The position numbers were made by a program, and so were the translations under genes. From Patescibacteria group bacterium (GTDB lineage: Bacteria; Patescibacteriota; JABMPQ01; JAQVVF01), in NCBI GenBank assembly GCA_028699085.1, contig JAQVVF010000008.1, positions 1 to 48,956 of the forward strand: 48,956 nucleotides of DNA. The letters are read 5' to 3'. The notes under the pieces were generated by a model. That model did not search any database. It saw only the letters and a program-made list of their open reading frames with translations, and had not been told where the DNA came from. This document shows, in pieces, positions 1 to 48,956 of this stretch (position 1 is its first letter; each line of letters begins with the position of its first letter).

Positions 1-132
1 ACCTGCTCCGCTTGCTGATGTTCCATCGCCAAAACGACCTTTTGTCATATCTTTTCCTGCTTTTCCACCACCACTTTCTATTTGAGCAACTGCTTTAAGA
101 AAATGAGGATCAATCCCATATTTATTACCTCA
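1..132 (-). CDS. In-frame continuation of the 130..1206 ORF past a TGA: lytic transglycosylase/lysozyme-like segment (partial, runs off window)
   Basis: Manual translation of the reverse complement in the frame of ORF 130..1206 gives ...LDPYFIE-[TGA]-GNKYGIDPHFLKAVAQIESGGGKAGKDMTKRSFGDGTSASGAG..., open to the window edge. 'YGIDPHFLKAVAQIESGG' resembles the SLT/lysozyme-like catalytic Glu motif. Confidence 0.55.
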
Positions 133-1206
133 TTCAATGAAATATGGATCTAACGCTGTATTGGCTTGTAATTGCGCTGAACATTTTTTTGCATTTGCAT
201 ATACTGAACTATCAACTGGTGTAGTTCCATCGCCAGTGCCTTGTGTTGTCCCAGAGCTATTAACGCTTAGTTTAAACGGCGCTTCTATTTTACATTGCAA
301 AACATAAGGATTGATTAACGAAAAAAGGACATAGGCAAAAAGACCAATAAACATTCCAGCAACTGATCCCCAAATTGTTTCTTTTGCAGATGTTATTTTT
401 TCTTGATTGCCGTAAGAAGTAATATAGCCAAATCCGCCCCAGATGACTCCGGCTAAAGCGGCGACACCAATAAAAGAAATTCCTAGATTGAAAGCATTTT
501 TCCAAATTTCACAGGCAGTGCTTCCAGAAATTAATGATGATGGATTAGCTTCATAAGTAGGTGCGGTTGCTGTAGTGTCAATTGCTGGCGTTGTGCCTGT
601 ACTATCTGAAACTGGAATTTGACTCTGCCCCGTTCCAGTGCCTGGAGCATAATTTTTATTTATTATTTCATTTGCTACTCTAACATAGCTTGAATTATCA
701 TGAACATTTCCTGACGTTGCCCACATTGAAGCAGAATCTAAGACATTTACACCCGAACTATTAATGCCTGAATTAATTTGAGTAACGATTTCTGGATGGC
801 CATTTTTGAGACTTGGCACAGTCAGTGCAACAACATTCATGTTTTCTTCTTTTGCCTGAGAATAAATTGATTTTAAATTATTCAGTGTTGTTGCTGATGG
901 AATATTACCATGAGCATCATTGTATCCGCCCATAACCATAACAGTGTTATATCCCTTACCTTTAACATTGCCGTTAAATTTATCATTCAATATTTTATCA
1001 GTGGAAATACCAACCGTTGCAAAGACGCTAAGGTTAGGACATTTTTTCTTTAATTCTCCTCCAATACCAACTGCTAATGAATCGCCAATTATAGCAACGT
1101 TTCCTTGCGGGCAATCAGCAGCAAATACAGGAGACACAAAAAAAAGAATATTTAGAAATATTATAAAGGAATAGATTATTTTTTTTATTTTGGTAATAAT
1201 TATCAA
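130..1206 (-). CDS. Signal peptide + SGNH/GDSL-like hydrolase domain + T4SS pilin-like two-TM domain
   Basis: N-terminal hydrophobic segment; 'VAIIGDSLAVGIGG' (GDSL motif), 'VMGGYNDAHGN', 'NVHDNSSY' (SGNH blocks). C-terminal 'CEIWKNAFNLGISFIGVAALAGVIWGGFGYITSYGNQEKITSAKETIWGSVAGMFIGLFAYVLFSLINP' matches the T4SS pilin/VirB2-like architecture. Confidence 0.7.
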   Translation of the reverse strand: MIIITKIKKIIYSFIIFLNILFFVSPVFAADCPQGNVAIIGDSLAVGIGGELKKKCPNLSVFATVGISTDKILNDKFNGNVKGKGYNTVMVMGGYNDAHGNIPSATTLNNLKSIYSQAKEENMNVVALTVPSLKNGHPEIVTQINSGINSSGVNVLDSASMWATSGNVHDNSSYVRVANEIINKNYAPGTGTGQSQIPVSDSTGTTPAIDTTATAPTYEANPSSLISGSTACEIWKNAFNLGISFIGVAALAGVIWGGFGYITSYGNQEKITSAKETIWGSVAGMFIGLFAYVLFSLINPYVLQCKIEAPFKLSVNSSGTTQGTGDGTTPVDSSVYANAKKCSAQLQANTALDPYFIE

Positions 1207-1325
1207 TTTTCAATAACCAATTTACAATAAATTTTCAATTTTCTAATTTTCAATGGCTCAATCTATTGGTAATTGATTATTGAAAATTATATGTAAATTG
1301 AAAATTATAAATTGGAAATTAAGTT
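1203..1325. repeat. Gene-less AT-rich imperfect palindrome
   Basis: Arms TTTTCAATAACCAATTTACAATAAATTTTCAATTTTC / GAAAATTATATGTAAATTGAAAATTATAAATTGGAAATT around a short loop. Confidence 0.55.
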
Positions 1326-2565
1326 AAGGCATTACAAAAGCATAAAGCAATCCATCTTGGCGTCTTGTAAAATACATTATTTTTTCTCCAAGCATGAAAG
1401 GATTATAAACATCATAATCTTGGGAAAATTGAGTAGTACTGGCTAATTTCGTTGTCTTATTATTTTGAGTGTCAACTAGATAAAAAGAATCTTTGGAAAT
1501 AAAATTATAATTGTTGTAGGCATCTGGCAAAATCATGCATTTACTTAAATTTTCTGGAATAGCGCAAATTAAATTTTGATTATCTGGCAACCAAGTGCAT
1601 TTGTCTGCAAAAGTCTGGACGCCTAGATCAACATTTTTACTGTTCTGCAGATCATAAAATTGTAAATTTGTTGTTGTTGCATCAGCAACATTCTGTCCAG
1701 AATATACTATTTTATTGCCATCATTTGAAACGTTGACATTAAGACCATAATTACTAACTAGCTGATTAAAGTTTTTGCCAATAATATTTGCAGCAAAAGC
1801 GATTGCATTATTTTGAGTATTGGGCTCACTATAATAAATTAGTTTTGATTCTAGATTCCAATTAATGATTGGGAATTCACCTTCAAAAGGAGAAACACTA
1901 TTCCAATTAGAACCATCTAGATTAGACACTGAAATATTTGAAGTTCCAGTTGCTTTATCTAAAAATAGATAAGCAATTTTTTCTCCATCCGGAGATAATG
2001 TCGGAGATTTGATAGTTGAATCAACAGTTGTTTGTTTTTGATCATTGATATCAAAAATTAAATAATTTCTGGTCAAACCTTGATTGTCAGATAAGGTAAT
2101 TACTGCTCTATCTTTTTTCTTGGACCAAGAAATATCATAAACCTTGTCAATTCCTGATGAAGTGATTGGAGAAACTTGACTGCCATCTAAATTGGAAACA
2201 TAAAATTCTTTATTTTCTGGACTATAAAAGATGATTTTACTAAAATCGGCGGATAAGGTTGGACTAATCGTTTTTTGTTTTAAAACAGGTATGACTCTGT
2301 ATTTATCTGATTCGCCAGTTGCTGTCTGAAGGGCAATTTCTTTTCTTTTTTCTTCAACATATTCCTTTATTTTTTGATCTTCAGTAATGCCTGCTGCTCT
2401 TTCTTCATTTGTTAGCTTTAACCTCTGCTGTTCTGCTTCGTTTAAAGGCGGGAGATCATCTGCGACTTTTGTTTTTTGACGAAAAATTACAAAATAAATC
2501 GTCACTCCAAAAGCGATGATTAATGCGACTATTCCGATAATAATTAAAATTCTTTTTCTATCCAT
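1324..2565 (-). CDS. Membrane-anchored TolB/PD40-like beta-propeller protein
   Basis: N-terminal TM helix; repeated 'SPTLSPDGEKIAYLF', 'SADFSKIIFYSPENKEFYVSNLDGSQ', 'VSNDGNKIVYSG' blade motifs. Confidence 0.65.
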   Translation of the reverse strand: MDRKRILIIIGIVALIIAFGVTIYFVIFRQKTKVADDLPPLNEAEQQRLKLTNEERAAGITEDQKIKEYVEEKRKEIALQTATGESDKYRVIPVLKQKTISPTLSADFSKIIFYSPENKEFYVSNLDGSQVSPITSSGIDKVYDISWSKKKDRAVITLSDNQGLTRNYLIFDINDQKQTTVDSTIKSPTLSPDGEKIAYLFLDKATGTSNISVSNLDGSNWNSVSPFEGEFPIINWNLESKLIYYSEPNTQNNAIAFAANIIGKNFNQLVSNYGLNVNVSNDGNKIVYSGQNVADATTTNLQFYDLQNSKNVDLGVQTFADKCTWLPDNQNLICAIPENLSKCMILPDAYNNYNFISKDSFYLVDTQNNKTTKLASTTQFSQDYDVYNPFMLGEKIMYFTRRQDGLLYAFVMP

Positions 2566-4042
2566 TTTTTTTCTTTTCTTTTATAGTTATTAATAAAATA
2601 ATTATTCCAAGCAATCCAGCTGCAGCAATAAAGTTATAAAAATTTCTGAAGTTGTTTGGTAAAAATTTTTGCAATGATCCCAATGTTCCGGTTGTAGCAA
2701 TTTGAGCTCTCTCTTGGCTTGGTGTTAAAATTATTTTTTGTGTGGCATTCTCTGTTTGATTGGAATTGTAAACTTGATTGATAGCTGTTACTTCAACTAT
2801 TTTAATTTGATTGCCCATTTTGATATTTGGCGAGGTAAAATACGGAGTATTTGGATTTTCAACAGTTTTATTATCGATTTCTTGTCCATCAACTTTCCAA
2901 ATAATATCTAATTTTTGAGAGGGTTGGAAGTTCCCTAAACTGGCTCGAAAATTTACTTCTTGATTAGTATTTAATTGATAGCTTTGAGCAATACCATAGC
3001 TCGATTTTAAATTTGTGGAATTCAAAGTAATGCATTGGATGTCTTTTCCGAATGCGCCACAAATTGGCTTAATATTAATTTGAGGAGCAATAACATTCAA
3101 TGATTCTTCTTTTGTTGCTAATGTTTTTCCAGAGGAATCGGTGATTGTTAAGCCGACAAGATTATTATTTTGTGCTTGTGAAGCATTGCAAGCTGCTAAA
3201 TCATTCTGAATCGTTTGAGCTGGCAAAGTATTGATGACGAAAGAAGCAGTTTTAAATTTCTGACCCTTCCCGCTTTTGCCTTGTTGAGAAGTTCCATTAT
3301 ATGTCCATTGATAAACAAGACTATTAAGATAACTATCCAGATCAGTATAATTTGCAACTGTATTACATCCTTGATTGTTATATGTGTTTCTTAAATCAAC
3401 TGCTTCAACTTGAACGATATCGCTATATCGAAATTGGTTTTGTGATGATGTCGGCTTAAGAAAAATATCTGGAACTTGCAAGGCGATACTTTCACTTGAA
3501 ATATCAGTTTTATTTAAATTAAAATCAATTGTATTTGGATTATTTTGATCTGCAACACCAATGGCTCTTTTGTTGAATGAAAGGTCAAGACCGATCGGAA
3601 TTTTTAATGTAGTAATTGTTTTTTCTTTGGTGTTAGTATTGGTTGCTTCTGCTTTTACTTCTCGATAATCACCGCAACGCAAATCTTGACGAACTAAATC
3701 TTCATTCATATTAAATTCAAAAACAGAATTACTGGATTTTTTTTCTTGACCATCTAAAAACCAGCGATAGTTAATACCATTTGATCCGGTACTGCTGACA
3801 GCTTGAGCTGTTACTTTGACTGGACTTGTTGCTGATACTGGATTTGGAGTATAATCCAAAGTAATGCTCATAGGAAGCATTTTTTTAAGCTGATCTGCAG
3901 TTACATTTTCTGGATTTCCATCAATCAAGCTTTGAATTTCTTTTGGAAATTGGACTGGTTCTTCGTCTTGAGCAAAAGATTGATTAAAACTAATCAACAA
4001 AGATAATAGACTTAGAAAAATTATTATTTTATTTTTATTCAT
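2558..4042 (-). CDS. Secreted/surface protein with Ig/PKD-like domains and C-terminal TM helix
   Basis: Signal peptide, beta-rich repeats ('YRWFLDGQEKKSSNSVFEF', 'IIWKVDGQEIDNKTV'), C-terminal 'FYNFIAAAGLLGIIILLITIKEKKKNG'. Overlaps the next gene by 8 nt. Confidence 0.55.
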   Translation of the reverse strand: MNKNKIIIFLSLLSLLISFNQSFAQDEEPVQFPKEIQSLIDGNPENVTADQLKKMLPMSITLDYTPNPVSATSPVKVTAQAVSSTGSNGINYRWFLDGQEKKSSNSVFEFNMNEDLVRQDLRCGDYREVKAEATNTNTKEKTITTLKIPIGLDLSFNKRAIGVADQNNPNTIDFNLNKTDISSESIALQVPDIFLKPTSSQNQFRYSDIVQVEAVDLRNTYNNQGCNTVANYTDLDSYLNSLVYQWTYNGTSQQGKSGKGQKFKTASFVINTLPAQTIQNDLAACNASQAQNNNLVGLTITDSSGKTLATKEESLNVIAPQINIKPICGAFGKDIQCITLNSTNLKSSYGIAQSYQLNTNQEVNFRASLGNFQPSQKLDIIWKVDGQEIDNKTVENPNTPYFTSPNIKMGNQIKIVEVTAINQVYNSNQTENATQKIILTPSQERAQIATTGTLGSLQKFLPNNFRNFYNFIAAAGLLGIIILLITIKEKKKNG

Positions 4043-4044
4043 AA

Positions 4045-4698
4045 TTATAGACCTAAATTAACACCTAAGTAGCTTGCTAGATTGACGACTCCGGCAATCA
4101 TACTTCCTGCTACACCAGTTGTAATAATCGCTGGCATAAAAAGAGAAATATTGCAGGCGAGCACAGCTAGTAAAACTGGAATGTAAATCAGCTTTTCGAT
4201 TGGACCAAGTGGTGGAATATATTTTGATTTAAAAATATTTCCGCCAACAAATTGAATGCTCATAATTACCCATGTAACAACTAGACCCTCAATAGTAACT
4301 CCGGTAGCAACTTTGGCGAGATTTAAAAGGTTTTTTACGTTTTTAACTGCTTTTAATTGTTTTGCTGCTTGTGCTACTTGCTTGGCTTTTTTTGCAGTTG
4401 TTGTTTTTTTCTTATACTTTTTTAATGCTTCTGCTTTTGCCCTATTGAAGGCTTCATAATTATCGCCTTCATGGCCTCTCGAAACCGTATTTGGCATTGA
4501 TTCTGCATCTTCCTCTTCATCATCTTCTCCTTCAGCACCATCGAATTTGGCAATATTTTTTTGATTTATTAAATGCACTCCATAGTTGGATACAGATTTT
4601 TGATAGTTATTAAAATCAGGGGATGATTTTTTTTTGTGCTTAATCTCCTTTAGTTTTTCATAGAAAAATAGTTCTTTTTCACGGTTAATTGTTTGCAT
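4045..4698 (-). CDS. Multi-TM protein in the T4SS cluster, acidic/coiled N-terminus
   Basis: ORF 217 aa; 'GAEGEDDEEEDAES' acidic stretch followed by hydrophobic helices; packed in the minus-strand operon. Confidence 0.55.
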   Translation of the reverse strand: MQTINREKELFFYEKLKEIKHKKKSSPDFNNYQKSVSNYGVHLINQKNIAKFDGAEGEDDEEEDAESMPNTVSRGHEGDNYEAFNRAKAEALKKYKKKTTTAKKAKQVAQAAKQLKAVKNVKNLLNLAKVATGVTIEGLVVTWVIMSIQFVGGNIFKSKYIPPLGPIEKLIYIPVLLAVLACNISLFMPAIITTGVAGSMIAGVVNLASYLGVNLGL

Positions 4699-4726
4699 TT
4701 TTATTTTGGAGATTTTATCGTAGAAT

Positions 4727-5404
4727 TTATAACCAATATGCGCCGTTTAACTTCCATTCTTCTCCAGATTTAGAAAATTCTAATTTTAAAATTTGATATT
4801 TTACTGTTGGCTTATTATTCTGTGCAGTGATTTCTTCTCTCTTTGCTGTAACTATGGCAGTCATTTCTTTTTCGGTTGTATCTGAAATTCCAGAGCTAAT
4901 CGTTTTTGTTGTTACGCCGTAGAATGAAGCTTTTGGATCGATTGGCTTAGCTATTTGTTCGTCAATCCAATTTTTCATTTTGTCTGTAGAATAAGTTTTG
5001 ATTGTTTTCAAATTCTTGTAAGCTTCTTTATCTTTATTGGTAAATGTTCCATAAATTTCTGCAATCTTGGAAGCAAGAGCTAATACTGTCTTTTCTTGGT
5101 CTTCTTCAACTTTAACTTCTCCTTGATTCTCAATTGCATTTAAATTTTCCGTAGTTGCATTCTCAATAGCGTTGGCATTAATTTCAACAGTAGAGTTAGC
5201 ATTAGTATTAGTATTTGCTATCTCGTTAGCATTAATAATTGGAAATTCATTTTCATTTGCATTTATAGCAGTAGTATTGTTTGCAACAACATTTGCGTTC
5301 TGATTAGCTACTTGATTATTTGCTGGAGTTTCTTTTTTACAGCCAAAAGCTGTTGTGGCTAATGCTACTAGAGCTAGCATCAAAATGTTAGATTTTTTAA
5401 ACAT
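4727..5404 (-). CDS. Lipoprotein with Asn-rich linker
   Basis: 'MLALVALATTAFGCKKE' lipobox-like; 'NANVVANNTTAINANENEFPIINANEIANTNTNANS' low-complexity linker; globular C-terminus. Confidence 0.65.
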   Translation of the reverse strand: MFKKSNILMLALVALATTAFGCKKETPANNQVANQNANVVANNTTAINANENEFPIINANEIANTNTNANSTVEINANAIENATTENLNAIENQGEVKVEEDQEKTVLALASKIAEIYGTFTNKDKEAYKNLKTIKTYSTDKMKNWIDEQIAKPIDPKASFYGVTTKTISSGISDTTEKEMTAIVTAKREEITAQNNKPTVKYQILKLEFSKSGEEWKLNGAYWL

Positions 5405-5415
5405 AGTTTTATTTT

Positions 5416-5897
5416 AATTTTCAATTTCTAATTTTTAATTTTTATTAAATTTCTAATGCAATAATTTCTAAACCTTTTTGATTGTGCTTTTGTTATCAAT
5501 AGAACAAGTTATTGATTGAAAAATAAGATGAAGTTCATGCGTTTCTTTCCAAAATGGAACTATTTGTTCTCTTGATTCTGGATGATATTTTGCTAAAATT
5601 CTTAGCCAATATTTTGATTCATTAGCTTCTTTTTTGCATATATATATTTTGTTTCTAAAATCTTTTCTTGAGCTTGAGGCATTGGCTTCATAATAGTTTG
5701 CTCCAATTGAAGTAATAGCTCTTGTTAACTGCGTAATAATATTTTTATTAAAATCGTCTTTTTTTATTTTTTTAATGAATTCTAAAATGTTTTCTGATAA
5801 TCTTGCCGTTCTTTCTTCTAAATCATATTCTTTATTTTTGTTTGAAAATTGGTTCATTATAAATTTAATAGAAATTAAGAATTAGAAATTAGAAATT
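5416..5897. repeat. Inverted-repeat-flanked element carrying four-helix-bundle copy 1
   Basis: Left arm 5423-5452 AATTTCTAATTTTTAATTTTTATTAAATTT vs reverse complement of the right arm (within 5861-5897) AATTTCTAATTCTTAATTTCTATTAAATTT: 28/30 identical. Confidence 0.8.
5468..5857 (-). CDS. Four-helix bundle protein (S23/23S rRNA intervening-sequence protein family), copy 1
   Basis: 'LTRAITSIGANYYEANASSSRKDFRNKIYICKKEANESKYWLRIL' family signature. Confidence 0.85.
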   Translation of the reverse strand: MNQFSNKNKEYDLEERTARLSENILEFIKKIKKDDFNKNIITQLTRAITSIGANYYEANASSSRKDFRNKIYICKKEANESKYWLRILAKYHPESREQIVPFWKETHELHLIFQSITCSIDNKSTIKKV

Positions 5898-5899
5898 CG

Positions 5900-7756
5900 T
5901 TACACGCCTCCTTGCTCTTCTTCATAATTCTTTTTAGCTTGTTCAAGCTCTAATAATTGTTTTGGATCTGTAGTAATTATTTGATCTTCTGAATATGAAG
6001 CAACAATTTTTATGGCAACGTGTTTTGAGCCAGCAAAGAATATTCCCTCACCTACATCAGATTCTAATAACAAATATTTTTCTTCTTCAGTTAGATAAAA
6101 AGTTTTCTTCAATAAATCAATAGATGCTGGAGATTGTTTTAATAATAATTGCAAAGCGGAATTTGTTACAATTGCTTTCCCATAATCTGATGTTAAAAAA
6201 TCGTTAACATCTTGAGAAATTGTGGTTGTACCAAGATAATATTTTCTACCTCTTTTAGCAATTCCATACATGAATCGAGCTGACTCTTCATATTGCATCA
6301 TCCACCAAGCCTCATCAACAACTAAAATTCTTTTCTTCATTTGAGCTCTGACAATATTCCAGATATGATTTAGGATAACATACATTGCAATTGGCCGTAA
6401 TTCGTCTTCAAGATCTCTAATACTGAAAACAACAAAAGGATTATCAATCCGAACATTAGTTGCTTGATTTAAAAGACCAGCAAAAGTCCCTTCTGTATAT
6501 TTTTTTATTCTTGGAACAATTTCTTCTGCGCCTTGCATCCCTTCTAAAATCTCTTGCAAATCTTTCATGGTTGGAACTTCTACTTTTGATAAATCAGAGT
6601 CAGCAGTAATATCTTTTTTGGCGTAAGTTTCAATAATTCCTCGGTCTAACAAAGCATCTTCTTCTTTTGTTAATCTACCAAGCATAATTCTAAGCAAACC
6701 TTTGATGTTGATAACAGCTGATCTAATAATATCTTTTGTTTTCATGCCGGAAATTGCAGAAGGTAAATCAAATGGATTTAATCTATATTCTGATTCTAAA
6801 GACATTTTTAAGAATGTTCCACCGACTGATTCACATAAATATTTATATTCATTTTCTGGATCAATAACAATTACTTCAGTGCCAAACATTAAGGATCTTA
6901 ATATTTCTAATTTAACAGCATAACTTTTTCCTGCACCAGATGTAGCAAAAACAACTGAATTGGCATTTGGCAAAGTAAAACGATCAAATAAAATCAAGCT
7001 ATTGTTGTGTCTATTTATCCCGTAGAGAATGCCTTCATCAGAGGTTAATTCAGAAGAAACAAATGGGAAACTTGTTGATAACGGAGAAGTATTAAAATTG
7101 TTCATAACACCAAGCTCATCAAGACCTAAAGGAGTTGTAGTGTTGAATCCTTGCTCTGCTTGAAAAAAAGCTCTTTTTGAATAAATTAATCTTTGACCTA
7201 ATAAATCCTCGATTTCTTTGGTTGTTTTTTCTAATTTTTTTTCTGAATCTTCATAAATAGTTATATAGAGTGCGAAGTGAAAAAATCTTTCTGTTCCTTG
7301 AATTAAGCGATCACGCAATTCTTCAACATCATTAAGCGCTGTTTCTAACATTGGATCACGAACTTCACCTTTTTCTTGTTTTCCGGCGATAGTTGATTGG
7401 ATCTGTCCAACTTTATTTTTTAATGTTTTCAGAATCTTTTCTGATTCAACTGGCTGAATATACATTGCCATATCAGCCTCAATGTTCATATTAATAACTG
7501 GTGCAAACCAGCCAGTATTAACAAAACGAGGATAAGTGAAAACAAATAACGTTCTAACAAATTTGTCACCAAGTTTAAGATAATTTGGATTAACCTGCAA
7601 AGCGCTAGGTGCAATAATATCGCGAATCGAAACTAGACCCTTTCGATAGATTTCTTCAGCCTTAAGGATTTCTTGCTGTTCTTGTTCGGTCAAATTTTCT
7701 AAATTTTTCTTGCCAACTGGCAAATCTTTATCTTGCATAGTTTTATAAATTTCCAA
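5900..7756 (-). CDS. virB4: VirB4/TraC-family T4SS ATPase
   Basis: Walker A 'FATSGAGKSYAVK', 'VIVIDPENEYKYL', Walker B 'KRILVVDEAWWMM', 'TTTISQDVNDFL'. Confidence 0.92.
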   Translation of the reverse strand: MEIYKTMQDKDLPVGKKNLENLTEQEQQEILKAEEIYRKGLVSIRDIIAPSALQVNPNYLKLGDKFVRTLFVFTYPRFVNTGWFAPVINMNIEADMAMYIQPVESEKILKTLKNKVGQIQSTIAGKQEKGEVRDPMLETALNDVEELRDRLIQGTERFFHFALYITIYEDSEKKLEKTTKEIEDLLGQRLIYSKRAFFQAEQGFNTTTPLGLDELGVMNNFNTSPLSTSFPFVSSELTSDEGILYGINRHNNSLILFDRFTLPNANSVVFATSGAGKSYAVKLEILRSLMFGTEVIVIDPENEYKYLCESVGGTFLKMSLESEYRLNPFDLPSAISGMKTKDIIRSAVINIKGLLRIMLGRLTKEEDALLDRGIIETYAKKDITADSDLSKVEVPTMKDLQEILEGMQGAEEIVPRIKKYTEGTFAGLLNQATNVRIDNPFVVFSIRDLEDELRPIAMYVILNHIWNIVRAQMKKRILVVDEAWWMMQYEESARFMYGIAKRGRKYYLGTTTISQDVNDFLTSDYGKAIVTNSALQLLLKQSPASIDLLKKTFYLTEEEKYLLLESDVGEGIFFAGSKHVAIKIVASYSEDQIITTDPKQLLELEQAKKNYEEEQGGV

Positions 7757-8213
7757 TCCTCAATTATCAATTTTCAATAAATTTTTCAATTTTCAATCAT
7801 CAATTACTTTTTCTATCTAGTGAATTGGCTATTGTTTGAAAAATTAATGTCAATTCTTTGGCTTCTTTCCAAAGTTTTCTAATTTTTTCTTTTTCATTCG
7901 GCAGACAACTGGCTAACATTCTTAACCAATGAAGTGTTTCTTGTGCTTCTTTTTTGCAAATAAATATTTTATTCCTGAAATCTCTAGTAGAGCTAGCATT
8001 ATTTGCTTCACAATAATTTGCGCCAATGCTTGTTCCTGATCTGATTAACTGACTTATTATTGGTTTTGTTATTGAATCCTGAATAATAATTTTGCAATAA
8101 GTAATAATGCTTTCACCAAATTTTGCTGTTCTTTCTTCTAAATTATAATTTTGTTTTGAAAATTGGTCCATTGAATATTTATTGTAAACTGAGAATTGAT
8201 AATTGAAAATTAC
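7757..8213. repeat. Inverted-repeat-flanked element carrying four-helix-bundle copy 2
   Basis: Left CAATTATCAATTTTCA(gap)ATAAAT vs reverse complement of right CAATTATCAATTCTCAGTTTACAATAAAT. Confidence 0.7.
7800..8171 (-). CDS. Four-helix bundle protein (S23/IVP family), copy 2
   Basis: 'LIRSGTSIGANYCEANNASSTRDFRNKIFICKKEAQETLHWLRML'. Confidence 0.85.
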   Translation of the reverse strand: MDQFSKQNYNLEERTAKFGESIITYCKIIIQDSITKPIISQLIRSGTSIGANYCEANNASSTRDFRNKIFICKKEAQETLHWLRMLASCLPNEKEKIRKLWKEAKELTLIFQTIANSLDRKSN

Positions 8214-8215
8214 GC

Positions 8216-8950
8216 TTACGCTTGTTCTATCTTCAGTTTCTCTAATTCCCCCAATATTTCAGTAGTGCTCTCATCTGGATTATACCATGAATAAAATAGC
8301 TCAACTACTTCTTGAGTATTAAGCTGTGCAGACTGGATGCCAATTCCGCCAAGTCCGCTGATTACTGAATTAACCCGTAGTAAAAGCTCTTCTTGCTGTT
8401 TCTGAAATCCGACTTGTTCTTCTTTTATTTTTGAGGCTGGCGAAATAATGCCTTTTATTTTGTCCATTATACCTTCCGTAGCTTCAATTCCTGCTGGTGA
8501 ATATGGAACAACAACATAATAATGACTTGTAGTAATATTTGCTAATTCAACCATTGACTTAATAAATTCAGCATATTCAGCTGTTTGCATTCGCAATAAT
8601 TCATTTTCCTGCATTCTTTCCGCTTCTTTAACTTTTTCTAAGTAACCGCCAATATTTAGTTTTCTAGTTTGAATGACAATTTGGATTGGAAAATTTAATG
8701 AATTCAAAAAATCTTGATAACCAAAAACTTTAGCTTTTTGTTCATCTTCAGACATCAAAGCAAAATTGATGGAAGAACACATAACTACTGCCCGCAATGC
8801 TTTGTTTTTTAAAATAATGATGCCATCTCTGATTCCTGAAACATTCAAAAATTTCTGAGTTGTCTCTTCTTCCTTCTTGACTGCTTTGCTTGAAAGCATT
8901 GTTTCTTCGGGCTTTACTTTTTTTATTTCTTTCTTTTTTTCTTTTGCCAT
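8216..8950 (-). CDS. TraC-like N-terminal-domain protein of the T4SS cluster
   Basis: 'IIILKNKALRAVVMCSSINFALMSEDEQKAKVFGYQDFLNSLNFPIQIVIQTRKLNIGGYL...HYYVVVPYSP' as in VirB4-adjacent genes; lies between prgI-like and virB4. Confidence 0.65.
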   Translation of the reverse strand: MAKEKKKEIKKVKPEETMLSSKAVKKEEETTQKFLNVSGIRDGIIILKNKALRAVVMCSSINFALMSEDEQKAKVFGYQDFLNSLNFPIQIVIQTRKLNIGGYLEKVKEAERMQENELLRMQTAEYAEFIKSMVELANITTSHYYVVVPYSPAGIEATEGIMDKIKGIISPASKIKEEQVGFQKQQEELLLRVNSVISGLGGIGIQSAQLNTQEVVELFYSWYNPDESTTEILGELEKLKIEQA

Positions 8951-9441
8951 AATAGAAAATCCTAAGCACTAATATCTAAATTCTAAATAAATTCAAATTT
9001 CCAAAATACAAATTATCAAAATTATTTATTTGTTTTATTTTCTTTTTCAATAATTGATCCGAATATTTTTGTTAATTCTAATGCTTCTTGTATCAATGAA
9101 CTCTTTTCTTGCTCTAATTTTTTATTATTATCTACAAAAATTAAGTTTAACCAGTATCGACTTTCCTTAGCCTCTTTTCGGCAAATTTTAATTCTATGAT
9201 AGAAATCTTTTTTACTTAATGCCTCATTTGCTTCAATATAATTAGCTCCGACAGATCCTGATGACCTAATAACTTGTTTGCCATCTTCTATATTCGAAAT
9301 TGTTCTGGGAATTATCTTAACAAAATCCCTAGTACGTTTTGCAAAATTTAGTGTTCTTGGCTCTAAATCATAGTAGCTTGTTTTGGTCATTTTCTTTTAA
9401 GTTTTGAGTTTGTTTAGAATTTAGAGTTTAGGATTTAGAGT
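8951..9441. repeat. Inverted-repeat-flanked element carrying four-helix-bundle copy 3
   Basis: Left AAATCCTAAGCACTAATATCTAAATTCTAAATAAATTCAAA vs reverse complement of right AAATCCTAAACTCTAAATTCTAAACAAACTCAAA. Confidence 0.75.
9022..9390 (-). CDS. Four-helix bundle protein (S23/IVP family), copy 3 (divergent)
   Basis: 'VIRSSGSVGANYIEANEALSKKDFYHRIKICRKEAKESRYWLNLI'. Confidence 0.85.
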   Translation of the reverse strand: MTKTSYYDLEPRTLNFAKRTRDFVKIIPRTISNIEDGKQVIRSSGSVGANYIEANEALSKKDFYHRIKICRKEAKESRYWLNLIFVDNNKKLEQEKSSLIQEALELTKIFGSIIEKENKTNK

Positions 9442-9864
9442 TTTTTCATTCATGACCGTCTTGAAGTCTAATTGTCTCGCTAATCGATGAATTGAACTCG
9501 GTGTATATTTTTTTTCGCCAATTGTGATTTTTTCTGGACCTGATTTTTTATTTGTAAGATCATAAGCTTTTACTCTAGGAGCTCTAGCACTTTTATGCCA
9601 AACTAATACTTTTGGACCAAGCATAAATTTAAAAACTGCAGACAAATAATTAGTTAACGGGCGACCGTATGGTTTGACAAAAGCCAATGGCACAACTATC
9701 ATGCCGACAATGACTGCTAAAAAAATGAAAAGACTTAGATCAACAAAAGACCAAGCAATTAACAGAAATATGCCTCCGCCAAGCAAAAAGAAAAACTGCT
9801 TCAAAGTAAGAGGACCAATAATTTGATCTTCTATTTCAACAAATTGTGGAATGGGATATTGCAT
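9421..9864 (-). CDS. PrgI-like T4SS inner-membrane protein
   Basis: 'MQYPIPQFVEIEDQIIGPLTLKQFFFLLGGGIFLL...VKPYGRPLTNYL'. Start placed at MQYPIPQ rather than the upstream MLRIFI. Confidence 0.8.
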   Translation of the reverse strand: MQYPIPQFVEIEDQIIGPLTLKQFFFLLGGGIFLLIAWSFVDLSLFIFLAVIVGMIVVPLAFVKPYGRPLTNYLSAVFKFMLGPKVLVWHKSARAPRVKAYDLTNKKSGPEKITIGEKKYTPSSIHRLARQLDFKTVMNEKTLNPKL

Positions 9865-10000
9865 TATAAAAATTCTAAGCACTAAATACTAAATTCTAAA
9901 CAAATTCAAAGCACAAATTTTTAAATATTCAAAACAAGTTTTGATTTTTTAATTTTGGTAATTTGGATTTGTTTAGGATTTAGTATTTAGGATTTTGTAC
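9865..10000. repeat. Gene-less AT-rich imperfect palindrome, same arm family as copy 3
   Basis: AAATTCTAAGCACTAAATACTAAATTCTAAACAAATTCAAA ... GGATTTGTTTAGGATTTAGTATTTAGGATTTT. Confidence 0.75.
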
Positions 10001-10002
10001 TT

Positions 10003-11415
10003 TTAGATCAACTTGCTGATGCTCTTGACAGCAATATATTCATCTTCTGTCAAAAATTCTGTTCCTTGTTTTTTTCTATCTTCTCCTATTTGGCTAATTG
10101 ATTTTTTTTCTGAAGAACTTTGATTTTCCATTGCCTCGTATAATTTAAATAACGGACTTTTCATAAAATTTTCTTGAGCTATTTTTCTTTCATCATGCGT
10201 CTTGGCAACTTCTCTAATTTTTGTCAATAAAGCTTGAGCTGCTTCTTTTGCAGTTGCGCCTAATTTTTTAAAATCAACAATACTGATATTTTGAATTTTA
10301 TTGATTTCTTTGGAAACTGGTTTTGTGGGTGTCAAAACTTTGTGTTCTTTATGAAAAACTTTTGCTGGCGGGTTTGGCATTTCTTCAACTTTTGGTTTTG
10401 TAATTTCTCTGACAACTTGTTTTTCTGGTAATGCTTTGATAACTTTTGCTTCTGATTCTATTTTTTTAGCCTTTTTTGGTTTACCGATATTTTTTAAAGA
10501 AGCAATAAATTTGTTTGCTGGCTCTTCTGCTTCAAGCTTTTTAATATCAATAGCTCCTTTCATTGCCTGTTCTGCCATTTTTTTGTTTTCTGCTAATATT
10601 TTTTCTCGTTTTTCTGTTTTGGGGGTAGGAAATGGAATAGAACGAACAGTGCCGGCTGATTCATTGACAGATTTGTTAACTTTTTGTAATTCTTTGGTAG
10701 TAAAATCTTCGACTGCGACAGGTTTTTTTAATTTAATATCATACATTTCAATGGGATAGCTGCCTAATCCTCCAACGTCAGTTACTTTGAGATGCAATTT
10801 ATCGTAAAACTGTAAAAGTATTTTAACTTGCTTTTTTTCTGCCTCATTTAATTTTCTAATATTTTGAGAATGAATAAAATAGCTGTTTCTTTCAACTAGA
10901 GAATGAATACCTGGTTCTGATGTATATTCATAATCCTTAATCCAATTTTGAATAGTTGGCTGAACTTCTGTACTGCCAAGAATAATGTTTTTTGTACCAA
11001 TTTTTTGCTGATTCTTTTTTATAGATGCTAAAATCTTGGTAAGAAAATCATCGCGAAAAGGCAATTGAATTAAATTGACAGCAGACCTTATAGATTTCTC
11101 TAGATCAATTTTTCTAACTAAAGCATCTTTAGTGTGCTTTTGAAAGAGATCTAAAATATCATTGTTGTCATAAAGAAAATCCAAGACATTGAATTTTAAA
11201 TAAATCATTATATGATGATATTTCTGATACATTTCGGGATTTTCTTCCTGAAAACTTGGATTTTTTTCTAAAGCATCGTGAATCGATAAATAAATCTGAA
11301 AAGCTTTTTTTGCATCATCTCCAGAAAAGAAAAAATTGGCACATTGCTGTATTTGCTTCAAAATTTTTGTATAAGTCTGATAATCAACTAATTTTTGTTT
11401 TGTCAATTTTTCCAT
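10003..11415 (-). CDS. Hypothetical protein in the T4SS cluster (helical, Lys-rich)
   Basis: 470-aa ORF, no domain recognised; packed between VirB6-like and PrgI-like genes. Confidence 0.6.
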   Translation of the reverse strand: MEKLTKQKLVDYQTYTKILKQIQQCANFFFSGDDAKKAFQIYLSIHDALEKNPSFQEENPEMYQKYHHIMIYLKFNVLDFLYDNNDILDLFQKHTKDALVRKIDLEKSIRSAVNLIQLPFRDDFLTKILASIKKNQQKIGTKNIILGSTEVQPTIQNWIKDYEYTSEPGIHSLVERNSYFIHSQNIRKLNEAEKKQVKILLQFYDKLHLKVTDVGGLGSYPIEMYDIKLKKPVAVEDFTTKELQKVNKSVNESAGTVRSIPFPTPKTEKREKILAENKKMAEQAMKGAIDIKKLEAEEPANKFIASLKNIGKPKKAKKIESEAKVIKALPEKQVVREITKPKVEEMPNPPAKVFHKEHKVLTPTKPVSKEINKIQNISIVDFKKLGATAKEAAQALLTKIREVAKTHDERKIAQENFMKSPLFKLYEAMENQSSSEKKSISQIGEDRKKQGTEFLTEDEYIAVKSISKLI

Positions 11416-11431
11416 TTTTTGATGTTTTATT

Positions 11432-13744
11432 TTATGGTCTTGGTCCTTTACCTGCTGATGTTGGGGTAACTATTGGTGATGGAGCACTTGAACCACCACC
11501 CTTTATACCCATGCAGGAATCTAAAAATGCCTGGGCATTCTTTTTATCATTAGCACCTTCTATTTTATTAATTTCTTTTTGAATTTCATCTTTCATTCCA
11601 ATAATTGCGGATCTTGTTTCATCTTTTAAGAAACGGTCGGTTTGACTTGCCCAACCTGCGCCAATACCTTCACCATCCTGATCAGGATTTCCATGCAATA
11701 GAGTGAGAAATGCTCCAGATAGTTTTTTATTAACTTTTCTACTTTTAGGTACAAGTTTTGGTTTGCCAGTCTTTTTATCAATAATAATTTTGCCGGTCGT
11801 ATCTCTGCCTTCTACAAGAACAACCTTTCCTTTGGCATCTCTTTCATATTCATATTGTTCTTCAACAAAAGCTGTTCGATGTGCCGCAACGGCCTCATTG
11901 GCTCCTTTTTTACGCCAGAAAATTGCGGCTGTTTTGGCTTGGTCTTCTTTCGTTCTAAATTCGTGCTCTCCGGTTTGTGGGTTTAATGTTGACATACCGG
12001 CTTGCGCATAATCACCATTCTTTCTTTTTGATTCATCTACATTGCCAGCAATATAAGCTGCTCTTTTTTCACCAAATACTTTTGTTAATAGCTCTTCATG
12101 AAATTGAGCATTGTTAGTCCCTATATTAGCGGCAGATATTTTTTGATCTAATATTTCTGCTCCTAACTCCGGATGGTTTGCAATTTCATTTTCATCAACT
12201 TGCGAGGCAAGCAACGTATAAGCTGCTTCAGCTTTGTCTTTATCTCCGGACCTTACTGCTCTTGAAAATTCTTCTAAATAAAAAGCTGGGTTACCACGAC
12301 CATCTCGTTTTAAATCTGACATATGTTTATCGACATTTTCCATTTGACCTCGACGCACATAATCAGTTTCGTCTTTACCCATTCCAGGTATTTTATTAGT
12401 TATTTTATTAATGCCTTGGTGAACATAACCAGCAACACCAGACATTGCTTCAGCAGTACGTTTTGCCTGTCTTTCTTTCCAACCAAGTGCTAGTGCGGTT
12501 GGGCTCAAATATTTGGTTCTATCACCCCATTTTTCGGCTGTATCAGTTTCAGCACCAAGTTTTTTTAGTCCACCGGAAATCATCTTTCCAAGTGTGCCTT
12601 TTGATCCACTAGCTAATGACTCGTTTCCTTTTCTCCAAGCAAAACCGCCAGCTAAAGCGCCAGCTCCTAACAATCCTTTTTTGACTAATCCCATAGCAGC
12701 ACCAGCAAGTCCATTTGCTGCTTCTTTAGAAAAAGTAAATCCAACAAACATGATACCGCAAGAAATAGCCATGCCAAAAAATTGACCAATCGTACCAGCT
12801 GACATTCCGACATTAGTTTGAAATTGTTGGCCAACGCCATTGGCGAGGCCTTGTATACCGCCACCTTGGGAAAATTTGACAGCAAAGAGCAAAGCTAGAA
12901 GATAGCAAATACAGACAACTGGTCCAATAAATAAATATTTTGTGAATTCTTCCCACCATTTTGAAGCATATTTTTGTGTTACTGGTAAAACATTCAATAC
13001 GAAAGCAACTGGCGAAAAAACTGTCAAAATCATGAGAACAACTGTACGAATAACTAATAAAACGGCTAGTCCAGCTAAAGCCATAGTGAACATTCCTAAA
13101 AAGCCAACTATTGCGACATTCGTGCCTAATACTGCTGGTTCTGTACTCCAAGCTGACAAACCCTTACCTAAAGTTAAGCTTAGGTCAAGGAAACTGGAAA
13201 CATTAAATAATGCTAATAATGAAGCTGAAGCAGTAGCGCCATTTTGAGTGCCCATAATCCCACTCATAATGGCATTAGAAAAATCAACTAGTGTCAAAGC
13301 AATAGTCTTGCTGAAATTGACTAATAATGCAGCAACTAATAATTTTGGCAACAAAGCTTTAAAATGGTATGACTCAATTTTCAATATTGTGGCAAAAGCA
13401 ATTCCAAGTAAAGCTAAAACAAAAAGAATATTTAAGATGTCGCGAACTATTACCCAGCCAGCAGTAACTATTTCATTCATTGAGCTAGCATCAATTGTTG
13501 TCCCACCAATCACCCAATCAAATACAGTACCGGTTATCCATAAGAATAAAGTGATTACACCCACAGCAAGATAACAAATTCCGCCGATAATTGCATTTAC
13601 CACTCCAAGCACTCCGCTTCCAAGGGTTCCAGCTCCAGCAGGTGCTGGCGTTTGTGCTGAAACAAAAAACATTGGTATCAAAAATAGAGCAAGAGAAATT
13701 GCGATAATGAGTATTTTTCTAGTTTTAGCTTTATTTTTGAACAA
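11432..13744 (-). CDS. VirB6/TrbL-like polytopic membrane protein with long cytoplasmic C-terminus
   Basis: Signal peptide plus several long hydrophobic helices, then ~400-aa hydrophilic tail ('GNESLASGSKGTLGKMISGGLKKLG'). Confidence 0.7.
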   Translation of the reverse strand: MFKNKAKTRKILIIAISLALFLIPMFFVSAQTPAPAGAGTLGSGVLGVVNAIIGGICYLAVGVITLFLWITGTVFDWVIGGTTIDASSMNEIVTAGWVIVRDILNILFVLALLGIAFATILKIESYHFKALLPKLLVAALLVNFSKTIALTLVDFSNAIMSGIMGTQNGATASASLLALFNVSSFLDLSLTLGKGLSAWSTEPAVLGTNVAIVGFLGMFTMALAGLAVLLVIRTVVLMILTVFSPVAFVLNVLPVTQKYASKWWEEFTKYLFIGPVVCICYLLALLFAVKFSQGGGIQGLANGVGQQFQTNVGMSAGTIGQFFGMAISCGIMFVGFTFSKEAANGLAGAAMGLVKKGLLGAGALAGGFAWRKGNESLASGSKGTLGKMISGGLKKLGAETDTAEKWGDRTKYLSPTALALGWKERQAKRTAEAMSGVAGYVHQGINKITNKIPGMGKDETDYVRRGQMENVDKHMSDLKRDGRGNPAFYLEEFSRAVRSGDKDKAEAAYTLLASQVDENEIANHPELGAEILDQKISAANIGTNNAQFHEELLTKVFGEKRAAYIAGNVDESKRKNGDYAQAGMSTLNPQTGEHEFRTKEDQAKTAAIFWRKKGANEAVAAHRTAFVEEQYEYERDAKGKVVLVEGRDTTGKIIIDKKTGKPKLVPKSRKVNKKLSGAFLTLLHGNPDQDGEGIGAGWASQTDRFLKDETRSAIIGMKDEIQKEINKIEGANDKKNAQAFLDSCMGIKGGGSSAPSPIVTPTSAGKGPRP

Positions 13745-13746
13745 TT

Positions 13747-14589
13747 TTATAGTTTATCGTATATAGAATAAATGAATTTATTTTTCATCATATCAGTGAC
13801 AACTCCAGCCAAGGCAGCGACATCATTAATCATCTGTGCTTTTAGGGCAGAATCCATTGGATCGCGAACACTACTTTTTACTAATTCGGCAACAACCGCA
13901 CCAGGAGATACGACGCGACAATTGTCTGGTCGCTGACTCTCTGGAACACCAGAACAGTCATAATTACCTAAAAAGCCTTCATTAATTAACATTTCAAAAC
14001 GAATGTTTTGCTGGCGCTGATTGATTTGGGTATTAATATTATCACGTAATTTAAACCAAGTACCAAATTGATTTGCCTCGCCATAAAGACTAAAATGGAA
14101 ATTTTGATAATAATAATTTTTTACGTCTTGCCAAGCTTGTTCACTGTCGCCAGAAAATAGCTTTTCAGCAGTTTGGGCAAGCTGGCTTTGATCAAAAGTA
14201 CAATCTGGAGCAAATCCAGTGTCATCATACATTTGCAAAAGAGCAACTCTAATATCAGCACCAATTGTCGCGCAAAGATTAAAACCAACATATTCTTGTA
14301 AAATGGCATTAGCAGTTTGAAAAGCAAGATCATGTATTAGCCAGTCTTTGACATTATTCCAGCTAAGCTTGAAATCGCCTGTTGAAACAAATGATAAAAC
14401 CATATCTCGAACTAAAGGATAAACTGCTGCTTTCCAAACAGTGATACCAATACGATCAGCTGTGTCTCTTGGAACATCGGAGACTACTACTGTTGGAATA
14501 GCATCTGCCTTTTTGACAGTCAAAAGAGTGGCATTATAAGTAATGAATAAGGCTAAAATTAGAAATAATACTGATAATTTTTTAAACAT
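13747..14589 (-). CDS. Secreted T4SS-cluster protein of unknown function
   Basis: Signal peptide; 'WLIHDLAFQTANAILQEYVGFNLCATIGADIRVALLQM'; overlaps the next gene by one nucleotide. Confidence 0.55.
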   Translation of the reverse strand: MFKKLSVLFLILALFITYNATLLTVKKADAIPTVVVSDVPRDTADRIGITVWKAAVYPLVRDMVLSFVSTGDFKLSWNNVKDWLIHDLAFQTANAILQEYVGFNLCATIGADIRVALLQMYDDTGFAPDCTFDQSQLAQTAEKLFSGDSEQAWQDVKNYYYQNFHFSLYGEANQFGTWFKLRDNINTQINQRQQNIRFEMLINEGFLGNYDCSGVPESQRPDNCRVVSPGAVVAELVKSSVRDPMDSALKAQMINDVAALAGVVTDMMKNKFIYSIYDKL

Positions 14590-15632
14590 TAGTAAGTTGA
14601 TAATTCTTTTATTTTTACGAAAATATCTTCGTATAAAATTTTGTTTAATGACAAGATATCTTTCAGGGCCTGAGATAGCGTTGGAACATTATTACTCTGT
14701 GCATTAGCAATAATTTCGTATTTTTGAGATAAGGTTTTAAAAACAGAAATTGTCTTTTTGTGGACGCTTATAAATTCAGAATCGTTTGGGACGGCAATCT
14801 TTGCTAACTCTTCAGCTGACTTTTTGAAAGCTTGCGAAATTTTGTTAGTTGCTTCAATTTCTCCAAATTCAGAAATCATCTCATCTTGAATGCTTGGATC
14901 AATTATAAAATTTAGATTTTGTTTTGTAATATTATCAAATGATTCAAAATATTTGTCTTTGCTTGAAGAATCAAATGAATCTGTTGAAATTAGAATCTCT
15001 GAATCTGAAACTTCTACTAAACTTAATTCTTGATTTGATCCACTGACAATTTGATCAATATATTTTTGGAGTTCTTCTGCTTGATCTGAATTAAGAACGC
15101 TTTCTAGAGAATCAATTGATGAGCCAGAAGTTAAATCAACGCCAGTGATTTCTTTTGCTTCTTGTTTTTTATCATCTGGAATCTGGCTAAGCAAGGCTTT
15201 TATATTTCCTAAATTTGCTTTTTTGGGATCAAAACCATTGGCGATTTCTTCACCATCTGAATAGCCATCAAAATCAGTATCAGCACTACTTGGATCAGTG
15301 CCAAATTTTGCTTCATCACTGCCAATTAAACCATCACCATCTTGATCTAAAGAATCTTTTGTTTCAGCGACATTAGGATTATGCTTGGAATCGACTTCTT
15401 GCTTGTCAGGAAAACCATCGGAATCTGAATCTGCCAAATAAGGATTAGTGCCAAGTATTCTTTCCTGATCATCAACAATACCGTCGCTATCAGAATCAAG
15501 ACTTGATTGAAAAATAGAACTTTCAGAACTTTGATTATTCTCTTGATATTTTTGTGCGAAAATATAGCCTACACCAAAGATAAACAGGCCGGAAATAACA
15601 AGCAGAAATAGCTTGAACTTTCTTTTCGCCAT
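14589..15632 (-). CDS. Membrane-anchored protein with thrombospondin type 3-like Ca-binding repeats
   Basis: N-terminal TM; 'DSDSDGIVDDQERILGTNPYLADSDSDGFPDKQEVD', 'DQDGDGLIGSDEAKFGTDPSSADTDFDGYSDGEEI'. Confidence 0.8.
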   Translation of the reverse strand: MAKRKFKLFLLVISGLFIFGVGYIFAQKYQENNQSSESSIFQSSLDSDSDGIVDDQERILGTNPYLADSDSDGFPDKQEVDSKHNPNVAETKDSLDQDGDGLIGSDEAKFGTDPSSADTDFDGYSDGEEIANGFDPKKANLGNIKALLSQIPDDKKQEAKEITGVDLTSGSSIDSLESVLNSDQAEELQKYIDQIVSGSNQELSLVEVSDSEILISTDSFDSSSKDKYFESFDNITKQNLNFIIDPSIQDEMISEFGEIEATNKISQAFKKSAEELAKIAVPNDSEFISVHKKTISVFKTLSQKYEIIANAQSNNVPTLSQALKDILSLNKILYEDIFVKIKELSTY

Positions 15633-15878
15633 TTGTTTTTTGTTTTAAAGATTTTTTGCTTTACTTAATAATACCAATTATACTCTTTTGTGTCAAAGAC
15701 GTGATTATTGAATACTCAATATTAAATATTGTTTTTTTATTCTTGTTTAAGCCTAAATAAAATAACTTTTACTTTGATTTTTGATAGTTGTGTATAACTT
15801 TAAGCTAACTAGGAGGCTTGACCTTTTCTAAAAAAATATGACTAGAAATCTAAAAAAACTATTCAAGAAAATAACGAC

Positions 15879-16673
15879 TCACTTTTTAGTAAAAGGTCGA
15901 ACTTCTTCGTAAATTTCTGCCCACTCTTCTAAACTCAAAGTTTGTGCTCTTCTTTCTGGATCAATGCCTGCCTTTTGTAATAATTTTTTTGCTTCTTCTT
16001 TGTTAATATGCAAGCTTGAAGAAAAATTATTATGAAGCTGTTTTCTTTTTTGAGAAAAACCTATTTTTAATATTTTAAAAAATTCGTTAACATCTTTAAC
16101 TTTAATTTTTGGCTCTTTAAAAACATTAATTTTTATAATTGCTGCATCTACTTCAGGAATTGGATTGAAATTTTCTTTAGGAACAAAATCAATAATTTCT
16201 GGTTTGGCATAAAACTGAACGGAATTAGAAAGCAAGCTTGCATGTGGCGGTTGATCGCAAATTCTTTGAGCAACTTCTTTCTGGATTATCAAAACCATCA
16301 TTGTCGGCTTATTTTCTAATTCAAGGAAGACTCTTAAAAAACGCGAAGTGAGGTAAAATGGCAGATTGGAAATTATTTTGTAATATTTAATATTAAATAT
16401 TGAATATTGTTGCTGTAAAATATCGCCTGAAATAATTTTTAAATTTTTGGTGTTTTTAAATTTGTTTTCTAAATATTTAACTAACTCTGGATCTTTTTCT
16501 ACTGCAATAACTTGTTTAACTTTATTTAATAATTTTCCTGTGATTGCACCTTGACCTGGACCAACTTCTAAAATTAAATCTTCAGATGATAAATTCGCGA
16601 CTGATAACATCTTATCAACGATTTTTTCATTTTCTAAAAAATTTTGGCCAAGGACTTTATTTGGATAAATCAT
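15879..16673 (-). CDS. rsmA: 16S rRNA (adenine1518/1519-N6) dimethyltransferase
   Basis: 'KVLGQNFLENEKIVDKML', 'ILEVGPGQGAITGKLL', 'IISNLPFYLTSRFLR', 'AQTLSLEEWAEI'. Terminates with TGA. Confidence 0.93.
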   Translation of the reverse strand: MIYPNKVLGQNFLENEKIVDKMLSVANLSSEDLILEVGPGQGAITGKLLNKVKQVIAVEKDPELVKYLENKFKNTKNLKIISGDILQQQYSIFNIKYYKIISNLPFYLTSRFLRVFLELENKPTMMVLIIQKEVAQRICDQPPHASLLSNSVQFYAKPEIIDFVPKENFNPIPEVDAAIIKINVFKEPKIKVKDVNEFFKILKIGFSQKRKQLHNNFSSSLHINKEEAKKLLQKAGIDPERRAQTLSLEEWAEIYEEVRPFTKK

Positions 16674-16679
16674 AAATTT

Positions 16680-18815
16680 CTAAACTTTTTTTAATTTTGC
16701 ATATTCTAAAGCAAGTTTTTTAATTCCTATTTTTTCGAAAATCACAGTAATTAAATCTTCGTTAAAACCGATAACCATGCCTTTGCCAAATTCGGCATGT
16801 TTGACTTTATCGCCTGATTTAAATTCACAATCTTTTTTATTGTCTTGATAAATGACTTTTTGGTTGAATGACTTTGAATGGCTATCAAGGTTTTTCTTGG
16901 GAATATCTTCAATAAAACGAGATACTGGATTGGCCTGCATTTGTCCAAAGATTTCTCTTGTTTTAGCAAAAATTAGATAGAGTTTTTCTTTGGCGCGGGT
17001 CATAGCAACATAGCACAATCTTCTCTCTTCTTCAAGCTCTTCTTGGGATGCAAGCGCTCTTGAATGAGGAAAGAGATTTTCTTCTAATCCAACAATAAAA
17101 ACATTACTGAATTCCAGACCTTTAGCAGAATGCATAGTCATTAAGACAACTGAATTATTTTCATCATTGACCTCATCTGTATCAGAAACTAAGGCAATTT
17201 CTTCTAAAAATTTTGCTAAACCATCTTTATTATTATCGTATTTTGAGGCAACTGTTTTTAATTCCTGAATATTTTCCCATCGATATTCGCCTTCTTCTGA
17301 TCCGTCTAAAATAAATTCCTTAAAACCTATTTTCACCAATAATAAATCAATTAATGAAGTTAAATTAATTGTTTTTGATTTAGCATTCAAATATTCCATG
17401 ATTAAGCCGAATTGGTTCAAATTATTTTTTGTTTGTGTGGAAACGCCAGTTAATTTTTCGGAAGCAATAGCTGCTTTGATATAATCAATTTTATTTTGCT
17501 TGGCATATTTTTCTAGAGCTCCTAAAGTTTTGGCGCCAATTCTTCTTGGAGGAGTATTTATAATACGACCTAAGCCAACTGTATCTTTGAAAGAATTTAT
17601 AACGCGAAGATAAGCAATAATGTCTTTGATTTCTTTGCGTTCATAAAATTTTAAGCCACCAATTATTTTATATGGGATATCATGTTTTAAAAAGTTTTCT
17701 TCCAAGGCACGCGATTGAGCATTGGTGCGATATAGGACGACAAATCTATTGTATGGCTGTTTAGAATTGTTAATTTCATTAATAATAAAATTTGCTTCTT
17801 CTTGTTCATCCTCGGCTTCAAATAAAATCGGCTTGTCGCCTTTTTCATTATCTGTCCATAATTTTTTGTCTTTTTTATTTTTATTTTTTTCGATTATACA
17901 ATGAGCAACATCCAAAATATTTTGAGTGGAACGATAATTTTGTTCTAGCTTTAATGTTTTTGCTTTTTTAAAATCTTTTTCAAAATTCAAAATATTGGAA
18001 ATATCAGCACCACGCCAACTATAAATTGACTGCCAATCATCGCCAACAACAGTAATGTTTTGATAACGTTTTGATAATAAATTAACTAACAGATATTGAG
18101 CTTTGTTGGTATCTTGATATTCGTCAACTAAAACGTATTTAAATTGATTTTGATATTTGACTAAAACCTGTGGAAATTTTTGAAAGATTTTAATTGTCAT
18201 CATGATTAGATCATCAAAATCAAGAGCATTATTTTCTTTCAAAAAAGATTGATAGACTTCATAAGTTTCGCCTGCTACTTCCTCGATAAATTCATTAGAT
18301 TTATTTTTTAAATCATTTGGTTCTAATAAATCATTTTTAGCGCTAGAAATTATAGAATGAATAATCCTTGGATTTATTTCATTAGTATTATAATTTAATT
18401 TTCTCATTGATTGCTTGATTGCTGATAACTGATCTTCTGAATCATAGATATTGAAATTTCTGCTATAACCTAAATGCTCAATTTCTATTTTTAAAATTCT
18501 GACACAAACTGCGTGAAAAGTGCCTAAAAAAGGCAGTTTATAATCAATCTTTTTTTGATCGATTGATCTGGTGGGAAGCTTGAGGCTAGAAATTAATTTG
18601 CTAACACGCTCTTTCATCTCTTGAGCTGCTTTATTAGTAAAAGTAACTGCCAAAATATGATAAGGAGATACGCCATTAGCAATTAGATAAGCAATGCGAT
18701 GGGTTAATGTTTTTGTCTTGCCAGAACCTGCACCAGCTAAAATCAAAAGAGGACCGTTTTGATGCAAAACAGCCTGTTTTTGAATGTCGTTAAGTTGATT
18801 TAAGATTTGATTCAT
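16680..18815 (-). CDS. pcrA: UvrD/PcrA-type superfamily 1 DNA helicase
   Basis: 'LLILAGAGSGKTKTLTHRIAYL', 'YVLVDEYQDTNKAQYLL', 'VVGDDWQSIYSWRGAD', 'VVLMTMHSAKGLEFSNVFI'. Confidence 0.93.
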   Translation of the reverse strand: MNQILNQLNDIQKQAVLHQNGPLLILAGAGSGKTKTLTHRIAYLIANGVSPYHILAVTFTNKAAQEMKERVSKLISSLKLPTRSIDQKKIDYKLPFLGTFHAVCVRILKIEIEHLGYSRNFNIYDSEDQLSAIKQSMRKLNYNTNEINPRIIHSIISSAKNDLLEPNDLKNKSNEFIEEVAGETYEVYQSFLKENNALDFDDLIMMTIKIFQKFPQVLVKYQNQFKYVLVDEYQDTNKAQYLLVNLLSKRYQNITVVGDDWQSIYSWRGADISNILNFEKDFKKAKTLKLEQNYRSTQNILDVAHCIIEKNKNKKDKKLWTDNEKGDKPILFEAEDEQEEANFIINEINNSKQPYNRFVVLYRTNAQSRALEENFLKHDIPYKIIGGLKFYERKEIKDIIAYLRVINSFKDTVGLGRIINTPPRRIGAKTLGALEKYAKQNKIDYIKAAIASEKLTGVSTQTKNNLNQFGLIMEYLNAKSKTINLTSLIDLLLVKIGFKEFILDGSEEGEYRWENIQELKTVASKYDNNKDGLAKFLEEIALVSDTDEVNDENNSVVLMTMHSAKGLEFSNVFIVGLEENLFPHSRALASQEELEEERRLCYVAMTRAKEKLYLIFAKTREIFGQMQANPVSRFIEDIPKKNLDSHSKSFNQKVIYQDNKKDCEFKSGDKVKHAEFGKGMVIGFNEDLITVIFEKIGIKKLALEYAKLKKV

Positions 18816-18835
18816 GAAATGATTTTAACAATTTA

Positions 18836-18960
18836 ATAACCAAGATACAAGACACAAATAATATTCAAAAATCAAATTAAAATAATCAAACTCGTCGCTT
18901 TTGATTATTGATTATTTTAATTTGAAATTTGTTTGATTAATAATTTTGCAATCCAAAATT
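18836..18960. repeat. Gene-less AT-rich imperfect palindrome upstream of pcrA
   Basis: Arms ...AATCAAATTAAAATAATCAAA / TTTTGATTATTGATTATTTTAATTTGAAATTTG... around CTCGTCGC. Confidence 0.65.
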
Positions 18961-18995
18961 ATTAATTGTTTCTTGGATATTGAATATAATTTTAA

Positions 18996-19063
18996 AAGGC
19001 GGAGACAAGCTCCGCCCATACGCGAAAATTGTATTCACGTAGGGGCGGAGTTTATCTCCGCCC
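18996..19063. repeat. GC-rich nested palindrome (REP/MITE-like)
   Basis: GGCGGAG-ACAAG-CTCCGCC and GGGCGGAG-TTTAT-CTCCGCCC hairpins, themselves arranged as a larger imperfect palindrome (CCATACGCGAA / TTCACGTAGGGG). Confidence 0.7.
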
Positions 19064-19070
19064 TGATATT

Positions 19071-19101
19071 AAAAAAGGCGAGAAATTATTCTCGCCTTTT
19101 T
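19071..19101. terminator. Rho-independent terminator (bidirectional form) downstream of hup
   Basis: AAAAAAGGCGAGAAATTATTCTCGCCTTTTT. Confidence 0.8.
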
Positions 19102-19120
19102 AGATATTCAAAACTTATTA

Positions 19121-19402
19121 TTAAATTGCTCGTAATTTATCTTTAAGTGTTTTGCCAGCTGTAAATTTTGGCAGTTTCATTGCTGGAATAGTGATTCTTT
19201 GTTTTGGATTTTGAGGATTGACACCTTCTCTCTCCTTTCTATCTGAAACTGAAAAAGTACCAAAACCAGTAACAGCGACTTTGTTTCCTTGTTTTAATTC
19301 TTCGGTGACGATCTCAACAAATGTTGAAATGTATTTGTCTGTCTCTCTTTTTGAAATTCCAAGCTTGGCTGACAATTTTTCAATCAATGCCATCTTAGTC
19401 AT
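19121..19402 (-). CDS. hup: HU-family DNA-binding protein
   Basis: 'MTKMALIEKLSAKLGISKRETDKYISTFVEIVTEELKQGNKVAVTGFGTFSV...TIPAMKLPKFTAGKTLKDKL'. Start at the second Met, preceded by GGGGGTGATTGT. Confidence 0.93.
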   Translation of the reverse strand: MTKMALIEKLSAKLGISKRETDKYISTFVEIVTEELKQGNKVAVTGFGTFSVSDRKEREGVNPQNPKQRITIPAMKLPKFTAGKTLKDKLRAI

Positions 19403-19439
19403 ACAATCACCCCCTCTCAAAAAATTAGATTTATAAAAT

Positions 19440-19605
19440 TAAATAACCAAGAAACAAGATGCAAACAATATTCAATAACCAATTTCCAATTTCCAAAATC
19501 GTTGTTTCTTTAAGTTTGATTATTTTAATTTGAGATTTGTTTGTTTCTTGATTAAAAATTTTGAATGCAAAATTTTTAATTGGTTATTGGTTATTTTTAG
19601 TATAA
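19440..19605. repeat. Gene-less AT-rich imperfect palindrome between galT and hup
   Basis: AATAACCAAGAAACAAG...AATAACCAATTTCCAATTTCC ... GTTTCTTGATT...AATTGGTTATTGGTTATT. Confidence 0.6.
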
Positions 19606-19651
19606 ACAAGGCAAAAACTAATAGCAACAACGATTTTGTTGATAACTTTTT

Positions 19652-20716
19652 TTATTCAGCATCTCGCAATAGCTTGGCTGCTTGTTCTGGCTCGACTGTT
19701 GAAATTTCGATGCCTGTTGACAATTCGAATCCAGCCCAAATTGTGACTTTCGGTAAAATCTCAATGTGCCAGTGATAATGATCATGATTTTGTTCATCAG
19801 CAGGAGCAGTATGAATAAAAAAGTTAAATGGCGGATCATTCAAGGCCTGATAAATTTTGTTTAAAGAAAATTTTAATGCTTTTGCTAAACTAATTTTTTC
19901 ATTTTCTTCAATTCTTTCAAAATATGGCGAATGAAGTTTTGGATAAATTCTAACTTCAAAAGCAACAACAGATGTAAACGGACAGACAGCAATAAAATTT
20001 TCATTTTCAAAGATAACTCTGGTTTTTTCTTTTCTTTCCCATTCTATAATTTCACAATGCGGACATTTGCCATGTTCTTCAAAATATTTTCTTGAACCAT
20101 GCAAAGAATTACGAATATCTTTTGGAATTACTGGAATCGCAAAAAGCTGGGAATGAGGATGAGCAATCGAGGCACCAGCTTCTGGTCGATGATTATGAAT
20201 TATGGAAATATAATCAATGTGAGGCTCTTTTGCTAAAGCAAGATAACGAGATTGAAAAACATCAATTATTTCTTTAACTCTCTCATCTGGCAATTGGCCA
20301 TAAGTTTTGTTATGAGAGGCTGGAATGATTACTTCATGATAACCATAGCCTGGTAAAACTCTGTAAGGACCAACTAATTTTTCCTTAAAATCCACGTCCT
20401 TTACAAAGGCTGGAAATTTATTTTGAATATCAATTATACTATAAGGCTCTTTTTTCCAAGTCGGCAAAGGTGCTCCTTCTTTTTTTAATTCATCAAGATA
20501 TGGATCTTTTGAAGTTAGAGGGTGAATTAATGAGACTTGAACACCTTGTTGCTTGTCAAAATTGCAAAAGGGACACTCTTCTTTTGGTTGCTCTAAAACA
20601 GCTGCTTTTAGACCTTCGTAAGATTTTGGTCTTTTCGATCTGCCCGATGCAATGACTACCCAGTTTTTGGAGACAATGTCTTGGCGTAATTCTGATGGAT
20701 GTTGATTATTCGGCAT
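19652..20716 (-). CDS. galT: Galactose-1-phosphate uridylyltransferase
   Basis: 'SELRQDIVSKNWVVIASGRSKRP', 'CPFC', 'IIHNHRPEAGASIAHPHSQLFAIP', 'HYHWHIEILP'. Confidence 0.92.
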   Translation of the reverse strand: MPNNQHPSELRQDIVSKNWVVIASGRSKRPKSYEGLKAAVLEQPKEECPFCNFDKQQGVQVSLIHPLTSKDPYLDELKKEGAPLPTWKKEPYSIIDIQNKFPAFVKDVDFKEKLVGPYRVLPGYGYHEVIIPASHNKTYGQLPDERVKEIIDVFQSRYLALAKEPHIDYISIIHNHRPEAGASIAHPHSQLFAIPVIPKDIRNSLHGSRKYFEEHGKCPHCEIIEWERKEKTRVIFENENFIAVCPFTSVVAFEVRIYPKLHSPYFERIEENEKISLAKALKFSLNKIYQALNDPPFNFFIHTAPADEQNHDHYHWHIEILPKVTIWAGFELSTGIEISTVEPEQAAKLLRDAE

Positions 20717-20810
20717 AATTTTAAATTTTTAATTTTTATTAAATTTTTAGTGACAAATTTTAAAACCTTAGCATTATTTTAACTTATTTTGAAGGAAAGA
20801 ACAATTTTAA

Positions 20811-20832
20811 AGCAGAGCCTTTAGCTCTGCTA
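20811..20832 (-). terminator. Possible terminator downstream of the 1270-aa gene
   Basis: AGCAGAGCCTTTAGCTCTGCT stem-loop; T-tract weak. Confidence 0.45.
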
Positions 20833-20858
20833 TTTTGCAAATAATTTATTAAAAATAA

Positions 20859-23800
20859 TTATAGCTGAAACGCATCCTTATCTGCAATTACAAACTTTGC
20901 TTTAGAAAGAGAAGTAAAATGATAGATTGGGGCAAAGTTTTGGTTGCTGCCTTTCTTAGTTTTAGCAATCGATGTTGGTCTTAGATAGTAGTTCCTAATT
21001 TTGAATTTTAAATTGTTTTTTTGTAAGTTTTGATAGACTGGATATGGACCTTGCCAATTGCCTTTTCGATCTTTGATAAAAAGACGGAGATTCTTTTCTT
21101 TAAGCTTGTTTTTCTTTAGCTTTTTTGTTTTGTAATGGAAAGTGATTTTGAAAGTAGTCTTGCGGATATTCCTGATGTTTGATTTTAGAACAAGATAAGC
21201 AGGATAGAGTTTTTTCTTGATGAAATGGCGGGAAGAATATTTCTTGTTTTTACGAATTAAAGTTAGATAAAGACCTTTAGAATTAGATGGCTTTTCATAG
21301 AAATAGACTTTGATGTCTTGTCCTTGATCTTGATATGTTCTTAACAAATTAGTTTGCTCTAAATTTAATGTTTGATTAAAATCAGTTGCCATAGAATCTA
21401 AAGCTGTAAAAGTCATTGCTTCAGACTGGTTAATCATTGTATTGCCAGCTAGATCTTTTGCATTTCTGACTGAAATATATCCAGAAGTGTTGGTATAGGA
21501 GCTGTCTAAAACAATATTTCCAGTCCATGTCTTTCCTGAATATGATGTTTGGACTACTCCATAGTTTTCAGTTCTTAAACCTGTAATCTCAACAACTGGC
21601 AATGCAGTTGTTAACATGTTTTCTGAAAAGACAATTGTTACTGTGACTAAACCAGCTTGAGCTGGATTTGGAGTATAGGAAATTGAAGAAATAGTTGGTA
21701 GAATGCTTTCAACTTGAAATGTCGAAGCAGTTAGATCAGGCAACATTGTATTTCCAGCAATATCTTTAGCGCCTGTTACAGAGATCGTTGCTATTGCATC
21801 TTCATTGTCAGAATTTAGAGTAAAAGTGCCATACCAAATAGCAGAGCCATAAATATTCTGGCTGACTGTGTAAGAACTAGCAAGACCATTGATCACTACT
21901 GTTGGCGTAACAGTTGTATCCATGGCTTGCGAAAAGTAAAGAATGACTCCTACTGTTCCAGGGATAGCTGGATTAGGATTAACAATGACTGAAGTAAGAT
22001 ATGGAGCAATAGTATTAACTTCAAAAGTACCAGCTGAAATATCAGCTAGCATTGTATTGCCAGCTAAATCTTTTGCGCCTGCAACAGAGATTACAGCAGT
22101 TGTGATTTCATTATCATCAAGTAAATTAAAAGTGCCAGTCCACAAATTACCATAGCTAGTTTGAGCTACAAGATATGGACTGCTTGTCAAACCTGTGACT
22201 GTAACTGTTGGTGAAACAGTTGTATCCATTGTTTCCGAGAATACCAAACTAACTGTTACATTTCCAGGCTTAGCTGGATCAGGATTCGCTATCGCTGATG
22301 TGACTGTTGGTGCTGTTTCATCAAGAATGATTGTACTAGAAATGCCAGTGCTTTCTGAAAGAAGCTTGTCTCTGTATTTGACATAGACTGTCTTTGTCCC
22401 ATCGCCAGAAGATAATGTAAAGTTCTTTGATGTTGCATAAGTTTCCCAACTAGCGCCAACAAATGTCGGATCTTCTGAAACCATCATCTGATATGCATCA
22501 GACGAGGCTGATAAAGCTAAAGTAACAGCAGTTGTATTTGTATAACTTGCTCCGGAATTAATTGCAATTGACGTGGAAGTCGGGGCGGAGCCGAAAATAT
22601 GGAAAAGAAAATAGTAAGTGTTATAAGGATTAGGATTATTACTATCGTAACCGATTATATGTGCAGTATCGTCACTAGCTAAAGCCAGACTAGGCTTGTA
22701 ACCAAATAAAGAGTGATCACTTAAAGATTCAACAATCCATAAGTTACTTTTATAACCAAATTTCAAGAATTTGGTAACTTGGTCAAAATATGAAATCATA
22801 GGAATATTTTGACTGTTCAGTTTCAAAGTAACAGAATCACCATAACTTGCATCAGTATCAACGAATTCAGTATGCCAACCATTGATATCTTTGTAAGCAT
22901 ATTTTACTTTAAAATTAGTAGCATCATAATATGCAATATGTGGATAATCAAAGCTATCCAAATCAAGAGAAGCATAAGTGCCGACTGAACCACCAGAATC
23001 AACAGTTTCTGTATGCCAGCCAGTACCATCTTTGTAGGCATAAATAAGATCGGCAGTAGAAGAACCATAATAACTAACACAAGGATAATTAGCGGAATTA
23101 ATTGCAATTGAAGTTTGACTGCCAGCGCCAATATTTTCACTATGCCAACCAGTACCATCTTTGTAAGCATGTTTAACTTGACCTGAATTATAATAACTAA
23201 TATGCGGATAGTTAGATTGATCTATCACAATCGAGTTATAAGTTCCACCGGAAGTATCAACTGTTTCTAAATGCCAACCCGATATATCTTGGTAAGCATA
23301 TTCAAGATCATCATTTACTCCATCATAATAGCTGATATGGCTATAATTATTTTGATCAAGAGCAATGCTGGAATAGGGGGAATTATTTATACTAGTGCTT
23401 TTATCAACAATAGCTTCATTCCAACCATACTCATTTTCATAAGTATAATTCAAACGATAATTAGTAGGAGAGCTAATATGAACTAGATTATTACTATCAA
23501 CAGCAATCGCAGACGTCTGACCAGGATACTGATATCGATAATCATCTAGATTCCAAACTGTAGTATAATAAGCACGTATTAAATTATTGTAGTTATATGT
23601 AATTTGAGGCAAGCCAGTTGAAGTTAGATCAATTGAAGTCGGATAAGAATAAGAAGCATTAGTGCTAACTGTCGCATAATTCCAAGCTCCAGCATCTTTG
23701 TAAGTATATTTAAGATCATAATTCGTCACATCACTATAACTAATATGGGGACGATTAGAACTATCTGTAACAATTGAAGTAGACCGACCGATATCTGCTG

Positions 23801-24671
23801 AACTTGAATCAACTGTTTCTACTGCCCAAGCTCCACCACTAACTTTGAAAGCATATTTGAGATCTTTATTGGTATTATCATAATAACTGATATGGGGCTG
23901 ATTTAATGAATCAACAGCAATCGAGTTATATTGCCCAACATCACCTCCAAAATCAACAGTTTCTTCATGCCAACCAGAACCATTTTTGTAAAAATAAAAA
24001 AGATCATATCCTGCCGGATAGTTATAATAGCTGATATGAGGATAATTAGAAGAATCTAAAGCTATGGAAAGATAAATACCAAAATTAAGAAATGTATTTG
24101 ATTTAATAGTTTCATAATGCCAACCAGAAACATCTTTATATACATATCTTATATTTTGAGTAGTATAATTATTATCAATATAACAAATATGAGGATAACC
24201 ATTATTATCAATGGCAATAATAGACGAATTGATATATGCTCTATTATCAACAACTTCATAATGCCAACCTGAAGCATCTTGATAAGCATAGCGAAGATAA
24301 TAACTAGTTGTATCTATATAACTAATATGCGCGTAGCCATTACTGTCAAGACCTAAAGAAAAAGTTTGAGAAGTTCCATTATAATGAGCATAGCTAGCAT
24401 CAGGTTCAAGAACTTGATAATAAAATTGACCATTAGCGTCTTGATATCCATACTTTATTCTTTTTAGAAAACCATCATAAAAAGCAATACTATAACGGTC
24501 ATTACTTTTATTAATTTTTAAAAAAGCCATATAAGAAGAAAATTGATTAGTATAATCAATTTTCTCCGTAGTCAGCGCCATCGCATCATTAGAAGGCAAA
24601 CCAAAAAAGACAGCAAATAAGCTTATGCTGATAAGACAAAAAAATGAAAAAATTAATATTTTTTTAATCAT
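20859..24671 (-). CDS. Large secreted repeat protein: ~12 propeller-like repeats, Ig-like domains, basic C-terminus
   Basis: Signal peptide; repeated 'SI(A/V)IDSxNYPHISYYDxxxxDLKYAYKDxxGWHxETVD'; three 'xxPxPAxPGxVxVxLxFSExMDTTVxPTVxxxGL' Ig-like units; Lys-rich C-terminal ~150 aa. Confidence 0.8.
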   Translation of the reverse strand: MIKKILIFSFFCLISISLFAVFFGLPSNDAMALTTEKIDYTNQFSSYMAFLKINKSNDRYSIAFYDGFLKRIKYGYQDANGQFYYQVLEPDASYAHYNGTSQTFSLGLDSNGYAHISYIDTTSYYLRYAYQDASGWHYEVVDNRAYINSSIIAIDNNGYPHICYIDNNYTTQNIRYVYKDVSGWHYETIKSNTFLNFGIYLSIALDSSNYPHISYYNYPAGYDLFYFYKNGSGWHEETVDFGGDVGQYNSIAVDSLNQPHISYYDNTNKDLKYAFKVSGGAWAVETVDSSSADIGRSTSIVTDSSNRPHISYSDVTNYDLKYTYKDAGAWNYATVSTNASYSYPTSIDLTSTGLPQITYNYNNLIRAYYTTVWNLDDYRYQYPGQTSAIAVDSNNLVHISSPTNYRLNYTYENEYGWNEAIVDKSTSINNSPYSSIALDQNNYSHISYYDGVNDDLEYAYQDISGWHLETVDTSGGTYNSIVIDQSNYPHISYYNSGQVKHAYKDGTGWHSENIGAGSQTSIAINSANYPCVSYYGSSTADLIYAYKDGTGWHTETVDSGGSVGTYASLDLDSFDYPHIAYYDATNFKVKYAYKDINGWHTEFVDTDASYGDSVTLKLNSQNIPMISYFDQVTKFLKFGYKSNLWIVESLSDHSLFGYKPSLALASDDTAHIIGYDSNNPNPYNTYYFLFHIFGSAPTSTSIAINSGASYTNTTAVTLALSASSDAYQMMVSEDPTFVGASWETYATSKNFTLSSGDGTKTVYVKYRDKLLSESTGISSTIILDETAPTVTSAIANPDPAKPGNVTVSLVFSETMDTTVSPTVTVTGLTSSPYLVAQTSYGNLWTGTFNLLDDNEITTAVISVAGAKDLAGNTMLADISAGTFEVNTIAPYLTSVIVNPNPAIPGTVGVILYFSQAMDTTVTPTVVINGLASSYTVSQNIYGSAIWYGTFTLNSDNEDAIATISVTGAKDIAGNTMLPDLTASTFQVESILPTISSISYTPNPAQAGLVTVTIVFSENMLTTALPVVEITGLRTENYGVVQTSYSGKTWTGNIVLDSSYTNTSGYISVRNAKDLAGNTMINQSEAMTFTALDSMATDFNQTLNLEQTNLLRTYQDQGQDIKVYFYEKPSNSKGLYLTLIRKNKKYSSRHFIKKKLYPAYLVLKSNIRNIRKTTFKITFHYKTKKLKKNKLKEKNLRLFIKDRKGNWQGPYPVYQNLQKNNLKFKIRNYYLRPTSIAKTKKGSNQNFAPIYHFTSLSKAKFVIADKDAFQL
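22600..24560 (-). repeat. Intragenic degenerate tandem repeats (~45-50 aa units) in the 1270-aa protein
   Basis: Recurrent 'NYPHISYYD...DLKYAYKDGTGWHTETVDSGG' units. Confidence 0.8.
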
Positions 24672-24716
24672 CTTGCTTTTTGTTTTTTATTCGTCCCCCT
24701 AATATCAATATTGATT

Positions 24717-24725
24717 ATTATACCA
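24717..24725 (-). promoter_or_regulatory. Extended -10 promoter of the 1270-aa gene, abutting the (TTC)n tract
   Basis: Minus strand TGGTATAAT, with (TTC)n where the spacer/-35 should be. Confidence 0.5.
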
Positions 24726-24726
24726 C

Positions 24727-24761
24727 AGAAGAAGAAGAAGAAGAAGAAGAAGAAGAAGAAA
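24727..24761. repeat. Trinucleotide microsatellite (GAA)n/(TTC)n
   Basis: Uninterrupted gaagaagaag... run of about 11 units. Confidence 0.95.
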
Positions 24762-24790
24762 CAAGAGCAAAATAAAAGTTATCCACAATT

Positions 24791-24821
24791 AAAAAAACTA
24801 ATCAACAATGATTAGCTTTTT
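24791..24821 (-). terminator. Terminator downstream of ymdB
   Basis: AAAAAAACTAATCAACAATGATTAGCTTTTTT. Confidence 0.7.
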
Positions 24822-24837
24822 TAATATTTAATTATGT

Positions 24838-25629
24838 TTAAATCTCAATTTCTTCATTAATTCTGGAAATTGTATTTCCTTTTTCTTTGTCTAAATTAAT
24901 GACAACTGCATTAACAATGCAGTTTCCTGTTTCATCAACTTCCCATCGATGAGGCATTTGAGTCAAAAATTGTTCGATAACTTTTTCTTTTTGAACTCCC
25001 AAAACAGAATCTTTGATTCCAACCATGCCGACATCTGAAATATAGGCTGTGCCTTTTTGTAAAACTTCTTCATCAGAAGTTTGAACATGGGTGTGTGTTC
25101 CTACAACTGCTGAGACTTTTCCATCTAAATAAAAACCCAAAGCTTTAACTTCTGAAGTTGCTTCTTTGTGCAAATCAACAATGCTGAAGTCAATGTGTTC
25201 ATTCTTTGTTTCTTCTAAAATTTCATCAATAGTTTTGAATGGACAAACAAGATCTTCTTTCATAAAAACTCGGCCTAAAACATTAGTAATCAAAACTTTT
25301 TTGGTACGAACTTGTTTGATCAAATATCTTTTGCCTGGATTTTCTTTTGGATAATTTGCTGGTCTGACAATTGGCAAATTTTTGTCTTGATCTAACATTT
25401 CGACACCTTCTGTTTTGTCATAGATATGATTACCTGAAGTTAAAACATCAATTCCAGCATTTAAAATTTCTTGGACTGTATTTTTGGTAATACCAAGACC
25501 ATGGGCAAGATTTTCGCCATTAGCAATAATTAAATCTGGATTATATTTGGCTTTCAATTTTGGCAATATCTTTTTGATGGCGTTGCGACCTGCTTTGCCA
25601 ACAATATCACCGAAAAATAAAATTATCAT
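24838..25629 (-). CDS. ymdB: YmdB-family metallophosphoesterase
   Basis: 'MIILFFGDIVGKAGRNAIKKILPKLKAKYNPDLIIANGENLAHGLGIT', 'TSGNHIYD', 'VVGTHTHVQTSDE'. The upstream 45 codons of the ORF lie in an intergenic repeat and were removed. Confidence 0.9.
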   Translation of the reverse strand: MIILFFGDIVGKAGRNAIKKILPKLKAKYNPDLIIANGENLAHGLGITKNTVQEILNAGIDVLTSGNHIYDKTEGVEMLDQDKNLPIVRPANYPKENPGKRYLIKQVRTKKVLITNVLGRVFMKEDLVCPFKTIDEILEETKNEHIDFSIVDLHKEATSEVKALGFYLDGKVSAVVGTHTHVQTSDEEVLQKGTAYISDVGMVGIKDSVLGVQKEKVIEQFLTQMPHRWEVDETGNCIVNAVVINLDKEKGNTISRINEEIEI

Positions 25630-25747
25630 ATTATTAAATTTCCAATTACCAATGATCAATTTACAATCAATTTCCAATGAAAATTTTGAAAATTGGTTCA
25701 TTGAAAATTTAATGAAAATTAAAAATTGTAAATTGAAAATTATTTTA
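25630..25747. repeat. Deletion derivative of a four-helix-bundle element between rny and ymdB
   Basis: On the minus strand: TAATTTTCATTAAATTTTCA-ATGAACCAATTTTCAAAA (MNQFSK), compared with copy 1 TAATTTCTATTAAATTTATA-ATGAACCAATTTTCAAAC (MNQFSN), then a 3' arm. Confidence 0.75.
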
Positions 25748-27280
25748 TTATCTTGCAAAATCAACTGCTCTTGTTTCTCTAATGACGTTTACTTTGATTT
25801 CGCCAGGATATCTTAATTCTTTTTCAATCTTGTCAGCAATACCTTGCGCTAATTTTTTAGCTTCAAGATCATCAACTTGTTCAGGAGTAACAAAGACGCG
25901 AACTTCACGACCAGCCTGAATAGCATAAGCTTTATCAGCACCTTCAAAACTCAAAGCAATATTTTCAAGATCTGTTAAACGTTTAATATAATTTTCGTAT
26001 GTGTCTTTACGAGCGCCTGGTCTTGCTCCAGAAATTCCATCAGCTGCTTTAACAATTACTGCTTCAACTGTATGAGGTTCAACATCTTCATGGTGACATT
26101 CGACAGCATGAATGATCTCTTCAGAAACACCAAATTTTTTCAAAATATTTCTGCCAATTTCAATATGCGTTCCTTCAATTTCATGATCAACTGCTTTACC
26201 AATATCGTGTAATAGACCAGCTTTTTTTGCGATATTGACATCAGCTCCTAATTCTTCAGCAATGATTTTTGCAAAGTTAGCAACTTCGATTGAGTGTCTT
26301 AAAACATTTTGTCCATAAGATGATCTGAATCTTAATCTGCCTAAAACTTGAACTAATTTTGAATCTAAATCAGCGATACCTAATTCATAAGCTGCTTGCT
26401 CGCCAGCTTCCTTGATCTCATGAGCGATTTCTTTTTTGACTGTAGTAACTGTTTCTTCAATTTTGGCTGGATGAATTCTACCATCTTGAATTAGACGTTC
26501 TAATGTTCTTTTTGCAACATGACGTCTGATCGGATTAAAACCAGAGATAACAATTGCTTCTGGAGTATCATCAACAACTATTTCAATACCACATAATTCT
26601 TCGATTCTTTTAATGTTTCTACCTTCACGGCCGATGATTCTTCCTTTCATTTCATCAGAAGGTAATGCAACAGTTGTAGCTGTTGATTCTGAAGCTTGCG
26701 GACGAGCGTAACGTTCAATTGCCTGTGATATAATATTTTTTGCTTTTGTATTTGCTTCATCTTTGGCACGATTCTCTGCTTTTTTAACAATACCCAAAAC
26801 TCTTTCTTGCTGATCTTTTTCAACCATTTCCAACAAAACTTCTTTTGCTTTTTCTCTCGACAAAGAGGCAACTTTTTCTAATGTTGCCATTTGCTTTTTT
26901 CTGATCTCGCCTAATTCTTGAGTTTTTCTTTGGATTGTACGATTTCCTTTTTCTAATTGTTCTTCTTTTTGAGAAATTGAATCTAATTTCTGATTTAAAA
27001 TTCCTTCTCTTTGGGCTAATTTTCCTTGAAAATCTAAAAGCTTAGCTCTTCCTTCTCGCTGTTCTTTTTCAGCGTTTTCTTTGATTTCTAGAGCTTGAGT
27101 CTTTGTTTCTAATAAGATTTCTTTTTGTTTTGCTTTTGCTGTTTCAACTAAGGCTTGAGTTTTTGCTTCGATTGAGTCTTGTCTGCTTTTGGCAATTACT
27201 TTTCTCAAAATGTAGCCAAGTGTTAATCCTAAGATTAAAGCGATAATCGAAGATACGACAATTAATAATAAGTTATCCAT
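25748..27280 (-). CDS. rny: Ribonuclease Y
   Basis: N-terminal TM + coiled coil, KH 'GRIIGREGRNIKRIEELCGIEIVVDDTPEAIVISGFNPIRR', HD 'LLHDIGKAVDHE'. Confidence 0.95.
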   Translation of the reverse strand: MDNLLLIVVSSIIALILGLTLGYILRKVIAKSRQDSIEAKTQALVETAKAKQKEILLETKTQALEIKENAEKEQREGRAKLLDFQGKLAQREGILNQKLDSISQKEEQLEKGNRTIQRKTQELGEIRKKQMATLEKVASLSREKAKEVLLEMVEKDQQERVLGIVKKAENRAKDEANTKAKNIISQAIERYARPQASESTATTVALPSDEMKGRIIGREGRNIKRIEELCGIEIVVDDTPEAIVISGFNPIRRHVAKRTLERLIQDGRIHPAKIEETVTTVKKEIAHEIKEAGEQAAYELGIADLDSKLVQVLGRLRFRSSYGQNVLRHSIEVANFAKIIAEELGADVNIAKKAGLLHDIGKAVDHEIEGTHIEIGRNILKKFGVSEEIIHAVECHHEDVEPHTVEAVIVKAADGISGARPGARKDTYENYIKRLTDLENIALSFEGADKAYAIQAGREVRVFVTPEQVDDLEAKKLAQGIADKIEKELRYPGEIKVNVIRETRAVDFAR

Positions 27281-27559
27281 TTCAATGCATCACATCCATA
27301 AAAAGTGAATAAATTTCTTCTTTGGTTTTAAAACGAGCTTATCAACTAGATAAGTGTAGTTCCTAAGTATTGGCTTGAATAAGGTATTTATCAAAGTCAA
27401 ACATAATTTCTTTAAGGTAAATTTCGATTTAATTCAACAATTTAAGAGATGCGACTGTTAATTAATAGTTAATTAGCTAAAAAGCAATTTTGTTATTAAA
27501 TTACTGCCTTTTAGCACTCTTCATTTTAACAAAAATAAAATGTTTTGGCAAGAATAAAT

Positions 27560-27588
27560 AAAAAATCGCTTAATTAAGCGATTTTTTT
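27560..27588 (-). terminator. Terminator downstream of clpP/small ORF
   Basis: AAAAAATCGCTTAATTAAGCGATTTTTTT. Confidence 0.8.
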
Positions 27589-27711
27589 ATTATGATCTTT
27601 TTTCTTTTTTCTTCGCCAAAGGAGTCCTAAAGTTCCAAATAACAGTATTCCAGAAATAAAACCAATGATTACAGCTGGTATTGACCTTAAAATATTGGTG
27701 ATTTTTTTCAT
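27574..27711 (-). CDS. Small single-TM protein (45 aa), not in the supplied ORF track
   Basis: Manual translation: MKKITNILRSIPAVIIGFISGILLFGTLGLLWRRKKKKDHNKKIA*; starts 2 nt after the clpP stop; stop lies inside the terminator hairpin. Confidence 0.5.
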   Translation of the reverse strand: MKKITNILRSIPAVIIGFISGILLFGTLGLLWRRKKKKDHNKKIA

Positions 27712-27713
27712 TT

Positions 27714-28286
27714 TTATTTTATTATTTGATCTACGATTCCATATTTTTTAGCATCTTCGGCTGTCATATAATAATCTCGATCTGTATCTTGCTCAATTTG
27801 GCTCAATTTCTGATTTGTATGTTTGGAAATAATTTTATTTAAACGATCTTTTAGTTTCAAAATTTGTTTGGCAGTAATTTCAATATCAGAAGCTTGACCT
27901 TGCACACCTCCCATAATTTGGTGGAGCATAATTTCAGAATTTGGCAAAGCAAGTCTTTTATTTTTAGCACCTGCTAAAAGAAGGGTTGCTCCCATTGATG
28001 CAGCTAAACCAACACAAATAGTTGACACATCTGGCTTGATATATTGCATTGTATCATAAATTGCTAAACCTGCGCTAACTGATCCACCTCCGGAATTAAT
28101 ATATAATTTAATATCTTTTGTTTTGTCTTCTGATTCTAGAAACAATAATTGAGCGATAACTGTGTTAGCTAAATTATCATCAATTTCTCCGCCCAAAAAA
28201 ACAATTCTATCTTTCAATAGCCTGGAATAAATATCATAGGCTCTTTCGCCATAATTAGATTTTTCGATGACTGTGGGTATTAACAT
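27714..28286 (-). CDS. clpP: ATP-dependent Clp protease proteolytic subunit
   Basis: '[35 protein letters not shown]', '[19 protein letters not shown]', 'GLAASMGA', '[11 protein letters not shown]'. Start chosen at MLIPTVIE. Confidence 0.93.
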
Positions 28287-28302
28287 GTTTAAAAAATAAA
28301 TA

Positions 28303-29502
28303 TTATTTTTTTGCAATTATAACTTTAATTGTTTTGGTTTCGACTGACTTAATAGAAATTCCTGACGGAACCGTAACGTTGTTTTGATTAACAGCAAAAT
28401 CGAATGTTCCTTCTCCTTTGCTTGTTAAATCAACTTCAAAATAGACTTCATCTTCATTTAGGCTATTGATTTTAGCAGATGGGCCTTCAATTGTCAATTG
28501 GATACGACTCGGCATAATTCCACCAACTTTGAATTGATCGTTAAGATTTTTATACTTTATAATTCCTTGAAAAGATTTGGTAATTTTTTCTTGGCTTAGA
28601 TAAACTTTGACAGTAATTTGTGGATTGTCTAAAGCTTCAATGCCATCAGGTAAATCTAGGCCAACAGTTTTGGCATTAACATCTTCAGTCATTTCTCCCA
28701 AATCAATTGAATTTGTTTCGACAGTATCAAGATCTTTAATTTTGTCATTCTTGCCTTTAATAATGACAGTTGAAGGATTAGTTTCTATTTTTTCAATTGT
28801 AGCTCCGGCTGGTAAATTGCCAATTATATTCGCTCTAACGCCAACAGTTTTTTCGCCATTTTCTTTACTGATTGGAATAATGACCTCAATTGTTTTTGGA
28901 ACGATATTAACTTTGTTGATTTTTTTATTATCTTTGTCTCTTGCTTCTAATTCAACATTTTTTTTAATTTCTAACATCTCGTTATCATATTTTATTGGAG
29001 CAACAACTTTGACAATCTTGTCTAAAACGACTTGAGCACTCTCAACGTTAACTTCTGGTTGGGAAAACCTTGGCTTGTCTGCGATATAATCTTTGCCTAA
29101 ATTTCCTGATGTTTCTAATTCAACTTGTTTTATTGTTGAAACAATAGGAGCTAAAATTACATGAACAGACTCTGGTTCTTGCTCAATTATTTGGATACTT
29201 TTATCTAAAGTTTCTACTTTTACTTCGACATCATATTCGCCTTGATCATAATATTGCAAATCGATCGAAGCATTTATTTTACTAGCAATATCTTTTTTCT
29301 GCCAAACATCAGTTGGAGCGCGCAATTTTAATTTTACTTTTGATAAATCATTTGTGATCATTAAATCTTCAGAAAGATTATGAACTTTTATTTGGATTTC
29401 AGTATCTAGATTGTTGACTTGAAAACCTTCATTAATAACAAAAAACCACAGAAAAATTGCGGAAACGACTGCTAAGATTTTAAGATAAAAACTGTTAGAC
29501 AT
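28303..29502 (-). CDS. cdaR: YbbR-domain protein, CdaA regulator-like
   Basis: N-terminal TM plus repeated YbbR-like modules; directly downstream of the CdaA-like gene. Confidence 0.8.
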
Positions 29503-29510
29503 AGTTACTG

Positions 29511-29645
29511 AATTTTCAATTTCTAATTTTTAATTTTTATTAAATTTCTAATGCATTAATTTTCAAACCTGTTCGCCGTCGACGAGTTTAGAAATTGAAG
29601 CAATAGGAATTTAATAGAAATTAGAAATTTAAAATTAGAAATTTT
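29511..29645. repeat. Deletion derivative of the copy-1 type element between cdaA and cdaR
   Basis: 29511-29555 is identical over 45 nt to 5416-5460, and similarity continues into the position of the 4HB 3' coding end (AAACCTG vs AAACCTT); right arm TTTAATAGAAATTAGAAATTT. Confidence 0.8.
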
Positions 29646-30405
29646 AGACCAGTTGTTCTAATTTGTTCGCTAATTTATCAACACTTATCTTTTCTTCTAA
29701 TCGACCGTCAATTGCAATTGAGACTTCCCCACGTTCTTCGGAAACAACTAAAGCAACAGCATCGGTATTTTCTGTAACTCCGATAGCAGCTTTGTGACGA
29801 GTGCCATAAGTTAAAGAATATTCACCTTCTGTCAAAGGCAACATACAACCTGCTGCTAAAATTTTGTTGGAAGATATAATTACTGCACCATCATGAAGAG
29901 GAGAATTTGGAAAAAAGATATTTAATAATAAAGCAGTTGATAAATTGGCATTAAGTTCAGTACCTGATTCGATGTATTCTAATAAACCAGTTTTTCGCTG
30001 TAAAACTATTAAAGCACCAATTTTATTTTTCTTTAATATATCAATTGCTTGGACGATGTCCTTGACATTTAATGACATTTTTTTGTTGCTGCCGATGAAT
30101 TTGGCACGACCTAATCGCTCTAAAGCACGTCTCAATTCTGGCTGAAAAACAACTGGTATGGCAACAATAATTAGTAATGTTAAATGAGATAAAACCCAAT
30201 TCAAAGTTTGCAAGCTTAATAATCTACCGATAACAACAACAATTGCTAATATAATGATGCCATAAATAATTCTGGTTGCTTTTGTACCTTTTACAAATGC
30301 AAAAGCAAAATATATCAAAACAGCAACAATTCCGATGTCTAAAATTGTTGTAATGTAGTCTATTAAAGTAAATGTTGAGAAATAGGCAGAAATGCTACTA
30401 AACAT
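29644..30405 (-). CDS. cdaA: Diadenylate cyclase (DAC domain)
   Basis: Three N-terminal TM helices; 'VFQPELRRALERLGR', 'FFPNSPLHDGAVII' (DGA), 'YGTRHKAAIGVTE' (RHR-like), 'VSEERGEVSIA'. Confidence 0.93.
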   Translation of the reverse strand: MFSSISAYFSTFTLIDYITTILDIGIVAVLIYFAFAFVKGTKATRIIYGIIILAIVVVIGRLLSLQTLNWVLSHLTLLIIVAIPVVFQPELRRALERLGRAKFIGSNKKMSLNVKDIVQAIDILKKNKIGALIVLQRKTGLLEYIESGTELNANLSTALLLNIFFPNSPLHDGAVIISSNKILAAGCMLPLTEGEYSLTYGTRHKAAIGVTENTDAVALVVSEERGEVSIAIDGRLEEKISVDKLANKLEQLV

Positions 30406-30407
30406 AA

Positions 30408-30556
30408 ATAAAAATTCTAAGTACTAAATTCTAAACTCTAAACAAATATAAAATTCAAATGACCAAAATTAAAAATTATCGATGCTGACTTTTAAATATT
30501 TAAATTTTATAATTTTGAATTTGTTTAGGATTTTGTGCTTAGGATTTAGTATTTTT
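30408..30556. repeat. Gene-less AT-rich imperfect palindrome between nrnA-like and cdaA
   Basis: AAATTCTAAGTACTAAATTCTAAACTCTAAACAAAT ... ATTTGTTTAGGATTTTGTGCTTAGGATTTAGTATTT. Confidence 0.75.
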
Positions 30557-31537
30557 TTAAATTATTATCTTAACCTCATTATTTTGCTTAATCAATCTAC
30601 CGGGTAATGTAAATCCCGCTGCCTTCTTATGTCCTCCTCCTCCCAAACTTCGAGCTAGTTTTGAGACATCAATATGATCATGCAAGGTTCGAAAGGAACC
30701 TTTTATTTCGCCTTTTTCATTTTCTGATAAAACTAATGATGCTTTGACATCTGGAATTGAATTTAGAAAATTAGCAATGCCTTCAAGATCTTCTGATTTA
30801 GCATTACATTCTTGTAAATCTTTTTTGGTTATAACGGCATAAACAATGCCGAAAGTCTTATTCTTTTTTATTTCTGATAATATTTTACCCCAAAGTCTAA
30901 GAGTTGACAAAGATTTATCTTGCAAAGTATTTTTGGTAATCTCTTTTAAATTTGCACCAGAAGCTAAAAGATCTGACGTAGTTTTTAGAGTATGATGAGA
31001 AGTATTCGGATTTTTGAAACTGTCAGTATCTCCAAAGATTCCATTTAATAAACTTGTTGAAATATTTTTGTCTAAAGCAACATTCATTTTTACTAAAAAG
31101 TTGTGAACAATTTCTGAAGTTGAAGAAGCATTAGCTTCAATAATATTCAATCTGCCAAAATGCGGATTATCATGATGATGATCAATATTAATGATTGGTG
31201 CTTTAAGATCGCTGAACTTTAAGAAATTATGCAAACCAGTTTGTTCAAAGCTCCCACAATCTAAAGTAATTAATAATTTATAATTAATAATATTATCTAA
31301 AATCTGATCAATTTTTTTTATTTTGTTTGCATTTTTGAGGAAAAAAAACTTGGTGGGAATTTCATCCTGACAAGCATATTTAATTTTTTTATTTTGTTTT
31401 TCTAAGATGTCTCCCAAAGCAAGAGCTGATCCGATAGTATCAGCATCTGGTTTGCGATGACAAATAATCAGGATATTTTCTGATTTTTTTATTAAATAAA
31501 GCGCTCGATTTATTTGGATATCGATGAAGTTGAACAT
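30557..31537 (-). CDS. DHH/DHHA1 phosphoesterase (NrnA/DhhP-like)
   Basis: 'ICHRKPDADTIGSALALG', 'LLITLDCG', 'INIDHHHDNPHFG', C-terminal 'LARSLGGGGHKKAAGFTLPG'. Confidence 0.88.
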   Translation of the reverse strand: MFNFIDIQINRALYLIKKSENILIICHRKPDADTIGSALALGDILEKQNKKIKYACQDEIPTKFFFLKNANKIKKIDQILDNIINYKLLITLDCGSFEQTGLHNFLKFSDLKAPIINIDHHHDNPHFGRLNIIEANASSTSEIVHNFLVKMNVALDKNISTSLLNGIFGDTDSFKNPNTSHHTLKTTSDLLASGANLKEITKNTLQDKSLSTLRLWGKILSEIKKNKTFGIVYAVITKKDLQECNAKSEDLEGIANFLNSIPDVKASLVLSENEKGEIKGSFRTLHDHIDVSKLARSLGGGGHKKAAGFTLPGRLIKQNNEVKIII

Positions 31538-31539
31538 GT

Positions 31540-31683
31540 GGACAAAATTCTAAATCCTAAATTCTAAATCCTAAACAAATCCAAAAACCAAATTACCAAA
31601 TGCTCAGAATTTCTTCGTCTGATTTTGAACATTTATATTTTTGATTTTAAATTTGTTTAGGATTTAGGGTTTTGTGCTTAGAA
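31540..31683. repeat. Gene-less AT-rich imperfect palindrome between rbfA and nrnA-like
   Basis: AAATTCTAAATCCTAAATTCTAAATCCTAAACAAATCC ... AAATTTGTTTAGGATTTAGGGTTTTGTGCTTAGAATTT; the right-hand gene end lies inside the arm. Confidence 0.75.
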
Positions 31684-31996
31684 TTTCCTCGATACGGGCT
31701 GCGTGCTCTTCTGAATGATCTAAGACAAATCTAATTTTTGGAACAAAACGCATTACTAATTTTCTATTCAAAGCTTTTTGGAGATGATAAACATTATAAT
31801 TAAGCTTTTTGATAACGCCAACTGCTTTGTTTTTTGGGATCACAGAAATATACACGTTTGTGTGTTTAATGTCAACAGAAGTATCCACTTTTGAAACAGT
31901 TACGAAAGCGTCTATTGGAAGCTCGATTTCTTCTTTAATAATTGAACCTAATTCTTGCTGAATTAGGCTATTTAATTTTTCTAAACGATGAGACAT
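31664..31996 (-). CDS. rbfA: Ribosome-binding factor A
   Basis: 'MSHRLEKLNSLIQQELGSIIKEEI...VTVSKVDTSVDIKHTNVYISV...VPKIRFVLDHSEEHAARIEEIL'. Start moved to MSHRLEK; the upstream ORF extension is repeat-derived. Confidence 0.85.
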   Translation of the reverse strand: MSHRLEKLNSLIQQELGSIIKEEIELPIDAFVTVSKVDTSVDIKHTNVYISVIPKNKAVGVIKKLNYNVYHLQKALNRKLVMRFVPKIRFVLDHSEEHAARIEEILSTKP

Positions 31997-32004
31997 AAGT
32001 GTAA

Positions 32005-32093
32005 AAAATACAAATTCCAAAAAACAAATCACAAACCTTCTACTTTGTAATTTGTAACTTGGGATTTGTTTGGAATTTGGGATTTGGAATTTA
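32005..32093. repeat. Gene-less AT-rich imperfect palindrome between infB and rbfA
   Basis: AAATACAAATTCCAAAAAACAAATCACAAA ... TTTGTAACTTGGGATTTGTTTGGAATTTGGGATTTGGAATTT. Confidence 0.65.
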
Positions 32094-34049
32094 TAAGGTA
32101 ATTTTCTTGATTTCTTCTTTCCAAGCTTCAATAATATCTCCTTCTTTAATCTTGACTGTTGTATCAATTGACATACCGCATTCTGAACCTGCTTCTGCTT
32201 TTTCTACATCTGCCATCTGTTTTTGAACGCTAGTAATTTTTCCTTGGCCGATTTCTTGGTCATCTCGAATAATTTTGACAATAGAATCTTTTGCTAAATA
32301 ACCTGATAAAACTCTGCCACCAATAATTTTTCTTTTCTTTTCGGAACGAAAGATTGCGAGAACATTCATTTTGCCTAATTTTGTTTTAATAACTTCTGGT
32401 TCAATTAAGGAACTCAATTGTTTTTTTATTTCATCAATTAATTCATAGATAATATTAAAAGAAAAAATCTTAACATGCTTATCTTCTGCTAAGCGAGATG
32501 CAACTGAAGTTGGCTTGGAATTAAAACCAAAAATAATGGCGTTTGAAGATTGAGCATTCATGACATTAGATTCAGTGATCTTGCCTGCAGAATAATCAAT
32601 AATTTGAGGCATGACCTGTTTTGATTCAATCTTGTTTAGTTCATCAATAATTGCTTCCAGAGATCCAAAAAAATCGGCAATCAAAATGATATTAAGTTTT
32701 TTAATTTTTCTTTCTTCTTCCGGCGTTAAATTTCTTTTGATCTTAATTTCAGATTTTGCAATTTTGGCAATTTTTTCTCTAGCTGCTTCTTTAGATTTTT
32801 CTTCCTGCAATATATCGCCAGAATCTGGGACAGCAGTTAAACCTAAGATCTGAACTGGAGTAGATGGCTTAGCGTGATTAATTCTTTTTCCTAAGAAATT
32901 TTCCATAGCCTTAATTTTTCCATAGATACTGCCACAAGTAACATAATCACCTAAATTCAAAGTGCCATTTTGGATTAAAACTGTAGCAACAGGGCCTTTT
33001 TTAGGATCTTTATTGGATTCAACTATTGTGCCAATAGCTTTTGATTCTTGATTAGCTTTTAATTCTAAAATTTCTGCTTGTAATAAAACCATTTCCAAAA
33101 GTTTATCAATATTTGTTTTCATTTTGGCAGAAATCGGAACCATGATCGTATCTCCTCCCCAATCTTCTGGTTGCAAACCTAAGTCAGCAAGCTGTCTTTT
33201 TACTTTTTCTGGATCAGCGCCTTCTTTATCGATTTTGTTGATGGCAACGATAATCGGTACGCCTGCATTTCGAGCATGCGCAATTGCTTCTTCTGTCTGA
33301 GGCATGACACCGTCATCAGCAGCAACAACAAGAATTGCTAAGTCAGTAACTTTTGCGCCTCTTTCTCTCATCGCTTTAAAAGCTTCATGACCAGGAGTAT
33401 CTAAAAATGTAATTGCTTTACCTTTGCATTTTGCTTGATAAGCACCAATTTTTTGAGTAATTCCACCTGCTTCTGTGTCAATAATATTTGTTTCACGAAT
33501 AACATCTAATAACTTTGTTTTACCATGATCAACGTGTCCCATAACAACAACAACTGGAGGACGAGGCTTTAGATTTTTTTCTTCTTCGTGAGATAGATCT
33601 TCAATAATTTGTTTTCGAACACCTTTTTCTTTAATTAAATCTTTTTTCTCTTTTTTTAACTCAATTTTGTGTCCTAATTCTTCTGCAATAATACTAGCTG
33701 TTTCGAAATCAATTTCTTCATTGATTGTTGCCATAATGCCTTCTTGAATTAGCTGTCTAATAACATCAGTAACTTCCATGTCAAGCGTTTGCGCAAAATC
33801 TTTTACAGTAATGGTTTGACCAACATATAGTTTTTTTGGTTCTTTGGCTTTTTCAACTTTTTTTTGTTCTTGAGCTCTTTCTTCCAATTTTTCTTTTTCT
33901 AATTTTTCTACTTTTTTGGTAATCTCTTTTGCTTTTTTATCAGAAATCTTCGATGCTGTTGGTCGAAGACGATAGCCCATAGCTTCAATCATCTTGCGCA
34001 TTTCTTGGCTATGGTAACCTAATTTTTTCGCTAAAGTAGAAATATTCAT
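32091..34049 (-). CDS. infB: Translation initiation factor IF-2
   Basis: 'RPPVVVVMGHVDHGKTKLLDVIRETNI', 'TFLDTPGHEAF', 'AINKIDKEGADP'. Confidence 0.96.
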   Translation of the reverse strand: MNISTLAKKLGYHSQEMRKMIEAMGYRLRPTASKISDKKAKEITKKVEKLEKEKLEERAQEQKKVEKAKEPKKLYVGQTITVKDFAQTLDMEVTDVIRQLIQEGIMATINEEIDFETASIIAEELGHKIELKKEKKDLIKEKGVRKQIIEDLSHEEEKNLKPRPPVVVVMGHVDHGKTKLLDVIRETNIIDTEAGGITQKIGAYQAKCKGKAITFLDTPGHEAFKAMRERGAKVTDLAILVVAADDGVMPQTEEAIAHARNAGVPIIVAINKIDKEGADPEKVKRQLADLGLQPEDWGGDTIMVPISAKMKTNIDKLLEMVLLQAEILELKANQESKAIGTIVESNKDPKKGPVATVLIQNGTLNLGDYVTCGSIYGKIKAMENFLGKRINHAKPSTPVQILGLTAVPDSGDILQEEKSKEAAREKIAKIAKSEIKIKRNLTPEEERKIKKLNIILIADFFGSLEAIIDELNKIESKQVMPQIIDYSAGKITESNVMNAQSSNAIIFGFNSKPTSVASRLAEDKHVKIFSFNIIYELIDEIKKQLSSLIEPEVIKTKLGKMNVLAIFRSEKKRKIIGGRVLSGYLAKDSIVKIIRDDQEIGQGKITSVQKQMADVEKAEAGSECGMSIDTTVKIKEGDIIEAWKEEIKKITL

Positions 34050-34100
34050 GTTAAAAAAGTAAAAAGTAAAAATTAAAAAGTCAAAAAACGAGTTATGCTT

Positions 34101-34129
34101 ATAATACTATATCTTATGAATAAAGTCAA
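34101..34129 (-). promoter_or_regulatory. Sigma70-like promoter for infB
   Basis: Minus strand TTGACT-17 nt-TATTAT. Confidence 0.55.
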
Positions 34130-34158
34130 AACAAATATATTGTTGTAGATTATATTTA

Positions 34159-34167
34159 TGTTATAAT
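34159..34167 (+). promoter_or_regulatory. Extended -10 promoter of the darA-like gene, near-leaderless
   Basis: TGTTATAAT 8 nt before the ATG. Confidence 0.5.
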
Positions 34168-34175
34168 TAATTATT

Positions 34176-34511
34176 ATGAAACTATTAGTAATCATCACAC
34201 CTAAAGAAAATACTAAAAAACTGAAGTCAGAGCTTGTTGCTGGCAATTTTAGTTTGACAAAACTAACTTCAGAAGGTGGATTTTTAGAGAAAAAAAACAC
34301 CACTTTTTTGGTTGGTGTTGAGGATGAAAAGATTGATAAAGTCTTGGAGATTATTAAGAAAAACTGTGAGACAAAAGAAAAGGTAATTTCTGCTCCGGCT
34401 TATATGACTCATGGCATGGAAAGTGGGATGAATGTTGATGAAGCAACAAAGATTAAAATTGGCGGAGCTACTGTTTTTGTTGTAAATGTCGAGAAAATGG
34501 TGAAAATATAA
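34176..34511 (+). CDS. darA: PII-like cyclic-di-AMP receptor (DarA/PstA-like)
   Basis: 'MKLLVIITPKENTKKLKSELVAGNFSLTKLTSEGGFLEKKNTTFLVGVEDEKIDKVLEIIKKNCETKE...IGGATVFVVNVEK' matches the c-di-AMP receptor family pattern. Confidence 0.88.
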   Translation: MKLLVIITPKENTKKLKSELVAGNFSLTKLTSEGGFLEKKNTTFLVGVEDEKIDKVLEIIKKNCETKEKVISAPAYMTHGMESGMNVDEATKIKIGGATVFVVNVEKMVKI

Positions 34512-34516
34512 ATTAA

Positions 34517-34780
34517 ATGAAAAAAGTATTTAGAATTATTTTTTTAATTTTGGCAATATTTTTTTTATTATTAGTTTTTTGTACATATTATGAGTTGAGC
34601 ACATCATTTAATATGCAGGCTTGCCCAACTGAAGGCGATCCGACACATCCGACTGTTTGTTTTACGAAAGAAACAATATTCGAAAATCCTTACTATTATA
34701 GAATAATGTTTTATTTTGTTGGTATAGACATCTTGTTCTGGATTTCTTATTCATTGCTGAGAAGAAAATCAAAATCTTAA
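34517..34780 (+). CDS. Small two-TM membrane protein
   Basis: 87-aa ORF with N- and C-terminal hydrophobic helices, 5 nt downstream of the darA-like gene. Confidence 0.55.
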   Translation: MKKVFRIIFLILAIFFLLLVFCTYYELSTSFNMQACPTEGDPTHPTVCFTKETIFENPYYYRIMFYFVGIDILFWISYSLLRRKSKS

Positions 34781-34791
34781 TATTAAATTTT

Positions 34792-35091
34792 TTAAAACTG
34801 AATTTTGTAACTTATTCGATCAACCAGTGTTTCTTTAAAATGCTGGTTGATTTTTTGTTTGATAATATGCTGATGCATTAATAATTCCTGAGCGTGGGAA
34901 GACGAAGGAACAGAAATTGTCAAAGTTTTGTTTTTCAAACTGATTGGCACAGCTCTTTGCAAGGCTTTTTGATTAAGTTCTTTAATTAATTTTTCACATG
35001 TCAAACAGACTTGAGAAGCTTCAAGTTGGTTCTTGATTCCGGCCCGATTGATAGAAACTGGCAGGAGATCTTTAATCGAAAAAATTGTCAT
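34792..35091 (-). CDS. DUF721/DciA-like protein
   Basis: ~100-aa protein next to recF; 'ALQRAVPISLKNKTLTISVPSSSHAQELLMHQHIIKQKINQ' fits the DUF721 pattern. Confidence 0.7.
   Translation of the reverse strand: MTIFSIKDLLPVSINRAGIKNQLEASQVCLTCEKLIKELNQKALQRAVPISLKNKTLTISVPSSSHAQELLMHQHIIKQKINQHFKETLVDRISYKIQF
34819..34856 (+). terminator. Plus-strand terminator embedded in the 3' coding end of the convergent DUF721 gene
   Basis: ATCAACCAG-(15 nt)-CTGGTTGATTTTTT. Confidence 0.65.
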
Positions 35092-35096
35092 TTTAT

Positions 35097-36209
35097 TTAC
35101 TTATTTGTGACTTCGCCATTTTTTATTTGCAAAACTTGAGCTTCTCTAACAAAACCAACCTCTAAACCAACAAAATCTGCAGTAGTAATCAATGTCTGCT
35201 GTCGTCTGACTAGTTCAAACATATGGTTACGCCTTTTTTCATCTAATTCAGAAAAAACATCATCAAGCAAAAGAATTGGACGCTCGCCTAAATTTTTTTC
35301 AATAAAATCTAGTTCTGCTGATTTTAAAGCGAGAATTGAACTTCGACATTCGCCTCTTGATCCAAAGATAGCGAGTCTTTTTTTATTGAGCTCAAAAACA
35401 AAGTTATCGCGATGCGGACCGACTAAGGTATAAGTTTTATAAATTTCACGCTCATATTTATTATTCAATTCTTGCTCGAATAATTCTTTGATATCTGAAT
35501 CTGGCAGTAATGGTAAATTAGGTTTATAGATTATGCGAAGTTTTTGATCTTTGGTAGCGCAAATATCATTGTAGATTTCTGAAAGTCTGGTGTTGAAAAA
35601 TTTTAATGCTTTCTGACGTTCAACAATTATTTTTGATCCTAGATCAATCAATTTTTCATTCCAAAAGCCAAGCTCTTGTTTTCTGGCATAGCCATCTTTT
35701 ATATTAGCTAAAAGCTGATTACGATTTATTAAAACTTTTTTATATTCTGATAGATTCCGGCAATAACCTTTGTCAATCTGGCAGATAACAACATCTAGAT
35801 AGCGTCGGCGAAGTGATGGAGAAGAATTGATTAAATTAATATCTTCTGGAGAAAATAAAACGGTAACTAATTCACCAATCAAATCGAAAGCACGGCTTTT
35901 TAAACCATCAATTTTAATTATCTTTTGATTTTTTGAAGTAAAAGAGTCAATGGTAATATCTAATTTTGTTTGATGACTATTTTTCTGTATAGTACCTAAA
36001 ATTTTGGCAAAATCCATGCCAAATAAAATTAAATCGTATTCGCTTCTTGCACGAAAAGATTTTGACAAAGATAAAAGTTGAACTGCTTCTAGCAAATTAG
36101 TTTTTCCAGAAGCATTTTGACCTGTTAAAATTATTAGGCCGTTAGTAAAACTGCTTTCAAAATTTTTATAATTGCGAAAATTAGTGAGTTGAAACGATGA
36201 GAGATACAT
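35097..36209 (-). CDS. recF: DNA replication and repair protein RecF
   Basis: 'MYLSSFQLTNFRNYKNFESSFTNGLIILTGQNASGKTNLLEAVQLLS', 'RPILLLDDVFSELDEKRR'. Confidence 0.94.
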   Translation of the reverse strand: MYLSSFQLTNFRNYKNFESSFTNGLIILTGQNASGKTNLLEAVQLLSLSKSFRARSEYDLILFGMDFAKILGTIQKNSHQTKLDITIDSFTSKNQKIIKIDGLKSRAFDLIGELVTVLFSPEDINLINSSPSLRRRYLDVVICQIDKGYCRNLSEYKKVLINRNQLLANIKDGYARKQELGFWNEKLIDLGSKIIVERQKALKFFNTRLSEIYNDICATKDQKLRIIYKPNLPLLPDSDIKELFEQELNNKYEREIYKTYTLVGPHRDNFVFELNKKRLAIFGSRGECRSSILALKSAELDFIEKNLGERPILLLDDVFSELDEKRRNHMFELVRRQQTLITTADFVGLEVGFVREAQVLQIKNGEVTNK

Positions 36210-36290
36210 GTTAAAAAATCAAAATTTAAAATTAAAAAGTCAAATTACTAGATTAAAATGATATTTGTATAATATATCATTTCTTGTTTT

Positions 36291-36320
36291 AAAAAACCAG
36301 CTAGATTTTAGCTGGTTTTG
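36291..36320 (-). terminator. Terminator downstream of 36324..36905
   Basis: AAAAAACCAGCTAGATTTTAGCTGGTTTTG. Confidence 0.75.
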
Positions 36321-36323
36321 CTT

Positions 36324-36905
36324 TTAGAGACTTTTTGGATAAAGCTCGATTTTGTTAAGAGTTGACTTATCGCAGGTTATTTCTATTCCTCGTAATTGAC
36401 TGCCCTTTTTATTAAGAATGGCTTTAAAATAGAATTGATTCATTGATCTTGGATAGAAATCGATAATGTGTTTATTGATATCAGAGTTGTTATTGGATTG
36501 ATCTATGTTAGTAGCATTTTTCCAAGTATTTTTGTTCCAGTAATACCAATTTAAATTGTCTTTGCTAATTTGGAAAGAAACTTCGCCATCAATGTCTGCA
36601 ATAAAAGCAATAGCTGGATTAGGATAGCAGCCATAAGAAAACGGATATTTATTTTTTATTTCTCCTTGCTCAACTCCTTGCTGTAATTCAGCAATGGAAT
36701 TTTCGACTTTTATTTTGTCTCGATCAAAACTATAACTTTCAGCTGTTTGGAAACTCCATGCCCAGCCAGGCAGATTATTTTTAATTGTTGGCTCTATTTC
36801 ATTTTTTAGAAAACCAAATCCTGCAAAAGCGAACATGGCAGCTCCGGCTAGAATAACGCCAGTTAAAACAGAAACGTTAACTTTTGTAGCAATTTTAGTT
36901 GGCAT
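36324..36905 (-). CDS. Membrane-anchored extracytoplasmic protein
   Basis: 193 aa, N-terminal TM, beta-rich C-terminal part; downstream of the large surface protein gene. Confidence 0.5.
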   Translation of the reverse strand: MPTKIATKVNVSVLTGVILAGAAMFAFAGFGFLKNEIEPTIKNNLPGWAWSFQTAESYSFDRDKIKVENSIAELQQGVEQGEIKNKYPFSYGCYPNPAIAFIADIDGEVSFQISKDNLNWYYWNKNTWKNATNIDQSNNNSDINKHIIDFYPRSMNQFYFKAILNKKGSQLRGIEITCDKSTLNKIELYPKSL

Positions 36906-36910
36906 AAAAA

Positions 36911-39900
36911 TTATTTTATTGTTTGTTGTAATTCTTTTTTATATTCAGAGCTGTTCATCAACTCAGACTCAATTTTATTTGCAGCCTTTTCTTTATTCAT
37001 ACCTTTTTCTTTTTCAAGCTTTTGATATTGGGCAAGATAATAGCTATTTTCTTTTGGAGTAATCTCTCGGCCGAGAACTGCAGAAAAAAGAAATGCCAGA
37101 ATAGAACTATCTTTTTGTTTTATTATTTCATTTTTAATTAATTTGTATTCTTCTTGAGATCTTAATTTTTCTCTGATTAATGCTTTAGAAGAATATTCTG
37201 CTTTGTTTAAAAAAGTATCAATTTCTTCATTAGATATAACGCCACGTCTTAGAGTTTTTAAATAGCTATCTTCAATAGCAGCATATTGCGGTTTATTCCA
37301 AAAATCAATTAAATTTAAATCTTGATCTTTACTAGCAAAAAATAAATTTTGCACTACGGAATTGAAATTGAGGTCTTTCTTTACGATTGTATCAGCCCAA
37401 TATTTTGCAGTTGGCTCGCTATATTGATAATAAATGTCCTGTGGAATTAAGAGATCCAAATAGCCGGCATAAACTTTTTTAACCATATCAATGTTATTCG
37501 ATTTTCTAAGCACAGAAATAAAGTTTGAGCTTTTTGCCATGGCAGTTTTTAAACCATAAGGGCTAACACTTGAATCAATATAGGAAGATAAACCAGATTT
37601 TTTAACATAATTATTTTCTTGACTGCCTTTATTGAAATCATAGGCAATAGTACCATAGCGTTTTAAGTCATGGTTTTGCCCAAATAATTTGTTTTGATTA
37701 TATAAAGATTCGCCAACTCTATTTAATGATTTGAAGTTGAATATTTCAGAAAATTTTTCATCTGTGACAACCTGAAAATAATATTCTTTTGAACTGTATT
37801 GATCATTCTCATTGTTAACTAAATTTTCTTCTCCTAAATTATAAACAACAGCATAAAAACGATCGCTTCTCTGATCTTTGTAAATTTTAAAGTCGTATTT
37901 TAGATCATCAGCTTGTTCACCAAATTTAAATTTTAACTTACCGGCGTCAAAAGCTGATTTGATTACATTTTCGCTATACAATTTTTTGTAAACATCAAAC
38001 TCATTTTCTTCAAATTTTATAATTACTCGACCTAAGCCTTTGTAAACTATCCATGCTTTAAGCGAAATCTCATCTGATTCATTGTGGGTTATCTTATCAA
38101 TTACCTGCTCATAACTTGGTCTTGCATTTGCTGGCAAAGCTTGAATCTGCTTGTTAATCTCATCTTTAAGATCGTTAACTATTTGATCTTGCTTTTGATT
38201 GTCTATCGGCGCTTGTTTTACTTTCTCATTAAAGATTCGGATAGTTCTTTCGGTAATATCTTCCTTTATTTTATTAATTTCTTCCTTTAGAAAAACTGGA
38301 TTTTCGACAATATAATCATGCAAGCTTTTTTCTAAATCATTTACATTTTTATCTTCGGGACTTGTCTTGGTGCAACTTTCTGAACATGGATAAGATTTTG
38401 TTGTTGAATCAAAAGGAATACAGGCAGTAATATTCTTGTTCGGAAATTGGCTTTGTAATGAAGCAAGACACGAATTTTCGTCATTAAACATCTTCTCAAC
38501 TGTTCTGCATTGTCCAACTTCATGATCACAATAAGCAAAGAACTTGCCAGTTTCAACAGGTTGAATGTCTAAAGGCGGTTTTTGATTTGGATCAGGATTG
38601 TCAGTCGGAGGGACATTAGGAACATCTATGCCTCCACCAGTTGATTGATTAGTATTTTGATTTGCATTTGTAACGACGTTTGTATTTTCGTTGGCGTTAA
38701 CGTTTTGATTTGTGTTAGTGTTGATATTCGTATTTTCATTAGCTACTTGATTTGTTGATTCATTAATATTCGTATTTTCATTTAAAGGCTGATTTGTATT
38801 TTCGTTAACTGCTTCATTTGTATTTACGTTTTGATTAATATTTTCGTTCGCTGTCTGGTTTGTTTCTTGATTGACGGAATCATTCGTATTTGTATTAATA
38901 TTTTCATTTAAACTTACATTCTCGTTGACAGGAAGATTGGTATTTTCATTAATTGTTTCATTGGATGTATTGGTATTTTCATTGACTGGCTCGTTAGTTG
39001 GAGTTGTCTTACAATAGCCTTCATAATCACCATGAGCATAGTGAGCTTTGGCTGCTGATTCTGAAACGCAAATCTCTTGCTGATTTTCTGGATTACCGGA
39101 TGGAATGTGGCAGATAATTAATTTAGTGCATGTTGCGACTGTTTCTTCGACAATTACTTCCGGCTGTTTGCAATAACCATAACATACATCTAAACTTTCA
39201 TAGCATTCTCCTCCTTGTTCACTTGCGCATTGATTTTTGTCGGTATAATTTTTTCCTGTCAACTGACAGACATTCTCAGGTGATTTACATGCGCAGATAT
39301 ATTCGATAAGCGGTTGGTTTTTTATTTCGTCTTTGGTTTTTTTGATTGTTGTATCAATAATTTCCTGTTTATCTTCCTGATTCATAATGTTGCCATTTGC
39401 AACATCAAGATTATTATAAGAGTCATTGATAGTTTGAGTTACTTCCTCTACTTGTTTGATTTGTTCAGCAGTTGGTTTTTGATTGTCCTTTGTCAAACAC
39501 TGTTCAATATTTGGATTGTTTGCGCAATCTACTATTTTATCAGCAGAATTATTTGGATTTGTGTCAGCAACAACTTGATCGGCAATTGTTTTTTTCGTAT
39601 TATCGCTAATAGCGCTAGACATCCTAACTTTTACGTCTTGTTTAACAACAGTAACTACTTGTTTCAAGCTTTCTTTAAATTGATAATTAAATTCATCTTT
39701 GTTGTTCTGGTTATTCAAAGTTAACAGATTATTATCAATCTTATTGCTTGAATCATTCAAAGAATTTTTGTAAATATCTTGTAAAACTTTTTTTTCTTTG
39801 CTATTGCTGGCATTGGAAAAAGCAAGACTTGGATCGTCAAATATTATGGCATGCATAATATTAACTGCACTACTGCCTTGTTTACGGCTATCTAAATCGT

Positions 39901-40429
39901 TATTGTTGATAGCTGTCGAAATTTCATCATTAATTTTGTTTACTGTTTCTTGAGCAATTTTTTTTGCTTTTTGTTTAATTAAAAGCTTGTCAGCTAAATT
40001 TAGAATTTTACTATTTAAATTTTGATTATTATCATTTCCTACGCTAGCAACCTCACTATTAAGCTGACTGATTGACTGACTGGATATTGATTGAGCAATG
40101 CTTTCTTCTTGCGCTAAAATTTCAGTATTGGCATTCTCGCTATAAATTTTATTAATAATTTGTTCTCGAATCATTTCTTGATCTGATTTTGAACTATCAG
40201 GCGCTTGATTTTTAATCTGTTGATCCAATTTTTCTTGGGCAGATACTACTATTTCTTCAAGTTTTTCTTCGTTAGCATTTTTTAATTCATCAACTGGATA
40301 ATCTTCACCAAAATTATTAATTTCTTTTTTTTGAAAATAATTAGAGAATGAAAGATAAGCGATTGCTCCAATGCTTAAGAAAAGAAATATAATTGCAATT
40401 AATTTGTAAAAACTTTTTTTTGTTTTCAT
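36911..40429 (-). CDS. Giant surface protein: TM anchor, Cys-containing modules, Asn/Thr-rich linker, C-terminal DUF4214-like domain
   Basis: N-terminal TM; 'NENTNTSNETINENTNLPVNEN...' linker; C-terminal 'AFLFSAVLGREITPKENSYYLAQYQKLEKEKGMNKEKAANKIESELMNSSEYKKEL'. Confidence 0.75.
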   Translation of the reverse strand: MKTKKSFYKLIAIIFLFLSIGAIAYLSFSNYFQKKEINNFGEDYPVDELKNANEEKLEEIVVSAQEKLDQQIKNQAPDSSKSDQEMIREQIINKIYSENANTEILAQEESIAQSISSQSISQLNSEVASVGNDNNQNLNSKILNLADKLLIKQKAKKIAQETVNKINDEISTAINNNDLDSRKQGSSAVNIMHAIIFDDPSLAFSNASNSKEKKVLQDIYKNSLNDSSNKIDNNLLTLNNQNNKDEFNYQFKESLKQVVTVVKQDVKVRMSSAISDNTKKTIADQVVADTNPNNSADKIVDCANNPNIEQCLTKDNQKPTAEQIKQVEEVTQTINDSYNNLDVANGNIMNQEDKQEIIDTTIKKTKDEIKNQPLIEYICACKSPENVCQLTGKNYTDKNQCASEQGGECYESLDVCYGYCKQPEVIVEETVATCTKLIICHIPSGNPENQQEICVSESAAKAHYAHGDYEGYCKTTPTNEPVNENTNTSNETINENTNLPVNENVSLNENINTNTNDSVNQETNQTANENINQNVNTNEAVNENTNQPLNENTNINESTNQVANENTNINTNTNQNVNANENTNVVTNANQNTNQSTGGGIDVPNVPPTDNPDPNQKPPLDIQPVETGKFFAYCDHEVGQCRTVEKMFNDENSCLASLQSQFPNKNITACIPFDSTTKSYPCSESCTKTSPEDKNVNDLEKSLHDYIVENPVFLKEEINKIKEDITERTIRIFNEKVKQAPIDNQKQDQIVNDLKDEINKQIQALPANARPSYEQVIDKITHNESDEISLKAWIVYKGLGRVIIKFEENEFDVYKKLYSENVIKSAFDAGKLKFKFGEQADDLKYDFKIYKDQRSDRFYAVVYNLGEENLVNNENDQYSSKEYYFQVVTDEKFSEIFNFKSLNRVGESLYNQNKLFGQNHDLKRYGTIAYDFNKGSQENNYVKKSGLSSYIDSSVSPYGLKTAMAKSSNFISVLRKSNNIDMVKKVYAGYLDLLIPQDIYYQYSEPTAKYWADTIVKKDLNFNSVVQNLFFASKDQDLNLIDFWNKPQYAAIEDSYLKTLRRGVISNEEIDTFLNKAEYSSKALIREKLRSQEEYKLIKNEIIKQKDSSILAFLFSAVLGREITPKENSYYLAQYQKLEKEKGMNKEKAANKIESELMNSSEYKKELQQTIK
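38625..39000 (-). repeat. Degenerate tandem repeats encoding an Asn/Thr/Glu-rich linker
   Basis: Repeated attttcatt/attcgtatttt blocks coding NENTNxxxNEN. Confidence 0.8.
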
Positions 40430-40443
40430 GTAATTTAAATATT

Positions 40444-40476
40444 AAGGCGAGATCTTTTTTTTGATCTCGCCTTTTT
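40444..40476 (-). terminator. Terminator between the two giant surface protein genes
   Basis: AAGGCGAGATC-TTTTTTTT-GATCTCGCCTTTTT. Confidence 0.75.
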
Positions 40477-40481
40477 GTAAT

Positions 40482-43400
40482 TTACTTTATAGATCTTTTT
40501 AATGAATTTTTATATTCTGTACTACCCGTTAATTCCTTATCAATTTCTGTTAAAGCATCAGTTGCGTTCAAGCCATCTTTTTTAAGTTTATCAAACTTGT
40601 TGACATAATATGGCTGTCCATCTGGATCAACTGGTCTTCCTAGAACAGCTATATATAGCAACGAAATTGCATCAGATGTGCCGCCTCTTTTATAAACATC
40701 TTTTAATAATCTTCTAAATTCATCAGAATTTCTTAAATCAGCTCTGATGCTTGCTGTTGAAGGATATTTAGTAGCATTCATAAATCTACTAATATCCGAC
40801 ATTTGAGTGATGCCACGACTTAGAGATTTAACAAAACTTAATTCAATATCAGCTTTTCTTAAACCTTGCTTGCCTGTTCCCCAGAATTGCTGAAGGTTTG
40901 TTCTTGGCTCATCTGTACCTAGCATAACGTAAGTAACCATGCTACCAAATGATAAGTTTCCTTTTTGAACTTGTTTCGCCCAATATTTAACCCCTTCATT
41001 ATCGTAACGACGATAAATATCAGTTGGCTTCAAACGATCATGATAGTTGTATAAAACTTTGACAGCTTTGTTGATATTATTTTTCTTTTGAAGATTTTTT
41101 AAGATGCTATAAAATTGTTTGTATCTTTGATCACCAGCCATGGCTGTTCTTAAACCAAAAGGAGAAACCTTGGAACTTTCAGTCCAGAAATAAACACCGC
41201 CATTTTCAAAGTTTTTGAATTTATTATTTAATTTCTTGATATCAGAAGCAACCTGTCCTTTATTTTTGAGGTTCAATTCAATTGTTCCATATTTTTTTAG
41301 ATCATATTTGCCATTGTATAATCTGTTCTTGACATAAAGAACTTCGCCTCCTCTTTGCAATGATTTGAAATCAAAGAAATCAGATTTTTTATTATTTGAA
41401 TCAATTTGATAGAAATATTTTTTGCTCTTATAATTTCCATCATCATTTTGCCAAAGATTTTCAACATTTAATTTATAAGCAATTGCATAATACTTATTAG
41501 GATTGCGTGGGTCTTTGTAGACTTTCAAAACATCAGTCAGATTTTCTTTTTTACTGCTAAATCTAACTCTTAGCTTGTTGTCTTTAAAATCATTAATTAA
41601 TTTCTGTTCTGTATATGCAAAATTAGTTAGATCATTTGGATCAGCCCAAAATTTTACAATGACACGTCCTAATCCTCGATAGATAATCGATGAAGAAATT
41701 GCTAACTTCGGTTCTGTAATTTCTGTAGGCTGTTCTTCTAAGACTCTAACAACATTCTGAGAACAATTTGGATTGTTCGGAAGATTCTTTGCGCATTCGT
41801 CTTCTATTATAATTGAAACTGGATCAGGCTGGCATGTAGCATCGCAAATATTTTGTTTACCTGTAATACAATTATTGACTCCATATTTTGTTTCGCATTT
41901 TTTTAATATTTCTAAATCTGAAATTCCTGAAAACTCTTCTGTTCTTTTGCACCCGTTTGTTTTATCATTTTGATCGCAATAGTTAAATGAACTTGTTTTT
42001 TCAACCACAGTTGATTGACAGCATTGGGAGCTAACTGAACAGCTTTTTGTTCCGTTGACACCATATCCTATGCATTCATCAGGATTAATCTTGTTGCATG
42101 TCTGTATTGAAGTATCACAATAATATAAGGTTTGTGTTTCTTGTTTATTACATGCTGAATCACAAGTTGCACTTGAATTGGCATCGCTTGTTGGATAGCA
42201 GACTCCATATTGACTGTTACAAGCTTCTTGAGTAGACAAAGCAATCTGACAGCCAACTCCAGTTTCGCAATAATAATATTCTTGCTTTGGCTCGCAATCA
42301 GATGCCTGACAGCTGGCTATGTCACTATAACAGCCCATTGCAGCTTCTAACTCAGGATCGCCATTCGCACAAGGTTCAGAATCTGTAACTTGTCTTTTTT
42401 CAATACATGTATTATTTTCACATCTTGCAACAACTTCAGAACAAAGACTAATAGGATTTGTCGCGCACTCATCTTCAGAATTAAAGCATCTATTTTCTCC
42501 AAATTGAGCAAGACAATCTGCCATGCTCATATTAAGAGAGCCGCAATGATTCCGTCCCAATGGATTTAAATCGCAGAATACTACAGAAACTACTTGAGGC
42601 TGCTGGCAAGCATCCTGTGCAGTTTGGAAATCTGCATCAGTTTCATGATAGCATTTTTCAACATTATTAGCTGTTTGGCAACTTATACGAGCAGCTTCTA
42701 GAGGATTAGCAGCATTAGGATCGCTTGCTATAGACCTACTCTCCCATACACCATTGTAGCAAGCAGAAAATGTATATTGTGTTGAAGTTGCTGTTTGCGA
42801 TGGACAAGCGTCGGCAGCTTCTTGAAAACCTGCTTCGCCTTCTCGGTAGCATGTTCCTGGATTGTTTGTGTTTTCACAAATTGATCGAGCATCTTCTAAA
42901 TTACTAGCTCCGAAAGTATTGCTATTCCATGCGCCATTATAGCAAGCAAAAAATTTATATTGCTGACAAGCGTCGGCAACTGCTTGAAAACCTGCTTCAC
43001 CTTCTTGATAACACATTCCTGGGTGATTAGTGTTTATGCAAATTAGCCGGGCGGCATCTAAATTATCAGCTTCAAAAGTATTACTATTCCATGCGCCTTG
43101 ATAGCAAGCAAAAAATGTGTATTGTGTTCCGGTTGGCTCGTTGATGCTTTCTCCACAAATACAATTTGCTTTTTGGCTATAGCAAGTATCAATATCATAT
43201 CCCATATGTGATTCTATATAAGAAACACAATCTTTGTTGTTTGTAAATCTATCAGTTGCTACACCACAAGCAGAATTTGGTTCGCCACAATAATAATATG
43301 TCTTTGCTGTATTATTGCAATTAGCCGCAGCATCACTTTCGTTGTTATAACAAGTCATACTTTCGTCGACAGCTAAATATTGAGAAGTACGATATTTTGA

Positions 43401-44330
43401 GGTCATTGCTTGTGAACATTCGTCAGCTCCAGCTTGGCTATCTTCATATGTCTCTGATGTTTTTCCAACTGTCCAATTAATGGGTAGATTCGAACTATCA
43501 GTTGGAGAACAATAATAATAAAAAATACCGCTTGATACTATTGTTAAATCTTGATTGTCAGTATTTTCTGTACTAGTTGCATAGCTAATTTCTGAATCAT
43601 TGCTAGCAGAGTTATAGTTTACAATCCTGTTTAATTCTTTTGTATAAATTGCATTCATTTCATTACTAGTTGTGTTTGCATCACTATTGGTTTCTTCAGT
43701 AATCTGTGCTGATGAAGCATCGTTTAATTGAGTGACTTCATTGACTACACTTTCTCCAGTAGTTTCGATATCTCTAATTTGAGAGGAAGTGAATTCAGTA
43801 TAAGGACTCGTAAATTCTACATCTCCTGTTCCGCCGGTAAATTTATCGTATGTCGCTTGCAATACTAATTCTTCAGCTGGTTGAACTTGGTAGCTGTCAA
43901 TTGTTCCTTTGTCGACTAAAATATTAACTTGTTCACTAATTAATGCAGTTGTTTTAGTAACATTTGATTCTGCTGCTTGTTGAACCAGAATATCCTTTTG
44001 AACTTCATTAACTACTTGAGCAGTTGTTGTGCCAGTATCTTGAGCTTGCTTTTCAATAATTGGTATGATAGAACTAGCAATTTGCTCGTATTTGACTTGT
44101 GTGTCCGTAATAGTAGTTTTATCAGTGACTTGCGAAGATACTAATTCAACATTCGGCTGATATTCCTGCTCAAATAAAGGCAAAGTTGCTTCTTCTGTAA
44201 CTTTGGTGTTGTAATTTACAACAGCAAAATAGATCAAAGCACCAATACCAATAGCTGCAGCAACAGCTGCAACAATACCTGTGATTTGACTAGTTTTTGT
44301 TTTGGTTTCAATTTGTGGCGTTTGTGGCAT
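40482..44330 (-). CDS. Giant surface protein paralogous to 36911..40429, with tandem Cys-rich repeats and DUF4214-like C-terminus
   Basis: Shared 'YRGLGRVIVKF...YKDPRNPNKYYAIAY...SPFGLRTAMA...LGRPVDPDGQPYYVNKFDKLKKDGLNATDALTEIDKELTGSTEYKNSL'; tandem 'FFACYNGAWNSNTFGASNLEDARSICENTNNPGTCYREGEAGFQEAADAC' units. Confidence 0.78.
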   Translation of the reverse strand: MPQTPQIETKTKTSQITGIVAAVAAAIGIGALIYFAVVNYNTKVTEEATLPLFEQEYQPNVELVSSQVTDKTTITDTQVKYEQIASSIIPIIEKQAQDTGTTTAQVVNEVQKDILVQQAAESNVTKTTALISEQVNILVDKGTIDSYQVQPAEELVLQATYDKFTGGTGDVEFTSPYTEFTSSQIRDIETTGESVVNEVTQLNDASSAQITEETNSDANTTSNEMNAIYTKELNRIVNYNSASNDSEISYATSTENTDNQDLTIVSSGIFYYYCSPTDSSNLPINWTVGKTSETYEDSQAGADECSQAMTSKYRTSQYLAVDESMTCYNNESDAAANCNNTAKTYYYCGEPNSACGVATDRFTNNKDCVSYIESHMGYDIDTCYSQKANCICGESINEPTGTQYTFFACYQGAWNSNTFEADNLDAARLICINTNHPGMCYQEGEAGFQAVADACQQYKFFACYNGAWNSNTFGASNLEDARSICENTNNPGTCYREGEAGFQEAADACPSQTATSTQYTFSACYNGVWESRSIASDPNAANPLEAARISCQTANNVEKCYHETDADFQTAQDACQQPQVVSVVFCDLNPLGRNHCGSLNMSMADCLAQFGENRCFNSEDECATNPISLCSEVVARCENNTCIEKRQVTDSEPCANGDPELEAAMGCYSDIASCQASDCEPKQEYYYCETGVGCQIALSTQEACNSQYGVCYPTSDANSSATCDSACNKQETQTLYYCDTSIQTCNKINPDECIGYGVNGTKSCSVSSQCCQSTVVEKTSSFNYCDQNDKTNGCKRTEEFSGISDLEILKKCETKYGVNNCITGKQNICDATCQPDPVSIIIEDECAKNLPNNPNCSQNVVRVLEEQPTEITEPKLAISSSIIYRGLGRVIVKFWADPNDLTNFAYTEQKLINDFKDNKLRVRFSSKKENLTDVLKVYKDPRNPNKYYAIAYKLNVENLWQNDDGNYKSKKYFYQIDSNNKKSDFFDFKSLQRGGEVLYVKNRLYNGKYDLKKYGTIELNLKNKGQVASDIKKLNNKFKNFENGGVYFWTESSKVSPFGLRTAMAGDQRYKQFYSILKNLQKKNNINKAVKVLYNYHDRLKPTDIYRRYDNEGVKYWAKQVQKGNLSFGSMVTYVMLGTDEPRTNLQQFWGTGKQGLRKADIELSFVKSLSRGITQMSDISRFMNATKYPSTASIRADLRNSDEFRRLLKDVYKRGGTSDAISLLYIAVLGRPVDPDGQPYYVNKFDKLKKDGLNATDALTEIDKELTGSTEYKNSLKRSIK
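42600..43140 (-). repeat. Three tandem ~57-60 aa Cys-rich repeats
   Basis: 'FFACYQGAWNSNTFEADNLDAARLICINTNHPGMCYQEGEAGFQAVADAC' repeated with strong DNA-level similarity in two adjacent units. Confidence 0.85.
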
Positions 44331-45084
44331 GTTTGATTTTTTTAAGTTCTAAAAATATTTGATATTGAAAAATAATAATCAAAGGAGTAACAACAATGCT
44401 CAAAAAAGGCATGGCCATAGTTCCTAGAAAAGGAATTATATTAACCGCCATCATTCCAACTTCGATAATCAAGATGAAAACGAAATTATAGAGAAAAACT
44501 GTACCCATGTAGCCTTTAACTAACTCTTTTGATTTTTTGAATGCCTCGCCAATTGATAGGTTGTCAAGAATAATTAAGAAAAGAGTTTGCGAAAGCCAAA
44601 GACTAAAAATAATACCTGGAATTATAAAACAAATAAAACCAGCAAAAATAATTAGCATTATTAAAACAAGTGCGAAAAAAACCTTCCAAACTTTTGGCCA
44701 GCAAGATTTGATAAATTGGACAAAATCTAAACTTTCAGTATGTTTTTTGGCAATAAGAGTAATTAATGAGCTCATCAACCAACTGTTAAGTAAAAAACTA
44801 AGCCCAAATACAATAAAAAATAAAAGTACTGACGTTGTTATAATGACTGCAAGCATCAATATCCCTCCTAATCCAGCTGCTGTTTGATCCTGATTGATCA
44901 TTAAAGGGATGCTCCCTAAAATTCCAGCAAATTGTAAGAATATGATTGAGAAAACAATTATAAAAATTACAACAAATTGTGCAATTGTAAAAATAGCACT
45001 AACTCCAACATAATTGCCCCAATTTTTTTCAAACTGATTCCAGGTTGAGTGAAAAAAATCCCCTAACGGCTTAAAGTTTTGCAT
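44308..45084 (-). CDS. Polytopic membrane protein
   Basis: 258 aa with ~6 hydrophobic helices; 3' end overlaps the start of 40482..44330 and terminates with TGA. Confidence 0.65.
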   Translation of the reverse strand: MQNFKPLGDFFHSTWNQFEKNWGNYVGVSAIFTIAQFVVIFIIVFSIIFLQFAGILGSIPLMINQDQTAAGLGGILMLAVIITTSVLLFFIVFGLSFLLNSWLMSSLITLIAKKHTESLDFVQFIKSCWPKVWKVFFALVLIMLIIFAGFICFIIPGIIFSLWLSQTLFLIILDNLSIGEAFKKSKELVKGYMGTVFLYNFVFILIIEVGMMAVNIIPFLGTMAMPFLSIVVTPLIIIFQYQIFLELKKIKHATNATN

Positions 45085-45212
45085 GATAAATTGTCTTTTG
45101 TTTTAAAATTTTCTGTATTTATGTTTAGTATAACAAAAATTATTAGAATTAACAATTGTAAAAAAGTTGATAACTTAAAAAACTATTAAAAATTAACTAT
45201 TAACAATTAATC

Positions 45213-45221
45213 TGCTATAAT
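45213..45221 (+). promoter_or_regulatory. Extended -10 promoter of the GH18 gene, near-leaderless
   Basis: TGCTATAAT, 4 or 10 nt before the alternative ATGs (45226/45232). Confidence 0.5.
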
Positions 45222-45225
45222 ATGT

Positions 45226-47823
45226 ATGCAGATGAAAAAACTAAAAAACAAAAAAATAATCTGCAGTTTTGTATTAGTCCTAATAATATTTCAGGCATTT
45301 TTTGTGTTACGCTCAGATGCTTTCTCGAATATTTCGAATGAAAAATCGAATGCTACTAATTTGAACACAAACGATAAAAATGATACTAATCCGCCTCACA
45401 TTCCTCAAGGCTTTAACGTAAAAGCTTTAGATAATGCTCTGGAATTAAATTGGCAAGGAAATGTGAAAGAAGATGAAGTCGACAAATATTTGATTAATCT
45501 TAGAACTTCTGTTGAAAAAGAGGATGGTGATCCAATTGAAGTTGCAAATAATGTCTTTTCGTATCAGATTAAAGATTTAGCAAAAGCTTTTTATTTTATC
45601 AGTATTCAAGCAATGGATAAGGCAGGAAATAAGAGTAAGACAACAAAAGAAATTGGTATTGCGCCAAACTCGTCAGATAATAACGGCTTTCAAGTCATTG
45701 GCTGGATGCCGTTGATTGATGTGCCGGATCAAAAAAATACAGTAAATAATAATTTTGATGTTTTCACTTCTTTATCTCCTTTTATCTATTCTCTTGAACC
45801 AGATGGGACGATAAAAAAACATGGTGAAATATTTGATGATGAAATGAAAGAAAAATTAAAAAATTCGGATAAAAAAAATATTCCAACAATCACTAATAAT
45901 TTTGATGATAATGCCAAAGGGACAACTGTAGTAATGGATTGGCGGAAAAGAAGAAAGAATATTGAAATGATAATTTCGGAAATTAAAAAAAATGATTATG
46001 ATGGCATTGATATAGATTTTGAAAATTTAGATAATAAAGCAAGAGAAGATTTCAGCCAGTATATTAAAGTTTTGGCAAAAGAATTACACCAAATTAATAA
46101 AATATTATCAGTAACTTTACAAGCGAAACAATCGGATGATGAATCTTGGACACAAGCTTATGATTTTGAAAAATTAGGCGAATCCGCTGATCAGATTAGA
46201 ATTATGACTTATGATCATGCAAGAGCTAATACCCAGCCTGGACCAATTGCACCAATCAAGTGGATGGTGAAAGCTTTGACTTATGCGCAAAGCAGAGTTG
46301 ATTCAACAAAAATAATAGCTGGTCTTCCTTTTTATGCTTATGATTGGTGCACTGAAGGAATGTGTGAAAATAGAGGCTTGGTTTATGACGGAGTAAAAAA
46401 TATAATTGATGAAAATAATATTGAAGTTGAATGGGATGACGAAGCAAAATGTCCTTGGTTTTATTATAAAGATGATCGAGGCAATCCCCATACTGTTTAT
46501 TTTGAAAATGAGAGAAGTATCACAGAAAAAATTAATGTAATAAAAAAATTAGGAATTGCTGGAGTGGCGATTTGGAGATTAGGTAACGAAGATCAAGGAA
46601 ATTTTACATCTTTAAAAAATATTAAAAGATTGGAAGTTGATTCAGTTTATAATATCAAAGCTGAACCACTTGATTCTGAAATAAAATTATCTTGGGAAGC
46701 GCCAATCAATAAAGATTTTAAGGGCTACAAAGTTTTATTCAAAAAACAAGGAGGAGAACAAAGATTTTTGAGTGTTTTTGGAACAACAGAAATGTTAATT
46801 CCAAATTTGGAAAATAATGAAGAATATTATATTTCAATTTTGCCTCTCACTTGGGATGCTTTGTTAAATGACGATATTGATGAAGATAATCTTGAACCGC
46901 AAATTGTAGTAACGCCAACTGATTATTCATTTCCTTCAACAATTAAAGATTTAAAAGCAAAAAATGCAACTGATACGACAATTGATCTTTCTTGGACTGC
47001 ATCTGGCGATGATTATGACCAAGGGTTAGCAAGTTATTATGATATTAGATATTCGGAAAATATTGTAAATGAAAATAATTTTTATGATGCCACTCAATAT
47101 AAGGCTTATCCGCAAACCTTGATTCCCCCATCTTTGCAAGAAATACAATTGGAGACTTTAACTCCTGGAACGAAATATTTTATTGCTGTCAAAACATTGG
47201 ATGAAGAAAAAAATCCATCATTAATTTCTAATGTTGTTTCGATAAACACTATTGATACAATACCTCCTAAAATTCCAAGCGAACCAGTTGTAAAATCATT
47301 TGATAAGAAAGTTGAAGTAAATTGGCAGAAAAATTCGGAAAAAGATTTAGCATCTTATAAATTGTATTACAAACAGGAAAAAAGTTTTTATAATGCAATT
47401 GAAATAAAACCTGATAAGAATATTTATGTGCTTGAAAATTTGGAAAATAATTATCATTATTTTGTATCAATTTCAGCAGTTGATTTTAGCGGTAATGAAA
47501 GCGCCAGAACTAAAGAAATTGAAGTAACTCCTAAGGCAAATAGTCTTTGGCAAAGAATTAATGATAGTCTTAATAAATCTCAAGAAAAATTAAAAGCAGC
47601 TGGATTAATTTTTGGCAAAAGATTAATTTCAACAGAAGCTGTACCATACCTGGTGATGTTTAGTATTGTGATTATTAATATTTTTATATTTTCTGGATTA
47701 AAAAGAGAGATTGGCAAAAGAGTGAAAGAAACTGTCAAAAAAGAACAAACAAAAATAGAACCTGATGTTGCAAAAAATGTTAATAATAGAGCTGACATTG
47801 TTGATTTAAGGCAAAAAAAATAG
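45226..47823 (+). CDS. Secreted GH18-family (chitinase/YaaH-like) glycosidase with FN3 domains and C-terminal TM
   Basis: 'YDGIDIDFENLD' (GH18 DxxDxDxE), 'IRIMTYDHA', 'IIAGLPFYAYDW'; several FN3-like units ('ATDTTIDLSWTASGDDYDQGLASYYDIRYSE'). Confidence 0.88.
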   Translation: MQMKKLKNKKIICSFVLVLIIFQAFFVLRSDAFSNISNEKSNATNLNTNDKNDTNPPHIPQGFNVKALDNALELNWQGNVKEDEVDKYLINLRTSVEKEDGDPIEVANNVFSYQIKDLAKAFYFISIQAMDKAGNKSKTTKEIGIAPNSSDNNGFQVIGWMPLIDVPDQKNTVNNNFDVFTSLSPFIYSLEPDGTIKKHGEIFDDEMKEKLKNSDKKNIPTITNNFDDNAKGTTVVMDWRKRRKNIEMIISEIKKNDYDGIDIDFENLDNKAREDFSQYIKVLAKELHQINKILSVTLQAKQSDDESWTQAYDFEKLGESADQIRIMTYDHARANTQPGPIAPIKWMVKALTYAQSRVDSTKIIAGLPFYAYDWCTEGMCENRGLVYDGVKNIIDENNIEVEWDDEAKCPWFYYKDDRGNPHTVYFENERSITEKINVIKKLGIAGVAIWRLGNEDQGNFTSLKNIKRLEVDSVYNIKAEPLDSEIKLSWEAPINKDFKGYKVLFKKQGGEQRFLSVFGTTEMLIPNLENNEEYYISILPLTWDALLNDDIDEDNLEPQIVVTPTDYSFPSTIKDLKAKNATDTTIDLSWTASGDDYDQGLASYYDIRYSENIVNENNFYDATQYKAYPQTLIPPSLQEIQLETLTPGTKYFIAVKTLDEEKNPSLISNVVSINTIDTIPPKIPSEPVVKSFDKKVEVNWQKNSEKDLASYKLYYKQEKSFYNAIEIKPDKNIYVLENLENNYHYFVSISAVDFSGNESARTKEIEVTPKANSLWQRINDSLNKSQEKLKAAGLIFGKRLISTEAVPYLVMFSIVIINIFIFSGLKREIGKRVKETVKKEQTKIEPDVAKNVNNRADIVDLRQKK

Positions 47824-47825
47824 AC

Positions 47826-47853
47826 TTGACTTCAATAAATTTAATGTTATAAT
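47826..47853 (+). promoter_or_regulatory. Sigma70-like promoter of 47910..48134
   Basis: TTGACT-16 nt-TATAAT. Confidence 0.65.
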
Positions 47854-47909
47854 CTTGACAAGGTAGCGAGCCAGAAAGCACCCAAAAACTTGGGGAAAGG
47901 AGCGAAAGA

Positions 47910-48134
47910 ATGTGCGATCCTAGACACGAAATGAATCAAGTTAGTGATCCAGAGTTGACTAATTGCCGTATTGGAGTGGTCGCAGGTCATGTAGTTTCAA
48001 TAATTGGTGATTGGCGAGATGCAAGACATCAAACTCACTATTCTGTGAGGTTGCCTAATGGTGAGATTAATTATGATGTTCATCAAGATGACATCAGTTT
48101 CGATCGGAATCTCATCCGTAGCATCAGCCAGTAA
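47910..48134 (+). CDS. Small hypothetical protein (74 aa)
   Basis: ORF preceded by GGGGAAAGGAGCGAAAGA-ATG; sigma70-like promoter upstream and terminator downstream. Confidence 0.65.
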   Translation: MCDPRHEMNQVSDPELTNCRIGVVAGHVVSIIGDWRDARHQTHYSVRLPNGEINYDVHQDDISFDRNLIRSISQ

Positions 48135-48157
48135 AATTTATTTATTTTGTACTTTGT

Positions 48158-48180
48158 AATCCGTTTTGACGGATTTTTTT
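48158..48180 (+). terminator. Terminator downstream of 47910..48134
   Basis: AATCCGTTTTGACGGATTTTTTT. Confidence 0.85.
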
Positions 48181-48181
48181 G

Positions 48182-48209
48182 TTGACAAAAACTCTAAAAA
48201 TGATACATT
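48182..48209 (+). promoter_or_regulatory. Sigma70-like promoter of 48254..48817
   Basis: TTGACA-16 nt-TACATT. Confidence 0.5.
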
Positions 48210-48253
48210 AACAAGTTCTTTATTCTCTAGACCCGAGAGACGAGGAGGAGAAA

Positions 48254-48817
48254 ATGAGACTTGATCAGCTCCCAAAAACAGAAGAAGACTATTTCGTATT
48301 GATTGATTGCGTGACTTCAACACTTGGATGTGGTGGAACAACTCCTTCGGAATGGGTGCAGAAATCTGCAGCTTGCAAGTTTGATGAAGGCGATCCACTG
48401 TGGAATTTGCAAAGGATTCTGGTTGAAATGGTGAATTCTTTGTGTGATAGCTTTGGCATTGTTAATCCTATTTCTGAAAGAAGAAAGATTGATTTGGCTT
48501 GGTTTAGCTTTGATGCTTGGTTCAAAAGGATGCAACGACTATATGAAAATGATAACTACACGCTACTTATTTGTTCAGTATGTCCATATTCAGAAGGAGA
48601 ACGAGCATTTAAGGAAAAAGGCAGCTGTATTGCTTGTAGCAAAAATCCTAAGATCAGGAGATTGTTCAGACCCTGGCTTTGCGGAATGATCAGCCATGGA
48701 ATTTGGCAAGAAGAAGATCTTTACAAAAATATGGTCAAAGACTTTGGCGAACAAACTTGGACAAGATTTTTCGTAATGATGTTGAATTTAAGCATTCAAG
48801 AAGTTAGAAATCGGTAA
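48254..48817 (+). CDS. Hypothetical protein with a CxxC...CxxC zinc-binding-like motif
   Basis: Preceded by GAGGAGGAGAAA-ATG; 'LLICSVCPYSEGERAFKEKGSCIACSKN'; own promoter-like and terminator elements. Confidence 0.7.
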   Translation: MRLDQLPKTEEDYFVLIDCVTSTLGCGGTTPSEWVQKSAACKFDEGDPLWNLQRILVEMVNSLCDSFGIVNPISERRKIDLAWFSFDAWFKRMQRLYENDNYTLLICSVCPYSEGERAFKEKGSCIACSKNPKIRRLFRPWLCGMISHGIWQEEDLYKNMVKDFGEQTWTRFFVMMLNLSIQEVRNR

Positions 48818-48837
48818 TTAAGTTCTTTCAATAACCT

Positions 48838-48864
48838 ACCGCCAGCTTATCGCTGGCGGTTTTT
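48838..48864 (+). terminator. Terminator downstream of 48254..48817 (second hairpin at 48870-48885)
   Basis: ACCGCCAGCTTATCGCTGGCGGTTTTT; then GCTGGCTTACGCCAGC. Confidence 0.85.
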
Positions 48865-48897
48865 ATCTTGCTGGCTTACGCCAGCTATTGGCTGATT

Positions 48898-48956
48898 TTA
48901 GAACAACGGTAACTTTGGTGGTGGCAACTGATTATGTCTTTGATTTTCAATGTATT
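48898..48956 (-). CDS. Possible C-terminus of a minus-strand gene running off the window
   Basis: Reverse-strand frame reads ...YIENQRHNQLPPPKLPLF* with TAA at 48898-48900; too short to be sure. Confidence 0.3.
   Translation of the reverse strand, partial: YIENQRHNQLPPPKLPLF

Follow-up and report, generated by a model that had tools for sequence, protein, structure and literature searches.

A gene-less heptad palindrome, probably related to IVP/IVS elements, in the rny-ymdB gap of a Patescibacteria genome

The gap between rny and ymdB in a 48,956-nucleotide stretch of DNA from a Patescibacteria group bacterium (contig JAQVVF010000008.1; the whole stretch is called the window below) is filled by a palindrome built of tandem 7-nt repeats, or heptads. 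It is probably a non-autonomous member, lacking a gene, of a palindromic repeat family related to the IVP/IVS elements, comparable to a MITE, and not the deletion relic of a gene-bearing cassette that an earlier note had seen in it. Three such cassettes are present in the window, each encoding the four-helix-bundle 23S rRNA intervening-sequence protein (IVP; PF05635/TIGR02436) and no other gene. The arms are indeed common to the gap and to cassettes, as the note had it, but no gene body was found in the gap, the IVP reading frame of the three cassettes is absent from it, and its nearest relative is itself gene-less and carries ATA where the gap has ATG.

The palindrome in the rny-ymdB gap

The element lies between rny and ymdB, outside any rRNA gene (Table 1), and the gap forms a single long hairpin when folded (-30.1 kcal/mol, z -5.3). 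When its 118 bases were searched against the whole genome, 65 places were retrieved, among them more than 20 full or half palindromes, the dispersed copies being similar over their full length with E values down to 1e-22. The top match was the gene-less palindrome C25:66650 (score 110, 105/105 nt), whose inner arm, AATAAACCAATTTTCAAAATT, equals that of the gap except for the ATA; cassettes 1 and 2 rank below it, with scores of about 70 that cover the arm only. The 3' arm described earlier is present and takes part in the hairpin, although on its inner side it is shorter than that of C25:66650, and judging from the alignment the gap looks like a palindrome of this type minus about 12 nt of the inner 3' arm.

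The minus strand from 25701 reads ATGAACCAATTTTCAAAA, in agreement with the earlier quotation, and its likeness to the first two cassettes is present as stated. Local alignment of the gap comprised 57 nt of cassette 1 (score 69; dinucleotide shuffles: mean 27.6, maximum 53) and 59 nt of cassette 2 (score 73; mean 26.5, maximum 45), with 0/1000 shuffles reaching either score, whereas the alignment with cassette 3 remained at the shuffle background and gave no match. Chance similarity, judged against this composition-matched null, was thus rejected for cassettes 1 and 2, with which the arms of the gap also agree in the flank comparison (z 9.7 and 11.7). Both alignments take in the start codon and stop at the end of the arm. 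The interiors of the three IVP genes of the window (IVP1-3) gave z values of -1.1, 1.4 and -0.8 against the gap, gene-body sequence not being recognisable, and the same comparison for 17 other gene-less copies revealed no consistent likeness. Of all 54 tests, the gap included, a few gave weak values, with z 3.4 as the best. The loss of a body by internal deletion was thus not confirmed. The similarity between gap and cassettes is real and, to judge from the aligned sequences, is explained by the shared arm.

The start codons that were thought to have been kept as remains of a gene find their explanation in the structure of family A, the genome-wide, AT-rich palindrome family of the gap. In an alignment of 17 family A copies, the arms are composed of AATTNNC heptads whose register shifts by 4 nt (ATNA in most copies) after the fourth heptad, and the inner arm AATNAACNAATTTTCAAA is common to gene-less copies. 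The 18-mer AATGAACCAATTTTCAAA, over which gap and cassette 1 are identical (18/18), is inner-arm sequence: it recurs with 14-17/18 identity in nine of the 17 gene-less copies, and ATG stands at the place of the start codon in four of the 17. Because the IVP reading frames of cassettes 1 and 2 start within the inner arm, any gene-less copy with a G at one position shows ATG there. With the inner arm common to gene-less copies, the start codon of the gap, and MNQFSK with it, is arm sequence, and no gene need ever have been present. The exact sequence ATGAACCAATTTTCA occurs twice in the genome, in cassette 1 and in the gap; with one mismatch it is found in cassette 2, at an unrelated place at 13369, and at C25:66712 (ATAAACCAATTTTCA) and C8:8990 (ATGAATCAATTTACA), both of which lie within gene-less palindromes.

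A start-in-arm pattern like that of family A is also seen in gene-less palindromes of other families, at 30406-30556 of the window and at L153 4622-4735 in genome G001, which is of a different genus but, alone of the searched genomes, of the same family. Their inner arms carry CAAATGACCAAAA or CTAATGACAAAA, resembling the starts of IVP3 and of the IVP of G001.

As had been noted, the palindrome creates a false N-terminal extension of ymdB, but its length is 24 codons (MNQFSKFSLEIDCKLIIGNWKFNN) and not 45. The TIGR00282 match begins at residue 2 of the shorter protein, and relatives agree with this start. Between galT and ymdB the window also encodes a repetitive protein of 1270 aa (20859-24671), which is missing at that place in G001.

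Table 1. Features of the rny-ymdB site and palindromic elements of the window (window coordinates)
Feature	Position	Strand	Remarks
rny (RNase Y)	25748-27295	-	upstream neighbour of the gap
ymdB (TIGR00282 family metallophosphoesterase)	24838-25629	-	true start MIILFFGD
Spurious in-frame N-terminal extension of ymdB, 24 codons	25630-25701	-	made by the palindrome
Family A heptad palindrome without a gene, occupying the rny-ymdB gap	25637-25741	-	genome-wide matches, alignment, hairpin fold
5' arm of the gap	25684-25741	-	AATTNNC heptads with 4-nt ATTA register shift; ATGAACCAATTTTCAAAA is the inner arm
3' arm of the gap	25637-25682	-	alignment to C25:66650 and fold; about 12 nt of inner arm missing relative to C25:66650
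Gene-bearing cassette 1, family A arms	5416-5897	-	IVP gene 5468-5857
Gene-bearing cassette 2, family A arms	7748-8211	-	IVP gene 7800-8171
Gene-bearing cassette 3, family B arms (AAATNCT heptads)	8956-9445	-	IVP gene 9022-9390
Gene-less palindrome, family A	1197-1321	none	
Gene-less palindrome, family A	29511-29643	none	arms like cassette 1, z 22.9
Gene-less palindrome, family B	9867-10005	none	
Gene-less palindrome, family B	30406-30556	none	no such element there in G001
Gene-less palindrome, family B	31541-31688	none	unrelated palindrome at the same gap in G001
Gene-less palindrome, family C	18821-18945	none	matches cassette C17:9012
Gene-less palindrome, family C	19428-19553	none	matches cassette C17:9012
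Gene-less palindrome between infB and rbfA	32003-32090	none	absent from G001

Gene-bearing and gene-less copies in two genera

How the palindromes of the window relate to gene-bearing copies was examined with the flanking sequences of nine IVP cassettes from this genome. Family A resembles cassettes 1 and 2, family B cassette 3, and family C the cassette C17:9012, which contains a stop and is decaying; the palindrome at 34054 matches cassette C21:12460, and for the one at 36213 no clear match was found among the nine flanks. For each of the window's families A, B, C and E, the genome has a matching gene-bearing cassette, with z values of about 7-23. That gene-less palindromes share their arms with gene-bearing cassettes is thus well supported by sequence, and this sharing supports two forms of one element; origin of one form by deletion from the other does not follow from it. 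The parallel to MITEs and autonomous elements drawn in the earlier note holds to some extent at the level of the arms, but not for internal deletion.

Two further properties of the palindromes were considered. CpG dinucleotides are more frequent in the centres (3.2 per 100 nt) than in the arms (0.24) or the window (1.9), but CpG-rich loops were rejected as a signal, the loops being closer to ordinary DNA and the arms merely CpG-poor. The RNAalifold consensus energy was almost nil (-0.46) because the copies align poorly in their inner arms, and this result, with double changes in 4/15 pairs, was not taken as evidence.

In G001 the rny-ymdB site is empty, about 20 nt separating the rny stop from the ymdB start. 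More distant genomes have a short gap or other sequences there, among them an unrelated heptad array in G029, and the evidence for an empty site comes mainly from the one relative, G001. No IVP gene was found in the 200 nt before ymdB at any ymdB locus examined. Elsewhere, palindromes at the g30557-dacA and infB-rbfA gaps are absent from G001, and G001 has palindromes at the g28303-clpP and g34792-recF gaps that are absent here. The rbfA-g30557 gap holds different palindromes with unrelated heptads here (31541-31688) and in G001 (L152 1983-2061), which points to repeated insertion at one gap in two genera. At the virB4-g4727 gap, where this genome has a gene-bearing cassette, G001 shows a degraded heptad sequence that lacks a gene and whose right flank is similar; this is the sole compared gap that speaks for interconversion of the two forms, independent insertion being the alternative. 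The elements have turned over since the split of the two genera. The junctions are AT-rich, and no clear target-site duplication was seen against the empty sites of G001. Palindromes of the family A type (AATTTTCAATTTTCAATT.. followed by the 4-nt shift) also occur in distant families of the phylum (L165 and L166 in G019, L167 in G029, L180 in G056).

IVP genes and heptad arms across bacteria

In the phylum, a flanking inverted repeat with z > 4 was found at 78 of 96 IVP loci (the 96 include one masked stretch, L241), and where arms were long enough, their strongest period was 7 nt in 57/71 and 8 nt in 11/71 cases. Outside Patescibacteria (Clostridia, Bacteroidota, Acidobacteriota, Planctomycetota, Chloroflexota, Pseudomonadota and others), inverted repeats flank IVP at 40 of 59 loci, with period 7 in 30 of 36, while the same test applied to the flanks of ymdB as a control was positive in 1/25. 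The heptads vary between cassettes, the two arms of one cassette agree, and the median IVP arm has 37 nt, close to five heptads. Arbitrary stretches of 10 IVP-bearing genomes contained 15 gene-less heptad palindromes in 388 kb and those of 10 IVP-less genomes none in 356 kb (Mann-Whitney p = 0.001), heptad calls depending on thresholds set in the present analysis; block-shuffled stretches, the window included, yielded 2 palindromes of any kind compared with 69 in the real ones. IVP cassettes with more similar proteins also tend to have more similar arms (Mantel rho 0.23, 0/999), a signal to which shared ancestry could contribute in part. Loci L263-L342 provide examples of heptad-armed IVP genes from many phyla of bacteria, and a contig labelled Methanophagales archaeon (L342) also encodes IVP.

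IVP genes of many phyla lie inside imperfect palindromes made up of heptads in tandem, and every cassette has a heptad of its own. In the searches made this was apparently new: no description of the general pattern was found in the searchable literature, whose coverage leaves out most subscription journals. The closest published statements concern heptameric repeats before the Coxiella S23p frame (PMC4990558) and IVP frames in rRNA insertions of CPR bacteria (PMC11270868).

Intervening sequences (IVSs) with an S23p/IVP reading frame are known from 23S/16S rRNA of Leptospira, Coxiella and Salmonella (PMC4990558). Like them, the present elements are hairpins bounded by inverted repeats, the stem of the gap included, and the gene-bearing members encode PF05635/TIGR02436; the tandem heptamers (GACAGAT) before the S23p start of the Coxiella IVS have their counterpart in the heptad arms. 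Unlike them, the elements are numerous and are found between protein-coding genes, with several heptad families in one genome, and the gap copy is without the S23p/IVP frame, which not every IVS has. Intergenic arrays of heptameric simple repeats have also been reported in Xanthomonas (GGGAATC, often paired as inverted repeats) and Nostoc (GGGGAYT), but the passages on them mention no link to an IVP gene (PMC4692102). With MITEs the palindromes have in common that they are short, dispersed and non-coding and share terminal inverted repeats with longer gene-bearing elements of the same genome; the differences are that the gene-bearing partner encodes IVP and no recognised transposase, that no clear target-site duplication was found, and that no internal remains of the partner's gene are present.

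Origin of the gap element and its implications

It is unlikely, in our estimate, that the gap arose in MITE-like fashion from a gene-bearing cassette, by an internal deletion that spared the 5' arm and the first codons. The 18/18 identity with cassette 1, the situation at the virB4 gap and the existence of decaying cassettes such as C17:9012 would fit such an origin; however, the copy closest to the gap lacks a gene and has ATA, ATG needs just one A-to-G change, the gene body is found in no gene-less copy, and no genome examined has a cassette at the rny-ymdB gap. Even less credible is the idea that the palindromes are REP-like elements which owe their mobility to the genome's three Y1 (REP-associated tyrosine) transposases, the IVP genes being captured passengers. 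REPs are short palindromes whose movement is ascribed to enzymes of this kind, and like the heptad palindromes they are intergenic and tied to a small protein family. Three Y1_Tnp genes do exist in the genome, but they are flanked by GC-rich palindromes (GGCGGAG..CTCCGCC and similar), whereas the heptad palindromes flank IVP genes, track IVP presence and are found beside IVP in many phyla. The three genes (L160-L162; C21:6386, C27:56658 and C21:8751) each have GC-rich REP-like palindromes, and a further copy of these lies at 18998-19062 of the window, downstream of hup, as part of a second, separate palindrome system.

A local origin of each palindrome, by replication slippage of heptads and template switching, with likeness arising through convergence in an AT-rich genome, has very little probability. 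Arms of tandem microrepeats, degenerate sequences and the lack of visible target duplications are in accord with it, but it does not account for the full-length similarity of dispersed copies (E to 1e-22), the conservation of the off-register ATNA in the arm, the presence of the family A type in three distant genomes (G019, G029 and G056), or the correspondence of palindrome families to cassette families.

If the gap element is a gene-less copy of an IVP-related repeat, as we prefer, the palindrome would have entered between the stop of rny and the start of ymdB once the lineage had separated from that of G001, or would have been lost in G001. Beyond the arms and heptads, the arm families common to both forms, the presence and absence between genera and the association with IVP genes, all observed directly, we infer that IVP elements are mobile hairpin cassettes, that the IVP protein itself or a partner would recognise their arms, and that gene-less palindromes with matching arms may be moved in trans. 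To our knowledge, IVP is not a known transposase, and movement could instead depend on an unlinked enzyme, or spreading could take place at the level of RNA. Avd, a protein related to IVP, works with a reverse transcriptase in diversity-generating retroelements. A reverse transcriptase gene (L159, G000:C23:18501-19202) with an adjacent weak PF05635 match (L018, C23:19825-20124) and an AAC-rich repeat is probably such a retroelement with an Avd-like protein; nothing links this reverse transcriptase to the heptad palindromes.

Recognition might involve one heptad per subunit of an IVP pentamer, an idea suggested by the five chains of the PDB relative 2rld, the reported toroidal homopentamer of Xanthomonas S23p, the GACAGAT heptads of Coxiella (PMC4990558) and the median arm length. 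Somewhat speculatively, IVP (PF05635) genes throughout Bacteria might even form one class of mobile hairpins with heptad arms read by a pentameric IVP ring, one heptad per subunit. The rRNA IVSs would then be those that had inserted in rRNA, and the rny-ymdB copy and other gene-less palindromes would represent the non-autonomous form.

Annotators should beware that such palindromes can yield false N-terminal extensions, as with the 24 codons on ymdB. The role of the IVP/S23 four-helix-bundle protein has been a question ever since the discovery of IVSs in rRNA. The consistent genomic signature described here, with heptad arms in many phyla and with gene-less copies found only in genomes that have IVP genes, allows a direct test, and it raises the questions of whether IVP binds its own heptads and whether it moves or cuts the hairpin.

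Follow-up and report, generated by a model that had tools for sequence, protein, structure and literature searches.

Between cdaA and cdaR of this Patescibacteria genome lies a complete palindrome of 133 bases, and the question it raises is what it is and how it came to stand there. The window, the whole stretch of 48,956 nt that was analysed, also holds three four-helix-bundle (4HB) genes in cassettes, and the preliminary description had related the palindrome to one of these cassettes, a kinship that was borne out. The reading preferred here, at a probability of about two in three, is that a mobile palindromic element of the same kind as the rRNA intervening sequences (IVS/IVP) has left here a gene-less, non-autonomous copy of itself. 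Its nature as a palindromic element, its insertion and its association with 4HB genes are well supported; the 4HB protein is the presumed mover.

The palindrome at the cdaA-cdaR junction

Positions 29511–29555 equal positions 5416–5460 over 45 nt, as first described; the window has no longer exact repeat, no 46-mer occurring in it twice, and a rough estimate from base composition puts the chance expectation of a 45-nt match in the window at ∼1e-16, which is negligible. Genome-wide, the 45-mer has two exact copies, both in the window, and a third with three mismatches (G000:C21:14634–14678, minus strand), and the reversed 45-mer, used as a control pattern, had no match genome-wide. Over a 63-nt stretch including the 45-mer, the palindrome and the cassette at 5416–5897 are 94% identical. 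The GC-rich loop and the opposite arm also follow as reported, with arms of ∼58 nt each, and the predicted RNA fold reaches −31.5 kcal/mol (z = −5.6 versus shuffles).

Two parts of the preliminary description have to be revised. The palindrome had been called a relic of one cassette end, opposite to the end left in the rny-ymdB gap; however, both arms are present here and the rny-ymdB element is complete too, so that the one-ended reading does not fit. Exact identity with the cassette is limited to one arm, and because the opposite arm is only 79% identical to the matching cassette arm over 58 nt, the complete element was not copied very recently. The suggestion of recent spread or gene conversion may thus still apply to the 45-nt arm, which could reflect conversion of one arm or uneven decay of the two, but not to the entire element.

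From the cdaA stop to the cdaR start, five relatives of the same order (L014–L018) and one of the same phylum (L019) have 0–5 nt or an overlap, the nearest relative (G001) having been left out of this comparison because a different gene follows its cdaA. In this genome, the gap is ∼141 nt and is filled by the palindrome. Since the site is empty in the relatives, the palindrome is an insertion; its sequence has other copies in the genome, and the gap sequence is not conserved among the relatives. A terminator, RNase III site or translational spacer selected in place by the host would agree with the stable fold, the co-directional genes on both sides and the presence of RNase III; yet the hairpin is missing from this junction in the relatives, and the same sequence family occupies unrelated junctions in the window and in the rest of the genome, which makes such an origin improbable. 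A host role may have been adopted after insertion, and most likely the palindrome has no host job beyond separating or cutting the two cistrons.

Cassettes and gene-less hairpins of the window and genome

All three 4HB genes of the window belong to PF05635/TIGR02436, and each lies between inverted arms (Table 1). The cognate gene-less hairpins of the second cassette are at C21:18308, C18:129776 and C4:1197. The outer arm of the type-2 cassette forms the final codons and stop of a PrgI-like gene ending at 9421, and the type-2 4HB protein has relatives in many phyla at 58–72% identity. The six gene-less palindromes of the window fill successive junctions of two gene runs, 4727–11415 and cdaR-cdaA-(30557–31537)-rbfA. 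The one between rny and ymdB retains a 4HB-like start, ATGAACCAATTTTC (MNQFSKF), in frame with ymdB (ORF 24838–25764; region 25629–25764), so that YmdB could carry an N-terminal extension of ∼25 residues. Separately, an (AAG)n tract at 24727–24760 lies immediately upstream of a large secreted-looking gene (20859–24671).

Table 1. Cassettes, gene-less palindromes and isolated arm in the window (4HB, four-helix bundle; scores are inverted-repeat scores).
Feature	Positions	Strand	Details
Gene-less palindrome	1197–1321	.	score 34; fold z −5.7
Type-1 cassette	5416–5897	−	arms 5416–5473 and 5840–5897 around 4HB gene; score 33
4HB (IVP) gene, 129 aa	5468–5857	−	TIGR02436 1.8e-19, PF05635 2.7e-15; start codon inside arm
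Second 4HB cassette	7748–8211	−	gene 7800–8171; arms of AATTATCAATTTTCAATAAATTT type
Type-2 4HB cassette	8956–9445	−	gene 9022–9390; arms AAAATCCTAAGCAC...TAAATAAATTC
Gene-less type-2 palindrome	9868–10005	.	score 52; fold z −7.0
Isolated type-1-like arm	20716–20752	.	partner arm not found; repeat families D7 and I17
Gene-less palindrome between rny and ymdB	25635–25742	−	score 42.5; fold z −4.8
Gene-less type-1 palindrome, complete	29511–29643	−	between cdaA (end 29644) and cdaR (start 29502); score 51
Left arm of the preceding	∼29511–29568		
GC-rich loop of the preceding	∼29569–29586		
Right arm of the preceding	29586–29643		
Gene-less type-2 palindrome upstream of cdaA	30406–30556	.	score 30; fold z −3.5
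Gene-less type-2 palindrome at rbfA start	31544–31688	.	score 38; fold z −8.3

In the 410 kb sampled of the 1.17-Mb genome, 46 palindromes with period-7 arms were found, 43 of them gene-less, and extrapolation suggests a number of the order of 130 for the whole genome. Period-7 arms characterize 39 of the 49 long palindromes of the sampled genome, and their heptad units are degenerate, not perfect. Co-directional genes flank 35 of the 46, and one lies inside an ORF, the background of gaps in the same 410 kb being 306 co-directional, 35 convergent and 35 divergent. Eight 4HB paralogues are encoded, and all six cassettes tested match gene-less hairpins elsewhere in the genome with both arms (best scores 25–50 versus 15–22 for reversed arms); the two arms of each cassette point to largely the same hairpins. 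The 23S rRNA of this genome covers the full model in 2,898 nt and has no insertion.

Some further features of the hairpins were recorded. Seven heptad palindromes of differing subtypes lie within 5 kb at G000:C21:13608–18436, and the RNase III gene (G000:C27:25185–25841) has one on each side (25043–25157 and 25853–25999). Of the 43 gene-less palindromes, 8 have the motif CGACG/CGTCG within their central 40 nt, versus 0.85% of random 40-mers.

Heptad arms and insertions in other bacteria

At least 580 relatives of the 4HB proteins of this genome emerged from a scan of one genome per species across 85,488 species; the best 80 are 58–72% identical and spread over many phyla. In the flanks of these 80 loci, lag-7 identity was 0.45/0.48 versus 0.26 further out, and lag 7 was the best lag in 53/80 and 59/80 flanks versus 13/148 control flanks; inverted repeats scoring ≥20 were present at 35 of 79 4HB loci versus 1 of 69 control flanks. 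By eye, the units read, for example, AAATTCG AAATCCG AATATCG, often followed by AAACAAATTCAAATG, in which ATG is the 4HB start, and a single element tends to keep one base (T, G, C or A) at the seventh position throughout. In a second sample, of 4HB loci from CPR relatives, ∼15 of 25 were flanked on either side by clear 7-nt arms and two had 8-nt arms; no clear heptad arms were seen at seven 4HB genes (L146, L149, L153, L161, L165, L168, and L268). The flanks of one 4HB gene of G020 (L162) have an 8-nt rather than a 7-nt period. Inverted heptad arrays, such as (AATTCAA)n, (AGTAAAA)n, (AATCCCC)n and (ATTAGTG)n, also accompany plasmid 4HB loci of Nostoc, Anabaena, Planktothrix, Bernardetia, Treponema, and Aulosira. 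The type-1 4HB protein had no relatives among the viral contigs searched, and 50,697 phage records contained one weak 4HB match.

The matched 4HB frames were intact in 77/80, and with a median dN/dS of 0.17 over 128 unsaturated pairs, the genes are, judged by their sequences, under purifying selection. Well-supported clades of the 4HB tree combine different phyla, for instance Chloroflexota with Pseudomonadota and Thermodesulfobacteriota, bin contamination being possible. Among solved structures, 2RLD is the closest relative, with five chains in its entry, and solved 4HB relatives are pentamers.

Whole insertions of ∼480–530 nt carrying gene and arms exist. A gene on plasmids of Nostoc flagelliforme is split by 524 nt of inserted sequence with an 11-bp repeat, TGGAGTTGGGT, on either side, of which the empty homologues have one copy; in Aulosira, the insertion lies at a gene junction with ∼25–30 nt replaced; and where Nostoc and Anabaena have an insertion between cas1 and cas2, some cas1 sequence has apparently been lost. 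Across 97 elements (51 + 46), flanking direct repeats were not in excess over swapped flanks. The repeat in one case, the loss in Aulosira and the lack of excess together indicate that there is no fixed target-site duplication. The cas1-cas2 element is antisense (L135 and L136, plasmids of Nostoc sp. TCL26-01 and Anabaena cylindrica), and cas1 and cas2 are adjacent in other Nostoc plasmids (L210, L211). On two further Nostoc plasmids (L281, L282), a 4HB element with AATTCGC arms apparently interrupts a DNA cytosine methyltransferase gene. For the Nostoc punctiforme loci L137 and L279, L276 and L277 were considered as empty sites and rejected, the flanks not being collinear; a comparison of L281 and L282 with L286–L288 was set aside for want of a clear right flank.

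Period-7 palindromes numbered 0 in 315 kb from ten genomes without PF05635 versus 21 in 400 kb from ten genomes with at least five such genes, counts that come from short stretches (40 kb per 4HB-rich genome), uncorrected for relatedness, in groups that differ in GC content. Heptad palindromes were thus present in 5/10 of the 4HB-rich genomes, the other five having none in the 40 kb sampled, versus 0/10 of those without 4HB (one-sided Fisher 0.016); given the short stretches and the uncorrected relatedness, this co-occurrence is support and not proof. An AT-rich composition could aid chance palindromes, yet AT-rich genomes without 4HB (34–38% GC) gave no heptad palindromes in the sampled stretches.

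These data also bear on simple-sequence expansion, in which slippage during replication of AT-rich spacers would generate the 7-nt units, with the palindromes as immobile by-products. Many genomes are enriched in heptameric repeats, for which slippage has been put forward (PMC4692102, PMC4679880); slippage, however, yields direct and not inverted arrays, whereas the 4HB gene sits between inverted ones, and it accounts poorly for an exact 45 nt shared by unlinked arms, for insertions that comprise gene and arms, and for the empty result in genomes without 4HB. We therefore hold this origin to be very improbable.

The link to rRNA comes from a genome of the same phylum (G035), in which heptad hairpins interrupt the 16S gene (L270:14686–14796) and, at three positions, the 23S gene (L271:2144, 2499, and 2967). 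All four sites are empty in the congener G012, the extents of the rRNA genes having been confirmed by Rfam, and the palindromes are thereby tied to IVSs. The G035 16S gene has an additional insertion of 870 nt (L270:15976–16847), absent in G012, with an apparent homing-endonuclease-type ORF, and this is unrelated to the heptad hairpins.

Candidate movers, known systems and meaning

Another enzyme, a Y1/RAYT transposase or a reverse transcriptase, might move the hairpins, with the 4HB gene as a passenger trapped in some loops. This genome has three Y1_Tnp genes and one RVT_1 gene, the REP elements of RAYTs are likewise intergenic palindromes with the cognate gene elsewhere in the genome, and PF05635 resembles Avd of diversity-generating retroelements, being of the same protein superfamily (PDB 4DWL versus 2GSC, as cited in PMC10053308). 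Weak PF05635 matches also adjoin RT genes in five genomes (G045, G048, G053, G057, and G059), where they are probably Avd. The distribution of the enzymes argues the other way: three 4HB genes each are found in G033 and G050, which lack both Y1 and RVT_1, G029 has 11 4HB genes and heptad palindromes without Y1, G031 has several 4HB genes without Y1, and G012 and G035 lack RVT_1. Moreover, the Y1 genes of this genome adjoin GC-rich palindromes (G000:C21:6386–9298, including C21:6795 and C21:9221; C27:56506–57165), which are a REP/RAYT-like family separate from the heptad hairpins, and arm subtype goes with the 4HB cassette. Unlike REP elements, the heptad palindromes apparently need no Y1 and have AT-rich arms of 45–65 nt with period 7, and unlike diversity-generating retroelements, the cassettes lack a template and a variable repeat, and in the window a reverse transcriptase is found neither in nor near them. 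A separate enzymatic mover is accordingly unlikely, though it is the alternative we take most seriously. Among 60 relatives, neither enzyme tracks the 4HB genes, which lends no support to either as a required partner.

Under the preferred reading of a gene-less copy of an IVS-like mobile element, the autonomous form would be a stem of two arms of 45–65 nt, built of degenerate 7-nt units, with a single gene in the loop, the PF05635/TIGR02436 four-helix-bundle gene, whose start codon lies at the arm or just within it. The 4HB protein would bind heptads of its own subtype and, acting in trans with host enzymes, would drive the copying or insertion of any palindrome with matching arms. Insertions would survive chiefly at operon junctions and at the tips of rRNA helices; the hairpin transcript would there be cut by RNase III or do no harm.

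The closest parallel is the 23S rRNA IVS of Coxiella burnetii, which, according to PMC4990558, has a variable number of heptameric repeats with its S23p/IVP gene. Like the cognate cassettes, it comprises a terminal inverted-repeat stem with a PF05635 ORF in the loop, and sporadic distribution, horizontal transfer, gene-less forms and insertion into rRNA helices (here, the G035 hairpins) are known of IVSs as well. Unlike an rRNA IVS, the palindrome studied lies between cdaA and cdaR and not in an rRNA helix, and the elements of this genome occur in dozens of copies, mostly outside rRNA at gene junctions; the excision of IVSs by RNase III without ligation is here represented by the RNase III gene alone. 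What goes beyond the IVS is that the 7-nt architecture is widespread and that gene-less copies pair with cassettes by subtype. MITEs are similar in being short gene-less palindromes whose ends match those of a gene-carrying element, but the parent element here has no transposase, PF05635 being the only gene in the cassettes, and no target-site duplication of fixed length.

Intergenic tandem 7-nt units recall the heptanucleotide repeats of Cyanobacteria, Bacteroidota and Gammaproteobacteria, including STRR in Calothrix and Nostoc, GGGAATC in Xanthomonas, with many inverted pairs, and TAACTGA in Beggiatoaceae (PMC4692102 and PMC4679880). Those repeats are described there without a 4HB gene and often have perfect units. 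A genome-wide link of 4HB genes to bacterial heptanucleotide repeats is absent from the accessible parts of PMC4692102, PMC4679880, PMC4990558, and PMC11270868; most subscription papers lie outside the searchable literature, and priority is not established.

More broadly, the odds seem to us evenly balanced that mobile palindromes with heptanucleotide arms form one class throughout the bacteria, with a small four-helix-bundle protein as sole gene and no known transposase or reverse transcriptase in use; rRNA intervening sequences, cyanobacterial heptanucleotide repeats and CPR intergenic hairpins would be members or remnants of this class. PF05635/TIGR02436 is a large protein family for which we know of no function, named after a curiosity of rRNA genes, and the heptanucleotide repeats described from several bacterial groups lack an assigned agent. 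Should the 4HB gene and the heptad repeats belong together, both would gain a testable explanation, and the minimal mobile element would consist of one protein of ∼120 residues and a hairpin. Such a class, if real, would explain many AT-rich spacers of CPR operons and might indicate DNA movement outside the known enzyme classes.
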